From Steroidobacter denitrificans (GTDB lineage: Bacteria > Pseudomonadota > Gammaproteobacteria > Steroidobacterales > Steroidobacteraceae), in NCBI RefSeq assembly GCF_001579945.1, contig NZ_CP011971.1, forward strand, positions 2,850,030 to 2,914,029: DNA of 64,000 nt, written 5' to 3'. The position numbers were made by a program, and so were the translations under genes. Shown here one piece after another: positions 1 to 64,000 of the stretch. Every line of letters begins with the position of its first letter. The first letter of the stretch is position 1. The notes below the pieces were generated by a model, which was given only the letters and a program-made list of their open reading frames with translations, was not told the origin of the DNA and ran no database searches.

Positions 1-1646
1 TTACCATATGCCGCGGCAGGCGTTGCCGCGGCAGCCAGATGCTGCAGATGCGCCGTGGCGCGGGCGCGCGGCTTCGGTGCGTTCTCGGTACGCTCCGCCT
101 GGAACTCATAGGCTGCGGCCGGAGTGGCCTGTTGCGCCGCAGATAGGTTACCCACTCTGAAAAAGCTCATGGAGGTCTGCAACTGTTGCGCCTGGCTGCT
201 CATCTCCTCTGCGGTCGCGGCAAGCTCCTCGCTCGAAGAGGCATTCTGCTGCGTCAGCTGCGACAATTGGTTCATCGCGCTGTTGATCTGGCCCACGCCC
301 GAGGACTGCTCCTGGCTTGCCGCAGTTATTTCCTGCACCAATTCCGCGGTCTTCTTGATGGACGGCACCATGTCGCCAAGAAGCTTGCCGGCTTTTTCGG
401 CGAGTTGAACCGAGGAAGTCGCGACTTCACCGATCTCCTGGGCTGCAACCTGTGAGCGCTCTGCGAGTTTGCGCACTTCGGCGGCGACCACCGCGAAACC
501 CTTGCCATGCTCACCGGCACGCGCTGCTTCGATTGCCGCGTTGAGTGCCAGCAGATTGGTCTGATAGGCGATGTCATCGATGATGGAGATCTTATGGGCA
601 ATCTGCTTCATCGCCTCGACAGTCTGTTCCACAGCCGTACCGCCTTCGGTTGCTTCGGCCGCCGCCTTGGTCGCCATCTGGTCTGTGACCTTGGCATTTT
701 CGGTGTTCTGTCCGATCGAAGCCGTCATCTGTTCGACGGAGGCAGAGGTCTCCTCCACGCTTGAAGACTGTTCGGTGGTTGCCTGCGACAGCGACTCCGC
801 GGTAGCCGATACTTCTTCACTGGCGGACGACAAATTATCCGCCGCGGAACGCACCTCACCGATCACATGGGACAGCTTCTCGATCATCGCGCCCATCGCT
901 GCGAGCAATATTCCCGGCTCATCCTTCGATGTGCTCTGCACACGCACCGTCAAATCACCGTCAGCCATTCGCTTCGCTGCCTGTGCAGCCTCGCTCAGCG
1001 GCGCCGTGATGGACCGGGTTACCCAGATGGCTGCCAACAATGCAAACAGGGCAGCGGCAATGGACAATACGATGACGATCTGGCGGGATTCAACATAGAC
1101 GGCTTCGGCGCTCATGCCGTCCATCTCCATACGCTGAGCCTGCATCTCCGCGAGGCTGCTCAACGAAGCCGTATAGGCATCCAGCATGGGGCGCAACTTC
1201 GTATGCAGCAAATCGGTAGCGGCCTCGCGCCGACCCGCCATCGCCGTATCCAGAACGAGCGTCGCTTCGCCCTGATAGGTGCTGCGCGCCGCCTTGACGG
1301 TGCTGAGCTGCTGAATATCTTCCGGGTCTACGACGACCCTATCCAATTGATCGTATAATTTGCTGTTTTGTTCGCGCAACGACGAAATAACATCCATGTA
1401 TCGCTTGGCCTGCGTTACGTCGGGTGTCATCAAGACGTCGCGAATCGCAATCCCGATGAGATTCTGATTTCTGGTGAGTTGACTGAGCGCGGCGATCTTC
1501 GGATACCGATCGTTCACGATCTGATCGGTTCCCGCCTTGATCTCGTTGAGACGCATCAGCGACAGTATCGAAACCGATGCCAGCAGGATCAGCACCAACC
1601 CGAAGGCAATGCTCAAACGCATGCCGACTTTCATATTCTTTAACAT
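1..1646 (-). CDS. methyl-accepting chemotaxis protein (3' end outside window)
   Basis: Inner-membrane chemoreceptor that signals to CheA. Reading from an ATG that overlaps the cheA stop by a few bases, the protein starts MLKNMKVGMRLSIAFG, has a first membrane segment, a periplasmic four-helix-bundle-like domain, a second membrane segment (ALFALLAAIWVT), a HAMP linker and a long signalling coiled coil. The hairpin tip is canonical (AYQTNLLALNAAIEAARAGE). About 548 codons are visible and the frame is still open at base 1, in an Ala/Pro-rich tail, so only the extreme C-terminus is missing. A start at 1634 (MKVGMRLS) is also possible. Co-transcribed with cheA and the STAS gene. The ligand cannot be told from the sequence. 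Confidence 0.93.
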   Translation of the reverse strand, partial: MLKNMKVGMRLSIAFGLVLILLASVSILSLMRLNEIKAGTDQIVNDRYPKIAALSQLTRNQNLIGIAIRDVLMTPDVTQAKRYMDVISSLREQNSKLYDQLDRVVVDPEDIQQLSTVKAARSTYQGEATLVLDTAMAGRREAATDLLHTKLRPMLDAYTASLSSLAEMQAQRMEMDGMSAEAVYVESRQIVIVLSIAAALFALLAAIWVTRSITAPLSEAAQAAKRMADGDLTVRVQSTSKDEPGILLAAMGAMIEKLSHVIGEVRSAADNLSSASEEVSATAESLSQATTEQSSSVEETSASVEQMTASIGQNTENAKVTDQMATKAAAEATEGGTAVEQTVEAMKQIAHKISIIDDIAYQTNLLALNAAIEAARAGEHGKGFAVVAAEVRKLAERSQVAAQEIGEVATSSVQLAEKAGKLLGDMVPSIKKTAELVQEITAASQEQSSGVGQINSAMNQLSQLTQQNASSSEELAATAEEMSSQAQQLQTSMSFFRVGNLSAAQQATPAAAYEFQAERTENAPKPRARATAHLQHLAAAATPAAAYG

Positions 1647-3937
1647 GGAACGACTCCGGAGATTTCCTTGGAAATTGAGGTGGCATGGGCAACGGACATG
1701 ACGTCGGCTGTATTCGTTTCTGGCGCCCCTGCGGTCGGCGCAAGACAACGCTCGACCAGCCCGCCGATGTCGAGGATGAGGGCGACTTCACCGCCGCCCA
1801 GAATGGTCGAGCCGCTGACGCATTGCAGTCGGCTGAAAATCTTCGACAGCGGCTTGATGACCGCCTGCTGCTCGCCCAGCAGTTCGTCGACGACGACACC
1901 GGCGCGCAAACCGCCGTGGCGAACGACAACGATACTTTCCCGCTTGGGCGGTGCGGCCTTTACGCCCAACAGATCACGCAGCCGGATGAAGGGAAGAACC
2001 GAACCGCGCAGATTGATGTAGCGCTGACCGTGAGCAGCTTCGCTTTCTTCCCTGGCAAGTTCGACGCACTCCTCCACCGCATCGAGTGTAATGACGAAGG
2101 ATGAGCGGCCGACGCCGACCAGGAATCCGTCGATGATGGCAAGGGTCAGCGGCAGGCGAACCTTGATCAAGGTACCTCGGCCCTCGCGGCTTTGGATCTC
2201 CACGGAGCCGCGCAGGGCGGTAACATTGCGTTTCACCACGTCCATGCCGACGCCGCGGCCCGACAAGTTGGTAATCCGCTCGGCCGTGGAGAACCCAGGC
2301 TCGAAAATCAGCGCGTGAACCTGCGCATCGGTAAGCGTGCCGGCATCGCTGATCAGACCGCGTTCGATTGCCTTGCGGGCGATACGCTCGCGGCTCAGAC
2401 CGTTGCCGTCGTCGGCGACTTCGATGACGACGGATCCGGCTTCGTGATAGGCGTTCAGTTGCAGTATGCCTTCCGGTTCCTTGCCTTGCGCACGGCGGAC
2501 CTCGGCTGGCTCGATCCCGTGATCGATGGCATTGCGAACGAGGTGCGTCAGGGGATCGGTGATACTCTCTATCAGCGTTTTATCGAGTTCCGTATCGCCG
2601 CCTTTGACTTCGAGTCGGATCTCCTTGCCGGCCTCGCGCGCCACGTCGCGAACGATGCGCCGGAAGCGCGAGAACGTCGGTCCGATCTCCACCATGCGCA
2701 GCTTGAGCGCCTGATCCCGCACTTCCTCGACGAGGCGTGCCAGACGCATCGTCGATTCGTTGAGATCCGAGAAGCCGGCCTGCCGCGCCGCCATGCTGGT
2801 TGCCGCACCGGCCGTGACCAGCTCGCCGATGAGATCGATCAGCTGATCGAGCTTGTCGCCATCCACGCGCAGTGAACCGTCGCGGCCTTTTGTTTCAGCT
2901 GATGCCCTGGCTTCCCGCTGCCTGTCCAGCGCAGCCGTGATCACGGCGGGCTGGACGAGCTGATTGCGCACCAGCAACTCGCCCAGCGGCTGCGCCTGCG
3001 CAGGATGGCTCGCCACAAGCGATTCCTGCATGTCGAGGCTGCGGTCGAGCTCCTGGCTTGTCAGCGTACCGCAGGCGACCAACAGTTCCCCGAGCCGGTC
3101 GTCGGCCTCCGGCAAGTCCCGGATAAGAGATACGTATTCCGCGACCCGCGAACGCGGCGGCAAAATGCGCAGATCGCAATCTTCCCGCACGAACTCGAAC
3201 GCCGCCTCGATACGCTGCTTGCCGGCATCGGTCTTGAACCCGATCTCATACCCTAGATAGCATGTTTCCGGATCGAAGTGATCTACAGCCGGCAGCGCCT
3301 CCTCGACGATCTGTAATCCCGTGATGGAGCCCATCGTCGTCAAGTAGCGGATGAATGACAGTGGATCCATGCCGTTTTTGAGCACATCGGCACGAAAACG
3401 GATGGAAATGTGCCAGGAGTCGGTCGACGCACACCAGGAATCGCCGGTTGCGGAGCTGGATTCGGCCCGCAGGAATTCGGACTGCCTGGTTGGGGTCAAG
3501 ACAGCGGACGCCGGTCCTGCAGCACCTGCAGGCGCAGGGCTGACGTCTCCACTCGTCCCGGTCAACCGCTCCAGCAAACGGACGCCTGCCGCGGTAAGTT
3601 GAGGGTCGCTTGCCTCGTGGCCGTCGGCGACCGAATCGACCAGCGCCTGGAGATGATCGCGGCATTCGAGCAGCACCGCCGTCAATTCCCGGGTCAGATC
3701 GAGTGTACGGTCGCGGATGCGATCGAGTACGCCCTCCACGACATGCGTGAATTCGACGATCGGATCCAGGCCGAACAATCCTGAAGAACCCTTGATGGTG
3801 TGTGCAGCCCGGAAGATGGCGTTGACGATCTCGGCGTTTGCCTCACCGTGTTCACAGGCGAGCAGATCGGCTTCCATCTCCCGCAGCAAATCCCTGCTTT
3901 CTGCAATGAAGGTCGGCAGTGCCGAATCAATGCTCAC
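1640..3937 (-). CDS. cheA: chemotaxis histidine kinase CheA
   Basis: Cytoplasmic kinase that autophosphorylates on an HPt histidine and passes phosphate to CheY/CheB under chemoreceptor control. The HPt domain is at the N-terminus (AAHTIKGSSG, His46), followed by a less conserved region, the dimerisation and ATPase domains (HLVRNAIDHGIE as N-box, later GRGVGMDVV) and a C-terminal CheW-like domain. The start is taken as the GTG whose GTGA overlaps the stop of the upstream STAS gene, giving 765 residues; the frame is open further upstream but without homology. No cheW, cheY, cheR or cheB is in the window, so they probably lie beyond the left edge. Confidence 0.93.
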   Translation of the reverse strand: MSIDSALPTFIAESRDLLREMEADLLACEHGEANAEIVNAIFRAAHTIKGSSGLFGLDPIVEFTHVVEGVLDRIRDRTLDLTRELTAVLLECRDHLQALVDSVADGHEASDPQLTAAGVRLLERLTGTSGDVSPAPAGAAGPASAVLTPTRQSEFLRAESSSATGDSWCASTDSWHISIRFRADVLKNGMDPLSFIRYLTTMGSITGLQIVEEALPAVDHFDPETCYLGYEIGFKTDAGKQRIEAAFEFVREDCDLRILPPRSRVAEYVSLIRDLPEADDRLGELLVACGTLTSQELDRSLDMQESLVASHPAQAQPLGELLVRNQLVQPAVITAALDRQREARASAETKGRDGSLRVDGDKLDQLIDLIGELVTAGAATSMAARQAGFSDLNESTMRLARLVEEVRDQALKLRMVEIGPTFSRFRRIVRDVAREAGKEIRLEVKGGDTELDKTLIESITDPLTHLVRNAIDHGIEPAEVRRAQGKEPEGILQLNAYHEAGSVVIEVADDGNGLSRERIARKAIERGLISDAGTLTDAQVHALIFEPGFSTAERITNLSGRGVGMDVVKRNVTALRGSVEIQSREGRGTLIKVRLPLTLAIIDGFLVGVGRSSFVITLDAVEECVELAREESEAAHGQRYINLRGSVLPFIRLRDLLGVKAAPPKRESIVVVRHGGLRAGVVVDELLGEQQAVIKPLSKIFSRLQCVSGSTILGGGEVALILDIGGLVERCLAPTAGAPETNTADVMSVAHATSISKEISGVVPC

Positions 3938-4257
3938 TGCTTCGACTCCGCTGCAGGCGCCTTGGTGATCATGTCGGTTACATTGCACAACATCAGCACG
4001 TCTTTGACGCATTCGCTCGGATCGAATACCGAAAAATATCCACCGTCGGCGCGCGCCATACGACGCGCCAATAGCAGAATCTGCAGGCCCGCAGTATCGA
4101 ATTCGGTGACTCTTGACAGATCGGCACCCAGGCCCGCGCCGGCTGGACAACCGCGAACGGCCACGGAAAACTCCTGCAGGAGTTCATGTGCGCGATAGAT
4201 GGTCATCTCGCCGTCTATGTGCAACACGTTCTCGGTATCTCGAATACGCTCAGCCAT
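3934..4257 (-). CDS. STAS-domain protein of the chemotaxis operon
   Basis: Small STAS (anti-sigma-antagonist-like) protein of 107 residues, beginning MAERIRDTENVLHIDGEMTI. The segment around LGADLSRVTEFDTAGLQILLLARRM is the usual STAS loop-helix, including the D-T/S-A-G-L-Q motif that carries the phosphorylatable residue in regulatory members (here a threonine). An ATG preceded by GAGGGA at proper spacing is chosen over a GTG at 4308. It overlaps cheA by GTGA, so it is translationally coupled. STAS proteins recur in CheA/HPt operons; its partner is unknown. Confidence 0.8.
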   Translation of the reverse strand: MAERIRDTENVLHIDGEMTIYRAHELLQEFSVAVRGCPAGAGLGADLSRVTEFDTAGLQILLLARRMARADGGYFSVFDPSECVKDVLMLCNVTDMITKAPAAESKQ

Positions 4258-4805
4258 TCGTCCCTCGCGCAGCAGCAGCATCGGTTGCCTGGGCTCCCGA
4301 AATTTCACTCGGGGGGCGGTTGTTTATCTTTTCACTGTCACAAAACCTATCGGCGTGCGAACAGGATCGTTTAGTAGGCAAAACGATGAAACATCATTAG
4401 GGAAATAGCGCTGGACCGAAAAAGCTCAGGTATCGATCGGCACGTCGAAAACGAGTCGTGACGATGCATCGATGCAGTAACACAGAATCCGTGTAGCAGA
4501 TGCCATGAACGTCGATTCAGCAGCGGAATATTTTCTTCTGGTGTACAGCCGCGCCGGCTCGATCGCGATGAAGCGATATTTTCTAAAGATCCTTTTGGCC
4601 AAGCCGTTATAACCAGCGTTGAACACGAACACTCGCGCTCTTACAACGGCAGAGCCAAAGGCGCAATAAGTTCGCTGTTAAAAAACCAACAACTAATAGA
4701 TACAAAAGACCGATACATACGCCTTCTTCGGTTTTACAGATATTTAGTTGATATCACAAGGAAGGCGTCAAATACATCCAAACTCTACAATAAGAAGGAA
4801 CTGAC
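4258..4805. other. intergenic region between chemotaxis operon and lipoprotein gene
   Basis: Divergent, relatively AT-rich region holding the sigma-28-like promoter. A 68-codon minus-strand frame at 4426-4632 has no recognisable domain and is not called. AAGAAGGAACTG before 4806 supplies the ribosome-binding site of the lipoprotein gene. Confidence 0.6.
4347..4373 (-). promoter_or_regulatory. sigma-28 (FliA)-type promoter of the STAS-cheA-mcp operon
   Basis: On the minus strand TAAACGAT is followed by exactly 11 bases and then GCCGATAG. The FliA consensus is TAAAGTTT-N11-GCCGATAA, so the -10 matches 7 of 8, the -35 5 of 8, and the spacing is exact. It lies about 90 bp upstream of the STAS start, as expected for a flagellar-class chemotaxis promoter. 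Confidence 0.6.
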
Positions 4806-6074
4806 ATGAGCGATCATTCAAAAAAATTGCTTTCAACAGCAATCTTCGCGACTGCTCTTGCCGTGAGCGGATGCGGCGGCGGTGGCGGCGGCGGCAGTGG
4901 CGGCAGTGGCGGCGGTGGTGGCGGCGGTGACGGTGGTGGTGGTGGCGGCGGTGGCGGTGGCGGCGGCCTCACCAGCCTCTCCGCCACAGTTGTGGACCCC
5001 TATATCGAAGGCGCGGTGTTTTGCCTGACCGACACTGGAAGCTGCAAGCCGGATGATCCGCGCTCGAATGCCTCCGACAGCACAGGCAAGATCAGCTTCG
5101 AACTCGAAGGACCGATACCCGAGAACGCCATGCTGGTCGCCGATTCCGATGCAGGGCTCGGTATCCACAACGGCACCGACTTCATGTTGACTATGTCTGC
5201 GCTGGTAAACACCGATGCCGATGATGTCGTGATCTCTCCGATGACCACCCTGCGTGCAAACTCAGCCACGGTGAGTGGGAATGGGGTAGATCACGACAGC
5301 GCTTTGACCGATGCCGACATCGTCGAATTACTGCAAGCAGCCGGGCTCGCCGAAATTTCGGCACAAGATATCTCTGCCGACCCCATGACAGACATTGCCG
5401 AACTCTCCGGCGAGGTCGACGACGCACAGTTTGCGCGCATCCAGGGCGCTCTCAGCACATATGGTTTTCTGCGGCTGGTTGGTCTATCGAGCACACTCAG
5501 CAACATGTCCGCAGCTGAACTCCTCGCCAGCGGTCTGGAGACGGAAAACGACACCAGCAATGGCGCCGTTCAACAGATCCTCTCGACTATGATCGAAGCC
5601 GTTCAAACCGCGGTAAATCCAGCCGTGATCGACGCTGCGCAGGATTCTATCGATCAGATCAATGACTTTATAGAGGCTACTCCTTTGAGCAGTCGGCCCT
5701 TCCCGGCGGTGACCGCCGAGGTGATCGTCAAGGCCGGCGTCGCCATCATCGACATGGTAACGGGAAAAGCAGTAGAGGCCTGCGAACAGGCGGATGGCGA
5801 CTATACTGCAGGATTGAACGCTGCAAGCGCGCTATTGGGTAACGCCGGCTTTGCCGGCCTTGTAACTCGGCTCGGCACCAGTTACTACGGCGCCCACAAC
5901 AAGGGGGTATTACAGAAATTTATAGCCGAGGTACCCATGACGGACGATATGGATGCTCTACTAGGAGCGAATCCTGCCGGTAACTGGCTGGATACAGGCA
6001 TGAGTTGCGAAAGCGGCCACTTTACCGTGGATTCAGACCTAACCTACACCTGCATCGTATCCGGACAAGACTAA
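4806..6074 (+). CDS. poly-glycine lipoprotein of unknown function
   Basis: 422-residue predicted lipoprotein. The signal peptide ends in a lipobox (LAVSGC, Cys23), followed at once by 31 residues that are Gly apart from two Ser and one Asp, then a mature domain starting LTSLSATVVDPYIEGAVFC. This CGGGG... linker plus a 'DPYIEGA' start is seen in surface lipoproteins of gammaproteobacteria with no established function. The Gly tract probably acts as a flexible tether to the outer membrane. It stands alone, with an RBS (AAGGAA) before the ATG and a strong hairpin after the stop. No catalytic motif is visible. Confidence 0.8.
   Translation: MSDHSKKLLSTAIFATALAVSGCGGGGGGGSGGSGGGGGGGDGGGGGGGGGGGGLTSLSATVVDPYIEGAVFCLTDTGSCKPDDPRSNASDSTGKISFELEGPIPENAMLVADSDAGLGIHNGTDFMLTMSALVNTDADDVVISPMTTLRANSATVSGNGVDHDSALTDADIVELLQAAGLAEISAQDISADPMTDIAELSGEVDDAQFARIQGALSTYGFLRLVGLSSTLSNMSAAELLASGLETENDTSNGAVQQILSTMIEAVQTAVNPAVIDAAQDSIDQINDFIEATPLSSRPFPAVTAEVIVKAGVAIIDMVTGKAVEACEQADGDYTAGLNAASALLGNAGFAGLVTRLGTSYYGAHNKGVLQKFIAEVPMTDDMDALLGANPAGNWLDTGMSCESGHFTVDSDLTYTCIVSGQD
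4875..4967 (+). repeat. GGN (poly-Gly) codon tract
   Basis: 31 consecutive codons, 28 of them Gly (GGC/GGT), directly after the lipidated cysteine of the lipoprotein. Tracts of this kind are prone to slippage and length variation between strains. Confidence 0.9.
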
Positions 6075-6115
6075 AACCGATCCAGGACCCAAGCGGCCGG
6101 AGCGGTACCAACCCA

Positions 6116-6147
6116 CGGCGGCCCGCGAGTGAATTCGCGGGCCGCCG
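6116..6147 (+). terminator. hairpin terminator of the lipoprotein gene
   Basis: Perfect 13-bp GC-rich stem (CGGCGGCCCGCGA pairing with TCGCGGGCCGCCG) around a 6-base loop, 41 bp after the stop codon. There is no long T-run, so termination may be bidirectional or factor-assisted. Confidence 0.7.
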
Positions 6148-6243
6148 TCAATTGGAGTCCGCATGTGGTTTGTCGGCGGACTCCCAGTGTATTGATCTTC
6201 TTCCCATATGCAGGGCATCGTCACGCCGCAGCGGACGTCCGGC

Positions 6244-7362
6244 TCAAACGCGCAGAGCCGCCTGATGGGCATGCAAAAACCAGCGGTCCAGCAATACACG
6301 CCGCGTGAACCACCGGGTCTGCAGCAAATGGCGCGCCAGCGACAGGCGCAGGCCTGAGGGAATACCTTTCGAGAGCGTGCCGCCGCCGCGTGGACCGAAG
6401 CGCTCCCGCAGCCTGTCTTCGTACCCGGCAAGGCGCTCACGACGATAATCGCCGGCGGCAGCGGCGATCACCCCTGCAGCCAGCAACCCTGATTCGACCG
6501 CCGGACGGATGCCCTCTCCGCTCTGGGGATATGCCAGACCCGCCGCATCGCCGATGAGCATGACGCCGTCGGCCAGCACGGGACGCCGCGCGTGCGAATA
6601 CAGCAAATAGGCATGTCCCTTGAAATGCGCCGATGCGTCTTGCGGCACCTTCCCCTGTGACTGCAGCCTGCTCCAGAAATCCTGCACGCGCTCGGCAAGC
6701 CGATGATTGCCCTCGCGCCCCAGACCCACATTCAGATAATTGCCCTTACGGAAACACCAGCCGTAACCTTGCAGATCCTCGCTGAAATACAGCTCGGGCT
6801 GCTCGGCGGAAACACCGCAGCGTGCCGCCTGGGCGGCGCTCATCACGAATTCGGCTTCCTGGGCGGCGATGGCCCGCTCATCCTTGCCGAGTTGCGCCCC
6901 CAGAAAACGCGCCACAGGACAAAAGTGGCCGCCGGCACCGATCACCAGAGCGGTGCTGATATGCCCGTTGACCAACCATCGGCCATCCTGGCGCCGCATG
7001 TCTTTCCAGGTCTCGCCCAGACACAGCTGCGCACCGCTGCGCGCCAGAAGATAATGATCGAACTCGCAACGGCGGATACCATAGCTCACAATGCCGCCGT
7101 AGCGCACGGTACGGGCGGCATGTTCACCCAAGCCTGCCGTGAAGGCTGTAATCGGCTGCAACACCCGTCCACTTGCGTAGTCGCGAAGGTCGATCTGCAG
7201 CACCTCGACGACCTGCGGCGTGATCCATCCGGCGCAGACCTTGTCACGCGGAAAGCTGGCCTTATCGAGAACCACGGTCTGCAGTCCTGCTCGACGCAGC
7301 GCGCGGGCGCAGCTCGATCCCGCCGGACCGCCGCCGACGATCAATACATCACAATTGATCAT
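6244..7362 (-). CDS. geranylgeranyl-reductase-like FAD-dependent oxidoreductase
   Basis: 372-residue flavoprotein with an N-terminal dinucleotide fold (MINCDVLIVGGGPAGSSCARALRRAG), the DKVCAGW active-site region of the geranylgeranyl reductase family, and the second FAD motif (VMLIGDAAGLAYPQSGEGI). Members reduce isoprenoid double bonds or act on other lipid substrates. The ATG overlaps the stop of the upstream methyltransferase (ATGA), so both are made from one mRNA. The inferred job is reduction or oxidation of a lipid modified by that partner, but the substrate is not visible in the sequence. Confidence 0.82.
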   Translation of the reverse strand: MINCDVLIVGGGPAGSSCARALRRAGLQTVVLDKASFPRDKVCAGWITPQVVEVLQIDLRDYASGRVLQPITAFTAGLGEHAARTVRYGGIVSYGIRRCEFDHYLLARSGAQLCLGETWKDMRRQDGRWLVNGHISTALVIGAGGHFCPVARFLGAQLGKDERAIAAQEAEFVMSAAQAARCGVSAEQPELYFSEDLQGYGWCFRKGNYLNVGLGREGNHRLAERVQDFWSRLQSQGKVPQDASAHFKGHAYLLYSHARRPVLADGVMLIGDAAGLAYPQSGEGIRPAVESGLLAAGVIAAAAGDYRRERLAGYEDRLRERFGPRGGGTLSKGIPSGLRLSLARHLLQTRWFTRRVLLDRWFLHAHQAALRV

Positions 7363-8807
7363 CGCTCTTCCCGTGTTTCCACGACGGGTACGGCGGACGA
7401 CCGGGGTTGATACAGGTCATCGCGCGTCCAGGGGATCTGATTGTTCCTGCCCGGCGAAAACACCACCTGGAACAGCTGCATCTCCCCGGTCGTGAACGCA
7501 GCGATCGACCCCAGCAAGTACAGACGCCACATTCTCACAAAACGCTCGTCGAACATCTGCGCCACACGATCCTTCGATTGCTCGTACAGCGCATGCCAAT
7601 GGCGCAGGGTGCACGCATAGTGCAGCCGCAGATTTTCGACATCCAGCACCGAGAACCGGCAACCCTCGAAGAGATCCATCATCTGTTTCAGGGAAGGAGG
7701 ATTGGCCCCCGGAAATATGCGCCGGTCGATCCAGCGATTCATCGGCTTCCAGCGGTTGCGGCCGATGCTATGAATCAATCCCAGCCCATCAGGCTTCAGG
7801 CAGCGATTGATCAGCTCGCCCAGCGCCGGATAATTCTCGATGCCCACATGTTCCAGCATGCCTACGGACACGAATGCATCGTAGCTGCCTTCGATATTGC
7901 GATAGTCCTCTTCGACATAGCGTACACGATCGCCGATACCGGCCGCCTGAGCCCGCCGGCGCGCATACGCAATCTGTTCGCGCGAAATATTGAAAGCCGT
8001 GACCCGCACACCGTAATGCTGCGCCATATGCAGCGCCAGAGCACCCCATCCGCACCCGGCCTCCACGACATGCTGCCCGGGCTGTAGCCGCAGTTTGCGG
8101 CAAACGTGGTCCATCTTCGCGAGCTGCGCTTCATCGAGGCTGGCCTGGGGCGTCGGATAGTAGGCACAGGTATAGGCCATCGTGGATCCCAGCCACAATG
8201 AATAAAACTCGTTGCCGATGTCGTAGTGGTGATGAATGTTCGCACGCGAACCCTGCAGCGTATTGGCGCGCTTGCGGTGCAGCCGATGCACCACCCGGCG
8301 CGCCATGGCGACGGAACCGCTGGCATCCGCGCCCCGATAGAACTCCTCGAGCATTTGCTCGAAATCACCGTCGACCTGGATGCGCCCATCGCTGTAGGCT
8401 TCCCCGAATTGAATGTCCGGGTCTGTACACAGACGCAGGAGCGTGCGGCTGTCGGCAATACGCAAAGTCGCCACCGGCGTCTTGTCCGGCGACAGGATCC
8501 GTTCGCCATTCCACAACACGACGTCGACGCGGGGATCGCCAAAGGCATGCAGCAGGCTGCGCAGGATTCGCGCCGGTACCGATCGCCCCTGGCCGGATCC
8601 GGCGCCGTGCGGATCGTTCGGCGGCTCGCCATCGGCACGCCGCGGTTCGTGCCCGGATATACGCGCCAGCTGCGCGTTCGTCACGACGGCTGGCGTCGAC
8701 GGCGGCTGTCGTGACGAAGGTATTTGTGCAACCCTCTGTGAGGTTCCGGCTGAGCTGTCATCGACTGTCTGCACTGCTCGACCCTCCGGACTGGACGTCG
8801 GCGCCAT
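7359..8807 (-). CDS. cyclopropane-fatty-acyl-phospholipid synthase family methyltransferase
   Basis: SAM-dependent enzyme of the CFA synthase family, which transfers a methylene or methyl group to the double bond of unsaturated acyl chains in phospholipids. Visible features are the N-terminal CFA domain, HHHYDIGNEFYSLWLG, AYTCAYYP, the SAM motif VVEAGCGWGALALHMAQ and SVGMLEHVG. About 80 N-terminal residues before the CFA domain are low-complexity and not typical. The ATG at 8807 is chosen; a TTG at 8861 is also open. It is coupled by ATGA to the FAD reductase downstream, an arrangement that suggests a modified product such as a methyl-branched chain rather than a plain cyclopropane. Confidence 0.85.
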   Translation of the reverse strand: MAPTSSPEGRAVQTVDDSSAGTSQRVAQIPSSRQPPSTPAVVTNAQLARISGHEPRRADGEPPNDPHGAGSGQGRSVPARILRSLLHAFGDPRVDVVLWNGERILSPDKTPVATLRIADSRTLLRLCTDPDIQFGEAYSDGRIQVDGDFEQMLEEFYRGADASGSVAMARRVVHRLHRKRANTLQGSRANIHHHYDIGNEFYSLWLGSTMAYTCAYYPTPQASLDEAQLAKMDHVCRKLRLQPGQHVVEAGCGWGALALHMAQHYGVRVTAFNISREQIAYARRRAQAAGIGDRVRYVEEDYRNIEGSYDAFVSVGMLEHVGIENYPALGELINRCLKPDGLGLIHSIGRNRWKPMNRWIDRRIFPGANPPSLKQMMDLFEGCRFSVLDVENLRLHYACTLRHWHALYEQSKDRVAQMFDERFVRMWRLYLLGSIAAFTTGEMQLFQVVFSPGRNNQIPWTRDDLYQPRSSAVPVVETREER

Positions 8808-8930
8808 TGTAGTGTGGACCCATCGGAATAAGCACTTAGCCGAATTGTCGTCCACATGCAAGCATCTTGCACAAGAGAGGCTGTCCGAGAGTACCTTTCG
8901 AGAATACTCGCCCCGACCAGGTTCGCCGTC

Positions 8931-10601
8931 TCAATCGCCGCCTTGCAGCGCCTGGTCCTGTGCAGATGACGCAGCCAGAATCCACAAAGCGGTCGGCAGG
9001 TCTTCGCAGAAGTTCTCCCGGCCAAGCAGATCGATGAGCCCCGCCTTATCCAACTTCACTCGCACGCGCTCGCTTGCGCCTGTCATCATCACCCGCACCT
9101 TGCGGCGCTGGAAATCCCGAACGACTTCCTCGAGCGTCTGCAGACCCGTGATGTCCATGAACGGCACCCATCGCAGCCGGATGATCAAGACCTTCGGATC
9201 GGTGTGGGTGCTGGCCAGGGCCCGCTCGAAATTCTCCACCGCACCGAAAAAGAACGGTCCTTCGACCCGGTAGACCAGCACATTCGGCGGCAGGGTCAGG
9301 CCACGCAGCCTGAGTTCATCTTCCAACTGCGGCCCGCTCTGGAGCTCCACCTCCACGCTGGCCGCCATACGCCGCAGGAAATGCAGCGTCGCCAGGATCA
9401 CGCCGATATTGACCGCGACGACCAGATCGACGAACACGGTCAGAATAAAGGTGACCAGCAGAATGAGCACATCTGCGAGCGGCGCGCGGCGTACCATCTT
9501 GAGGAAATGCCGGGCCTCGCCCATGTTCCAGGCGATGACGAACAGGATCGCGGCCAGCGCGGCCAGCGGCACATGCACGGCCAACGGCGCCAATAGCAAT
9601 ACGATCAGCACCAAGGTCAGGCAATGCACGATACCAGCAATGGGAGAATTGCCGCCGTTGCGAATATTGGTTGCGGTGCGGGCGATCGCGCCTGTCGCCG
9701 CGAATCCACCGAACAGCGGCGCGACGATGTTGGCGATGCCCTGTCCTATCAGCTCCTGGTTCGAATCATGGCGTGTCCCCGCCATGCCGTCCGCCACGAC
9801 CGCGGATAACAGCGACTCGATCGCGCCCAGCATGGCGATCGCGAAAGCGGGGCCGATCAACTCGATCACCCGCCCGGCGGTCACCTCCGGCACCTGGAAG
9901 GACGGCAGGCCCGAAGGGATGCCGCCGAATGCCGTGCCGATCGTCGCCACCCCGGAAAAATCGAATACCGCCTGCACCAAGGTCGCTGCGATCAAACCCA
10001 CCAGGGGTCCGGGCAGGCGCCGCACCCTGGGGATGCGCGGCGTATAGATCACCAGCAGCAGGGCCATCACTCCCAGGGCGGTGGTCGCCGGATGCAGCTC
10101 CGGCAACGACAGCAGCAGCTCCGGGAGTTTCTCGTGGAAATGCTGCCCGCTCACCGCCGGCAAGCCGAAGAAATCCTTCCATTGCCCCACGAAGATGATG
10201 ACCGCGATACCCGATGTAAATCCGAGAATCACCGGGTCGGGAATGAACTTGATGATCGCGCCCATGCGCGACAGGCCCAGCAGCAGCAGCATCACGCCCG
10301 CCAGCAAAGTCGCGATCTGCAAGCCGTCGATGCCATGCTCGGCGGTAATGCCCGCGAGGATGATGATAAACGCACCGGTGGGCCCGGCGATCTGTACCCG
10401 GCTGCCTCCCAGGGCCGTAACCAGCAGGCCGGCGACAATGGCCGTATAGATGCCCTGCTGCGGCTTCGCGCCGGATGCGATCGCGAATGCCATCGCCAGC
10501 GGCAGCGCCACGACGCCGACGACCACGCCGGCAACGATGTTGCGCGCCCAGTGTTCGCGTCTCAGCAGCCCGGCGCGCCCAGCCTCCAGCAGCGCGATCA
10601 T
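8931..10601 (-). CDS. SulP-family anion transporter with STAS domain
   Basis: 556-residue inner-membrane protein with many hydrophobic segments and the SulP N-terminal signature region (QQGIYTAIVAGLLVTALGGSRVQIAGPTGAF), then a C-terminal cytoplasmic STAS domain from about residue 435 (VEGPFFFGAVENFERAL, WVPFMDITGLQTLEEVV). SulP members carry sulfate, bicarbonate or dicarboxylates; the substrate cannot be assigned here. It ends about 120 bp before the methyltransferase start, in the same direction. Confidence 0.9.
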   Translation of the reverse strand: MIALLEAGRAGLLRREHWARNIVAGVVVGVVALPLAMAFAIASGAKPQQGIYTAIVAGLLVTALGGSRVQIAGPTGAFIIILAGITAEHGIDGLQIATLLAGVMLLLLGLSRMGAIIKFIPDPVILGFTSGIAVIIFVGQWKDFFGLPAVSGQHFHEKLPELLLSLPELHPATTALGVMALLLVIYTPRIPRVRRLPGPLVGLIAATLVQAVFDFSGVATIGTAFGGIPSGLPSFQVPEVTAGRVIELIGPAFAIAMLGAIESLLSAVVADGMAGTRHDSNQELIGQGIANIVAPLFGGFAATGAIARTATNIRNGGNSPIAGIVHCLTLVLIVLLLAPLAVHVPLAALAAILFVIAWNMGEARHFLKMVRRAPLADVLILLVTFILTVFVDLVVAVNIGVILATLHFLRRMAASVEVELQSGPQLEDELRLRGLTLPPNVLVYRVEGPFFFGAVENFERALASTHTDPKVLIIRLRWVPFMDITGLQTLEEVVRDFQRRKVRVMMTGASERVRVKLDKAGLIDLLGRENFCEDLPTALWILAASSAQDQALQGGD

Positions 10602-10712
10602 GGCAGACGGGCAGCGTCAGCCGCGCGGCAACCCTGTGCGCCGGACCGCCGCGCGGCACCGGACACCTGCATCAGACCATCGTCGGCGCTGTTGTTCAAT
10701 CGCGGAGATCGG

Positions 10713-11003
10713 TCAGTTCTGGGAGGACGACGGCGAATCGGGATCCACGAATTGCTGTGGCCGCTGCGAGCCTTCACCGAAAAAGAATTTCTCCATTTCC
10801 TCGACCAGGAACTTGCGTGCTTCTGGGTCGATGGGCGTCAGGCGATATTCGTTGAGCAGCATCGTCTGATGCTTGATCCAGCGCTGCCAGGCTTCCTTGG
10901 AAACATTCTCATGGATGCGCTGACCCAGCTCGCCGGGATAGGGCGCTCGCTCCAGCCCTTCGGCTTCGCCGCCCAGCAGCACGCATTTGACCATCCTCGC
11001 CAT
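10713..11003 (-). CDS. yggX: probable Fe(2+)-trafficking / oxidative-damage protection protein
   Basis: 96-residue YggX-family protein. The start MARMVKCVLLGG with the conserved Cys, then EAEGLERAPYPGELGQRI and SKEAWQRWIKHQTMLLNEYRL, match the family closely; length is slightly above the usual 90 because of a Ser/Gln-rich tail. YggX protects iron-sulfur proteins from oxidation. It lies 28 bp after mutY, an old and frequent neighbour in gammaproteobacteria (both deal with oxidative damage). Confidence 0.93.
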   Translation of the reverse strand: MARMVKCVLLGGEAEGLERAPYPGELGQRIHENVSKEAWQRWIKHQTMLLNEYRLTPIDPEARKFLVEEMEKFFFGEGSQRPQQFVDPDSPSSSQN

Positions 11004-11031
11004 GTGCCAAGAATACCAGAAGCACGGCCCG

Positions 11032-12114
11032 TTACGGCAGTGCCGCAAGCAGATCGATGACCGGCTTGGCCAGGCCGATCTTCGCGGGCCGGTGTGCATG
11101 GTACCAGCGATAGCGATCGAGATCGGCGACGCCAGGGCGCTCACCCACCCGAATCAGCAAAGGCCGCAGACTCAGATCGAAATGCGTGAAAGCATGCGCA
11201 TAGGGCGCCAGGGCGCGCAAGTGCAGCACGTTGTTCGTGACCGGCCCCGCGTTCGCGGCCCATTGTGCGGCGGCGCGACGCGTGTCGAACTGCGGGAACG
11301 TCCACAATCCACCCCACAATCCGCTTGGCGGGCGGCGCTCCAGCAGCACCGCCCCATCCCGGCGCTGCAGGATCAGTGCATACGCACGCCGCCGCGGCCG
11401 CGGCTTTTTCGGTCGCGGCGTCGGCAGGACCGACTGGCGTGCCTCGATACGCGCCACGCAAAGCAGGTGCAATGGACAGGCCGCGCAATCCGGACGTGTA
11501 CGCACGCATACCGTCGCGCCCAGATCCATGATTGCCTGGGTATAGCGGGCCACGCCGCGCACGGGCGTGCAAGCCTCGGCGAGCCTCCATAAGTGACGCT
11601 CGATGTCGCTCTCGCCGGGAAAACCCTCTATCCCGAAATAGCGGCACAGCACCCGTTTGACATTGCCGTCGAGAATGGCGTGCCGCTTCGAGGCGGACAA
11701 TGCCAGGATCGCGCCCGCCGTGGACCGGCCGATACCCGGGAGCGATTGCACCGCCTGGAGCGTCTCGGGAAAACGTCCGCGGTGTTCCGCCACGATACGT
11801 TGCGCGGCACGATGCAGATTGCGCGCTCGCGCGTAGTAGCCCAACCCGGTCCACAAGTGCAGCACCTCGTCGATCTCCGCCGCCGCCAGTGATTGCACGT
11901 CGGGAAACCGCGCCATGAAGCGCTCGTAGTAGGGTATGACCGTCGCGACCTGAGTCTGCTGCAGCATGACTTCCGAGATCCAGACCCGATAGGCGCTCGG
12001 CCGATGCTGCCATGGCAAGTGCTTACGGCCGGCGATCTCGAACCAGCGCAATAGATGTTTGCCGATGAAGACGATCCGTTCGGCCGCTTCGGCGGGAAGC
12101 GCCGCCCGCGTCAT
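11032..12114 (-). CDS. mutY: A/G-specific adenine DNA glycosylase MutY
   Basis: Removes adenine mispaired with 8-oxoguanine. The protein has the helix-hairpin-helix (LPGIGRSTAGAILALS), the catalytic Asp region (ILDGNVKRVLCRYFG), an iron-sulfur cluster with the four-cysteine pattern (CVRTRPDCAACPLHLLC), and a C-terminal NUDIX-like 8-oxoG recognition domain (ALILQRRDGAVLLERRP). 360 residues is the usual length. Its ATG overlaps the asmA stop (ATGA). Confidence 0.95.
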   Translation of the reverse strand: MTRAALPAEAAERIVFIGKHLLRWFEIAGRKHLPWQHRPSAYRVWISEVMLQQTQVATVIPYYERFMARFPDVQSLAAAEIDEVLHLWTGLGYYARARNLHRAAQRIVAEHRGRFPETLQAVQSLPGIGRSTAGAILALSASKRHAILDGNVKRVLCRYFGIEGFPGESDIERHLWRLAEACTPVRGVARYTQAIMDLGATVCVRTRPDCAACPLHLLCVARIEARQSVLPTPRPKKPRPRRRAYALILQRRDGAVLLERRPPSGLWGGLWTFPQFDTRRAAAQWAANAGPVTNNVLHLRALAPYAHAFTHFDLSLRPLLIRVGERPGVADLDRYRWYHAHRPAKIGLAKPVIDLLAALP

Positions 12115-14297
12115 CGCTTGAAGAGATCCTGCAGCTTGTCGCCGAGCTTTTCCCTGATTTTTTCCTCGACTTTTTGTTTCTCCTGCTCGACGCGCTCTTT
12201 CACCCTGCCCTTCAGGTAACCCTCCACATCGGGGCGCACTTTCAGGTCGGCGAACGGACCGGTCACCGTGACCGGAATCTCGGCATCGATCACCTCCTGC
12301 ATTTCCTCGCCCAGCGCGCTTTCGCGCGGAATTTTCATGACGGTGGCCAAGAGACGGTAATCGAGCGTTTCGGCAGGGATATCCATCGTCCCTTGGCCGG
12401 ACACCTGCAAATACTGCATCGCGACCCGCAAATCATCGTTCGACAGCACGCCCCCGCGAATCACGCCCGAACCGGTCGCCGCGGTAAACGGCGTACGCGC
12501 CGGCCCGCTGCGTGCCGGAACGGTCTCCTGTTTCAGCAACGCACGGGCGCGCCGGATCTCGTACCACAGGTCGGCGCCCTCCAAAGCGCCGTCGGTTACC
12601 GAAAAATCGAGCGAACCGTTCAGCGTCCTCACGATATCGTCGCTGGTCCGGCCCCTGCCGGACGCCTTGATATTCGCGCTGCCCTTGCCGGAGACCCGCT
12701 CCGAGTCAAAAAAATCCTTGAACAGCGGCGCGAAGTCCACGCCGCTGACGTGCTCATCGAGCGTGACTTGGGCCTCCTTTCCAGCCGCATCGATACCGAT
12801 ATCGCCGTTGTAACGGCCGCCATACATCGACGCTTCCGCGGGATGGAATCTCACTTTGCCGTCACGAGCATTCACACCCAGCCGGAGTTGAGTGAACCGA
12901 ATGCCGGCGAAGACCGCCTCCTGCACCCGCAACTGGCCACGCGCATCGAGCTTGCGCAAGGCCTCGAGCGGCAACGGCATGGGCGTCTCGTCCCGTGGTC
13001 CGCCGGCACCTTCCTGCGGCGGCGCCAGATAGCGATCCGCGTCGAGACGATCGACATCGAGATCGAAGCGCAGCGCCATAGTGTCGAAGTCGGCCACGCC
13101 CAGCATTCCCTTTGCCGTCGTGTCGTCCAATTGCATCACCATGTCGGTGAATTGCGCCGAGGACTTATCGAGCGTGACCTGACTGGAAAAGCTCAGGTGC
13201 TTGAACACCTCCGGATCCCGGGTCAGCGGCAATTCGATGCCGAGTCTCGGCAGCCACTCTCGTGGGGAGATCGGCGCCAGCGTCAAGGGCCCGGAGATCC
13301 GCGGGGCATCCAGGATGCCGGCGCCGTGCAGCCTGCCCCCCAACTGCGCTCCCGCGACGTTCAGGTCCACATCCGTCAACTCCAGGGTCTGGGCGGCCAG
13401 ATCCAGGTCCGAAACCTTGGCCTGGAGGGCGATCGGCACGCCCGCGGACGGGAATCCGTCACCTTTCCAGCGCGTGGCCACGCTCAAGCCATCAAGTTGG
13501 TAACGCTTCCGGCCGATATCCGCCTCAAGAACGCCGGCGCGTACCTGGAATGGCAGTCCCTCGCGAGGATATTCCGGACCTGACAATGTGACGTCGATCT
13601 CGGGTTCGGCCAACCGGTAAACATTGCGCTCCAGGTCGGCCGTAATATGGGTCACAACATGCACTTTGATCGAAAACGACGCTTCCTGCTCCAGGACGAA
13701 GCCTGCCGTGAAATCGAACGGCTCGCCGGATTGCAGTCGTCCGGTCTTCAGATTGAAGTCACGCACGGCCCTGCGCGTGCCCTCCCGGCGATTCTCGATC
13801 AACAGCGCCGCATCCCGGATCTCCAGCCCTGCAATGATGATCGGCGGCGGCGCAGCGCCGTCGCTTGCCGCAGCGACGGACTGTCCCGACGCCTGGCGCG
13901 CAACCAGATCGTCCCAGTTGTTGCGTCCCTGGGCATCCGTAAGCAGCCGGATCCGGGCGCCGGCGAGCCGTACCGCACCCACCTCGAACCGGCCGCGCAA
14001 CAGGGGCAGCAGTTTCGCACTGACGCGTGCCTCCCGAATCGAAACAAACGGCTCCTCGCCGAATCCCGGCGCTTCCCCGATGCTGGCGTGCCCGGTCTGC
14101 AAGGCCAGCCAGGGGAAAACAGACAATTTCAGCTCGCCGTCGAGAGACAGCGGGCGCCCCAACTGGCGTTCGGCCAATCGCTCGATATCGTTCCGATAAT
14201 GGTTCGGATCCACCAGCAGCACGATCAGCAACATCGCCACGACGATCAAGGCGGCCAGACCGGCGGCGACATAGACGGCAATCTTCAGTATGCGCAT
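12111..14297 (-). CDS. asmA: AsmA-family outer-membrane biogenesis protein
   Basis: 728-residue protein with one N-terminal membrane anchor (ILKIAVYVAAGLAALIVVAMLLIVLLVDP) and a long periplasmic part of AsmA type: the N-terminal conserved segment (LGRPLSLDGELKLSVFPWLALQTG) and the C-terminal AsmA_2 region (GKGSANIKASGRGRTSDDIVRTLNGS). AsmA-like proteins are thought to move phospholipid to the outer membrane. The start is the ATG following GAGGAG. Genes asmA-mutY-yggX form one unit. Confidence 0.88.
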   Translation of the reverse strand: MRILKIAVYVAAGLAALIVVAMLLIVLLVDPNHYRNDIERLAERQLGRPLSLDGELKLSVFPWLALQTGHASIGEAPGFGEEPFVSIREARVSAKLLPLLRGRFEVGAVRLAGARIRLLTDAQGRNNWDDLVARQASGQSVAAASDGAAPPPIIIAGLEIRDAALLIENRREGTRRAVRDFNLKTGRLQSGEPFDFTAGFVLEQEASFSIKVHVVTHITADLERNVYRLAEPEIDVTLSGPEYPREGLPFQVRAGVLEADIGRKRYQLDGLSVATRWKGDGFPSAGVPIALQAKVSDLDLAAQTLELTDVDLNVAGAQLGGRLHGAGILDAPRISGPLTLAPISPREWLPRLGIELPLTRDPEVFKHLSFSSQVTLDKSSAQFTDMVMQLDDTTAKGMLGVADFDTMALRFDLDVDRLDADRYLAPPQEGAGGPRDETPMPLPLEALRKLDARGQLRVQEAVFAGIRFTQLRLGVNARDGKVRFHPAEASMYGGRYNGDIGIDAAGKEAQVTLDEHVSGVDFAPLFKDFFDSERVSGKGSANIKASGRGRTSDDIVRTLNGSLDFSVTDGALEGADLWYEIRRARALLKQETVPARSGPARTPFTAATGSGVIRGGVLSNDDLRVAMQYLQVSGQGTMDIPAETLDYRLLATVMKIPRESALGEEMQEVIDAEIPVTVTGPFADLKVRPDVEGYLKGRVKERVEQEKQKVEEKIREKLGDKLQDLFKR

Positions 14298-14377
14298 CGG
14301 AACTCCTCGACGAACCGGTTCGTCAACACTGTGCGCGGGCATGCGTCCGGCATTCTATCAGCCGGGGTGCACCCGGC

Positions 14378-18175
<3,798 letters not shown>

Positions 18176-18187
18176 CCGACCGTTAAT

Positions 18188-18251
18188 CAGGCCGAGCTGC
18201 TCAGGCCGAATTACTCAGGCCGGATTGCGCAGGCCGGATTGCGCAGGTCGG
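18188..18251. repeat. 14-bp tandem repeat
   Basis: Four 14-bp units beginning CAGGCCG (the last two identical: CAGGCCGGATTGCG) plus a partial fifth, between two convergent genes. No coding role. Confidence 0.8.
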
Positions 18252-18277
18252 CTTCATCGAGACGCGGCCGGCAAGCG

Positions 18278-18301
18278 GCGGCCGCATAACGGAGCGGCCG
18301 C
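18278..18301. terminator. possible bidirectional hairpin between convergent genes
   Basis: Two GCGGCCGC octamers separated by 8 bases can pair as an 8-bp stem between the hybrid kinase and the GGDEF gene. No T-run on either side. Confidence 0.35.
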
Positions 18302-18311
18302 GCAGTGCGGT

Positions 18312-19445
18312 TCAATCCAGTGGTGCGACGCTGACCCGATTGCGTCCACTGTTCTTGCTGTCGTATACGGCCATGTCACAATGGGCCATCAGCCCGTCGA
18401 GCGATGCATCAGACGACACCTCGCCATGCCAGCCCGATACCCCGAAGCTAGCGGTCACCGCCAGCTTTCCGCAGGAAGACACGAAGGGCTCGGCGGCCAG
18501 CCGCTCGCGCAAATTTTCCGCCGCCACCGCCGCTCCGGATATGTTGGTCTCCGTCAGTACGACGACGAATTCTTCTCCGCCGTAGCGAATCAGCCAATCG
18601 ACGGCCCGTATACCGCTGCGCAGCCGCTGCGCAACGGCCTTGAGCACTTCATCGCCGCACTGATGACCGTACGTATCGTTGATGTTTTTGAAGTGGTCCA
18701 CATCGCACATGATCGCTGCCAGCGGACGGTGATAACGAGCGGCATGCTCGATTGCGCGTGGCAGCTGTTCCATGAGATGCCTGCGATTGTGCACTCCCGT
18801 CAACGGGTCGGTCACGGACAGCTGACGGTTTTCCTCATTGACCAAGCGCAACGAACGCTCCAGGGTGACGATGCGCTTGCCGGTATTCAGACGAGCCATC
18901 AGCTCTGCCTCGACAACCGGCTTGGTGAGATAATCGTCGGCGCCGGAACTCAGGCCGGTCACGACATTCTCGATAGAATCACGGGCGGTCAGCAGCACCG
19001 TGTAGATGTAGGGTTGCCGCCGCAAGGACCGCAGTGCGCTGCATAGCGCCACGCCATCCATCTCGGGCATCTCCCAATCGGTGATCATCAGCTGGAAATC
19101 GCCGGATTCGAGCATCGCCAGCGCCTGCCTGCCGTCCGCGGCCATTTCCACCTCGTAGCCCGCGCGGCGCAGCAGCCGCGCCATGATGAGCCGCTGCGTC
19201 GCCTCGTCATCGACCAACAGGACGCGCCAGCGCGATTCCGGAGGCGATCCTGAAAGCAATCCACCGGATGCCGCCTCCACGGTGTCGGGAGCGGGCGCCG
19301 GATCAGGCGCCATGCCGTGCGCCGGTTCGGACTCCGGACCAGGCTGGCCGGCAGACAGGATCGAGGACTCGGGTCGCATCCCGGAGGGCTGCGTCCCGGA
19401 GGGCGGTTCGGCTAGCTGGCCGGATACCTGGGCGTACTGGCTCAT
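18312..19445 (-). CDS. response regulator diguanylate cyclase (REC-GGDEF)
   Basis: 377 residues: a Pro/Ser/Gly-rich N-terminal extension (1-72), a receiver domain with phospho-acceptor Asp123 (ITDWEMPEMDG) and conserved KP (DDYLTKP), then a GGDEF domain with active GGEEF (289-293). An RxxD inhibitory site (RAVD, 280-283) sits five residues before GGEEF, so product inhibition by c-di-GMP is likely. Makes c-di-GMP from two GTP when phosphorylated, by analogy with PleD/WspR-type proteins. The N-terminal extension has no homology I recognise and the real start could be internal. Confidence 0.92.
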   Translation of the reverse strand: MSQYAQVSGQLAEPPSGTQPSGMRPESSILSAGQPGPESEPAHGMAPDPAPAPDTVEAASGGLLSGSPPESRWRVLLVDDEATQRLIMARLLRRAGYEVEMAADGRQALAMLESGDFQLMITDWEMPEMDGVALCSALRSLRRQPYIYTVLLTARDSIENVVTGLSSGADDYLTKPVVEAELMARLNTGKRIVTLERSLRLVNEENRQLSVTDPLTGVHNRRHLMEQLPRAIEHAARYHRPLAAIMCDVDHFKNINDTYGHQCGDEVLKAVAQRLRSGIRAVDWLIRYGGEEFVVVLTETNISGAAVAAENLRERLAAEPFVSSCGKLAVTASFGVSGWHGEVSSDASLDGLMAHCDMAVYDSKNSGRNRVSVAPLD

Positions 19446-19535
19446 TGGCGTACTCGCTCATTAAGGATCAGCCGGCTAATTCGTGAACGAGCATCCTAAC
19501 CGCGCGGCGTTCGCGCCGCCACCGACGGGTACCGG

Positions 19536-20735
19536 TCACGCACTGTGAACCGTCCCCATCGATCCATACAATGCGTTCCATTCCCGCGTGCATGCCGCCA
19601 GCGCATTTCCCGTCATGGGCCGGCCGATGAAATAGCCCTGTGCACGGTCACAGCCGACCGCGTCCAGGAAATCCAGCACCTCCTGGGACTCTACCCCTTC
19701 GGCACAGGCGGTCAGGCGCAGCTTATGCGCCAGAAGCACCATGGTTTCCACCATGGTGCGTGCATCCTCATGGGAAAACACGTCACGCACGAATGAGGTA
19801 TCGATCTTCAGCTCGCTGAACGGCATCAGGTACAGCTGCTTCAAGGAAGAATAGCCGGTGCCGAAATCATCGATCGACAGGCCGAAGTTTTTCACGCGCA
19901 TACGCGTAAGGACGTCCATGGTCGTATCCGGATCGGACATGGCGGCGCTTTCGGTCACTTCGAAAATGATCCGCCGCGGATCGGCGCCGGCCTGATCCGT
20001 CATGCGCGCCACCTGATCCGGAAATGAGCGATCGTTCAGCAGCTGGGGCGATAGATTGATTGCAACCGACAGAGAGAGCCCCGCAGCGTCCCAGGCACGG
20101 CACTGCGATAATGCTGTTTCCAGAACCTGCTCCGTCAGCGTACGTATCAGACCATGCTTCTCGGCCAAGGGAATGAACTGCGCCGGAGAAATCATATCCA
20201 GCGTGGGATGCTGCCAGCGCGCCAGCGCTTCGACTCCTTCGATGATCCAGCGGTTCGGTGCGATGCGCGTGGCCTTCGGCTGGTAGTACACATGGATCTC
20301 GCGCCGCGACAACGCGGCAACCAGCGACTCCGGATCGATCGGTGCGGCAGTGAGGAGGCAGCGGCCCAGCAATGCTTCCAGATCGGCCAGCAGGATCGGT
20401 TTTTGCAATGCACCCAGCATATGCAGCCCTTGCGCCTGCCCTATTTTTTGTGCCGTCGCCAGCACGCGCTGATCCATGCCGCTGGCCACCAGGATCTGCG
20501 CCTTGCTGCCGCGTTCGCTCAGATAACGCAGCAATTCGATGCCGTCGGTACCCGGCATCTGCAGATCCATGACCACCACGGTCGGGAGAAATTCCTGCAC
20601 GGCGCGGCGAAAAGCCTCCGGTTCGGTCACCACACAGGTTTCATAACCCAGACCGATGGCCACTTCCGAAATGAACTCGCAAAGATCGGGCTGATCGTCG
20701 ATCACCAGCAGCTTGTTGGCTTGTTCAGGCAACAT
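19536..20735 (-). CDS. response regulator c-di-GMP phosphodiesterase (REC-EAL), copy 1
   Basis: 399 residues from an ATG overlapping the stop of the upstream hybrid kinase by 11 bp. The receiver has VVMDLQMPGTDG. The EAL domain keeps the catalytic signature: EALARW, the Asn in AINLSPQ, FEVTES, DDFGTGYSSL, KIDTSFV and CAEGVES, so hydrolysis of c-di-GMP is expected. Paralogous to the gene at 26646-27824: both share SGMDQRVLA and MLG-LQKP in the receiver. Coupling to the kinase suggests it is that kinase's output. Confidence 0.92.
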   Translation of the reverse strand: MLPEQANKLLVIDDQPDLCEFISEVAIGLGYETCVVTEPEAFRRAVQEFLPTVVVMDLQMPGTDGIELLRYLSERGSKAQILVASGMDQRVLATAQKIGQAQGLHMLGALQKPILLADLEALLGRCLLTAAPIDPESLVAALSRREIHVYYQPKATRIAPNRWIIEGVEALARWQHPTLDMISPAQFIPLAEKHGLIRTLTEQVLETALSQCRAWDAAGLSLSVAINLSPQLLNDRSFPDQVARMTDQAGADPRRIIFEVTESAAMSDPDTTMDVLTRMRVKNFGLSIDDFGTGYSSLKQLYLMPFSELKIDTSFVRDVFSHEDARTMVETMVLLAHKLRLTACAEGVESQEVLDFLDAVGCDRAQGYFIGRPMTGNALAACTREWNALYGSMGTVHSA

Positions 20736-23124
20736 GCATCTCCCGATCGAGCACATGGCGAATACGCATGGCCAGATCCTCATTGCGATAAGGTTTGATG
20801 ATGATATCGGCCGATATCAGCTCGACTGTACCCGCGAGCACGGCATTTTCTGCATAACCCGTGGTGAACAGCACGCCGATCTTCGGCCGCAGTTCCCGGG
20901 CCCGTTTCGCCAGGGCCGGTCCCAGCATTCCGCCGGGCATCATCACATCCGTAAACAACAGATCGATGATCTCATCTTCGCGCGACAGTATGCGCAGCGC
21001 CGCCGCCGCATTGGCGGCCGTCAGCGTTCGATAGCCCAGTTGCCCCAGCGCCGTCGCCGCCGTTTCGCGCAAATCCGCATCATCCTCCACGACCAGGATG
21101 GTCTCGGTGCCGCCGGGGGCGATCTTCGTGACGATCGTATCTACGTAATCCAGATGTTCTTCATGGCAGCGCGGCAACAATATTCTCACGGTGGTACCGG
21201 CACCCGGGAGGCTCTCTATCGTCGCGACGCCTCCGGCTTGTTCGGCAAAACCATGCACCATGGCCAGCCCCAGGCCGCTGCCCTTGCCGGACTCCTTGGT
21301 CGTGAAAAACGGCTCGAAGACGCGCTGCAGCACTTCTCGATCGATGCCGATACCGGTGTCGCTGACACTGATCGAAACGAATTCACCGGGCTCTACCCGC
21401 GGATGGTCGGCACAGAACAGCGCATCCAGCGTCGTATTCTCGGTTCGTACAGTCAGACGTCCCCCCTGGGGCATGGCGTCACGGGCGTTGATCGCCAGAT
21501 TCAGGATCGCATTTTCGAACTGTCCGGCATCCGCCTGCGTATGCCACAGCCCGGGCGCCTGATCCATGCGCACCTCGATCGAATCACCCAAGGTGCGTTG
21601 CATCAGTTCGGACAGACCCGACAGCTGCCGATTGAGATCGAGCACGGCCGGATCGAGGATCTCACGCCGCGCGAATGCCAGCAGCCGGCGCGTCAGGTCA
21701 GCCCCCCGTACTGCGGCCCTCATAGCCGTGTGCACTTTGCGGGCCAAGGCCGGAGTCTGCGCCACGCTACGCTCCAGCAGCTGCAGATTACCGATGACGA
21801 TACCGAGCAGATTGTTGAAGTCGTGGGCAATTCCGCCGGTCAATTGGCCGATTGCCTCCATTTTCTGCGATTGCAGCAGATGCGCTTCCAGCCGCTTCTG
21901 TTCGGTCAGATCATAGACGATATGAAAGAATCCCATGACGACGCCATGCGTGTCGAGCTGCGGCACCAGGTGATTCTCCCATTCGCAGATGACCTCGTTG
22001 CGCATGCCGGATTGGCGCATGTACACCGTCTCGCCGCGAAACACCGTCGGCAGATGCGGTCGGATCTTTGCGACCGACTCCGCATCCAGCACGTCGCACG
22101 CCGATCTACCGATCAGTTCGGAGCGCGGCCGGCCCAGCCACTCCTCCAGAGCGCGATTTGCATAGGTTACGATGAAATCCCGATCTACATAATCGATGGG
22201 GATGGGGACCGCGTTCAACGTCAACTCGAAAAAATCGCGCGTTTCCCGCAGCTGACGTTCGGCCACGACCAGATCCGTGACATCCTGCACCGTACCATGC
22301 AGACGCACTGTCTGTCGGCCGCGCCGCTCTCCCTTGATGATTACGCGGGCCCAATATTGCCGGCCGCTTGCACGCATGAACGGCAGATGCATGTCGGTTT
22401 CCGCGCCGCTGTCCATGGCCTTCTTCACCGCGGCATCGAGCCGGTCCTGCTCCGCACGATCGAATCGTTCCCGCAACGAGTCGAATTTGACCGGATGATC
22501 CAGCGACAGGCCGCAGATGGCGTACAGCGCCTCCGTCCAATGGGTGTTCCCGCTCTGGACATCGTATTCCCAACCGCCGATGCGCGCGGTCATCTGCAAG
22601 TCCTTGAGCAAATGATCCAGGCGCACGCGTTCCGTGACATCGCGGAACACCAGGATCGTACCGACCGACACACCCCGCTCCGTGACCGGCAGGATACGGT
22701 ACTCCACCGGCCGATATTGTCCGTTCTTGCGCCTGAGCAGCGCGCCGACGCCGCGCATCATATCGGTGGTGTGGCGCGTCTTGCGCACCGGATCACGCGT
22801 ATCCTCATCCTCGTGGGTATCGATCAGGATCCGATAGTCCAGGCCCGGCAGTTCTTCCGGGCTGTAGCCCAGCATTTTTGCGGCTGCCGGGTTGGCGTAA
22901 AGCACCATCCCGGCACTATCGAGTTCCAGCAATCCTTCTCCGGAGCCCTCGACGATCGACTGATTGCGCCGATGCATGCTCAGCCGTTCGGCATGTTCGC
23001 GCAGTCGCCGATGCGCTCTCCTGGACGTTACGAACAGATAAAGAGCCGGCACGCCGGCAAGTATCAGCCCGATCAGGAAAGTGGTGGCTGGATAGGCGCC
23101 GGTCGTTGTAAGCAGTTCAGACAT
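20725..23124 (-). CDS. PAS-containing hybrid sensor histidine kinase, copy 1
   Basis: 799 residues: N-terminal membrane segment (about 15-33), three PAS units, HisKA of the IAHDFNN type (GGIAHDFNNLLGIV, His434), HATPase (NARDAMPQGG, DTGIGI, GKGSGLGLAMV) and a C-terminal receiver (LLFTDVMMPGGM). Orthologous in layout to the kinase at 27827-30217. Its stop overlaps the REC-EAL gene; 46 bp upstream lies the NarL-type regulator. Probably one transcription unit of regulator, kinase and phosphodiesterase. Confidence 0.92.
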   Translation of the reverse strand: MSELLTTTGAYPATTFLIGLILAGVPALYLFVTSRRAHRRLREHAERLSMHRRNQSIVEGSGEGLLELDSAGMVLYANPAAAKMLGYSPEELPGLDYRILIDTHEDEDTRDPVRKTRHTTDMMRGVGALLRRKNGQYRPVEYRILPVTERGVSVGTILVFRDVTERVRLDHLLKDLQMTARIGGWEYDVQSGNTHWTEALYAICGLSLDHPVKFDSLRERFDRAEQDRLDAAVKKAMDSGAETDMHLPFMRASGRQYWARVIIKGERRGRQTVRLHGTVQDVTDLVVAERQLRETRDFFELTLNAVPIPIDYVDRDFIVTYANRALEEWLGRPRSELIGRSACDVLDAESVAKIRPHLPTVFRGETVYMRQSGMRNEVICEWENHLVPQLDTHGVVMGFFHIVYDLTEQKRLEAHLLQSQKMEAIGQLTGGIAHDFNNLLGIVIGNLQLLERSVAQTPALARKVHTAMRAAVRGADLTRRLLAFARREILDPAVLDLNRQLSGLSELMQRTLGDSIEVRMDQAPGLWHTQADAGQFENAILNLAINARDAMPQGGRLTVRTENTTLDALFCADHPRVEPGEFVSISVSDTGIGIDREVLQRVFEPFFTTKESGKGSGLGLAMVHGFAEQAGGVATIESLPGAGTTVRILLPRCHEEHLDYVDTIVTKIAPGGTETILVVEDDADLRETAATALGQLGYRTLTAANAAAALRILSREDEIIDLLFTDVMMPGGMLGPALAKRARELRPKIGVLFTTGYAENAVLAGTVELISADIIIKPYRNEDLAMRIRHVLDREMHVA

Positions 23125-23170
23125 ACTACTCGCGCATGGCCGTGCCGCTCAGCGCGCTCTCACCGTACCC

Positions 23171-23896
23171 TCAGGCATTCTGGGTCGGTTCGCGCCCCGC
23201 ATACCAATTCACGGCATACTGCATCAGCTGCGCGGAGGTGCGCAGCGACAGCTTGCGCTTGATGCGCTGGCGATGCGACTCGACGGTTTTTACGCTTAAG
23301 TTGAGGGCCTCGGCCGTCTGCCGCGTGGACAGTCCCTTGCCGATCATGTGCAGCACCTGCAGTTCGCGATTCGTCAGACTGTCCACCGGATTGGAGGAGA
23401 TATACGCGCCGCCGGAGGCGAACTTCTCGATCATGCTGTTGCCGACCGCTTCACTGACATAAATGCCGCCCTCCAGTACGCGCCGCAGAGCAACCAGAAA
23501 CTGGTCGGAGGCGGCCTGTTTCATGATGTAGCCATTGGCGCCGGCAGACAGCATCCGCTCGGCATAGATCGCCTCATCATGCATCGACAGGACCAGCAAG
23601 GGCAGCGAGGGATAATGCGCCCGGGCGTCTTTCACCAGTTCCAATCCGTCACCCTGCTTCAGGGAGACATCGACGATGACCGCGTCCGGCTCCAGCTCGC
23701 GAATCAGCGATTTGGCTTCGCGGGCTGTTTCGGATTCGCCGCAGACTTCCAGGTCGGCTTCCGCCTCGATGAGACGCCTCAGCCCCTGGCGCACGATGGG
23801 ATGATCATCGACGATCAGCACGCGCCGCTTGCGGCTGCTGCTCATCCCGGCCGGCGGGCGATGTGTGGTCTTGGATAAAGAAGACCCGACATTCAT
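23171..23896 (-). CDS. NarL/FixJ-family response regulator
   Basis: 241 residues with an N-terminal receiver (VLIVDDHPIVRQGL, phospho-acceptor in VIVDVSLKQGDG, K in IMKQA) and a C-terminal LuxR-type helix-turn-helix (LTNRELQVLHMIGKGLSTRQTAEALNLSVKTVESHRQRIKRKL). Probable transcription factor controlled by one of the surrounding kinases. The first 20 or so residues are not part of the receiver; the ATG at 23843 (MSSSRKRRVLIVDD) is an alternative start. Confidence 0.92.
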   Translation of the reverse strand: MNVGSSLSKTTHRPPAGMSSSRKRRVLIVDDHPIVRQGLRRLIEAEADLEVCGESETAREAKSLIRELEPDAVIVDVSLKQGDGLELVKDARAHYPSLPLLVLSMHDEAIYAERMLSAGANGYIMKQAASDQFLVALRRVLEGGIYVSEAVGNSMIEKFASGGAYISSNPVDSLTNRELQVLHMIGKGLSTRQTAEALNLSVKTVESHRQRIKRKLSLRTSAQLMQYAVNWYAGREPTQNA

Positions 23897-24267
23897 TTTA
23901 AAGTACTCCTAGTGAGAATCCGGTGGTAGAACCGTGACAATAAACACCTTACCCCTGCTGCCACACGAGTGCAGCCGTACAGGCCGCGCACTCCTCGACT
24001 GCGCTCTTCTGTCCGGCCGGCCTTCGCCCGGCCGGTTTTCGATAGGCTTGGCCGGCCGCATGAGCGGAACCGCCGTAACGGCGACGAAATGGTCGTCGAG
24101 CAGCCCCGCAGAGGAATATCAGACAATCCCCTAATATCGGCACCCGCGCCTGTTGCCGGGGCGGCCGCAATGCCGCCGGCGGGATCCGGGATGTCCTTGA
24201 AATCCGTACCATAATCTTTCCAGCCATGCGTCGTCGGTCCTGCCGTTCTCCTCCCTGCAGGCCTGTG
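23897..24267. other. intergenic region, nothing recognised
   Basis: About 370 bp between two NarL-type regulator genes on the same strand. Short open frames on both strands have no start signal or domain. It presumably carries the promoter of the 23896 regulator. Confidence 0.5.
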
Positions 24268-24945
24268 CTATGGTGGCACGAGCATGGAACTTGCATATTC
24301 GCTGACCCAGCGGGTAGCGTAGCGGATCAGCTCGCTGGTCGAACGTAAATTGAGCTTCTCGCGCATGTGGCGCCGATGTGCATCGACCGTCTTCATGGAC
24401 AGATTGAGGCGTTGGGAAATCTCTCGGGTGCTGGTTCCGGCGCCGATCAGATGGAACACTTCCCGTTCGCGCTCGGTCAGCGCCGAAACCGGATCCTCCT
24501 GTTTGCCCGGTGTCCGGCCGCGCACGAGCCGGCTCAGCAGGCGCTCGCTCATCGACGCGCTGACATGCCGCTGGCCACGGGCCACCTTGCGCAGCGCCGC
24601 CAGGAAGTCTGCGCCGGCGACGCTCTTCATCACATAGCCGCCGACACCTAGCCGCAGCAGGTTTTCGGCGTACAGCGCTTCATCCTGCATCGACAACACC
24701 AGGATGCGCACGTCGGGGTGGCTGGCACGAAGCCAGCGTACGAGTTCGCTGCCGTCGTCGGGACCCAGGGCCAGGTCTACTACGGCAACGTCCGGAGTTC
24801 GAGAGGAAATCATCAAACGTGCATCCGCGATCGACGACGCCTCTGCAACCAGCATGAAGTCCTTCTGTCCGGTCAGAATCTGCTTCAAACCCTCCCGTAC
24901 GAAGGGATGGTCGTCGATGATCACGACCCGCGTCTGTTCCGACAC
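24268..24945 (-). CDS. NarL/FixJ-family response regulator
   Basis: 225 residues: receiver (VVIIDDHPFVREGLKQIL, Asp in VAVVDLALGPDDG, K in YVMKSV) and LuxR-type DNA-binding domain (LTEREREVFHLIGAGTSTREISQRLNLSMKTVDAHRRHMREKL). Divergent from the REC-PAS-HisKA_3 kinase at 25129. HisKA_3 kinases normally pair with NarL-type regulators, so this is its likely partner. Confidence 0.93.
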   Translation of the reverse strand: MSEQTRVVIIDDHPFVREGLKQILTGQKDFMLVAEASSIADARLMISSRTPDVAVVDLALGPDDGSELVRWLRASHPDVRILVLSMQDEALYAENLLRLGVGGYVMKSVAGADFLAALRKVARGQRHVSASMSERLLSRLVRGRTPGKQEDPVSALTEREREVFHLIGAGTSTREISQRLNLSMKTVDAHRRHMREKLNLRSTSELIRYATRWVSEYASSMLVPP

Positions 24946-25128
24946 CGCGCGCGCTCCGCTAGCTTCATCGTGCGCCGCGAGCAGGACCCCCCATGCTTGA
25001 TCGACGCAACGAACTTTCGATATTGGGTTATCACCCGCACATGCACAAGGGTCCGATCGCGGCGATTTTCCGCTTTTTCCTCAAGGCACCGGCATACCCG
25101 CCCGAAACAGGAAGCAGGATCGACGCCG

Positions 25129-26586
25129 ATGGATGAGGATATGACAGTACATTTGCGTTTCGTACTGCTCGAGGATGATTCGAGCGACGCCGAGTTGATC
25201 CGGTTCGAACTTGCCAGGAACGGGCTCGCGGTCGAGTGGCTGCACGCCGTGTCCGAGGGCGATTTCCGCAAGGCGCTCGATGCGCCTCCTCCCGATCTGG
25301 TACTCGCCGACTACACGCTGCCGGGATTCGACGGACTGGCTGCATTGAAAATCGCCATGGAACGCTGCCGGGACGTACCGTTCATATTCGTTTCCGGCTC
25401 ATTGGGCGAGGAGCGGGCGATCGAGGCCCTGAAGAGCGGCGCCACCGACTATGTGCTGAAGGATCGACTGCAACGACTCCCTGCCGTGGTCAAACGCGCC
25501 CTGACGGAGGCGCGCGAACGCCGCGAACGACGTCTGGCCGAAACGGCGTTGGAGGAGCAGCGCATCTTGCTCGGTACGCTCATCGACAATCTACCCCAGA
25601 TCATCTACGCGGTGGACGCCGACAACCGCCTGACCGTAATCAACGCTGCCTTGCTGAAGTTGGCGCCCTGCAAAGCCGGCGACATACTGGGACGCCGGTT
25701 GTCGGAAATCTGGAAAGATGAGGATACGGAAGAGATCGAAGCACTGGCCGCCGACAGCATGCGCACGGCGCGTCCGCTCATCGACCAGGAGCGTGCGCGG
25801 ATCGCGCCGAATGGGTCCATGATTTGGTACACGCTGACCCTGATGCCGCTGCGTGATCAAAAGAGCGTTTCCGGGCTGGTCGCCACGATTCAGGATGTCA
25901 CGGCACGCAAGGTCCTGGAGCAGGAGATCCTGGAGATCTCCAACCGGGAACAACGCCGTCTCGGTAGCGATCTGCACGACGGATTGGGTCAGGAGTTGAC
26001 GGGCTTGTCACTGCTGGTCAAGGGTCTGGAAATGCAGGTCTCGCGGGAATCGCCGCAATATCTTGCGCAAATCACCAAGATCAGCGGTCTGCTGGCACAA
26101 GCCATCCAGAGCACGCGCTCTCTGGCCCGCGGCCTGACACCGGTCAACCTCGAACACGGCGGACTGCCTGAAGCACTGAAACTACTGGCGGAACATTGCT
26201 CCGACATCTACAACCTGTCCTGCACTTTCGACAACGGCGCCCTCAAGCTGCCGGAACTGGAGGAAAGCGCGGCAACCCACTTGTATCGAATTGCGCAGGA
26301 GGCCACCACGAATGCGGCGCGCCATGCACGCGCGCGCGCGATTTCCATCGAATTACGCTATACGGCGCGCCGGCTTCACCTGATCATCACCGATGACGGT
26401 ATCGGGCTGAGCACCGCCCTTGCTCGGGGCGCACCGGGAATGGGACTGAAAATCATGGAGTACCGCGCCCGCATGCTCGGCGGCACGATCACCTTCGAGG
26501 AGCCAGGCAAGGGAACGCGCATCGCATTGTCGGCACCGCTGCAGATGCTACGCCGAACCAAGGAGCTGGCCCGCCGCGGCATGTAG
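25129..26586 (+). CDS. receiver-PAS-HisKA_3 sensor kinase (NarX/DegS type)
   Basis: 485-residue soluble kinase. N-terminal receiver (FVLLEDDSSDAELIRFEL, acceptor in LVLADYTLPGFDG, K in YVLKDRL), one PAS (about 145-265), HisKA_3 with REQRRLGSDLHDGLGQELTGL carrying the phospho-His, and a HATPase (EATTNAARHARA, DDGIGLS, GMGLKIMEYRA). An inverted design in which a receiver controls the kinase. The ATG at 25129 is used; 25141 is also possible. The frame is open upstream to 24718 but that part overlaps the divergent regulator. Confidence 0.9.
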   Translation: MDEDMTVHLRFVLLEDDSSDAELIRFELARNGLAVEWLHAVSEGDFRKALDAPPPDLVLADYTLPGFDGLAALKIAMERCRDVPFIFVSGSLGEERAIEALKSGATDYVLKDRLQRLPAVVKRALTEARERRERRLAETALEEQRILLGTLIDNLPQIIYAVDADNRLTVINAALLKLAPCKAGDILGRRLSEIWKDEDTEEIEALAADSMRTARPLIDQERARIAPNGSMIWYTLTLMPLRDQKSVSGLVATIQDVTARKVLEQEILEISNREQRRLGSDLHDGLGQELTGLSLLVKGLEMQVSRESPQYLAQITKISGLLAQAIQSTRSLARGLTPVNLEHGGLPEALKLLAEHCSDIYNLSCTFDNGALKLPELEESAATHLYRIAQEATTNAARHARARAISIELRYTARRLHLIITDDGIGLSTALARGAPGMGLKIMEYRARMLGGTITFEEPGKGTRIALSAPLQMLRRTKELARRGM

Positions 26587-26645
26587 GGTGCCGCCCTCGC
26601 CCCGCATGGCGCCGCCGCCGGCCCCTGCAGTCCGGATCCGGCGAA

Positions 26646-27824
26646 TCAGGAACGGTGACGTCCGTCGTTCCACACGCCGATGAACGATTCCATCTCTGCA
26701 GCCGGCATCGCCTTGGCGATATACTCTCCTTGCAGAGCATCGCAACCGCATTGATCCAGGAAATCGAAGGTCTGGGCATTCTCCACGCCTTCCGCACAGA
26801 CCGTCAGCGACAAGTTGTGCGCCAGATCGACGATGGCGCGCACCACCGCAGCTGCCGGTTTGCTGCCGGCGATTTCGGCAATCAGCTCTCCATCGATTTT
26901 CACCTCGCTGAACGGCATCTTGTATAGCTGCGTCAGCGATGACAGGCCGACACCGAAATCGTCCAACGACAGGCCGACTCCCTTTACACGCAGGCGCGTG
27001 AAGATGTCCATCACCAATTCGGGATCATCCAGCGACGCCGCCTCGGTGACTTCCAGCATCAACTGCGCCGATGGAACGTCGAACTCCGTGAGTATGCGGA
27101 CCAGCCGATCAGGAAATTCCAGATCCTGAACCAGCCGTGGCGAAAGATTGACGGCCGCGGCCAAATGCAGTTTCTGCTTGCGCCACTGACCGATCTGTCG
27201 GATCGCATCCGCCAGGACGAAATCCGTCATGTCGACGATCAACCCCGACTGTTCCGCCAACGCCAGGAATTCAGCCGGATACAGCAGGCCCAAGCGGGGA
27301 TGGCGCCAGCGCACCAGCGCCTCCGCGGCGCCCACCAGCCAATCTTTTCCCGCACGCCGCAGCTTGGGCTGGTAGTGCACCAGCAGTTCGTGCTCATCGA
27401 TCGCACTGCGCAACTCTTCCGCGGAAATCCGCGCGCCCGGCTCGAGATGGGTCGTCAGCAAGCTCTCGATTTCATCGAGCATCGCCGGTTTCTGCAGCGT
27501 CCCGAGCATACGCAATCCAAGGGAATCCCCCAGCTGACGGGCGCTGGCCAGCACGCGCTGGTCCATGCCGCTGGCCAGCAGGATGCCGCTGCCGATACCC
27601 AGGCGCGCCAGATAGCGCAACGCCTCTATACCGTCCATTCCCGGCATTTGCAGATCCAACAGAATCAACGCCGGCTGGCGACGTGTCAGCTGGTCACGGA
27701 AGCTTGCTGCCGTATCGGCCGTGATCACCTCGCAACCGATGCCCTGGCCGATTTGTTCGATCAACTCCAGGAAGCCGGCTTCGTCGTCCACTGCCAGCAA
27801 TAAATTCCGTTCCCGCCAAAACAC
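26646..27824 (-). CDS. response regulator c-di-GMP phosphodiesterase (REC-EAL), copy 2
   Basis: 392 residues, receiver (LILLDLQMPGMDG) plus EAL domain (EALVRWRHP, NLSPR, LEVTEAA, LDDFGVGLSSL, KIDGEL, CAEGVEN). The catalytic set is largely kept, though DFG-T-G-Y is changed to DFG-V-G-L, so activity may be lower than in copy 1. It starts 2 bp after the stop of the hybrid kinase 27827-30217, mirroring the first EAL/kinase pair. Faces convergently with the 25129 kinase. Confidence 0.92.
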   Translation of the reverse strand: MFWRERNLLLAVDDEAGFLELIEQIGQGIGCEVITADTAASFRDQLTRRQPALILLDLQMPGMDGIEALRYLARLGIGSGILLASGMDQRVLASARQLGDSLGLRMLGTLQKPAMLDEIESLLTTHLEPGARISAEELRSAIDEHELLVHYQPKLRRAGKDWLVGAAEALVRWRHPRLGLLYPAEFLALAEQSGLIVDMTDFVLADAIRQIGQWRKQKLHLAAAVNLSPRLVQDLEFPDRLVRILTEFDVPSAQLMLEVTEAASLDDPELVMDIFTRLRVKGVGLSLDDFGVGLSSLTQLYKMPFSEVKIDGELIAEIAGSKPAAAVVRAIVDLAHNLSLTVCAEGVENAQTFDFLDQCGCDALQGEYIAKAMPAAEMESFIGVWNDGRHRS

Positions 27825-27826
27825 CC

Positions 27827-30217
27827 TCAGACCTCCTTTTTCTTGCCGTCCAAGCTGTCGCGGACACGCCGCGCCAGCTCTTCCAGCGTGTAAGGTTTCG
27901 CCAGCAAATCGATGACCCCAACCAGGATGCCCCGGCTCATGACCGAAGTTTCGCTGAATCCGGACGTCAACAATACGCGGACATCCGCATGTCTAGCCAT
28001 GATCTCATCCACCAATTGGGACCCCAGAACCCCGCCCGGCAACATGATGTCCGAGAACACCAGGGCGATATCCGTGTCCCGTTCAAAGCATGCCAGCGCC
28101 TCATGGGCGTTGCCGGCCTCGAGCACGCGGTAGCCGAGGCTGCTCAGGATGTCCACGGCAGTCGCCCGAACCGCGGCGTTGTCCTCGACCACCAGAATGG
28201 TTTCCGTACCTCGCGGCAGATCGGGTTCCTGACCTTCCTGCGCCTCGACGCACGGCGCATCTTCATGTGCCCTGGGCAAATACAGGCAGGCGCTCGTTCC
28301 TTCTCCCAACTGGCTGCGGATCTGTATGTGTCCGCCGGACTGCTTCACGAAGCCATACACCATGGACAAGCCCAGGCCGCTGCCCTTGCCGACATCCTTG
28401 GTCGTAAAGAACGGTTCGAATACGCGCTTGAGTGTTTCCTCGGACATGCCCATGCCGCCATCCCTCACCTCCAGCATGACGTAATCGCCCGGCACCAGCT
28501 CGGACGGCATCGACTCCTGGACTGTCTCTGCCGGTGCCGCGATGTTTTCCTGGGCGGCGCGCACGCCGCCTATGACCCTGTTGCGCGTCGTGATCGAGAT
28601 GATACCCCCGGCCGGCATGGCATCGCGGGCGTTGAGCACCAGGTTGAGCACCGCGTTCTCCATCTGCCCCGGATCCACTCGGATCGTCCAGAGCGGCGTC
28701 CTCAGGTCGCTGGCGATTTCCACGTCCCCGGTGAGCGTGCGCCGCAGTAATTCGCACATGCCGCCGATGAGCAGATTCAAATCGACGACCCGGGGCTCCA
28801 GGACTTGTTGGCGCGCGAATGCCAGCAGGCGTCGGGTCAGATTGGCGCCTCGCATGGCGGCGCTCAAGGCGGTATCCGCCTGGCGCAACAGGCGCGGACT
28901 TTCACGCAATGAGCGTGCCAGCAGCTGCATGTTGCCGATGATCACCGACAGCAGATTATTGAAGTCATGAGCAATGCCGCCCGTCAGACGTCCGACGGCC
29001 TCCATTTTCTGGCTCTGCCGCAGTTCGGCCTCCAGTTGCCGTCGCTCGGTCAGATCGCGTGCGGCGATGAAGCAGCCCAGGATTTCACCCGCATCGCCGT
29101 AATGCGGGATGAAGGACGCCTCCAGATCGATGAGATAGCCGAGCGCATTGCGGTAGCGCTGCTGGCTTTCCATCACCTGTCCTTGCAGCGCCCCGCCGAG
29201 ATACGGCTTCAGTTGCGCATGGATACGCTGGCCCAGCACCTCGACGATCGCACGGCCACGCAGGCTCCCCAGGGAGCGCCCGGCAAACTCCTGCGCCGGA
29301 CGATTCACATACACGACCCGCTCCTCGCGACATAGATAGAGGATCAGCAGGGGCAGCGAATCCAGGATGGTGCCGTAGAAGTCCTGACTGCGATGCAACG
29401 CCTCCTGCGCATCGATCTGTTCACTGATGTCGCTCAGGGCTCCCGACAGGCGTATGGGCCGCCCGCCCGCATCACGCTCGGCCTCCCCCCGCAGCCGGCA
29501 CCAGCGAATCTCCCCCTGGCGCGTGATCACCCGGCAGCGGATGTCCAGGCGGGTGCGGCTTTCCAGGTGCGCGCGAATCTTGCCTAGTACCAAGACTCGA
29601 TCATCCTCGTGAAGTACATTCTGGAAAGCCAGGAACGTGTCGGGAAATTCCTGGGCGTCGTAGCCGAGGATGGCGCGAAATCGCTGCGCGTACCAGACGT
29701 GGCCGCTGTGCAGATCCCAGTCGTACAGCCCATCGGAGGTACCGCGCACGGCCCGCTCCCAGCGCTGCTCGACATCCTTCGCATCCCTCCGGTCCCTGGA
29801 CAGATTTTCCAGGGTGACCAGAATATGTCCCGGAGACAGATCTTCCTCCGGGGCGGCCTCCTGCGGGAACGTATTCTGCAAATGACACAGGCGAATGCGC
29901 CCCAGGAAGGCCGTGCCGCTCTTGTGATCGATCGGCCAGTCCCCCACGAAGGACCGGCCCGTCTTCAATGCCTTCTGGAATTCGCGATTCAATTTCGGGT
30001 CGGCGGGCAGAGTGATGAACCGGGCCACACGGCGATCCGAGGCACCTTTGATCTCATGTCCGGTGAGTTCAATGAAACAGTGATTGGCATACAGAATCGG
30101 CCGCCGCGGATCGCCTGCGTCGACGATGAGCACTCCGTACCCGAGAAGCTTACCCAGGGTGTCCAATACGGCATCCAGGGCCGGCGGGATGGGCGAAAGA
30201 CTTGCAGCAGCGGTCAT
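27827..30217 (-). CDS. PAS-containing hybrid sensor histidine kinase, copy 2
   Basis: 796 residues from ATG 30217 (MTAAASLSPIPP): three PAS units without a clear membrane segment, IAHDFNN-type HisKA (His417), HATPase (NARDAMPAGG, GMGMSEETL, GKGSGLGLSMVYGF) and a C-terminal receiver (ALVFSDIMLPGG). Cytoplasmic, unlike copy 1, which has an N-terminal membrane segment. Followed closely by the second REC-EAL gene, so it likely controls c-di-GMP breakdown. An upstream in-frame start at 30286 exists but without homology. Confidence 0.9.
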   Translation of the reverse strand: MTAAASLSPIPPALDAVLDTLGKLLGYGVLIVDAGDPRRPILYANHCFIELTGHEIKGASDRRVARFITLPADPKLNREFQKALKTGRSFVGDWPIDHKSGTAFLGRIRLCHLQNTFPQEAAPEEDLSPGHILVTLENLSRDRRDAKDVEQRWERAVRGTSDGLYDWDLHSGHVWYAQRFRAILGYDAQEFPDTFLAFQNVLHEDDRVLVLGKIRAHLESRTRLDIRCRVITRQGEIRWCRLRGEAERDAGGRPIRLSGALSDISEQIDAQEALHRSQDFYGTILDSLPLLILYLCREERVVYVNRPAQEFAGRSLGSLRGRAIVEVLGQRIHAQLKPYLGGALQGQVMESQQRYRNALGYLIDLEASFIPHYGDAGEILGCFIAARDLTERRQLEAELRQSQKMEAVGRLTGGIAHDFNNLLSVIIGNMQLLARSLRESPRLLRQADTALSAAMRGANLTRRLLAFARQQVLEPRVVDLNLLIGGMCELLRRTLTGDVEIASDLRTPLWTIRVDPGQMENAVLNLVLNARDAMPAGGIISITTRNRVIGGVRAAQENIAAPAETVQESMPSELVPGDYVMLEVRDGGMGMSEETLKRVFEPFFTTKDVGKGSGLGLSMVYGFVKQSGGHIQIRSQLGEGTSACLYLPRAHEDAPCVEAQEGQEPDLPRGTETILVVEDNAAVRATAVDILSSLGYRVLEAGNAHEALACFERDTDIALVFSDIMLPGGVLGSQLVDEIMARHADVRVLLTSGFSETSVMSRGILVGVIDLLAKPYTLEELARRVRDSLDGKKKEV

Positions 30218-30438
30218 TGGACGGCGTCGTGTGAGTTTGTTCGTTCGCGTGCCCCAGGCGTGGTCCAACCATGCTCGCCTTCGCACGGGAAAACTGTGGC
30301 ACAGGCCGCGCGTCCGGCCGTTTCGGGGAATGTCCTACACGCGTGTGCGTGCGTATCCTCAAGCGCGTAACATGCCGATACGATGTAAATGATTCGTTCG
30401 ATCCATTATCGAATATCCACGGTCGGGGCAGAAGCGCC

Positions 30439-31875
30439 ATGTACGATCTTCGAAAATTCTTTATCGACGGCGCCTGGGTCGTCCCCGCCGGTCGGCGGGA
30501 ACACCCGCTTATCGACCCGGCGACGGAGACCGCCATCGGCAAGATCCTGCTGGGCACCCCCGAAGATGTGGATGCGGCAGTCCGCGCGGGCCGAACCGCC
30601 TTTGCAACCTGGCAGCAAACGACGCGCGAGGAGCGCATCGAGCTGTTCGAGCGCATCATCGAAGCGTATCGGGCCCGCACGCAGGAAATGGCCGCCGCGA
30701 TCTCGGATGAAATGGGAGCGCCGATGAGGTTCGCCTTGCGCGCGCAGGCAGCAAGCGGACTCGGCCATTTCGGTGCCGTACTGGCTGTACTGAAGGATTT
30801 CGAGTTCGAGGAATCCATCGGCTCGACCCTGATACGACGCGAGCCGATCGGCGTATGCGGTTTGATCACGCCCTGGAACTGGCCCATCAATCAGATCAGC
30901 TGCAAGGTGGCGGCCGCGCTGGCAGCCGGTTGCACCATCGTGCTCAAGCCCAGCGAAATCGCCCCGATCAGTGCGCACCTGTTCACCGAAATCCTGGTGG
31001 AAGCCGGTGTACCGAAAGGCGTATTCAACCTGATCGATGGCGAGGGAACCACCGTGGGCGCAGCCATCTCGCGCCATCCCGACATCGATATGGTGTCGTT
31101 CACCGGGTCGACACGCGCGGGGGTGCAGGTCGCCAAAGCCGCGGCCGATACAGTCAAGCGCGTGTCCCAGGAGCTGGGCGGAAAGTCCGCGAACATCATC
31201 CTGGAAGACGCCGACCTCGATGCTGCAGTCAAGGACGGCGTGCGGGCGATGATGGTCAACACCGGCCAGTCCTGCAACGCACCTTCGCGCATGCTGGTAC
31301 CCGCAAGGGTCTACGATAAAGCCGTGGCGATTGCAAAAGCCGCCGCCGGCCAGCCCGTCATAGGCAACCCCAAGGCGGACGGCACCACCATGGGTCCGGT
31401 ATCGAACCGGCGACAGTTCGAAAAGATTCAATGCCTGTTGCAGCAAGGCCTCGATGAGGGCGCCACGCTCGTGGCCGGCGGCCTGGGACGACCGGAGGGC
31501 CTGGAAAAGGGCTATTTCGTAAAGCCGACAATCTTCGCCGATGTGCGTAACGACATGACCATCGCGCGTGAGGAGATCTTCGGTCCGGTCCTGGTCATGA
31601 TCCCCTACCAGGATGAAGAGGAAGCCGTCCGCATGGCGAACGACACCATTTATGGACTGTCCGGCTATGTGTATTCCGGCGATCGGGAGCATGCGCGCCG
31701 CATTGCCCGCCGGCTGCGCGTCGGCATGGTGCATCTCAACGGCGCCCCCACCGATATCGACGCACCCTTCGGCGGTTACAAACAGTCCGGCAATGGCCGT
31801 GAATGGGGTCGGGAAGGTCTGCAGGAGTTCCTGGAAATCAAGGCCATCATGGGCTACTCCGACACCGGCGGCTGA
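30439..31875 (+). CDS. aldehyde dehydrogenase (NAD(P)+-dependent)
   Basis: 478-residue ALDH-superfamily enzyme: TPWNWP in the cofactor-binding part, SFTGSTRAG, QELGGKSANIIL with the catalytic Glu, and the active-site Cys in NTGQSCNAPSRML. The C-terminal FGGYKQSGNGREWG is typical of the family. It oxidises an aldehyde to the acid; the substrate is unknown. Divergent from the kinase 30217 and followed by the ModE-like sites that belong to the next operon. Confidence 0.93.
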   Translation: MYDLRKFFIDGAWVVPAGRREHPLIDPATETAIGKILLGTPEDVDAAVRAGRTAFATWQQTTREERIELFERIIEAYRARTQEMAAAISDEMGAPMRFALRAQAASGLGHFGAVLAVLKDFEFEESIGSTLIRREPIGVCGLITPWNWPINQISCKVAAALAAGCTIVLKPSEIAPISAHLFTEILVEAGVPKGVFNLIDGEGTTVGAAISRHPDIDMVSFTGSTRAGVQVAKAAADTVKRVSQELGGKSANIILEDADLDAAVKDGVRAMMVNTGQSCNAPSRMLVPARVYDKAVAIAKAAAGQPVIGNPKADGTTMGPVSNRRQFEKIQCLLQQGLDEGATLVAGGLGRPEGLEKGYFVKPTIFADVRNDMTIAREEIFGPVLVMIPYQDEEEAVRMANDTIYGLSGYVYSGDREHARRIARRLRVGMVHLNGAPTDIDAPFGGYKQSGNGREWGREGLQEFLEIKAIMGYSDTGG

Positions 31876-31908
31876 TCCGCAGGCGATAACCATCTTCAAA
31901 TCACATCA

Positions 31909-31936
31909 ATCGTTATATACAATGATATATTGCGTG
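31909..31936. promoter_or_regulatory. ModE (molybdate repressor) operator, distal box
   Basis: ATCGTTATATA, six bases, then TATATTGCG. As I recall it, the proteobacterial ModE consensus is ATCGNTATATA-N6-TATATNNCGAT; all fixed positions match except the last two. It lies 165 bp upstream of the TonB receptor gene and 34 bp after the aldehyde dehydrogenase stop. Confidence 0.65.
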
Positions 31937-32061
31937 TTCTGGATTGCGCATTCTGGAAGTTGCCGGACAAGGCTTTGAGAAAGCTCTTCACGACACCCTG
32001 AGGCCGGAACAGACAAGCGTACGCGACAAGCCCATCGACAGGCCTATCCATCGCCAGGCCT

Positions 32062-32087
32062 ATCGTTATATACAAGCTAATATTACC
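32062..32087. promoter_or_regulatory. ModE operator, proximal box
   Basis: ATCGTTATATA, six bases, then AATATTACC: a perfect left half with the right half differing at two fixed positions. It ends just before the RBS (AAGGAAA) of the receptor gene, where a bound repressor would block transcription or initiation. Confidence 0.5.
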
Positions 32088-32100
32088 AAGGAAAATAAAC

Positions 32101-34341
32101 ATGTGCAGACGAGCAGCCGCGATCCCGGCGCCGGCCATCACCCTGCTGGCGAGCCTCCTGGCCACGGCAGCAGGCTCGCCGGCCCAGGCGCAAACCACGG
32201 TTCCGACCAGTACCGCCACGCCGTTCAGGCTGGGCACCATCGTCGTGACCGACACGGCGACCGAAATCGGTGAAATCGGCGCGGACCAGGTGGGCGCGGT
32301 CGTGACCCGCGAGGAAATGCGGCGGTTCAACCGCGACAACATCGCCGACGCATTGAACCTGCTCTCCGGCATCACGCTTTCCCACGGCCAGAAAAACGAA
32401 CGACGCGTGTCCATCCGCGGTTTCGAAACGACCAAGGTCGGCTTGTATGTCGACGGCATCCCGGTCTACATCCCCTTCGACGGCGCGGTGGACATGAGCC
32501 GCTTCACCACCGCGGATCTGGCGGGCATCCAGATCGCCGACGCATTGAACCTGCTCTCCGGCATCACGCTTTCCCACGGCCAGAAAAACGAACGACGCGT
32601 GTCCATCCGCGGTTTCGAAACGACCAAGGTCGGCTTGTATGTCGACGGCATCCCGGTCTACATCCCCTTCGACGGCGCGGTGGACATGAGCCGCTTCACC
32701 ACCGCGGATCTGGCGGGCATCCAGGTCGCCAAGGGCTTCACCTCGATGGCCTACGGCCCCAACGCCATGTCCGGCGTGATCAATCTCATCACGCGCAAGC
32801 CGACGGAAGCTTTCGAAGGCGATGTCATGGTCGGCTTCGGCGAGGGCAACGAGCGTCAGGCGCAAATCAATGCCGGCACCAACCAGGGCCTGTGGTACCT
32901 CCAGGGGAGCCTATCGCACCTGGAAAGCGACTGGTTCCGCATGTCCTCCGATTACGAGCCGCCCCAGGTCGTGCCACCAACGATCCCAACGACCGAGAAC
33001 GGCGGCCGGCGCAACAACTCCTACCGGAAGGACCAGAAGGCCTCCTTCAAGATCGGTCTGACGCCGAACGACACCGACGAATACGCACTCAGCTACATCA
33101 GGCAGGAAGGCGAAAAGGGCCAGCCGCCCTCGGCCGTCGTGCGCGGCAACCAATTCTGGCGCTGGCCCTACTGGGACAAGGAGAGCATCTACTTGAACAC
33201 GCGCACCGCGCTCGGTGACCAGGAGACGCTGAAGGTCAGGCTGTATCACGACACCTTCGACAACGCGATCGACATGTACACGGACGAGACCTTCACGCAG
33301 ATCGTGGGCACCGGCCCCAGCGTCTACAACGACAAGACCACCGGCGGCTCGGTCGAACTGGAATCGACCCGCATCGACAACAACACTCTGCGGCTGTTCG
33401 CCTTCTACAAGAAGGACGTCCACGACAAGGACGACGACTCCTACGTCCCCACCAGGTACGACCGGATGGAGGACGAACTGGTCTCCTACGCGATCGAGAA
33501 CAACTACCAGATTCGTCCCGACCTGCTGATTTCGCTGGGTGCCGGCCGCCACCGGTTGAAGCCGAACGAGATCTACAAATCCGACGTGGCGGGCCTGACG
33601 CTGCCGAGCGCGAAGTCGGCGACCGACGCGCAGGGTGGCCTGTTCTACGAGTGGTCGGCGCAGACGCGCTTCTACGCCACCGTGGCCAGGAAGACCCGCC
33701 TGCCGTCGCTGCAGGACCGCTATAACGCGAACTTCGGCAGGTTCATCGAAAACCCCGGCCTGCAACCGGAAAAGTCGATCAACTACGAGGTCGGCTATCA
33801 GGGCACGCTCTGGCGGGGCGCGAAGGCGGAAGCCGCGATCTTCTACAGCGAGGTCGAGGACAAGATCCAGGACTGGGCACCCAACCCGGATTCTCCCTGC
33901 ACCGCCGGCACCAACGTCTGCCAGCGGCGCAACGTCGGCAAGGTGCGCTATCCAGGCATCGAACTCAGCCTGCGCGCGCAGCTGTCGTCGCAGCTCGAAC
34001 TGGGAGGCAACTTCACCTATCTCGATCCGGAGAACGTCAGCAATTCGGAAACGAAGGTCCTCGACGTGCCGAAACGCAAGCTGACGGTGCACGCCCTGTA
34101 CCATCCCATCGACGCCGTCGATGTCGTCGCCTTCGTCGAGAACAACAGCGACCGCTGGGTATCGAACACCGTGCAGCTCGGCAACTACACCACGCTGAAC
34201 GTGAAGGCCGCCTATCGGCCGACGAAGGCGCTGACCCTGGAAGCCGGCGTCAACAACACCGCCGACAAGGACTACTCGTTCTCCAACGGCTTCCCGCAGC
34301 CCGGCCGCATGTGGTTCGCCAACACCAGCTACCGGTTCTGA
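32101..34341 (+). CDS. TonB-dependent outer-membrane receptor with internal duplication, probable metal-oxyanion or chelate uptake
   Basis: 746 residues: signal peptide ending near SPAQAQ, plug domain, 22-strand barrel type C-terminus ending in ...ANTSYRF (terminal Phe). The plug contains a 64-residue block (residues 81-144) repeated exactly as residues 145-208, so without it the protein would be 682 residues, the normal size. Its barrel has the late motif NPGLQPEKSINYEVGYQG. Upstream are two ModE-like boxes; downstream are the binding protein, permease and ATPase of a FecCD-type ABC importer, so it should deliver the same ligand across the outer membrane. Molybdate, tungstate or a chelate of them is the inference; iron-siderophore or B12 cargo remains possible. 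Confidence 0.88.
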   Translation: MCRRAAAIPAPAITLLASLLATAAGSPAQAQTTVPTSTATPFRLGTIVVTDTATEIGEIGADQVGAVVTREEMRRFNRDNIADALNLLSGITLSHGQKNERRVSIRGFETTKVGLYVDGIPVYIPFDGAVDMSRFTTADLAGIQIADALNLLSGITLSHGQKNERRVSIRGFETTKVGLYVDGIPVYIPFDGAVDMSRFTTADLAGIQVAKGFTSMAYGPNAMSGVINLITRKPTEAFEGDVMVGFGEGNERQAQINAGTNQGLWYLQGSLSHLESDWFRMSSDYEPPQVVPPTIPTTENGGRRNNSYRKDQKASFKIGLTPNDTDEYALSYIRQEGEKGQPPSAVVRGNQFWRWPYWDKESIYLNTRTALGDQETLKVRLYHDTFDNAIDMYTDETFTQIVGTGPSVYNDKTTGGSVELESTRIDNNTLRLFAFYKKDVHDKDDDSYVPTRYDRMEDELVSYAIENNYQIRPDLLISLGAGRHRLKPNEIYKSDVAGLTLPSAKSATDAQGGLFYEWSAQTRFYATVARKTRLPSLQDRYNANFGRFIENPGLQPEKSINYEVGYQGTLWRGAKAEAAIFYSEVEDKIQDWAPNPDSPCTAGTNVCQRRNVGKVRYPGIELSLRAQLSSQLELGGNFTYLDPENVSNSETKVLDVPKRKLTVHALYHPIDAVDVVAFVENNSDRWVSNTVQLGNYTTLNVKAAYRPTKALTLEAGVNNTADKDYSFSNGFPQPGRMWFANTSYRF
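32341..32532 (+). repeat. 192-bp perfect tandem duplication, unit 1
   Basis: Exact copy of 32533-32724, in frame, inside the plug-domain coding sequence. Starts at ATCGCCGACGCATTGAAC. Confidence 0.97.
32533..32724 (+). repeat. 192-bp perfect tandem duplication, unit 2
   Basis: Second copy with no base change. The outer end continues with GTCGCC where the unit start has ATCGCC, leaving a 5-bp TCGCC microhomology at the junction, as expected for slippage or unequal exchange. Confidence 0.97.
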
Positions 34342-34387
34342 TCCGGGGCAGGCGGATGGCAGCCTCTTTGTACGTCGACATTTCACC

Positions 34388-34498
34388 ATGAAAGCAGCCG
34401 TCAATACATCCGCCGTTATCCTGCTGCCGGCCCTGCGGCCGGTCATGAGGCGGGTCGTCGTGCTCGACGAATCCACCCTTCCCTTCGCCGCCGCGTGA
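34388..34498 (+). CDS. possible small protein between receptor and binding protein
   Basis: 36-codon frame MKAAVNTSAVILLPALRP...ending in PFAAA, filling the gap between receptor and binding-protein genes. No clear ribosome-binding site and no family recognised. It may be only an untranslated leader. Confidence 0.25.
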   Translation: MKAAVNTSAVILLPALRPVMRRVVVLDESTLPFAAA

Positions 34499-34500
34499 AC

Positions 34501-35565
34501 ATGCGGCGGCGTGACTTCCTGCAAGCCCTGGCGCTTGCCTCGTGGTCGGCGGCCATTGCCTCACCGACAGCGGCAAGAACGGCGAGGGCGGCGGGTACCG
34601 GCATCGCCGCCGCCTTCGGGGAGATACCACCGTCGCAGCGCGTGGCGCGCATCTTCGCTGCCGGCGCGCCGGCCGGTATCCTGGTCAACGCCCTGGCGCC
34701 GGAGAAGCTGCTCGGCTGGCCGCTGCAACTCGGCAAGGAGGCCCGTTCCTGGCTTGCGCCGGCGGCGCGCGACCGGCCCTTTCTAGGACGTCTCGGCGGA
34801 CGCGGCAGCACCGTGTCGGTCGAGACCCTGCTGCAATTGAAGCCGGACCTGATCCTCGACGTCGGCAGCACCGATGCCACCCATGTCTCCGCCATGCGGC
34901 GGCTGGCGGAGCAGACCGGCCTGCCCTGCCTGCTGATCCAGGGCCGCCTCGCCGAGCATCCGGTGCAGTTGCGTGAAGTCGGACAGCTGCTCGGCGTCGC
35001 TGCGCGCGGTGAACGCCTGGCGGCCTGGGCCGACGATACGCTTGTTCGCGCCGCGCGGGTACGTGCCGCACTGACGCCGAACGAGCGCCCGCGTGTTTAT
35101 TTCGGACGCGGCGCCGACGGCCTTGAAACCGGACTGGCGGGTTCGATCAACATGGAGGTGATCGACGCCGCCGCCGGCATCAACGTCGCCGCGGCCGCCG
35201 GCCGGGGCGGTCTGGCACGGGTATCGCTGGAACAGATATTGGCCTGGAACCCGGATGTGATCATCACCCATGACCGTAACTTTGTCCGTCGGGCGCTTCG
35301 TGATCCGCTGTGGCGTGCGCTCGAGGCGGTACGCGCCGGGCGCGTGTACTGTGCACCCAGCACGCCCTTCGGCTGGCTCGACCTGCCGCCGGGCATCAAT
35401 CGCCTGATCGGCGTGTGCTGGCTGCTGGCGCGACTGCACGCCGGCCGCTCCTTTGCACCCACGCTCGAGGACGTGCGCACCGACACCGACGAATTCTACC
35501 GGCTGTTCTACGGCACCGATCTCGCGACCAGTGCATTCGATCGCCTGCTGGAAGGCGACGCTTGA
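34501..35565 (+). CDS. periplasmic binding protein of the FecCD-type ABC importer (Tat-exported)
   Basis: 354 residues, cluster of BtuF/FhuD/MolA-like class III binding proteins. It starts with a twin-arginine signal (MRRRDFLQALALASW) and continues with two lobes joined by a long helix: VETLLQLKPDLILDVGST in the first, LEQILAWNPDVIITHDRNF in the second. Tat export suits folding before export. The frame also allows a GTG two codons earlier. It is followed after 2 bp by the permease gene, so the pair is coupled. Ligand not evident; ModE-like sites upstream of the operon favour an oxyanion or its chelate. Confidence 0.88.
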   Translation: MRRRDFLQALALASWSAAIASPTAARTARAAGTGIAAAFGEIPPSQRVARIFAAGAPAGILVNALAPEKLLGWPLQLGKEARSWLAPAARDRPFLGRLGGRGSTVSVETLLQLKPDLILDVGSTDATHVSAMRRLAEQTGLPCLLIQGRLAEHPVQLREVGQLLGVAARGERLAAWADDTLVRAARVRAALTPNERPRVYFGRGADGLETGLAGSINMEVIDAAAGINVAAAAGRGGLARVSLEQILAWNPDVIITHDRNFVRRALRDPLWRALEAVRAGRVYCAPSTPFGWLDLPPGINRLIGVCWLLARLHAGRSFAPTLEDVRTDTDEFYRLFYGTDLATSAFDRLLEGDA

Positions 35566-35567
35566 GT

Positions 35568-36581
35568 ATGCCGGCCCGTCATCGCGTATCGCTCTGGCTG
35601 GTCGCCGCGGCGCTGCTCGCCACGATCGTCGCCACGGCCTTCGCTGTCGGTAAATATCCGGTATCGCCGAGCGATCTGCTGCGCGCGCTGGCTGGACGCC
35701 TCGCCGGGACGGACTCCGGCCTGCCACAGGCGGTGGAAACGGTGATCTGGAACATCCGCCTGCCGCGCATCGCCGCCGGCCTCCTCGTCGGCGCCGTGCT
35801 CGCCGCTGCCGGCGCCGCCTATCAAGGCATGTTCCGCAATCCGCTGGTGTCGCCGGACATCCTGGGCGTATCGACCGGCGCCGGACTGGGTGCCTCGCTC
35901 GGCATCTTCCTGAGTCTGCCGCTGGCCGCCGTGCAGGGCCTGGCCTTTGTCGGCGGGCTGGCGGCCGTCGGTATCGTCTACCAGATCGCCAGTCTGGTGC
36001 GCCGACACGACCCGGTACTGGTCCTAGTGCTGGCCGGCGTCGCCATCAGCGCGCTGCTGGGTGCCGGTATCTCGCTGATCAAGATTCTCTCCGACCCCTA
36101 CGCCCAGCTTGCCTCGATCACCTTCTGGCTGCTCGGCGGCCTCAACGCGGTGACCTGCAGCGAGCTTGCGGCAACGGCACCCGCCATGCTGGCCGGCCTG
36201 GTGCCGATGGCACTGTTGCGCTGGCGCATGAACCTGCTCAGCCTCGCCGACGAGGAAGCCTCGGCGCTCGGCATCGATGTCGTCCGCCTGCGCCTGATCC
36301 TGGTCACCGCCGCCACGCTGAGCACCGCGGCCACGGTCTCGCTGGCCGGCATTGTCGGCTGGATCGGCCTGGTGGTGCCGCATATCGCGCGTTTGCTGGT
36401 GGGCCCCGATTTCTCGCGCCTGCTGCCGGCCTCGCTGCTGCTGGGTGCCGGTTTCCTGGTCATCACCGACACCCTGGCACGCACCGTCGTGTCCATGGAA
36501 CTGCCGCTGGGTATCCTCACCGCCTTGGTCGGTGCCCCCTTTTTCCTGTTCCTGCTCGCTCGCGGTGGAAAGACGGCATGA
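35568..36581 (+). CDS. FecCD-family ABC transporter permease
   Basis: 337-residue inner-membrane permease of the BtuC/FecCD/MolB family, with about ten hydrophobic segments. Family motifs include RLPRIAAGLLVGAVLAAAGAAYQGMFRNPLVSPDI (split here by normal length), GASLGIFLSLPL, and the coupling region GIVGWIGLVVPHIARLLVG. The ATG at 35568 is 2 bp after the binding-protein stop. MolB of Haemophilus influenzae, a molybdate/tungstate importer, belongs to this same fold, which makes the ModE inference reasonable. Confidence 0.92.
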   Translation: MPARHRVSLWLVAAALLATIVATAFAVGKYPVSPSDLLRALAGRLAGTDSGLPQAVETVIWNIRLPRIAAGLLVGAVLAAAGAAYQGMFRNPLVSPDILGVSTGAGLGASLGIFLSLPLAAVQGLAFVGGLAAVGIVYQIASLVRRHDPVLVLVLAGVAISALLGAGISLIKILSDPYAQLASITFWLLGGLNAVTCSELAATAPAMLAGLVPMALLRWRMNLLSLADEEASALGIDVVRLRLILVTAATLSTAATVSLAGIVGWIGLVVPHIARLLVGPDFSRLLPASLLLGAGFLVITDTLARTVVSMELPLGILTALVGAPFFLFLLARGGKTA

Positions 36582-36624
36582 AGGCGCGACGCCATATTGA
36601 GCACACAACGTCCTGGATACCATC

Positions 36625-37455
36625 ATGAGCGCCGCGGCGGCAATCGAAGCGCGCGCGCTGAGTATCGGCTACCGCAACCATTGCGTCGGCACGGACATCT
36701 CGTTTGCCGTCGCCGCCGGTGAGGTGCTGTGCCTGCTCGGTCCCAACGGCAGCGGCAAGACGACGCTGTTCAAAACCCTGCTCGGCCTGCTGGCGCCGCT
36801 GGCGGGTGAGGTACGAGTGCTCGACGAACCGGTCTGCGGCTGGCCGCGAGCCGCCTTCGCCCGTCACGTCGGCTATGTGCCGCAGGCGCATGCCGGACTC
36901 TTCGCCTTCACTGCCGAGGACATCGTGCTGATGGCGCGCACCGCCCGCCTCGGCCGGTTCGCCGTGCCTTCGCGACACGACCGCCAAATCGCTGCGGACT
37001 GTCTCGCGGCGCTCGGGATCGGCCATCTGCGCCAGCGCATCTATACCCGCATCAGCGGCGGCGAACGCCAATTGGTATTGATCGCACGCGCCCTGGCACA
37101 GCAACCGGTATTACTGGTGATGGACGAACCGACCGCCAGTCTCGACTTCGGCAATCAGATCCGGGTGCTGGAACACATCAACCATCTGCGCACCCAGGGA
37201 ATCGGCGTGCTGATGTCCACCCACCAGCCGGAGCATGCCCTGCGTGTCGCCGACCGTATCGCCCTGCTCGCGCCGGGGGGTCTGGTCGGTATCGGCGCTC
37301 CCGTCGCCATCGCCACGCCGGCGAATCTCGCTGCGCTCTACGGCGTTACCGAGGATGCCGTCGCCGCTGCATTCGCATTCCCTAATGGCATTCCAGCGCC
37401 TACTGCCCTACTCTCGAACGCAGCGCATCATCGCGCCGCCAGGAGAATCTCATGA
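36625..37455 (+). CDS. ABC transporter ATPase (FecE/BtuD/MolC type)
   Basis: 276 residues with Walker A GPNGSGKTT, Q-loop GYVPQ, signature ISGGERQ, Walker B VLLVMDEPTASLD and the switch His in MSTHQPEHAL. Energises the permease before it. 43 bp separate it from the permease stop. The C-terminal 30 residues (from about AAFAFPNGIP) are beyond the usual ATPase core. Confidence 0.94.
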   Translation: MSAAAAIEARALSIGYRNHCVGTDISFAVAAGEVLCLLGPNGSGKTTLFKTLLGLLAPLAGEVRVLDEPVCGWPRAAFARHVGYVPQAHAGLFAFTAEDIVLMARTARLGRFAVPSRHDRQIAADCLAALGIGHLRQRIYTRISGGERQLVLIARALAQQPVLLVMDEPTASLDFGNQIRVLEHINHLRTQGIGVLMSTHQPEHALRVADRIALLAPGGLVGIGAPVAIATPANLAALYGVTEDAVAAAFAFPNGIPAPTALLSNAAHHRAARRIS

Positions 37456-37802
37456 TGCAAGCCAACAAATCGATTTCGGCACTGACACTGGCCTTCAGCT
37501 TGTGTGTCTTCATGCTGCCGGCGAATGCCCAGGAGCACTCTGCCGCCAAGAGCGAGCAGGCCTGGCTTGCATCACTGATCACGAAGACTCCCCAGGAAGG
37601 CTTCGAGCTTGCCACGACGCTCGCCCGGCGGGGTGTTCGGGCGACGCAGCCCGACACCGAGGTCCTTCGCGATCTGCGCAGCGTCTATGCAAGCGACCCC
37701 GATAGTCTCATTGCAGCATCGAGCGTCGTGGCGATTCATTTCCAGACGATCGCCGCGGCCAATGACTATTGGCGCTCATCCGGCACGCAGGCGCGCGACT
37801 GA
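37452..37802 (+). CDS. small exported protein of the uptake operon, unknown function
   Basis: 116 residues: a signal peptide (MMQANKSISALTLAFSLCVFMLPANAQ) with cleavage near NAQ-EH, then about 90 residues with repeated helical character and no Cys. The ATG overlaps the ATPase stop (ATGATG/TGA), so it is translated as part of the transporter operon. I do not recognise a family. Its position suggests a periplasmic accessory role such as ligand handling, or a chelate-release step. Confidence 0.7.
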   Translation: MMQANKSISALTLAFSLCVFMLPANAQEHSAAKSEQAWLASLITKTPQEGFELATTLARRGVRATQPDTEVLRDLRSVYASDPDSLIAASSVVAIHFQTIAAANDYWRSSGTQARD

Positions 37803-38255
37803 CCGCACTCGGCAGGCGTTTCGTTTCCTGATGCAGACTTCGAAGCGCCGCAGACCAAAACCCATTCCGGTCAAAACGGCCAGCACCACCAATAGGCCGA
37901 AGGAACTGACCCAGGCATTGAGCGAGACGCCTGTCGGAATACTGGCAGCGTCATTTTTTGAGTGCCTTCATCCATGAGCGGCTGTGGCATTTCCGCAGCT
38001 GTTTTGGTCCTCAGGGAGCAATGAAACCATCGGCCTGATCTAGAGAAGTCATCGCTACGATGCGAGGGTTCACGAGGCGGGATTTTAAGGCCCATCCGCC
38101 AAAACCACTATGTTCGGCGGCCACGTCGGCGAGTATTTTCCCACGGGTCTTTATAGCGAGCTCAATCAGCGCTGTGGTAAGGTAACTACCGAATAATATT
38201 ATCTCTTACGCTAAGTAGGAGTTCTGGCCATCCCCTAGCTCAGGGAGATCGATCG
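37803..38255. other. intergenic region between transport operon and second receptor
   Basis: About 450 bp. No cobalamin-riboswitch box or other RNA element found. On the minus strand an IPTG-VSLNAW...hydrophobic-RR segment at roughly 37777-37965 resembles a short C-terminal sorting signal, but it has no start codon. A GGGAGAT ribosome-binding site precedes 38256. Confidence 0.5.
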
Positions 38256-40592
38256 ATGCTGAACAAGAAGATCCTGTCACGCAACCTGCAGGCCGGTCTT
38301 GCCGCCGGCGCGGCGATTGCGGGATTTTACGGTCACGAAGCCGTTGCTCAACAGCAACAGTTCACCGCCAGCGGTATTCAGGAGGTGATCGTCACTGCCC
38401 AAAGGCGCGAAGAATCTTTGCAGGATACGCCGATCGCGATTACGGCGATTTCGGCCGAAGAGCTCGCCGACCGTGGTATCACCGACTATCAGGGTGTGGC
38501 GGCGACTACTCCCGCCATCACCTTTACGCAATATCCAAGTTCACCGAACACCTTCATCCTGTACATGCGGGGGCAAGGTGTATCGGATGCGATGCAGGTG
38601 ACCGTCGATAGCGCGGTCGGTCTTTACCAGGACGGCTTCTATATCTCCCGGCCGCAGTTGATCACCTTCGATCTTGCCGACATCGAACGCGTGGAGGTGC
38701 TACGCGGCCCGCAGGGTACCTTGTACGGACGCAACACCACGGGCGGCGCGGTGAACCTGATCAGCAAGAAGCCCTCGGGTGAATTCGGTTTCAAGCAGGA
38801 ACTCGGCTTCGGCAACAAGGGCCGGCTGCGAAGTCTTTCGGTGCTCGATCTGCCCAAGTGGAACGGTCTGTCCGCCAAGCTGTCCTTCCTGAAGCGTGAA
38901 CAGAACGGCTATGTGAAAAACCTCGGTACCGGCCATGATTTCGGCGAGGAGGATCAGATTGCCGGACGTGTGGCGCTGCGCTGGGATGTGGGCGGACCCG
39001 TCACGGCGGATTACTTCTATGAGCGGGGCGATCTGGATTCGACGCCGACCTACTATACGAACTCCGGCCTGGTCGGATTGATTCCGGGATACAGCGACAG
39101 CGGCAAGCCGGAGTCGCACACCTACCGGCCTTTCGATCTGGAGGAGAGTAAGGGTACGTTCGAGGCGCACGGCCTGACGCTCGCCTGGAACGTCAACGAT
39201 GCGCTGACGCTGAAATCGCTCACCGGCTATCGGGAAATAAGTGTCGGCTATTATCAGGATTATGGCGATGCCTTTTTCACCAGCTATCGCACCTTCGACG
39301 ATATTCGCTCGCATCAGTTCTCCGAGGAGCTGCAGGCGGTGGGCAGCCTGTTCGACGGCCGTATAGACTATGTCGCGGGCCTGTATTACTTCGATGAGCA
39401 CGTACGCCACTTCGAGAACCTGACGATCACGGAACTCTTCCCGCCGCCGCTGCTTCTGGTCAAGGATCGCTATGTCGAGGGTGACTCCAAGTCCAAGGCG
39501 GCCTTTGCCCAGTTCACCTGGACACCGCCGGTACTGGACGACCGCCTATCGCTTACTTTCGGCGCCCGCTACACCAAGGATGAGCGTCAGGCCGAGCGAC
39601 AAATGCTGGATACTTTCTTCGGTTTCCCGATTGGGGAGGAGCCCACTCCCGGCGTTGCCAACTCAAACTCGGTGAAATACAACCGTTTCAATCCGGCCTT
39701 CACGGCCAACTACGCCTGGACTGACGATGTCAGCTCCTATCTGCGTATCGCCACCGGCTACAAGTCGGGAGGCATGTCCGAGGCGGTGGAGGCCGGGCGA
39801 TTCGCTGAACTTGCCTATAAGCCCGAGAAGGTTTTGGTCTATGAACTAGGCCTCAAGTCCTACCTGCTCGATCGTCGCGTCCGCCTGAATGCGGCGGTGT
39901 TCGAAAGCAAGTTCGACGACATGCAGATGTTCTTTACCACTAATCCGACCGATCCTTCCGTGGTACTAGCCCTCAATGCCGGCAAGGCCACGGTCAGGGG
40001 GCTTGAGCTGGAGGCACTCTGGCAGCCGATCGAGGCACTGAGCTTCACCCTCGATTACAGCTATCTCGATGCGAAGTTCGATCGGGTGCTAGCACCGGCC
40101 GGCACGATCTTCGATCCGTCGGTGAATCCCTATTCGCCCTACCAGATCGGCGATAACGTCAAGGATGTATTCGTGATGCCGTATGCGCCGGAAAACAGCA
40201 TCAATGCGGGGCTCAGCTGGACCCTCCTGAATATGGCTACCGATTCATTGACGGCCGTCCTGAATTATCGCTGGCAGGATAAGACCTACATTACCTCTCC
40301 TGCAGGGCCTGCCGTACCGGGTCGAGATCTGTATTCACGCCCCTCCTTCGGGCTGCTCGATGCACGTTTGGTCTGGAGGACCGAGCTTGCCAATCAGGCC
40401 AAACTGCGCGTCGATCTATGGGGCAAGAATCTGAACAATCAAAAATGGCCGGCTGAAGTCATCGCTCAGGGCAACTCCATTCCGCTACCTGACTCGGTGA
40501 CCGGGGATTATTCACCGGCAGGCTGGACCTCACAGGCCGCGACCTGGTCGGAACGCCGTACTTATGGGGTGAACTTCGTCTACGAGTTCTAA
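38256..40592 (+). CDS. TonB-dependent receptor (lipid/steroid- or xenobiotic-type)
   Basis: 778 residues: signal peptide to about residue 31 (HEAVAQ), plug domain starting ASGIQEVIVTAQRREESLQDTPIAITAISAEELADRGI and DIERVEVLRGPQGTLYGRNTTGGAVNLISKKP, barrel with KSYLLDRRVRLNAAVFESKFDD and a C-terminal YGVNFVYEF. This receptor type is plentiful in sphingomonads, Caulobacter and steroid degraders, where it takes up large hydrophobic or glycosidic molecules. It stands before a convergent luciferase-like oxidoreductase and an SDR/cycloisomerase-like gene set, and ends in a strong terminator. Confidence 0.92.
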   Translation: MLNKKILSRNLQAGLAAGAAIAGFYGHEAVAQQQQFTASGIQEVIVTAQRREESLQDTPIAITAISAEELADRGITDYQGVAATTPAITFTQYPSSPNTFILYMRGQGVSDAMQVTVDSAVGLYQDGFYISRPQLITFDLADIERVEVLRGPQGTLYGRNTTGGAVNLISKKPSGEFGFKQELGFGNKGRLRSLSVLDLPKWNGLSAKLSFLKREQNGYVKNLGTGHDFGEEDQIAGRVALRWDVGGPVTADYFYERGDLDSTPTYYTNSGLVGLIPGYSDSGKPESHTYRPFDLEESKGTFEAHGLTLAWNVNDALTLKSLTGYREISVGYYQDYGDAFFTSYRTFDDIRSHQFSEELQAVGSLFDGRIDYVAGLYYFDEHVRHFENLTITELFPPPLLLVKDRYVEGDSKSKAAFAQFTWTPPVLDDRLSLTFGARYTKDERQAERQMLDTFFGFPIGEEPTPGVANSNSVKYNRFNPAFTANYAWTDDVSSYLRIATGYKSGGMSEAVEAGRFAELAYKPEKVLVYELGLKSYLLDRRVRLNAAVFESKFDDMQMFFTTNPTDPSVVLALNAGKATVRGLELEALWQPIEALSFTLDYSYLDAKFDRVLAPAGTIFDPSVNPYSPYQIGDNVKDVFVMPYAPENSINAGLSWTLLNMATDSLTAVLNYRWQDKTYITSPAGPAVPGRDLYSRPSFGLLDARLVWRTELANQAKLRVDLWGKNLNNQKWPAEVIAQGNSIPLPDSVTGDYSPAGWTSQAATWSERRTYGVNFVYEF

Positions 40593-40917
40593 ATATCACT
40601 CACCCTATAAAGAACAGGATCGAAGGCAGAACCACAGGCAAGCCCGCGCATTGCTCACCAGGCCGTAACAGACGGTCGAATGCGCGGCCTGCCGCAGGCC
40701 ACTCCAGACGCCGCATCATCGCCTGATGCGGCGTTTTTTTGTCATCAGCCTTGTTGATTTCTCACTGGTTGATCTATCGGCGAACCGCAGCAACCCTTCC
40801 AGGAATCCCCATCCCTGAAAGCGGCACGGATATCGGACTGCCGATGATGGTATGGATGTCTGCGGCTACAGAAGCCGCCGGATGGACGAGCGGCGTAACC
40901 CCCTCCGGCGGCTGACC
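40593..40917. other. intergenic region between convergent genes
   Basis: Convergent gap of 325 bp. It contains the rho-independent terminator of the second receptor gene and otherwise nothing I recognise. Confidence 0.6.
40708..40740 (+). terminator. rho-independent terminator of the receptor gene
   Basis: ACGCCGCATCA pairs with TGATGCGGCGT around a 4-base loop and is followed by seven T in a row. About 115 bp after the receptor stop codon. Confidence 0.85.
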
Positions 40918-41799
40918 TTACCGGGGTGTCAGGCCGCAGACGGCGGCGCATTCCTCCAGGCGCCGGCAATGCGCCTGCAATCCCGACAGCCCGTCGTCCA
41001 TCATGTTCAAGACGGCATGGGTGGCCCCGAGACGCCGCCATGCTTCGACATAGCCCGGCCACTGGGTGTCGCTGCGTGCAGCCACCACATAGCCTTCGAT
41101 CCCCAGGCTGGTCGGATCCCGACCCTGTTCGGCGCAATAGGTACGCATCTTTTGTACACGCTCGGCACCGGCGGCATCGGGTAGAAATGGTGGCAACCAA
41201 CCGTCTGCTGTTCTGGCGATGCGGCGCAATACCCCATCGGGTGCTCCGGCTCCGCCGCCGCCGAGCCAGATAGGAACCGAGCGAGCGGGATGCGGCGCAA
41301 TGCCGGCATCGGTAATGCAATGATGCTGAGTCTGGTAGGTCACGGCTCGCTGCGTCCAGATCAGGCGTAAAAGCTCGATCTGCTCGTCCAGGACCGCACC
41401 GCGTGATTTAAAGTCGGCTCCAAGTGCCTCGTATTCTACTTCGTTCCAACCGGTGCCGACGCCCAGGCGAAAGCGCTGCTCAGAGAGCATGTCCAACTCG
41501 GCCGCCTGCTTGGCGACCAGTACCGTTTGTCGCTGCGGCAAAACCATGACGCCCGTCACCAGCTCCAAGTGGCGCGTCATGCCCGCGATAAAGGAGAGCA
41601 GCACCATCGGTTCGCGAAACTGGGTGTCGATATCATAGGGTCCATTCCAGCCAGGTCGACTTGCAGGATTGGCGCCGACGACATGATCGATGGCGATGAC
41701 ATGGTGGAACCCCAACGCCTCCGCCGTCTCGACATAGGCGCGAATCGCTGCCGTGTCGCTGCCGATCTCGCATTGGGGAAAAACTACGCCGATATGCAT
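40918..41799 (-). CDS. luciferase-like (LLM class) oxidoreductase
   Basis: 293-residue TIM-barrel flavin or F420 enzyme: MHIGVVFPQCEIGSDTAAIRAYVETAEALGF, DHVVGANPA, SFIAGMTRHLELVTGVMVLPQRQ, RFRLGVGTGWNEVEYEALG. It resembles the F420-dependent LLM family that removes or adds hydride on alcohols and ketones. The start MHIGV is supported by family alignment; an upstream in-frame ATG/TTG part would add a membrane-like stretch and is not used. It points toward the receptor gene. Substrate unknown. Confidence 0.88.
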   Translation of the reverse strand: MHIGVVFPQCEIGSDTAAIRAYVETAEALGFHHVIAIDHVVGANPASRPGWNGPYDIDTQFREPMVLLSFIAGMTRHLELVTGVMVLPQRQTVLVAKQAAELDMLSEQRFRLGVGTGWNEVEYEALGADFKSRGAVLDEQIELLRLIWTQRAVTYQTQHHCITDAGIAPHPARSVPIWLGGGGAGAPDGVLRRIARTADGWLPPFLPDAAGAERVQKMRTYCAEQGRDPTSLGIEGYVVAARSDTQWPGYVEAWRRLGATHAVLNMMDDGLSGLQAHCRRLEECAAVCGLTPR

Positions 41800-42044
41800 A
41801 TCGTTTCTTTGAACTGCCCACAACAACATCAAGGATGCTGACAAAACCAGGCAGGCTATGCAAGGAAGGGGCAGCGACAAGTTCACCAGCCGGCCGCTCT
41901 CGACGGCAAATAAAGTCCGGCGCAACCGCGCATGCCGACGATTCGGACAGCACATCACTAGTCCCAACGGACGATGCAATGAACGCACCGCTGTTCCAAC
42001 AATGAAAATGGGGCCGTGCGTCGTCAGACCTTGGGGAGTAGAAC

Positions 42045-42809
42045 ATGCGTCTAAAGGACAAGGTAGCTGTCATCACTGGAGCGGGTAGCGGCATCGGACG
42101 GGCTACCGCCGAACTGTTCGCCGCCGAAGGGGCCGCCGTACTCGCCAGCGACCTGAATGCCGGCTCTCTCGAAGAAACCGTCGTTGCAATCCGCAGCGCA
42201 GGCGGCAGGATCATCGGTGTACAGGGCAATGTGACCTTACGCGCCGAGGCCGAGGCCATGATCGATCAAGCGATCGATCATTACGGCCGGATCGACGTGC
42301 TGGTCAACAATGCAGGCGCCATGGATTACAACCACGGTGTCGGCTCGGTGCCCGATGACGTCTGGGACCGAATGTTAGCCGTCAACCTCACCGGGCCGAT
42401 GTTCACCAGTCGCCGTGCAGTGCAGTGCATGCTGACCGGCGGTGGCGGTGCCATTGTCAACGTAGCCTCGGCTGCAGGCGCCAGCGGTGCGGTGGCGGGT
42501 GCGGCTTACACCTCCTCCAAGCACGGCCTGATCGGCCTGACTCGCAGTACCGCCTGGATGTATGCGCAGCAGAATATCCGCTGTAATGCCATCCTGCCCG
42601 GCGGCGTGCAGACCAGTATCGTATCCAGCATGGACCCCAACAAGTGGGATGCCGAGGGCACGGCGCGCGTCGGCGTCTTTCACCAGACCATGCCCGGAAT
42701 TCTCGAACCCATCGACATCGCCCTTCTGGCGCTATTTCTGGCCAGCGACGAGGCACGCCAGATCAATGGCGCATTGGTTTCCGCCGACGGCGGCTGGCTG
42801 GCGAACTAA
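42045..42809 (+). CDS. short-chain dehydrogenase/reductase (SDR) 1
   Basis: 254 residues with TGAGSGIGRA (NAD(P)-binding), NNAGAM and the catalytic set S (VASAAG), Y-x-x-x-K (AYTSSKHG). Conserved C-terminal NGALVSADGGW. Oxidises or reduces a hydroxyl/keto group. Starts the rightward set SDR1-SDR2-membrane protein and is divergent from the luciferase-like gene. Confidence 0.93.
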   Translation: MRLKDKVAVITGAGSGIGRATAELFAAEGAAVLASDLNAGSLEETVVAIRSAGGRIIGVQGNVTLRAEAEAMIDQAIDHYGRIDVLVNNAGAMDYNHGVGSVPDDVWDRMLAVNLTGPMFTSRRAVQCMLTGGGGAIVNVASAAGASGAVAGAAYTSSKHGLIGLTRSTAWMYAQQNIRCNAILPGGVQTSIVSSMDPNKWDAEGTARVGVFHQTMPGILEPIDIALLALFLASDEARQINGALVSADGGWLAN

Positions 42810-42838
42810 GCCTCGTGGGCGTGGGAGGTTCCGGCAAT

Positions 42839-43657
42839 ATGGCCTTGAACGATGTCCGGCTGATGGAACTCTTCGGTCTGCAGGATCGCTCGGCGGTCGT
42901 GAGCGGAGGTTCATCCGGTATCGGCCGCGCCGTGGCGGAATTGCTGGTCGCTGCAGGGGCACGAGTCGTCGTGGCAGGCTCGACAGCATCCAAGGTGGAG
43001 GCGACGGTCGCCGATCTTCAAGATCGCAGCGGCCGTGCTGCCGATATCCTGGGTGTACCGGCCGATATTACCCAGGAAGCGGCGGTCGTGGCGCTTTTCG
43101 ATCGCGCCGCGGAAGCTTTCGGCGGCGTGGATGTGATGATCAATTGCGCCGGTATTTATCCGGTCGTACCTTTTACCGATACCTCGGCCGAACTATGGGA
43201 TCGGGTGCACGCCGTCAACACGCGGGGAGCTTTTTTGTGCATGCGCGAGGCGGTGAAAAAGATGCTGATCGATGACCGCGGCGGCGCCATCGTGAACGTG
43301 TCATCGCTCGCCGCCCGCATGACCATGATCCACGGCCACGCGCCCTACGGCTCCAGCAAGGCCGGTGCCGACATGCTGGTGAAGACTGTGGCCATCGAAT
43401 ACGCCCGTCACAATATCCGCGCCAATGCCGTACAACCCGGAGCGATTCTTACCGACACATTGACCGCGGCCAACATGCGCTATATCACCGAGAAATTCCC
43501 GTTGATCGGTCCATCGAACGATCCGGCCCGATTCCCCATGGGGCGCATCGGTAATGTCGAGGAGGTGGCATCGACCTGCCTGTTCCTGGCCAGTCCAGCC
43601 TCCGCCTACATCACCGGTCAGGTGATCGCCGTGGACGGCGGCCTGTCCCTGAGTTGA
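42839..43657 (+). CDS. short-chain dehydrogenase/reductase (SDR) 2
   Basis: 272 residues: SGGSSGIGRAVAELL, INCAGIYP, VSSLAARM, Y-x-x-x-K (APYGSSKAG), GQVIAVDGGLS. Belongs to the same SDR group as the gene before it but with low identity. The ATG at 42839 follows GGGAGG. 29 bp after SDR1 and 16 bp before the next gene, so the three are probably one transcript. Confidence 0.92.
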   Translation: MALNDVRLMELFGLQDRSAVVSGGSSGIGRAVAELLVAAGARVVVAGSTASKVEATVADLQDRSGRAADILGVPADITQEAAVVALFDRAAEAFGGVDVMINCAGIYPVVPFTDTSAELWDRVHAVNTRGAFLCMREAVKKMLIDDRGGAIVNVSSLAARMTMIHGHAPYGSSKAGADMLVKTVAIEYARHNIRANAVQPGAILTDTLTAANMRYITEKFPLIGPSNDPARFPMGRIGNVEEVASTCLFLASPASAYITGQVIAVDGGLSLS

Positions 43658-43673
43658 TTGGAGTCTATCGACC

Positions 43674-44510
43674 ATGAGCACCGCCCAAAGCAAGTGGTTT
43701 TCCGCAAATCCGGATAAGGCCTGGGCCGAGAAACTCTTTCTGAGTTTTACGCCGGTTTTCATCGTCTTCAATCTGGTCGTACAGAAGATGGGCTGGCTCG
43801 ATACCGGCAACTTCTGGAACGTGGTGCAAAATCTTGCCATGTGGATCCCATATCTGGTGTTGCTGCCCTGGTGGCTGCGGCGCCGCTCCGGCTTTGCCTG
43901 GCGTGACAGTTACTGGTTCAAGGTCAACATCTACATGGCGGTGTATGTGTTCTTTGCCACGTACTTTCATACCGAATGGTTTTTTTCGGCTCTGGGGCTG
44001 CGCTATCATTTTCCCAACGTCAGCTGGTATTTCGACTCCGCTCTTGCCGGCCCGGATCAGGTGACGGCGCTGGCGCAGCATCAGCGCATTCCGCTTGGGA
44101 TGTATTTCAATACCATGGCGTTTTTTATCGTCTATCACACGCTGGCGGTCATTTTGATGCGGCGTATCCGCGCACTGGCGGGAGATTGGGGACTCGCCGC
44201 GAGAAAGGCAGCGTGGTTTGCCATCGTACTCATCACAAGCATTTTTTTCGCCTGGGCTGAGACTTTCTTTTATATAACGCCGGATATCGCCAACCATGTG
44301 TATTACGTGGACAAGGAAAAGATGCTGGCGGTCGGTACCTCGCTGTACGTACTGTATCTGATCGTCAGTTTCCCGAACTTCTTTCGGCTGGACGAGACCA
44401 TCGATACCCGGTGGAGTCTCAAGGACTGTGTCGTGCAGGCCAGCTTCGTCAGCATGTGGATCCTGCTGCTGATCGATCTCTGGGTACATATCTACGGCCG
44501 CATCACCTGA
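43674..44510 (+). CDS. cycloeucalenol cycloisomerase-like membrane protein
   Basis: 278-residue integral membrane protein. Several blocks match plant cycloeucalenol cycloisomerase (CPI1): WFSANPDKAWAEKLFL near the start, WRDSYWFKVNIYMAV with YFHTEWFFSALG and YHFP in the middle, MRRIRAL after TM helices, then YYVDKEKMLAVG and YLIVSFPNFFRLDE and a C-terminal DLW. The plant enzyme opens the 9,19-cyclopropane ring of cycloeucalenol in sterol synthesis. Bacterial members are of unknown function. Here it follows two SDRs and 48 bp precede the ATP-synthase operon. Function as an isomerase on a sterol- or triterpenoid-like substrate is an inference. Confidence 0.78.
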   Translation: MSTAQSKWFSANPDKAWAEKLFLSFTPVFIVFNLVVQKMGWLDTGNFWNVVQNLAMWIPYLVLLPWWLRRRSGFAWRDSYWFKVNIYMAVYVFFATYFHTEWFFSALGLRYHFPNVSWYFDSALAGPDQVTALAQHQRIPLGMYFNTMAFFIVYHTLAVILMRRIRALAGDWGLAARKAAWFAIVLITSIFFAWAETFFYITPDIANHVYYVDKEKMLAVGTSLYVLYLIVSFPNFFRLDETIDTRWSLKDCVVQASFVSMWILLLIDLWVHIYGRIT

Positions 44511-46352
<1,842 letters not shown>

Positions 46353-46363
<11 letters not shown>

Positions 46364-46640
46364 AACCGATCCGTCGGCTGCGGACATCGTCAAGCGAGCC
46401 CGTCGCATGAAGGCGGCACGCGATAACCCAGGACCCAGCCCGCTGCGCGGCATTGGGGTGTTCGGGATGATCGGCTGGTCGATCGCCGCGCCGACGGTCG
46501 GTGGCGCGCTGCTTGGCCTGTGGCTGGATCGAGTCGCCCCACGGGGGTTTTCCTGGACCATCGCACTGCTGCTGGGCGGGCTGGTGCTGGGGATACTGGT
46601 GGCCTGGAACTGGATTGGCAAGGAAGGAGGAAGGGAATGA
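46353..46640 (+). CDS. atpQ: N-type ATPase AtpQ (AtpI-like) membrane subunit
   Basis: 95 residues with two membrane segments (GMIGWSIAAPTVGGALLGLWL, WTIALLLGGLVLGILVAW) after a charged N-terminus. Position and size fit AtpQ of N-ATPases, an assembly-related relative of AtpI. Overlaps atpC by 11 bp and atpR by ATGA. Confidence 0.82.
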
Positions 46641-46948
46641 CCTCCATCGACTGGAGCGCCATCGGACTTGGCATCGTGGCCGGCGCGGTGGGGGGCGCGC
46701 TGTTTTTCACGGGCCTGGCGCTCGGGCTGCACCAAGCCTTGCGCTCGACACGACCGGGGGTGGTCCTGCTGGTCAGTGCCGTACTGCGCATCGCGGCCAT
46801 GGCAGCGCTGGGCTGGTTGGTTGTCGTACGAGCTGGGACCGTGGCGCTGCTGACGTTTTCGCTGGCCTTCCTGGTCATGCGGATCCTGGCCGTCGCACTG
46901 AGGCGGCGACTACCGGCGCATTTACTTGCCAAGCCGGAGGCACCCTGA
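46637..46948 (+). CDS. atpR: N-type ATPase AtpR membrane subunit
   Basis: 103 residues with three hydrophobic segments, matching AtpR, the protein unique to N-ATPase operons. No catalytic motif; a role in assembly or ion entry has been suggested for the family. Starts with ATGA overlap on atpQ, ends with TGATG on atpB. Confidence 0.82.
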   Translation: MTSIDWSAIGLGIVAGAVGGALFFTGLALGLHQALRSTRPGVVLLVSAVLRIAAMAALGWLVVVRAGTVALLTFSLAFLVMRILAVALRRRLPAHLLAKPEAP

Positions 46949-47631
46949 TGCCACTGAGCCCGGACAACTACATCGTATTCACGATCGGCGGCCTCGCCAT
47001 CAACAAGACCATCACCAACACCTGGGTGGTGATGGCGCTGCTGACCGGGGTGTCTTATCTGATCACCCGCAACCTACGCCCGGACGTGCCGCCGAGCCGC
47101 TGGCGCATCACATTGGAAGTCATCGTCAGTGGTATCCAGGACCAGATCGCTGAGATCACGCAGCGCCGCGACCGTCAGCTGTTATCCTTCGTCGGTACGC
47201 TATTTCTGTTCATCTTCACCTCAAATCTGATGACGGTGGTGCCGGGCTTCGATGTGCCCACCGGTTCGCTGTCCACGACCACGGCGCTGGCGTTATCGGT
47301 CCTGGTGGCCGTCCCGCTGTTCGGCATGAGCAGTCACGGGATGCGTGCATACCTGCGCACCTATCTCGAACCCTCATTCATCATGCTGCCGTTCAACATC
47401 GTCAGTGAACTTTTGCGCGCGATTTCACTGGCCATGAGGCTGTACGGCAACATCATGAGCGGCGGGGTGATCGTGGCCGTCCTGCTCAGCGTAGCACCCT
47501 TCTTTTTTCCGGTCATGATGAGCATGCTGAGCCTGCTGACCGGTGTCATTCAGGCCTATATCTTTTCCGTCCTTGCCACCGTCTACATTTCCTCGGCCAT
47601 GGCGGCCCAGACCACGAAGGTTCCCAAATGA
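46948..47631 (+). CDS. atpB: N-type ATPase subunit a
   Basis: 227-residue membrane stator channel. The essential arginine is in the helix SELLRAISLAMRLYGNIMSG, which also has the conserved RLYGN. Hydrophobic segments follow to the C-terminus (YISSAMAAQTTKVPK). ATG within the TGATG overlap of atpR; stop overlaps atpE by 4 bp. Confidence 0.93.
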   Translation: MPLSPDNYIVFTIGGLAINKTITNTWVVMALLTGVSYLITRNLRPDVPPSRWRITLEVIVSGIQDQIAEITQRRDRQLLSFVGTLFLFIFTSNLMTVVPGFDVPTGSLSTTTALALSVLVAVPLFGMSSHGMRAYLRTYLEPSFIMLPFNIVSELLRAISLAMRLYGNIMSGGVIVAVLLSVAPFFFPVMMSMLSLLTGVIQAYIFSVLATVYISSAMAAQTTKVPK

Positions 47632-47918
47632 CTGAATACTCTCTTATCGCGATCATCTCCGTCATCACCGCAGGCCTGACCGTAGCGGTGGGCGCGACCG
47701 GTGCGGCGATTGCTGAAGGCCGCACGGCCGTGGCCGGACTGAACGCCATCGCACAGCAGCCCGATGCCTCCTCCACGCTGTCGCGAACCTTGTTCGTCAG
47801 CCTGGCCATGGTCGAGTCCAGTGCCATCTATTGTTTCGTCGTCGCTTTGATTCTGGTGTTCGCCAATCCGTTCTGGAGCACGGCGCAGGAAGTGGCCCGG
47901 CAGGCGGCAGGTGGCTAG
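47628..47918 (+). CDS. atpE: N-type ATPase subunit c
   Basis: 96-residue double-helix rotor protein: first helix with Glu30 (AIAEGRTAV), loop AQQPDASS, second helix with the ion-binding Glu63 (MVESSAIY). Compared with the Na+-binding c subunit of Ilyobacter (Gln32, Glu65, Ser66, Tyr70), the corresponding residues are Glu30, Glu63, Ser64 and Tyr68, i.e. a two-carboxylate site. That supports Na+ or H+ coupling but does not decide it. Confidence 0.94.
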   Translation: MTEYSLIAIISVITAGLTVAVGATGAAIAEGRTAVAGLNAIAQQPDASSTLSRTLFVSLAMVESSAIYCFVVALILVFANPFWSTAQEVARQAAGG

Positions 47919-47920
47919 GC

Positions 47921-48694
47921 ATGTCGATCGACTGGGTCACCGTTGTCGCGCAACTGCTCAACTTCCTGGTTTTGGTATGGCTGCTTAAACGCTTCCTCTA
48001 TCGGCCGATCCTGGATGGGATCGATGCCCGCGAGAAGGAAATCGCCGAACGCATGGCCGAGGCGGCGAAGGTTCGCGAGACTGCGCAGGCCGCCCATGCC
48101 CGGCACCAAGCCGAAATCGCTGCGCTGCACGCGGACCGGCATGAAACCCTGGAAGGCGTGCGCCGGATTGCGCAGGCCGAACACGACAACCTGCTGGCGC
48201 AGGCTCGCGAACGGCTGGCGGCAAAGCAGGCCAGCCAGGCGGCACAGCGCGCCGAGGAGGCGCGCCGATACACCATCGACCTGCACCGCAGCGGCGCCGA
48301 AGCCTTGCTGTCACTGACCCGCAAAGCCCTGTCGGATCTGGCCGATGAGATCCTGGAACAGCGCATCATCGCCCATTGCACGGCGCAACTCGGCGAAGCC
48401 GCCGAACAACTGCGCGCAGCCGGCGGCGACAGCCATGAGGTCGTGGCGCTCACCCATGAACCCTTGCCGCCGGATCTGGCCACGCATCTGCGCAACGAGC
48501 TAGGTCGCGTCCTGCCCGGCGTCTCGGTGCGCTTTGAAACCGATCCGTCGCTGGCCTGGGGCCTCACGCTGAAGCTGGGCGGCGCGCAGGCCGCGTGGAC
48601 ACTGGACAGCTACCTCGACGCGCTGCACACAATCCTGGAAGACTTCGCCGCACGGGCGACAGCAACGACAGCGACGGTATCGGCCGATGCCTGA
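47921..48694 (+). CDS. atpF: N-type ATPase subunit b with delta-like C-terminus
   Basis: 257 residues: one N-terminal membrane helix ([24 protein letters not shown]), a long coiled coil, and a C-terminal globular part ([32 protein letters not shown]) that resembles the delta/OSCP end. This explains why the operon has no separate delta gene. 2 bp after atpE. Confidence 0.9.
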
Positions 48695-50219
48695 TGCTGG
48701 GGCCGGCACCAGCACCGGCGCACTGGTGGAGATGCTGCTGGAAAGCACGCCCGTCCTGCCGGCGATCAGCGAGATCGGCCGGGTGGTCTCGGTCGGTGAC
48801 GGCATCGCCATCGTTGCCGGCCTGGCACGCGCGCTGTCGGACGAACTGCTGGCATTCGCCTCGGGAGTGCGCGGCATCGTCTTCGATCTCGAGCCGGACC
48901 GGCTGGGCGTCGTATTGCTGGGACCGTCCGAGAAACTAAGTGTAGGCGAAGACGTTCGCCGGACCGGCGAGGTCGTCGGTGTTCCGGTCGGACCCGCGCT
49001 GCTGGGGCGTGTCGTCGATGCGCTGGGCAATCCGCGCGACGGCATGGGGCCGATCGCCAGCACCCTCTTGCACCCGGTCGAGGCCGAGGCGGCCGCAATT
49101 CTACAGCGGCGTCCCGTCACACGCCCGCTTGCCACCGGGGTGAAGGCAATCGATGCCGCCGTGCCGGTGGGCCTGGGCCAACGTCAGTTGATCATCGGCG
49201 ATCGGCAGACCGGCAAGACCTCGATTGCTGTCGACACCCTCCTGAACCAGAAGACCACCAAGGCGGTTTGCATCTATTGCGCCATCGGCCAACGCGGCGA
49301 CGCGGTAGCCAAGGTGATCGGTGCGATCCGTGACGGCGGCATGATGGATCGGTCGATAATCATCGCCGCCGGCAACGAGGATGCGCCTGGGCTGGCTTAC
49401 ATCGCGCCCTATGCCGCGATGTCGGTAGCGGAGAGCTTCGCCGCCAAGGGTCGCGATGCACTGGTGGTGCTGGATGATCTGACCCACCACGCCCACACCT
49501 ACCGCGAGCTGTCGCTGCTGCTGCGGCGGCCGCCCGGCCGCGAGGCCTTTCCGGGGGATATTTTCTACCTGCACGCGCGCCTGCTGGAACGGGCCGGGCA
49601 GTTCGCACCGAGTATCGGCGGCGGCTCGATCACCGTGCTGCCGGTGGTCGAAACGCAGGCTGAAAATCTGTCGGCCTACATTCCCACCAATCTGATCTCG
49701 ATCACCGACGGGCAGATCTATCTATCGCCCCGGCTGGTACAGAAGAACCAGTTCCCGGCCGTCGATCTCGGCATTTCGGTATCGCGTGTCGGCGGCAAGG
49801 CGCAAAGCCGCGCCTTTCGCGATGTTGCCGGCAACCTGCGGGTAACGCTCGCGCAGTTCGAGGAACTGGAGGAGTTCGCCCGTTTCGGCACCCGGCTCGA
49901 CGAAGTCACACGAGCGCGGCTGACGCGCGGCGCCGCGACGCGTGCCGCACTGCGTCAGGCCGAGCGCGATCCGATGCCGGCCGCCGAACAACTGGCCGTG
50001 CTGCTCGCGGCGATGGATGGATTGCTCGACGGTATGACGGAGGAGCGTACCATCGCGGCAATGCACGCGATCCGCACCGCGGTCCGCGCCGACGACACCG
50101 GCCTGGCGGTAAAGATCGCGAACAACGAGAAGCTGACCGACGAACACCGAACACGGATCATCCAGGCGGCGCGCGGCGCGATCGCCGCCCTTGGCGGGCA
50201 CGATGGCACAGACGCTTGA
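48687..50219 (+). CDS. atpA: N-type ATPase alpha subunit
   Basis: 510 residues: P-loop [16 protein letters not shown]-type segment ([16 protein letters not shown]), [34 protein letters not shown] and SRVGGKAQ. Non-catalytic nucleotide-binding F1 subunit. Overlaps atpF by 8 bp. Confidence 0.95.
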
Positions 50220-51114
50220 ACTGCTGACGCTGCGTACTGAAACGATGCGCGGCATTCGCAGCATCGTGCGCACGATGAAGACGATGTCCGCGATCAACGC
50301 GCAGCCCTACGAGCAGGCGGCGCGCGCCATCGGCGCCTACAGACAAACGGTGCTCGATGGCCTCCATGCCTTCGTGCAATGTTACGGCCCGCTGCCAGCC
50401 GGCGCCGCGCCGCAGGCCACGCCGGTCGTCATCGCGTTCGGCTCCGACCACGGCCTGTGCGGCAACTACAACGAGATCGTCGCCGCCGAGGCGGCTCGGA
50501 CGATGCAGCCGCATACCTGCGCCACCCGGCTGATCTGCGTGGGTGCACGTATGGAAGAGGCCTTGGCAGGACGGGATATACAAGCCGAAGCAACACTGTT
50601 CCCACCCGCCACGCCGGATGGTCTGCAGCGGCTCGCCGCCAGCCTCATCACCCGCCTCGATGCGATCCGGCTTACGGCACCCGCGGGGGACGTCGTCGTA
50701 TCGCTGGTGTTCATGCAGCGTGCCGGGCACGGTCGGCAATTCTCCGTGTCCCAGCGGCTGCTGCCGCTCGACCCTGCGCTGGTCGATGCGCTCGTGCAGC
50801 GCCCGTGGTCCTCGCGCAGCCTGCCGCGCGCTGGTCTGCCTGCAGATCGCTTACTGGCGGCATTGATCCGCAACTACCTGCTCGCGGAACTGACCCGTGC
50901 TGCGGCAGAGGCGCTGCTCACCGAGAACGCCACCCGCCTGGCCAGGATGCAGCAAGCCGAACAGTCCGTCGATGAACGGTTGGAAGCGCTGGCCGCGGAG
51001 GTACGTACGGTCCGGCAGGACGAGATCACTACCGAATTGCTGGACGTGATCATCGGATTCGAAGCGCTGAAGGAGCGGGACAGGAGCCAAGACATACCCC
51101 GTCCCGGCAGCTAG
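50203..51114 (+). CDS. atpG: N-type ATPase gamma subunit
   Basis: 303-residue central stalk: N-terminal helix ([26 protein letters not shown]), middle domain ([19 protein letters not shown]) and C-terminal helix ([15 protein letters not shown]). The ATG at 50203 overlaps atpA by 17 bp. Last gene of the operon. Confidence 0.93.
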
Positions 51115-51153
51115 ACGTAAGTTCCTACTACGCGGAGCGAAAGATTCCCTTGT

Positions 51154-51170
51154 AGATCAGTGAGCTGATC
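51154..51170 (+). terminator. weak hairpin after the ATPase operon
   Basis: GATCAG-TGAG-CTGATC stem-loop 40 bp after atpG, followed by ATCTTTG. Only six base pairs. Confidence 0.3.
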
Positions 51171-51194
51171 ATCTTTGCGGTGTCGGCTCAGTGT

Positions 51195-52901
51195 CTACAC
51201 AGTGATGGTTTGCAGTAGCTGGAGCGCTCGGTGTTGACTTGCGCTGGGCGTTGTGACCATCTGAAAGGGAACCGGATTCGTGCGTGCGCCACGGGCGATG
51301 CAGGTGTTGCGCACGATCGTGGACAGATCCTGCAGCAGGGTGTGGAAGCTGTGCAAGGGCGTTCCGTCCTCGCTCGTGCGCTGCGCGATCTTTTGCAAGG
51401 CCCGCTCGGAACGGCGGGCGGGTGCGACCGGATCGCGCGTGAGCTTGGCCTGGAGGTCCTCATCGGCGAACAGCAGTTCGCGCCAAGCCTGCTGCATGTG
51501 CCACTCCACGTAGTAGGCCAGCATGCACAGGAAGATGTGCGCGCGCACGCGTGACTCGAGCCGATGGTGGATCGGCCGTACTTTCAGATCGACCGTTTTG
51601 AGCGAGCGAAAGGCACGCTCGACCTGGGCCAACGCCTTGTAGCTGCGCACCGTGTCCGCCGCGGACATCTGCTTCTTGGGCAGGCTGGTGCGGATCACGT
51701 AGATGCCATCCAGGGAAGCTTCCGCTGCGATCCGTTCCTGTAGCAGCTGGCAGTGTAAGTGCCGCTCGCCGATGTCCAGCGCGAAATGCTTGCCGACCTT
51801 GTACTTGTTGAGCACCCGGCCCACGCACACACCGATGGCGGCCTGGCCTTTCAGCGCACCGCGTTCGACGCGACAGCGCACCTTGTCCAACTCCTTCATC
51901 GTCGCCTCCAGCAGCGCTTGGCGCTTATACGCACGCAGCTTGGCCAGTTGCGGATTACGACAGGCGACCAGCCGCTCGCCGGGATAGTCAGGATGCACCA
52001 GCTCGAACAGATTGCGATCATCGAACAGGCCCAGCTGCAACGCCTCCCCTTGCACCAGGGTGCGGATTTGGCTGCTCTTGAGCGCCGTGATCCAGGCTAG
52101 ACCGTCCAGTTCGCGCAGTTCAGTAATCGCCTTATGCGAGATCATGCCGCGATCGCCCACCAGCACGAGCTGCTGCAATCCGAAGCCTTCGCGCAACTTC
52201 TGCACCTGGGGCATGAGTGTCTTGGCATCGGCGGTGTTGCCTTCGTACACCGAGATCGCCACCGGGCAACCCGCCCGGGTCGTGAGCAATCCGTAGTTGA
52301 CCTGCAGCTTGTTCTTCTTGCCGTCGCGACTGTGACCGATCTTCGCCAGCGGACAATGCGAGCCTTCGAAGTAGCTGGAGCTCAAGTCATACAGTGCCAG
52401 GGCGCCTTGCTGCAGGTGCCGTGCAGCCAGCTTGCGCTCGATACGATCCTGTCGCTCCAGCAGCCAGTCCATCGCCGCATACAGATCATCCTCGTCGGCC
52501 TCAGCTACCGCGTACTCTTCCGCCAAGGTCGTGTTGTGCCACCAGCGTGTCGTGGCCAGCTTCGTGTGCGGCGCCAGTACGCGTGCGGCCACCATCGCAC
52601 ACACTCGATCGCGCTCGGGGCTGGGACGTGAGGCGATCAGCGCCTCGAACCCAAGCCGCTGCATGGCTACACGCACGGCCTGCGCATGCCCATGAGGGCG
52701 CGATTGCAGCGTCTCAAACAGCTCCTGAGCGGGCCTGACTGCGACCCCGGCCAGCACGGCGCGAATCGCCTCGATCTGCTCATCCGATAGCGCCGAGAGG
52801 TTCGCCAGCGTGCGTTTGCGCACGCTCCTGCCCTCACGATATGACTCACGCAGCAGGTAGGTGGGGCGCGAGGTGCGGTTGGGCACGGCATCTATGTGCA
52901 T
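51195..52901 (-). CDS. IS1634-family transposase
   Basis: 568-residue DDE transposase. Catalytic candidates: Asp in ALYDLSSSYFEG, Asp in LVGDRGM, Glu in QVERAFRSLK, with C-terminal HIFLCMLAYYVEWHM typical of IS1634. Start taken at MHIDAVPNR; an in-frame start at 52919 adds six residues. The frame is intact. It lies between the ATPase operon and the sensor kinase and breaks neither. Confidence 0.92.
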   Translation of the reverse strand: MHIDAVPNRTSRPTYLLRESYREGRSVRKRTLANLSALSDEQIEAIRAVLAGVAVRPAQELFETLQSRPHGHAQAVRVAMQRLGFEALIASRPSPERDRVCAMVAARVLAPHTKLATTRWWHNTTLAEEYAVAEADEDDLYAAMDWLLERQDRIERKLAARHLQQGALALYDLSSSYFEGSHCPLAKIGHSRDGKKNKLQVNYGLLTTRAGCPVAISVYEGNTADAKTLMPQVQKLREGFGLQQLVLVGDRGMISHKAITELRELDGLAWITALKSSQIRTLVQGEALQLGLFDDRNLFELVHPDYPGERLVACRNPQLAKLRAYKRQALLEATMKELDKVRCRVERGALKGQAAIGVCVGRVLNKYKVGKHFALDIGERHLHCQLLQERIAAEASLDGIYVIRTSLPKKQMSAADTVRSYKALAQVERAFRSLKTVDLKVRPIHHRLESRVRAHIFLCMLAYYVEWHMQQAWRELLFADEDLQAKLTRDPVAPARRSERALQKIAQRTSEDGTPLHSFHTLLQDLSTIVRNTCIARGARTNPVPFQMVTTPSASQHRALQLLQTITV

Positions 52902-52919
52902 GGCTACATCATGCCGCAC
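51195..52919 (-). mobile_element. IS1634-type insertion sequence (termini not resolved)
   Basis: Represents the element carrying the intact transposase. I looked for terminal inverted repeats at roughly 51120-51200 and 52920-53000 and found no convincing pair, so true ends are open. A 14-mer CATGGCTACA[C/T]CAT occurs twice upstream of the gene (52901-52914, 52956-52969). Confidence 0.7.
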
Positions 52920-53121
52920 CGCCGACCAACATGCAAGCCTGGTCCTATCCTTTTACATGGCTACACCATGCACCCAACCACACCCCTCTGATCGTCACAA
53001 AATCGCGGTAATCTCAGGCGTTGAGGACCTTCACGTGTCGTGAAGTTGCCGGGAACTTGCGGCTAGAAGCAGTGACGCCGGCACCGCGATCGCTCCTGCA
53101 CGAGCGGAGACACCAGACTCT

Positions 53122-54453
53122 CTAAGCGGTTAGAGATACCTCGACAACACCATGCTCTCGATCACGGAATTGCCCTTCACTCTTCACCGATAACACCTCG
53201 GTCAGTTGTAATCGAGCGATGGTGCCGCCCGTCACACTCATATCGAATTCGAGGCGCCAGCCCAGGTGATCACACAGCCGTGCGATCAGATCGAGGCCGA
53301 TGCCATCGCCCTGCCGGCCTCCGGCGCGTGCCAGTTGCACCTGCAGGCGCGCCAGCTCTTCCTCGGTCATACCGCTGCCCGGATCTTCGATCACAAGGGT
53401 GTCCGATGCGTCCAGTGATACACGGATCGTGCCGCGACTGCTGTTCTCGATCGCATTGCGAACCAGATTGCCTATTGCTGCCTGTGCAACCGGAACCGGC
53501 AGCACCATTTCGCGGGACGGCATAGCGCCGAAGGCAAGCTTAAGCTCCTTGCCCTCGAGCAGATATTCATGGTCCAGCGCGACGCGATGAACCAGATCAG
53601 CCAGGTTCACGGACGTTGCACTCGACCGCAGTCGTCCTGGATCACGCGCCAAAACGAGCAGCAGTGTCACCAAGTCCTGCATGCTGTGAGAGGTTCGCAG
53701 AATGCGAGAGAGATGGGGACGCGCCAACTCGATGCTCGGTTGTTCGGCGGCAACCTCGGCGGCGCCGGCGACGACCGTTATGGGGGTGCGTAATTCATGG
53801 CTTGCCATGTTGAGAAATGAGTGCTCGCGCTCGACGAATTTTTCACTGCTGTGCAGATATTCGTTTAAGGCCTGACCGATCACGGTGGTCTCCACCGGAT
53901 CGGAGCCGCGAATCACCACCCGCTGATGGCGCACTCCAGGACGCAGGTTGCCGATCGTGTCACTCAGTCGTGTGAGTGGTTCGACCAACCATTTTGCGCC
54001 CATATAAGTCAGACCACCGAGACCTGAAACGAGCAAAGCCGAAAATATCGCCATCGTCAAAAACAACGTCCTTTCCTGGCGTTCCATCTCGGAAATATCG
54101 AGTGCGAGTACCGTGCGATCTTTTCCGATACCTTCGACGAGTACGGCATATACCTTGCCGTCGAAGATGAGCTCGTCATGAACGCCCGGTGGCAGGGATG
54201 CAAACACGGCCGGAATCGGCTTGTCCACCGCGCGGCCGAATGCCCGTACCGCATCGGTATCTTCCCAGTGTTTGTCCTGTGCGCCGCGCTGTAGCCAGTG
54301 CGCCATTTCTCCCTGCAGCAGCGCCTCCCAGGTTCGGTGCTCCGCTTGCTCGTTGACCCAGTAGCCGAGCAATGTGGTCAGCAGAGAAAGCAGCACGGTG
54401 TAGCACACCACGCCGACCACGATCCGCTTACGCAGACTGTTGCGCTCACTCAT
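53122..54453 (-). CDS. sensor histidine kinase
   Basis: 443-residue inner-membrane kinase with two membrane segments (about 12-31 and 131-151) around a periplasmic loop of roughly 100 residues, a HAMP-like linker, HisKA with NMASHELRTPITV (His219), and HATPase (LVRNAIENSSRG, EDPGSGMTEEEL, GDGIGLDLI). Stop and start overlap with the upstream regulator (ATGA at 54450-54453). It lies next to a siderophore receptor and may sense metal or envelope state. Confidence 0.92.
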   Translation of the reverse strand: MSERNSLRKRIVVGVVCYTVLLSLLTTLLGYWVNEQAEHRTWEALLQGEMAHWLQRGAQDKHWEDTDAVRAFGRAVDKPIPAVFASLPPGVHDELIFDGKVYAVLVEGIGKDRTVLALDISEMERQERTLFLTMAIFSALLVSGLGGLTYMGAKWLVEPLTRLSDTIGNLRPGVRHQRVVIRGSDPVETTVIGQALNEYLHSSEKFVEREHSFLNMASHELRTPITVVAGAAEVAAEQPSIELARPHLSRILRTSHSMQDLVTLLLVLARDPGRLRSSATSVNLADLVHRVALDHEYLLEGKELKLAFGAMPSREMVLPVPVAQAAIGNLVRNAIENSSRGTIRVSLDASDTLVIEDPGSGMTEEELARLQVQLARAGGRQGDGIGLDLIARLCDHLGWRLEFDMSVTGGTIARLQLTEVLSVKSEGQFRDREHGVVEVSLTA

Positions 54454-55136
54454 GAGTTGCGCTGCTCCGGCGCAGCGATGCGATAGCCGACCTTCGGGAT
54501 CGTCTGCAGCAATTTGACGGGAAATGGGCCATCCACTCGTTTGCGCAGCTCATAGATATGGGCGCGTAACACATCACGATCCGGCGCATTATCACCCCAT
54601 ATGGCCAGTCCTAACTCGTGTCGTTGGACCAAGGACGGACTCGCCTTCATCAGCACTTCGAGCAGGTTGGTGATGGCTGTATACAGATGCAGTTGGACCG
54701 CTCCGCGCCAGATTTCACGTGTCGCTACATTGAGCTGCAGATCGCCGACTTGCAGAATTTGTTGTCTGCCCTGCGCGCGAACCAGCAAAGCCTGCAGACG
54801 TACTTCCAACTCGGCGAGCGCAAAGGGCTTTGTCAAATAATCGTCTGCGCCGGCCCGAAAGCCGGTGAGCTTGCTCTCCAGCTGATCACGCGCAGTGAGC
54901 ATCAACACGGGCAGCATCGAGCCACCATCACGCAGCGTACCCAGCAACGCAAGTCCGTCCATTTTGGGCAACATCCAATCAAGCACGATCGCATCGTAAC
55001 CACCGTTCAACGCAAGCCTCAATCCGGCGCGCCCATCGCGGGCGACATCGAGTTCGAATCCGCGCGGTTCCAGGTAACCGAACAGATTGGCGACCAGATC
55101 GGCATTGTCCTCGATCAACAAGATACGTTTGCCCAT
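54450..55136 (-). CDS. OmpR-family response regulator
   Basis: 228 residues: receiver (ILLIEDNADLVANLFGYLE, acceptor in IVLDWMLPKMDG, K in DDYLTKPF) and a winged-helix DNA-binding domain (HELGLAIWGDNAPDRDVLRAHIYELRKRVD, KVGYRIA). ATG at 55136 follows GGGAG; an in-frame ATG at 55187 is less likely. Partner of the overlapping sensor kinase; divergent from the receptor at 55262, its likely target. Confidence 0.92.
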   Translation of the reverse strand: MGKRILLIEDNADLVANLFGYLEPRGFELDVARDGRAGLRLALNGGYDAIVLDWMLPKMDGLALLGTLRDGGSMLPVLMLTARDQLESKLTGFRAGADDYLTKPFALAELEVRLQALLVRAQGRQQILQVGDLQLNVATREIWRGAVQLHLYTAITNLLEVLMKASPSLVQRHELGLAIWGDNAPDRDVLRAHIYELRKRVDGPFPVKLLQTIPKVGYRIAAPEQRNS

Positions 55137-55204
55137 CGCTCCCGGAGGGCTCCCCATTCGGTGCGTTTGACAAATTTTTGACATCATCCGGTCTAAAGTT
55201 TACG

Positions 55205-55225
55205 GAATGCGAATAGTTTGCATTC
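55205..55225. promoter_or_regulatory. Fur-like palindrome upstream of the siderophore receptor
   Basis: GAATGCGAA and TTTGCATTC flank TAG, a near-perfect 9-bp inverted repeat (one mismatch) of the Fur-box type. It lies 36 bp upstream of the receptor ATG and 69 bp upstream of the divergent regulator. Iron repression is the inference. Confidence 0.5.
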
Positions 55226-55261
55226 TATTTTGCAATAACCCGACTTAGCATCAAAATCAAG

Positions 55262-57439
55262 ATGAAATCCATGCACCCGACCGCCCGCACTCATCGTTTA
55301 CTTCTCTCGTTCGTCGTCGGTACTGCGCTTGCACCTGCAGCGTATGCGGCCGAGGCACCGCCCACAACAACGCTGCCGACCGTTCGCGCCATCGCCGAGC
55401 CGGACGCCTATAGCGCATCTGCTGCCGATGCCATGAAAACGAACACGCCGCTTCGGGATGTGCCGCAATCCGTCAGCGTCATTACTCGCAAAAGCATTGA
55501 CGATTTGAATATGCAGAATATCGGTGATGCCGTCGTATATGTGCCCGGTGTCGTGATGGCTCAAGGTGAAGGTAACCGCGAGACACCCGTCATCCGAGGC
55601 GTCAGCTCGACCGGTGACTTCTTTCTCGATGGCCTGCGCGATGATGTTCAGTACTACCGCGACCTCTATAACATCGCACAGGTCGAAGTGCTTAAAGGAC
55701 CCAACGGCATGCTGTTTGGCCGCGGGGGCACCGGCGGGCTGATCAATCGCGTCACCAAACAAGCTGACTGGCAGGAAGTTCGCGCCCTGACCCTGCAAGG
55801 CGGTTCGAACAGCAACAAGCGCATCACCCTCGATGCGGGACAAGGACTCAATGAATCGGTCGCCTTCCGCGTGAACGGCCTGTACGAGGACTCGGACAGC
55901 TACCGTGACGATGTGACACTGAAGCGCTACGGCATTAATCCGACCCTATCGTTCAAAGCCGGTGAAAACACCACCATCAGCCTCGGCGTCGAATACTTTC
56001 ACGACGAGCGCGTCGCGGATCGCGGCATATCCTCCTATCTAGGCCGGCCATTGGATCTCGACCCGGGCACCTTCATCGGCGATCCAGACCAGTCACCGAC
56101 AGAAAGCACAGTCAAGTCGTCGAACGCGCTCATCGAGCATCGTTTCAGCGATGACATGGTATTGCGCAATCGCACGCGCTACGCCGACTACGACAAGTTC
56201 TATCAGAACGTCTTTGCGGGGGCGGTCAATACGGCGGCAGTCGCGGGCAATCCACCGGGCACCATGGTGGCAATTGTCGCTTACAACAGCGCGACTCAGC
56301 GACAGAACTTCTTTAACCAGACGGACTTGAATTTTTCAGTTACCACCGGCGTCATTCGGCACAACCTCCTGACTGGGATCGAGCTCGGCCGCCAGGATAC
56401 AAAAAATTTCCGCAATACCGGTTACTTCGACGGCGTCGCGCCAGGCACCACTTCGATCACGGTGCCGGTCAACAACCCTCGCACGACGCAACCGGTGACT
56501 TGGCGCCAGTCGGCCACCGATGCCGACAACGACGGCACCGCAAAGATCATCGCCCTGTATGCCCAGGACGAAATCGTGCTATCGCCCCGCTGGCAGGTGA
56601 TTGCCGGTCTACGGTTCGACAATTTCAAGGTGGATCTGACCAACAAGCGCACGGCTGCGAGATTCGACTCCAAGGATAATCTGCTGTCCCCGCGCCTGGC
56701 GCTCGTGCACAAGCCGCTGGAAGCGCTGTCCCTTTACGCCAGCTATGGCCTGACGTATCAGCCGCGTGCCGGCGATCAGCTCGCCTCATTGTCGGCAAGC
56801 AACGCATCGCTTGATCCGGAAGAATTCACCAACTATGAAATTGGCGCCAAATGGGATGCGTTGCCCGCCCTCTCCCTGTCGGCGGCTTTGTTCCGTCTCG
56901 AGCGCTCCAATATTGCAGTGGCCGATCCCCAGGCGGGTGAGCCGGGCGGACCTCCGCCTGGAACGATGATCCTGGTCAAGGGGCAGCGTAATCGAGGTAT
57001 CGAACTCGGCGCGACCGGCGCGGTCACCAACCAATGGTCCCTCATCGGATCCTTCGCGTACCAGGAAGGAGAGGTGACGCACGATCAATCGGCAACGATT
57101 CTGAAAGGCGCGCATCTTGGCGCGCTTCCCAAAGCCACCTTCTCGTTATGGAACCGGTATGACTTCTCATCCATGTGGGGCATCGGAGTCGGTGTCATCC
57201 ACAAGGACGATGTCTTCGCATCGACGCAGAATCTGGCCTCTCCGGCCATCAATGTGAAACTGCCGAGCTATACGCGGGTGGATGCCGCTGCATTCTTCAC
57301 GTTCAGTGAACGTCTGCGCGCACAGGTGAACATCGAGAATCTGCTGGACAAGGACTATTATGTCTTTGCCAACAGCAACAACAACATCACGCCCGGATCG
57401 CCGCGTGCGTTCCGGGTTACGCTGACGGCATCGTTCTAA
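55262..57439 (+). CDS. TonB-dependent siderophore receptor (catecholate, Fiu-like)
   Basis: 725 residues with signal peptide (to AAYAA-E), plug domain (TPLRDVPQSVSVITRKSIDDL, FFLDGLRDDVQYYRD, VLKGPNGMLFGRGGTGGLINRVTK), and barrel ending RAFRVTLTASF. Layout and plug motifs match the Fiu/CirA-type catecholate siderophore receptor family. It has a Fur-like box upstream and a two-component pair divergent. Transports iron chelate across the outer membrane using TonB energy. Confidence 0.92.
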   Translation: MKSMHPTARTHRLLLSFVVGTALAPAAYAAEAPPTTTLPTVRAIAEPDAYSASAADAMKTNTPLRDVPQSVSVITRKSIDDLNMQNIGDAVVYVPGVVMAQGEGNRETPVIRGVSSTGDFFLDGLRDDVQYYRDLYNIAQVEVLKGPNGMLFGRGGTGGLINRVTKQADWQEVRALTLQGGSNSNKRITLDAGQGLNESVAFRVNGLYEDSDSYRDDVTLKRYGINPTLSFKAGENTTISLGVEYFHDERVADRGISSYLGRPLDLDPGTFIGDPDQSPTESTVKSSNALIEHRFSDDMVLRNRTRYADYDKFYQNVFAGAVNTAAVAGNPPGTMVAIVAYNSATQRQNFFNQTDLNFSVTTGVIRHNLLTGIELGRQDTKNFRNTGYFDGVAPGTTSITVPVNNPRTTQPVTWRQSATDADNDGTAKIIALYAQDEIVLSPRWQVIAGLRFDNFKVDLTNKRTAARFDSKDNLLSPRLALVHKPLEALSLYASYGLTYQPRAGDQLASLSASNASLDPEEFTNYEIGAKWDALPALSLSAALFRLERSNIAVADPQAGEPGGPPPGTMILVKGQRNRGIELGATGAVTNQWSLIGSFAYQEGEVTHDQSATILKGAHLGALPKATFSLWNRYDFSSMWGIGVGVIHKDDVFASTQNLASPAINVKLPSYTRVDAAAFFTFSERLRAQVNIENLLDKDYYVFANSNNNITPGSPRAFRVTLTASF

Positions 57440-57493
57440 TCCGGTAAAGCCCCTCAGCTCATCGGAGCCATCAACGATTCGTCGCTCTCGATC

Positions 57494-57519
57494 CCGGTCT
57501 GTCAGGAATGACAGACCGG
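57494..57519 (+). terminator. hairpin after the siderophore receptor gene
   Basis: CCGGTCTGTCA pairs with TGACAGACCGG around a GGAA loop, 55 bp after the stop; no T-run. Confidence 0.45.
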
Positions 57520-57869
57520 CGCTCGGTCATCCGAACGCGGCCCCTGCAAGGTTCAGGAAACTGCGTAGTTTGGGGGGCTCGCCTGGAACGCATTGGTCGA
57601 GGCAAGCAAACCGGATTGGAGCAAACAGGAATAACCGCGTTGTTCGGAAGATGGCGCTCGACGACGCTCGAATCAACCAAAAACGGGCGGGTGATGAAAA
57701 CAGAATCTGGCACCCAACTCATTGATTTATAAAGCATTATTTCCGTTAAAAACGAAGATACGCCACATTTTGTACCAGCTCCATGCATGCTGGCAATGTT
57801 GTACGGATCGGTGCCGGAAGTCCCCACTGAGACTGGGTATCGAGCTCTCTGAAACAATTAACACTCCTG

Positions 57870-57932
57870 TAAGAGTCTCTATTATAATTAATAGCTCTTA
57901 TCAGAGCTCTTATGGATTAATCTCGACTCTTA
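57870..57932. promoter_or_regulatory. repeated CTCTTA motifs upstream of hipB (possible operator)
   Basis: One TAAGAG and three CTCTTA motifs (57870, 57895, 57907, 57927) around a TTATAAT-like -10 at about 57882. Clustered copies before a HipB-type repressor gene suggest autoregulatory sites; spacing is irregular. Confidence 0.3.
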
Positions 57933-57991
57933 AGATATAACAGCTCCCCTGAGACCGTAAATCGATCTTTAGAGGTTCATTGGGAGTTCTT

Positions 57992-58321
57992 ATGCCAGAT
58001 ATTCCCGCTCCCAAGCCTGTCGAGCGTGCCATCCGGAAGCTCGGCAGCGACATTTCCCTTGCACGTCGGCGCCGCCACATCTCCCAAGCTTCTCTCGCAG
58101 AGCGCATGGGGGCGTCCTTGTCCACCGTGCGCCGTATGGAGAAAGGCGACATGCGCATCCCCATCCACTTCTTCGCCCGCGCACTGCATGTCTTCGGTGA
58201 GATCCAGGCGCTTGAGCGCCTGCTGGATACACCGAACGATGAAATCGGCCTCACACTGATGGACGAGCGCTTGCCCCAACGGGTACGCAGTAAGCCCAGC
58301 GGCGCATCAGGCGCCCTGTGA
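57992..58321 (+). CDS. HipB-like antitoxin / repressor (module 1)
   Basis: 109 residues with a helix-turn-helix of the Xre type (LGSDISLARRRRHISQASLAERMGASLSTVRRMEKGD). The ATG at 57992 follows GGGAG. The stop overlaps the next gene (TGATG), the normal hipB-hipA coupling. It probably still binds DNA although its toxin gene is broken. Confidence 0.85.
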   Translation: MPDIPAPKPVERAIRKLGSDISLARRRRHISQASLAERMGASLSTVRRMEKGDMRIPIHFFARALHVFGEIQALERLLDTPNDEIGLTLMDERLPQRVRSKPSGASGAL

Positions 58322-59070
58322 TGGTCATCACCGCACCGATTCGCCAGCAGGTTCAGGTCTGCATCGGAAAGGCTGGTCTTCCACTGGGTTCACTCGTCTA
58401 CGTCCGGCAGGGTCGGCGTGAACACTGCGCTTTCGCCTATGACGAGGCTTGGCTGGCCAACCCGGCACGCTTCAACGTATCGACCGACCTGCAACTGACA
58501 CCCGGCCACCAGTCGCACAAGGCCGCTTCGGCGCACAACTCCGTGTTCCATGGCGCGATTGCCGACACCGCTCCGGATGCTTGGGGCCGGCGCGTCATCG
58601 CCCGTAACTATGCCAAACGCCGCAAGGCCGATCCACAATTGGCACCGCTCACCGAACTGGACTACCTGCTAGCTGTGGACGACTTCAGCCGAGTGGGGGC
58701 CTTGCGTCTGCGCGATCCAGAAGGGAATTGGCACCGAACGGTGCCCCAAGGTCAGCGCAGCACTCCGCCATTGATCGAACTGGAGCGAATCTATCAGGCA
58801 AGCCGAGCCGTCGAACGTGGCCAGGAGACGTCCGAGGACTTGCGATACCTTCAGGGCAAGGGGACTTCGCTGGGTGGCATGCGGCCGAAGTGCACGCTGG
58901 TGGATGAGGATGGCCGGCTGGCCATCGGGAAGTTCCCAAGCGTGAACGACACGCGCAGCGTGACGCGTGGTGAAGTGCTGGCGTTGAGACTGGCCGCACT
59001 CGCGGGCATTGATATCCCTGCTCACAGAGTAGAGATGGACTTGATTTTGTACCAGTTTGACAGCTGTTGA
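58321..59070 (+). pseudogene. truncated HipA-like kinase toxin (module 1)
   Basis: 249 codons covering only the N-terminal half of a HipA kinase (about 420-440 residues): QVCIGKAGLPLGSLVYVRQG, DTAPDAWGRRVIAR, LDYLLAVDDFSRVGALRL, GKGTSLGGMRPKC. After GIDIPAHRVE the sequence changes to a non-homologous tail and stops. The C-terminal catalytic domain (the RDDH and DxN motifs seen in module 2) is missing, so it is presumably inactive as a kinase. The break coincides with a repeated sequence (see the direct repeats). Confidence 0.88.
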
Positions 59071-59078
59071 CAAATTCT
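59061..59078 (+). repeat. short direct repeat at broken gene end, copy 1
   Basis: CAGCTGTT-G-ACAAATTCT; second copy at 61071 reads CAGCTGTT-TT-ACAAATTCT. Each lies at the breakpoint of a truncated gene. Confidence 0.6.
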
Positions 59079-59100
59079 AGTCGCAGGCTATTTATTACGC

Positions 59101-59129
59101 TATAATGGACAAAATTTGATATTTTTGTC
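59101..59129 (+). promoter_or_regulatory. promoter and operator of hipBA module 2
   Basis: TATAAT at 59101-59106, followed immediately by an inverted repeat GACAAAA (59108-59114) / TTTTGTC (59123-59129) with an 8-base spacer. Placed between -10 and the ATG, as HipB-family operators are. The -35 is not clear. Confidence 0.5.
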
Positions 59130-59142
59130 TTAAATAGAAAAC

Positions 59143-59496
59143 ATGCCCCGTAAGTCACCTGTTGTCTTCCCCCAGGAACAGCGTCTGCTCTCCGAGCTGG
59201 GTGAACGGCTGCGCCTTGCCCGCAAGAGGCGCAAGCTCAGCAACGCGGTGGTGGGCCAACGGGCGGGGGTTTCCAGGACCACCGTGTACAAGGTGGAAGC
59301 GGGCGACCCCGGCGCAACCCTGGGGGCCTATGTCCGGGTGCTGGCCGTGCTGGGCCTCGAAGGCGATCTCAATCTGCTGGCCGCCGACGACCGGATCGGG
59401 CGCAAGCTGCAGGATCTGGCGCTGGAACCATCACCCGATACCAGGCGCCGAAAGGTCAACCCTCCGCCGGCCCGGAATCGCGAGGGGTCTGCATGA
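59143..59496 (+). CDS. HipB-like antitoxin / repressor (module 2)
   Basis: 117 residues, Xre-type helix-turn-helix (LGERLRLARKRRKLSNAVVGQRAGVSRTTVYKVEAGDPGATLGAYVRVLAVLG, split in two halves by normal reading). Stop overlaps hipA start (ATGA), so antitoxin and toxin are coupled. Not similar in detail to the HipB of module 1. Confidence 0.88.
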   Translation: MPRKSPVVFPQEQRLLSELGERLRLARKRRKLSNAVVGQRAGVSRTTVYKVEAGDPGATLGAYVRVLAVLGLEGDLNLLAADDRIGRKLQDLALEPSPDTRRRKVNPPPARNREGSA

Positions 59497-60749
59497 CCAA
59501 GCAGGACAACGCCCTGGAAGTCTGGCTGGATGATGACCTCGACCCTCCATGCCTGGTCGGCACGCTGGCCCATGACCGTGGCCAGATCCGCTTCCACTAT
59601 GAACGGGACTGGCTCCAGAACCCTCGCGCCTTTGCGCTGGATCCCGACCTCTCCCTGGACGAGCACCCCTTCTTTCCGAAGCCGGAGTTCGGCAACTTCG
59701 GCATCTTTCTGGACTCGTCGCCTGACCGCTGGGGCCAAACGCTGATGAAGCGCCGTGAGGCCTTGCAGGCCAAGGACGAGAAGCGGCCGCCCCGCACGCT
59801 CTACGCCTGGGACTTCCTCATCGGTGTGCAGGACCAGACCCGCCAAGGCGCATTGCGCTTTCGTCGGCCGGGTACGGAAACCTTCCTCGGCGACGAGACG
59901 ATGGCGGCGCCGCCAGTGACGACCTTGCGTGAACTGGAAGTAGTCGCCTATCAACTCAGCAGCCGGCGCATCGACGACCTCGATGCCCTGCGCAGATGGT
60001 TGGCGGTACTCGTCGCGCCGGGCGCCTCGCTGGGTGGGGCCAGACCTAAGGCCAACTTCACGGAGGCAGACGGCTCGCTCTGGATCGCCAAATTCCCCGC
60101 CCATGAGGACGACCGGGACGTTGGGGCCTGGGAGTACGTGGTTCACCAACTGGCCCGGAAGGCTGGCGTGGATGTACCACCGGCGAGGCTGATCAGGCTG
60201 GGCAACGATTTTCACACCTTCTGCGTGCAGAGGTTCGATCGCGCGCATGGTACCCGGCGCTTCTATGCTTCGGCGATGACGCTGCTGCGCAAGACGCAGA
60301 GCGAGGGCACGAGCTACCTGGAACTGGCCCAGTTCATCCGCGCCCAGGGAGATGCGGAGCATGCGGACGCGGACCTGGCGCAGCTATTCCGTCGCGTGGC
60401 ATTCAACGTCGCGGTCGGCAACCGGGATGATCACCTGCGCAATCACGGCTTTGTGCTTGGCAAGATGGGGTGGCGCCTCGCGCCGGCGTTTGATGTCAAC
60501 CCGAACATCTACAAGGCGGAGCATGTCCTGAACATCGACGATGTCGACAACCGGCCGAGCCTGGAGACGGTTCTCGGCGCGGCAGTGTTCTACGGGCTGG
60601 GTGACGACCCTGCTCGGCAGGTGATAGAGGAAGTGGCGGCAGTGGTCGATGGCTGGCAGGATGCGGCGCGCAGAGCCGGCATCTCAGGCGCCGACATTGA
60701 CCTGACTGCGGGGGCTTTCTCTGCCCATGCGGAGTTTCGTGCCCAGTAG
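59493..60749 (+). CDS. hipA: HipA-like Ser/Thr kinase toxin (module 2, intact)
   Basis: 418 residues, full length. N-terminal subdomain (FGIFLDSSPDRWGQTLMKRRE), core with GASLGGARPKANF, RFDRA, and kinase motifs VGNRDDHLRNHGF (catalytic Asp region) and FDVNPN (metal-binding DxN). HipA of E. coli phosphorylates glutamyl-tRNA synthetase and causes dormancy; the target here is unknown. Confidence 0.92.
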   Translation: MTKQDNALEVWLDDDLDPPCLVGTLAHDRGQIRFHYERDWLQNPRAFALDPDLSLDEHPFFPKPEFGNFGIFLDSSPDRWGQTLMKRREALQAKDEKRPPRTLYAWDFLIGVQDQTRQGALRFRRPGTETFLGDETMAAPPVTTLRELEVVAYQLSSRRIDDLDALRRWLAVLVAPGASLGGARPKANFTEADGSLWIAKFPAHEDDRDVGAWEYVVHQLARKAGVDVPPARLIRLGNDFHTFCVQRFDRAHGTRRFYASAMTLLRKTQSEGTSYLELAQFIRAQGDAEHADADLAQLFRRVAFNVAVGNRDDHLRNHGFVLGKMGWRLAPAFDVNPNIYKAEHVLNIDDVDNRPSLETVLGAAVFYGLGDDPARQVIEEVAAVVDGWQDAARRAGISGADIDLTAGAFSAHAEFRAQ

Positions 60750-60849
60750 GGTAGACGGATGCCAGCACTGTGCCGCGCTGAGAAACCGCATCCACGTCTG
60801 CGAATCCTGACTCTCAATCCCGGCATGCGCAAGGCGCAGTGGGACGCCG

Positions 60850-61070
60850 ATGAAAGCGGCTGTCTCTGCCGCGATCGCCAAAGTTCAGGACGAAATCGAT
60901 CTGACCCAGAGGAAGGTCAAGAAAAAGGCCGAGGAAACCGCGCGCCACACGCACGACGCGCTGAAGGCCATCGACCCCAACCTTGCCAAAGAGCTGACCC
61001 CGCAATTCACGCCGCTGACCACCGCCAAGTGGGCTGGGCTGTTCTCCGTCAACATGGATATCATCAGTTG
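60850..61070 (+). pseudogene. fragment of an AAA-family ATPase (OLD/defence-type)
   Basis: A stretch of about 70 codons, starting MKAAVSAAIAKVQDE and containing ALKAIDPNLAKELTPQFTP and AKWAGLFSVNMD, is like the part of OLD-type AAA proteins just before the GIPLNKRGSG segment. It stops being homologous at 61070, exactly at a copy of the direct repeat. Both ends of the gene are missing. Assignment is from recalled family sequence, so moderate. Confidence 0.5.
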
Positions 61071-61089
61071 CAGCTGTTTTACAAATTCT
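61071..61089 (+). repeat. short direct repeat at broken gene end, copy 2
   Basis: Copy of 59061-59078 with a one-base length difference; it follows the last homologous codon of the ATPase fragment. Confidence 0.6.
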
Positions 61090-61109
61090 GCAGGAACAGT
61101 CCAGAGCCT

Positions 61110-61510
61110 TCACTCTAGATCGAACTGATCCGGCGTTGCGAATCGCAGCTCTCCTGTGCGTACACCTGCCAGCAATAGCAGGCGCAGACCAAGCCGAATC
61201 TGCTGGTGTCCCCGATAGCCACGCGATCCCTGCAGAAGCAGCGGCAACTCCTCCACCCGCAAGAAGGGGTTGTGGGCAACGGGCATTCTCGGCAGGGCAA
61301 CGGCATCCAGATCCGACGCGGGATTGCACTCAAGTCCTGGGAACTTGACCATGGCGAACCGGAAGAGTTGCCGGAGCCAGAGCCGGCACTTCTGGGCAAT
61401 GGTGAATGCGCCACGTGCCTCGATTTTTGCCAACACTACGACCAGATCGCTTCGGCTGATGTCGTATATCGACCGCTTCCTGAATGACTGGCTGTAAGTG
61501 GATCTCGGTA
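61110..61510 (-). pseudogene. tyrosine-recombinase (P4-type integrase) remnant 1
   Basis: Minus-strand remnant of a tRNA-targeting integrase. Recognisable: KRSIYDISRSDLVVVLAKIEARGAF, LWLRQLFRFAMV, NPASDLDAVALPR and GLRLLLLAGVRTGELRFATPDQFDLE, with the first catalytic Arg (GVRTGELR). It then stops; the HxxR and Tyr part is absent. The N-terminal part is also missing and no good start exists. Paralogous to remnant 2 at 63056. A tRNA-Gly 3' fragment lies about 90 bp beyond its 5' end, the standard attachment layout. Confidence 0.85.
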
Positions 61511-61845
61511 GACGTCTCTGGAACGTCGTAGCCGCGAAAAAGAGGCTTAAGCCTCTGACTAACTTCTAATTCGCAGCGCTCCATGGCCTTCAGTGGACTG
61601 GAGCGGGTGATGGGAATCGTACCCGGTCCCTAAGCGGTTGATGAAAAAGACTTCCTCGTCCATGCGGCCGGTGATATGGGCCGCATTTCGGGCCCAATTT
61701 TCGCACGTGGCTGAGACGTGTGTACAGCTGTTCCACCGCGTTCCGCTGACGCCTGTTAAGAGCCATTTCGCCAGTTCTCCGCCGCTGCAGAAATGTTCAA
61801 CAGCGGGCCCGCATATCTACACTTGGACGTGGAAGCGGCTATGCA
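61511..61845. other. degraded stretch with att-like site
   Basis: No gene recognised apart from the tRNA-Gly fragment at 61599; a 58-codon minus-strand frame that reads through the fragment is not credible as a gene. Confidence 0.5.
61599..61624 (-). other. tRNA-Gly 3'-end fragment, probable integrase attachment site
   Basis: On the minus strand GGGTACGATTCCCATC then ACCCGCTCCA: the T-arm loop and acceptor end of a tRNA-Gly, with CCA, differing from the usual GGGTTCGATTCCC by one base. The rest of the tRNA is absent, as at an att site made by integration into a tRNA gene. The integrase remnant begins just downstream in the same direction. Confidence 0.6.
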
Positions 61846-62013
61846 CTACGGCGTCCGCATGTGGCGCAGTACCTCATTCGCAATGTCGGTGATGCTGTCC
61901 TCGACCAATTCGCCCCGCCCGGCTTGTGCGATCCGGCCGGTCAGCAGGGTCTTCAGTTCCTGCAGAGCCTGATGTTGCTGGTCGTCGGTGGTGTTGATCG
62001 TCAGGCGGTTCAT
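61846..62013 (-). CDS. small antitoxin-like protein, no adjacent toxin
   Basis: 55 residues, MNRLTINTTDDQQHQALQ... with a short N-terminal strand followed by helices and a C-terminal GRGELVEDSITDIANEVLRHM. Looks like a ParD/RelB-type antitoxin that ends in an acidic tail, but I do not recognise it exactly. GGAG lies 7 bases before the ATG. No toxin gene follows on the same strand. Confidence 0.55.
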   Translation of the reverse strand: MNRLTINTTDDQQHQALQELKTLLTGRIAQAGRGELVEDSITDIANEVLRHMRTP

Positions 62014-62115
62014 GGGCGTGCTCCGAACTGAAGATGTAGGCGCTCAGTATCGATCATGTGTGAACTCGTAGCTCTGAAGTGATGCGGGCCACAAACCGAT
62101 GCCTATCGGGCAGCG

Positions 62116-62643
62116 CTACAGCGTCCTTCCGCCTGCCGATGGAGGCGCTACAAGCAGTCGGCGCGCATCTTTCAGCAGCAGCAGTAGTTGCTGTTCGCGG
62201 GCCGGCGATGCCGCAAAACCGAAACGCAGATAGAAGCGCGAGGCATCCTCGTCAATCGGATGAGTTAACAGTGCCCGAACACCGGCCTGTTCGGCGATGA
62301 CCAGAGTGCGGCGGATCGCATCCTGCAGGAGCCCAACGCCAATGCCACGACCCTGGTCCTGTCGGGCCACCGCCATCCGGGCCAGGATGACAACGGGGAT
62401 GGGATAGGCGCCCATGCCCTTGCGGATACGATCCGGGGCTTCGAGCGTGTCGATCTGCCCCACCGTCAGACTGTAGTACCCCACGATACGGGGACCGTCA
62501 CAGACCACGTAGGTCTTGGCGGAACCGCTGGCCTGCGCCTGTCGTGCATGGCGCGCCAGCCAGTCATCCAGGCTGGGTTTGCCGCAGTCGAAGCCATCCA
62601 GTACGTGGCTGGCCTCCAGTGCCTGGGGCACCGTCAGCGGCAT
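62116..62643 (-). CDS. GNAT acetyltransferase toxin (TacT/AtaT-like)
   Basis: 175 residues of the GNAT fold: FDCGKPSLDDWLARHARQAQ, GYYSLTVGQI, RMAVARQDQGRGIGVGLLQDAIRR (acetyl-CoA binding Q/R-x-x-G-x-G) and ASRFYLRFGF. Toxins of this family acetylate aminoacyl-tRNA and stop translation. Preceded by its DUF1778 antitoxin with a 4-bp gap. Confidence 0.88.
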   Translation of the reverse strand: MPLTVPQALEASHVLDGFDCGKPSLDDWLARHARQAQASGSAKTYVVCDGPRIVGYYSLTVGQIDTLEAPDRIRKGMGAYPIPVVILARMAVARQDQGRGIGVGLLQDAIRRTLVIAEQAGVRALLTHPIDEDASRFYLRFGFAASPAREQQLLLLLKDARRLLVAPPSAGGRTL

Positions 62644-62647
62644 TGGC

Positions 62648-62920
62648 TTAAGCCCAGGGCGCCGTTCGGGAGAACAGGTCCTTCAGGCCAGGGTTGTCCT
62701 GTGCCGGCCGATCCAGCAGGTCCAGCAAGGCCCGTGATTGGCTGCCAGACACCAGAAACAGGCGCTGATCGAGCAGCGTCTGTTCGGCGGCCTGGCAGGC
62801 GCTATCCAGGATGAAATCGGTCATCGACTTGTGCGCTGCTTCGGCGGCGCGTCGCAGGACGGCTTCCTGCTGGGGTGTGGCGCGCAGACCGAGACGGGCG
62901 GAGCGGGCGGTGGTTGCCAT
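62648..62920 (-). CDS. DUF1778 antitoxin (TacA-like)
   Basis: 90 residues with a ribbon-helix-helix type N-terminus (RSARLGLRATPQQEAVLRRAAEAAHKSMTDFILDSACQAAEQTL) and a C-terminal toxin-binding tail ending DLFSRTAPWA. First gene of the pair; a strong AGGAGG precedes the ATG and a TACAAT-like -10 lies upstream. Confidence 0.9.
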   Translation of the reverse strand: MATTARSARLGLRATPQQEAVLRRAAEAAHKSMTDFILDSACQAAEQTLLDQRLFLVSGSQSRALLDLLDRPAQDNPGLKDLFSRTAPWA

Positions 62921-63055
62921 GATAGGGAACCTCCTGATCTGAATTGTACGCTACGTTATCACAATAGGCGCACAAATCGGAATCTGATTGCTACCCACGT
63001 CACCCCTGAGGTGAGATCTGCCTAGGTGCGCCGAAATGATTATTAGATGCTAAAT

Positions 63056-64000
63056 TTATAAATTATTAACAGAAATAAAAGACATCAAGTAATCAAGCAC
63101 CTCCAAACGGAGCTTCCCCGAGGGGCTCCGTTCGATCTGGCTGTGCTCCGCCAGTTCGGCGTCTCTCCCCAGCTGGCTGCCCAGTACGTCAGGAGTGGCT
63201 GGCTTCTGCGTCTGGCTCAAGGCGTCTACGCCTTTCCTGCGGATCGCTTCGAGGTTCATGGCGCGCTGCGGGATGATCCAAAGTCCCTGGTCCAGATGGA
63301 ACTGATCCGGCGTCGCCAGTCGCAGTTCGCCGGTGCGCACGCCGGTCAAAAGCAGGAACCGCAGTCCGAGCTGGGTCTGCAACCTGCCGCGATACTTGCG
63401 CAGCCGCTGCAACAGCTTCGGCAGGTCGGGCATACGCAGGAACGGATTGTGGTTCACTGGCGGCAGCGGCACCGCGACCACATCGAGATCGGATGCCGGG
63501 TTGTACTCCAGGTCCGGCACCACAACCAGCGCGTAGCGGAACATCTGGTCGAACCAGGTTCGCACCTTCTCGGCGACGGACAGCGCCTTGCGCCGCTCGA
63601 TCCTGGCGATCACTTCCAGCAGATCGGGGCGCTTGATGTCATAGATCGAGCGCTTGCCCAATGCCGGCAGCACGTCCTTCTCGAAGATGCGCGGGAGTAC
63701 CGATGCGGTGCACTGCCGGCCCTTCTTGAGGCTGAGTTCGCGATGGGTGAACCACTGCTTATACACCAACTCGAAAGTGTGCTCGCCAGCGAAACGGACT
63801 GCGGCGCGCTTCTGCTTGCGATGGGCACGTGGATTGATGCCCTTAGCCAACAGAGCTCGCGCTTCATCACGCAAGCCACGCGCTTCGCGCAGCGTGATCT
63901 CTGGGTACGTACCCAGCGACATACGCTTCTGTTTGTTCGACCAGTAATAACGGAAGTGCCAGGTTCTACCACCGCCCGCCGTTACAGCCAGTGAGAGGCC
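63056..64000 (-). pseudogene. tyrosine-recombinase (P4-type integrase) remnant 2, 5' end outside window
   Basis: Minus-strand integrase entering from the right edge: RTWHFRYYWSNKQKRMSLGTYPEITLREARGLRDEARALL (DUF4102 part), the core-binding region KRSIYDIKRPDLLEVIARIERRKAL, and GLRFLLLTGVRTGELRLATPDQFHLDQGLWIIP. Beyond WIIP (about 63273) the frame runs into unrelated sequence, so the catalytic HxxR-Tyr region is lost. Paralogous to remnant 1 and broken close to the same residue. Confidence 0.88.
63062..63273 (+). pseudogene. N-terminal fragment of an AbiEi-like antitoxin
   Basis: Plus-strand frame containing IKHLQTELPRGAPFDLAVLRQFG, VSPQLAAQYVRSGWLLRLAQGVYA and FEVHGALR, which match the winged-helix N-terminus of AbiEi antitoxins. 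No ATG at its beginning, and homology stops at about 63273 where the sequence turns into the end of integrase remnant 2. No AbiEii toxin is present. Confidence 0.6.

Follow-up and report, generated by a model that had tools for sequence, protein, structure and literature searches.

A putative ModE-regulated operon of Steroidobacter denitrificans, with a TonB receptor and a FecCD-type importer, predicted to take up molybdenum or tungsten

We have analyzed a stretch of 64,000 nucleotides of the Steroidobacter denitrificans genome (the window), in which the genes of a TonB-dependent receptor and an ABC importer lie downstream of operators of the ModE type. These operators are conserved before related receptors, the genome encodes ModE, the operon is linked to Mod genes in relatives, and its permease and ATPase are related to MolB and MolC. 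We consider it very probable, on comparative grounds, that this is a ModE-regulated, TonB-dependent uptake operon for molybdenum or tungsten. Several lines of comparison give good support to control of the ModE type and to a connection with molybdenum metabolism. The best inference for the receptor is that it carries molybdenum or tungsten, and the most uncertain part of the prediction is the form of the cargo, which might be the free oxyanion or a chelate. The features of the operon are as follows.

31895..31923, + strand: promoter-like pair TTCAAA-N17-TACAAT, its −10 hexamer inside ModE site 1
31909..31936, no strand assigned: ModE-like operator, site 1, from pattern matching in the window and the genome
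32062..32089, no strand assigned: ModE-like operator, site 2 (weaker), right before the receptor start codon
32101..34341, + strand: TonB-dependent receptor, 746 aa (PF00593 and PF07715), with orthologs found in relatives
32341..32724, + strand: exact 192-bp in-frame tandem duplication in the plug-coding region of the receptor
34495..35565, + strand: periplasmic binding protein (PF01497), N-terminus RRRDFLQ, Tat-like by eye
35568..36581, + strand: FecCD-family permease, best solved relative HI1471 (MolB)
36625..37455, + strand: ABC ATPase, best solved relative HI1470 (MolC)
37452..37802, + strand: HTHP heme protein, signal-like N-terminus by eye, start codon overlapping the ATPase stop

Family-profile matches bear out the gene content given in the original prediction, namely a TonB receptor, a PF01497 binding protein, a FecCD permease and an ABC ATPase. 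Both the plug and the beta-barrel domain of the receptor were matched. Through the tandem duplication the plug region is 64 residues longer, and four aligned relatives lack the repeat. The duplication is very young or else an artefact of the assembly, and if real it may disable this copy of the receptor. The last gene had been described simply as encoding a small exported protein; the signal-like N-terminus agrees with this, and the protein is now identified as HTHP (PF11534, E = 1.7e-35, 121.7 bits against a gathering cut-off of 25).

Both ModE-like sites lie where they had been placed, site 2 ending at 32089 as matched. Site 1, said to agree with the ModE consensus at nearly every fixed position, has two mismatches at the 19 fixed positions of the form used in the original prediction, and site 2 has three; this form gave zero matches in 100 dinucleotide shuffles of the window. 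The right half of this form is one position too loose relative to the published E. coli consensus ATCGNTATATA-N6-TATATANCGAT (as given in the accessible text of PMC545781). Compared with the palindrome CGNTATATA-N6-TATATANCG, sought upstream of the target gene, site 1 has one mismatch.

Scanning the 3.47-Mb genome, we found a core pattern of 15 fixed positions without mismatch at site 1 only. Site 1 is also the sole place in the genome that matches CGYTATNNA-N6-TNNATARCG with up to one mismatch. At ≤3 mismatches the core pattern has 15 forward matches in the whole genome versus 22 for the control, and at two mismatches the strict palindrome is at background in this genome (9 versus 25 for the control). 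Site 2 has two mismatches at the 15 core positions and alone is not clearly above genome background; paired sites recur in four other loci (L039, L180, L183 and L186). The placing of the −10 hexamer inside site 1 fits repression, though the promoter-like pair scores 9 of 12 and is weak alone, one having been found where 0.8 was expected in shuffles.

The operators are conserved upstream of orthologous operons. In the 500 bp before the aligned start of the receptor, a ModE site with ≤3 mismatches is present in 12 of 23 loci, with nine at ≤2 and six at ≤1 mismatches. At ≤3 mismatches no site appeared in 100 dinucleotide-shuffled sets, and three of the 681 other 500-bp windows had one. Locus L189, a near-copy of L188, was omitted from this comparison and kept in the one of 24 loci that follows. 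The loci without an E. coli-type site revealed a second operator class. The E. coli-type core is conserved in 12/23 loci, and all 24 are covered only under a relaxed palindrome, CGYTAT-N10..13-ATARCG, which occurs at ≤2 mismatches upstream of every receptor with an observed spacing of N11 or N12. Fourteen loci match it exactly, five with one mismatch and five with two. Since 51 of 646 control windows match at two mismatches (13 at one), the five two-mismatch loci are weak singly; the controls were drawn from L178–L198 and include the receptor-upstream windows themselves.

A strict pattern was then applied to 21 whole genomes, these being the receptor-bearing genomes besides the window's (22 in number) less the near-copy G462. 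It occurs at 16 places in 11 genomes, and 12 of the 16 are directly upstream of the receptor, in 10 genomes; a reversed control pattern gave 8 matches. Because the strict pattern, here as in the scan of the S. denitrificans genome, was composed with the sites already in view, these scans measure specificity rather than discovery.

The second operator class has a spacing of 11 and the form CGYTATT..GAATARCG, and is found in seven loci (L042, L181, L182, L184, L185, L188 and L189). As read from the translated regulators, the spacing of the operator varies with the domain architecture of the ModE protein linked to it. All seven loci with a linked full-length ModE have a spacing of 12. In all four loci where the linked protein lacks a DNA-binding domain, being Mop-only (L182, L184 and L188) or a Mop fragment (L181), the spacing is 11. 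Locus L179, which comes from the same genome as L178, has an HTH-only ModE and a weak site of spacing 12. In the binding-protein tree L181 groups with the full-length-ModE loci (support 85/91), and the switch in spacing was therefore probably not a single event.

Of 97 relatives of S. denitrificans, three encode the binding protein at E ≤1e-30 (46–47%): none of 13 in the genus, none of 46 other members of the family and 3 of 38 in the order. Neither the receptor nor the site was found in the stretches examined from these three, one of which (L027) is a short contig. Among the best 80 of 116 matches the nearest named kin are metagenome-assembled genomes of Acidovorax (63%) and Rhodoferax (64%), and in the family of the Acidovorax genome the binding protein is present in 22 of 399 genomes at E ≤1e-60. 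In a tree of 46 binding proteins the 24 that are receptor-linked, the window's included, form one clade (support 96/90) with one label change. From this distribution, the operon is likely to have reached the lineage of the window by horizontal transfer.

In each of these 24 loci a related TonB receptor lies ahead of the same binding protein. We determined the content of the clusters by tblastn with proteins of L039 and L040, over stretches of 8–17 kb. A MolBCA-like permease stands behind the binding protein in 23 loci; in the remaining one, L190, neither permease nor ATPase was found in the stretch examined. DUF2478 is encoded in 22 loci, a methyltransferase in 14 and DUF364 in 9, and there are ModD homologs in 9 and ModA or ModB homologs in 11. 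At least one homolog of ModA, ModB, ModD or ModE is present in 15 of the 24, and the L039 and L040 genes used as queries pass the NCBIfam cut-offs for modA, modB, modD and ModE. No Mod gene was found in the stretches of the other nine (the window, L041, L042, L185, L189, where the contig ends, L190, L191, L192 and L196). The order in Acidovorax is receptor, a weakly ModA-like protein, DUF2478, binding protein, permease, ATPase, methyltransferase, DUF364, ModD and ModE. In genome-wide searches ModE passes its cut-off in two of four named receptor-bearing genomes (those of L039 and L040) and falls below it in the two others, G100 and G101 (loci L041 and L042), with 85.0 and 90.1 bits versus 98.5; L043 was left out of this search.

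Does the genome of S. denitrificans itself encode a regulator for these sites? The original prediction had noted no modE gene in the window. There is one elsewhere in the genome (TIGR00637, 110.6 bits versus a cut-off of 98.5), and its full-length product combines a DNA-binding domain with two Mop stretches. Genes for a methyltransferase, DUF2478 and DUF364 adjoin modE, about 480 kb from the operon. The genome also contains three PF00384 molybdopterin oxidoreductases, the best match being a 1272-aa frame of nitrate-reductase size about 10 kb from modE. ModA and ModB are encoded elsewhere, with ModC adjoining ModB, so that the operon may be redundant with modA and modBC, which counts against a role in molybdenum or tungsten uptake. 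The 11-kb stretches surrounding modA and modB contain no ModE site within four mismatches, and the usual targets of ModE thus do not look ModE-controlled in this genome. By eye, moaA-, moeA- and mobA-like frames lie near modB. A PQQ-dehydrogenase gene with overlapping ModE-like matches at C1:3258462 was considered as a second member of the regulon and dropped; its closest orthologs (L200–L203, 60–69% identity) have no CGYTAT-N-ATARCG within one mismatch in the stretches examined, and matches at two mismatches are, as given above, no more than background in this genome.

ModE also answers tungstate, and the same control would serve a system specific for tungstate rather than molybdate. This is a special case of the uptake function proposed here and not exclusive of it. 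MolA binds both oxyanions (PMC4031551), and the gene context of DUF364 includes transport genes for tungstate, molybdate and vanadium (PMC2954201). Nevertheless, the linked genes pass models of molybdate-type modA, modB and modD, and the molybdoenzyme frame near modE is of nitrate-reductase size, and we regard specificity for tungstate as unlikely. The listing of the DUF364 neighbors RPA1384-1385 under vanadium (PMC2954201) raises a further alternative, that of a vanadium uptake system repressed by molybdenum via ModE. Membership of the linked genes in the modA, modB, modD and modE families argues against it, and we consider this extremely unlikely.

The importer is of the same permease type as MolBCA of Haemophilus, as had been proposed. 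Compared with solved structures, the best matches of permease and ATPase are HI1471 (MolB; E = 3.9e-57) and HI1470 (MolC; E = 7e-39), both in 2NQ2. By sequence the binding protein is nearest to 4PAG, then 4OVK, with MolA (3PSA) third, at E = 1.5e-29 by profile. Compared by fold, its AlphaFold model (mean pLDDT 86.4) scores Z = 36.4 with 4PAG and 24.9 with MolA 3PSA, which ranks fourth. Binders of molybdenum and of iron complexes are not separable by fold here, because 4PAG, 4HN9, 4OVK, 3PSA and YiuA all match. Two arginines of the binding protein, R205 and R303, are invariant in 20 relatives and stand opposite Asn and Leu in the alignment with MolA. The ligand might accordingly be a negatively charged complex and not the bare oxyanion.

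These properties also bear on the view that the operon takes up a ferric siderophore, heme or a corrinoid and is merely expressed at low molybdate, for example to feed an alternative enzyme. The closest solved relatives of the L039 receptor are CirA, PhuR and FepA-type proteins (an AlphaFold model of this receptor from five sequences was poor, with mean pLDDT 48.8), and the PF01497 protein resembles CeuE and BtuF as well as YiuA in fold. Among NCBIfam models, permease and ATPase score highest with corrinoid ones, which counts against a molybdenum or tungsten substrate, though both stay below cut-off. The same is true of all the heme, B12 and siderophore models for the proteins of the operon; in bits against cut-off, the B12 models gave 118/599.7 for BtuB, 250/461 for BtuC, 184/537 for the corrinoid ATPase and 24.8/234 for BtuF. 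No Rfam family, riboswitches included, reaches its gathering score in the region 30–40 kb. The best upstream match to a Fur box is 11/19, within the window background, and the relatives have 9–12. HTHP binds heme, judging by the family name, but in the stretches of the receptor loci none of the other operon copies has a matched HTHP gene next to it, and we have rejected HTHP as a general part of the system and treat it as a local addition. PF11534 is present in 8 of 98 genomes, the window's included, and no operon gene was matched at the seven other HTHP loci (with ~1.5-kb flanks). HTHP locus L222 matched only the second, unrelated receptor of the window. A parallel for such uptake exists in Azotobacter, where TonB siderophore receptors controlled by VnfA1 answer shortage of molybdenum and vanadium (PMC9542535). 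With Mod homologs around the operon in 15 of 24 loci set against it, we judge uptake of a siderophore, heme or corrinoid to be very unlikely.

The operon would then serve the uptake of molybdenum, or tungsten, during shortage. At low intracellular molybdate, ligand-free ModE would leave the operators and the operon would be transcribed. The receptor, energized by TonB-ExbBD, would move the scarce molybdenum or tungsten species across the outer membrane, and the binding protein, probably Tat-exported, would pass it to the homodimeric FecCD permease with its ATPase. These would act as a MolBCA-like type II importer that delivers it into the cytoplasm. On a rise in molybdate, molybdate-bound ModE would occupy the operator over the −10 region and transcription would stop. 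A more elaborate form of the proposal is a “molybdophore” system under ModE, in which the receptor imports molybdenum bound to an organic ligand, and production, modification or stripping of this ligand falls to the class I methyltransferase, DUF364, DUF2478 and the QPRTase-like ModD. A part in metal chelation has been suggested for DUF364 on the basis of its structure and genomic context (PMC2954201). We put this joint scheme forward tentatively, as a possibility that we rather doubt.

How does the operon compare with known systems? It resembles MolBCA of Haemophilus influenzae (HI1470-1472) in its FecCD-type permease and ATPase, which have their nearest solved relatives there, and in a binding protein related to MolA. 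Unlike MolBCA, it is headed by a TonB receptor and preceded by ModE-type operators, and MolA has other residues in place of its two invariant arginines. The accessible text of PMC4031551 presents MolBC-A as a transporter of low affinity, which counts against the uptake function proposed here. With ModE-regulated modABC(D) it shares palindromic operators of the ModE type and, in many relatives, a cluster with ModA, ModB, ModD or ModE, but it encodes a FecCD-type importer and an outer-membrane receptor in place of a ModBC importer alone. Siderophore, heme and B12 operons (CirA/FepA, FecA, BtuB) likewise bring together a receptor, a PF01497 protein, a FecCD permease and an ATPase; the operon of the window differs from these in its ModE-type operators, in the lack of a riboswitch and of a Fur box above background, and in the molybdenum neighbors of its relatives. 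The VnfA1/VnfA3 operons of Azotobacter vinelandii (Avin_30860, Avin_39890 and Avin_47130) also combine TonB receptors with ABC genes and are induced without molybdenum and vanadium, but are under sigma-54/VnfA control, not ModE, and are tied to the regulation of alternative nitrogenase (according to the accessible text of PMC9542535). As the VnfA1 operons answer molybdenum and vanadium shortage, they offer a parallel for a step at the outer membrane that is coupled to molybdenum status (PMC9542535).

In the literature covered, by titles and abstract openings, we found no TonB receptor for molybdate under ModE; RegPrecise and most subscription papers lie outside this scope, and an earlier prediction may exist. 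The accessible text of a review of TonB transporters (PMC11658791) makes no mention of molybdenum compounds or of tungsten, nickel or cobalt (searched as molybd, tungst, nickel and cobalt).

The usual view is that molybdate enters the periplasm via porins, and an energized outer-membrane step would therefore be a new layer of molybdenum nutrition. The comparisons presented here point to such a route, as yet undescribed, for scarce molybdenum (or tungsten) through the outer membrane. If this is true, the operon would provide a candidate receptor for complexes of molybdenum with organic ligands, ModE would gain a new kind of target, and there would be a genetic handle on the roles of DUF364, DUF2478 and ModD. 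Furthermore, the two operator classes, which go with intact and divided ModE proteins, could reveal how a metal regulator changes in step with its binding sites.

A second class of operator, CGYTATT..GAATARCG, with a spacing of 11 between its half-sites, is found upstream of the receptor at loci L042, L181, L182, L184, L185, L188 and L189 of other genomes. Where a ModE-like gene is linked to these spacing-11 loci it is Mop-only, without an HTH. Taken together, the sites and the linked genes suggest split ModE systems that would use altered operators. The receptor locus L190 has an exact spacing-12 palindrome upstream, and the receptor, DUF2478 and binding protein are present; neither permease nor ATPase was matched in this 16-kb stretch.

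Within the genome of S. denitrificans itself, two overlapping ModE-like matches lie at C1:3258462 (stretches L019 and L028), ∼280 bp before a frame named by eye as a cytochrome/PQQ-type dehydrogenase. ModE-like matches were not seen upstream of its four closest orthologs.

Additional transport proteins accompany some of the related loci. At receptor locus L039 a weakly ModA-like protein (6440-7402) is placed between the receptor and DUF2478, with homologs in L042, L178, L184 and L187. It scored 20.9 bits against PF13531, under the cut-off of 25, and is possibly a second periplasmic binder of molybdenum. Downstream of the methyltransferase, L179 (13309-15962) and L185 (13115-15839) contain a second set of FecCD-type permease, ATPase and binding protein, matching the first at 53%, 47% and 30%, respectively; this second set may be a sister importer that handles a different metal.

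The plug-coding region of the window receptor contains an exact in-frame tandem duplication of 192 bp (32341-32724), not found in four aligned relatives, which is either an assembly artefact or a recent event. Another TonB receptor (PF00593/PF07715; 778 aa, 38256-40592) immediately follows the operon.

The stop codon of the ATPase is overlapped by the start codon of the HTHP heme protein (37452-37802). In L225 (1-1728), from another genome, HTHP is adjoined by redoxin-like and MOSC-domain-like frames, both named by eye, a possible further link between HTHP and the molybdenum cofactor. For the HTHP family, an operon of ModE type would be a new context.
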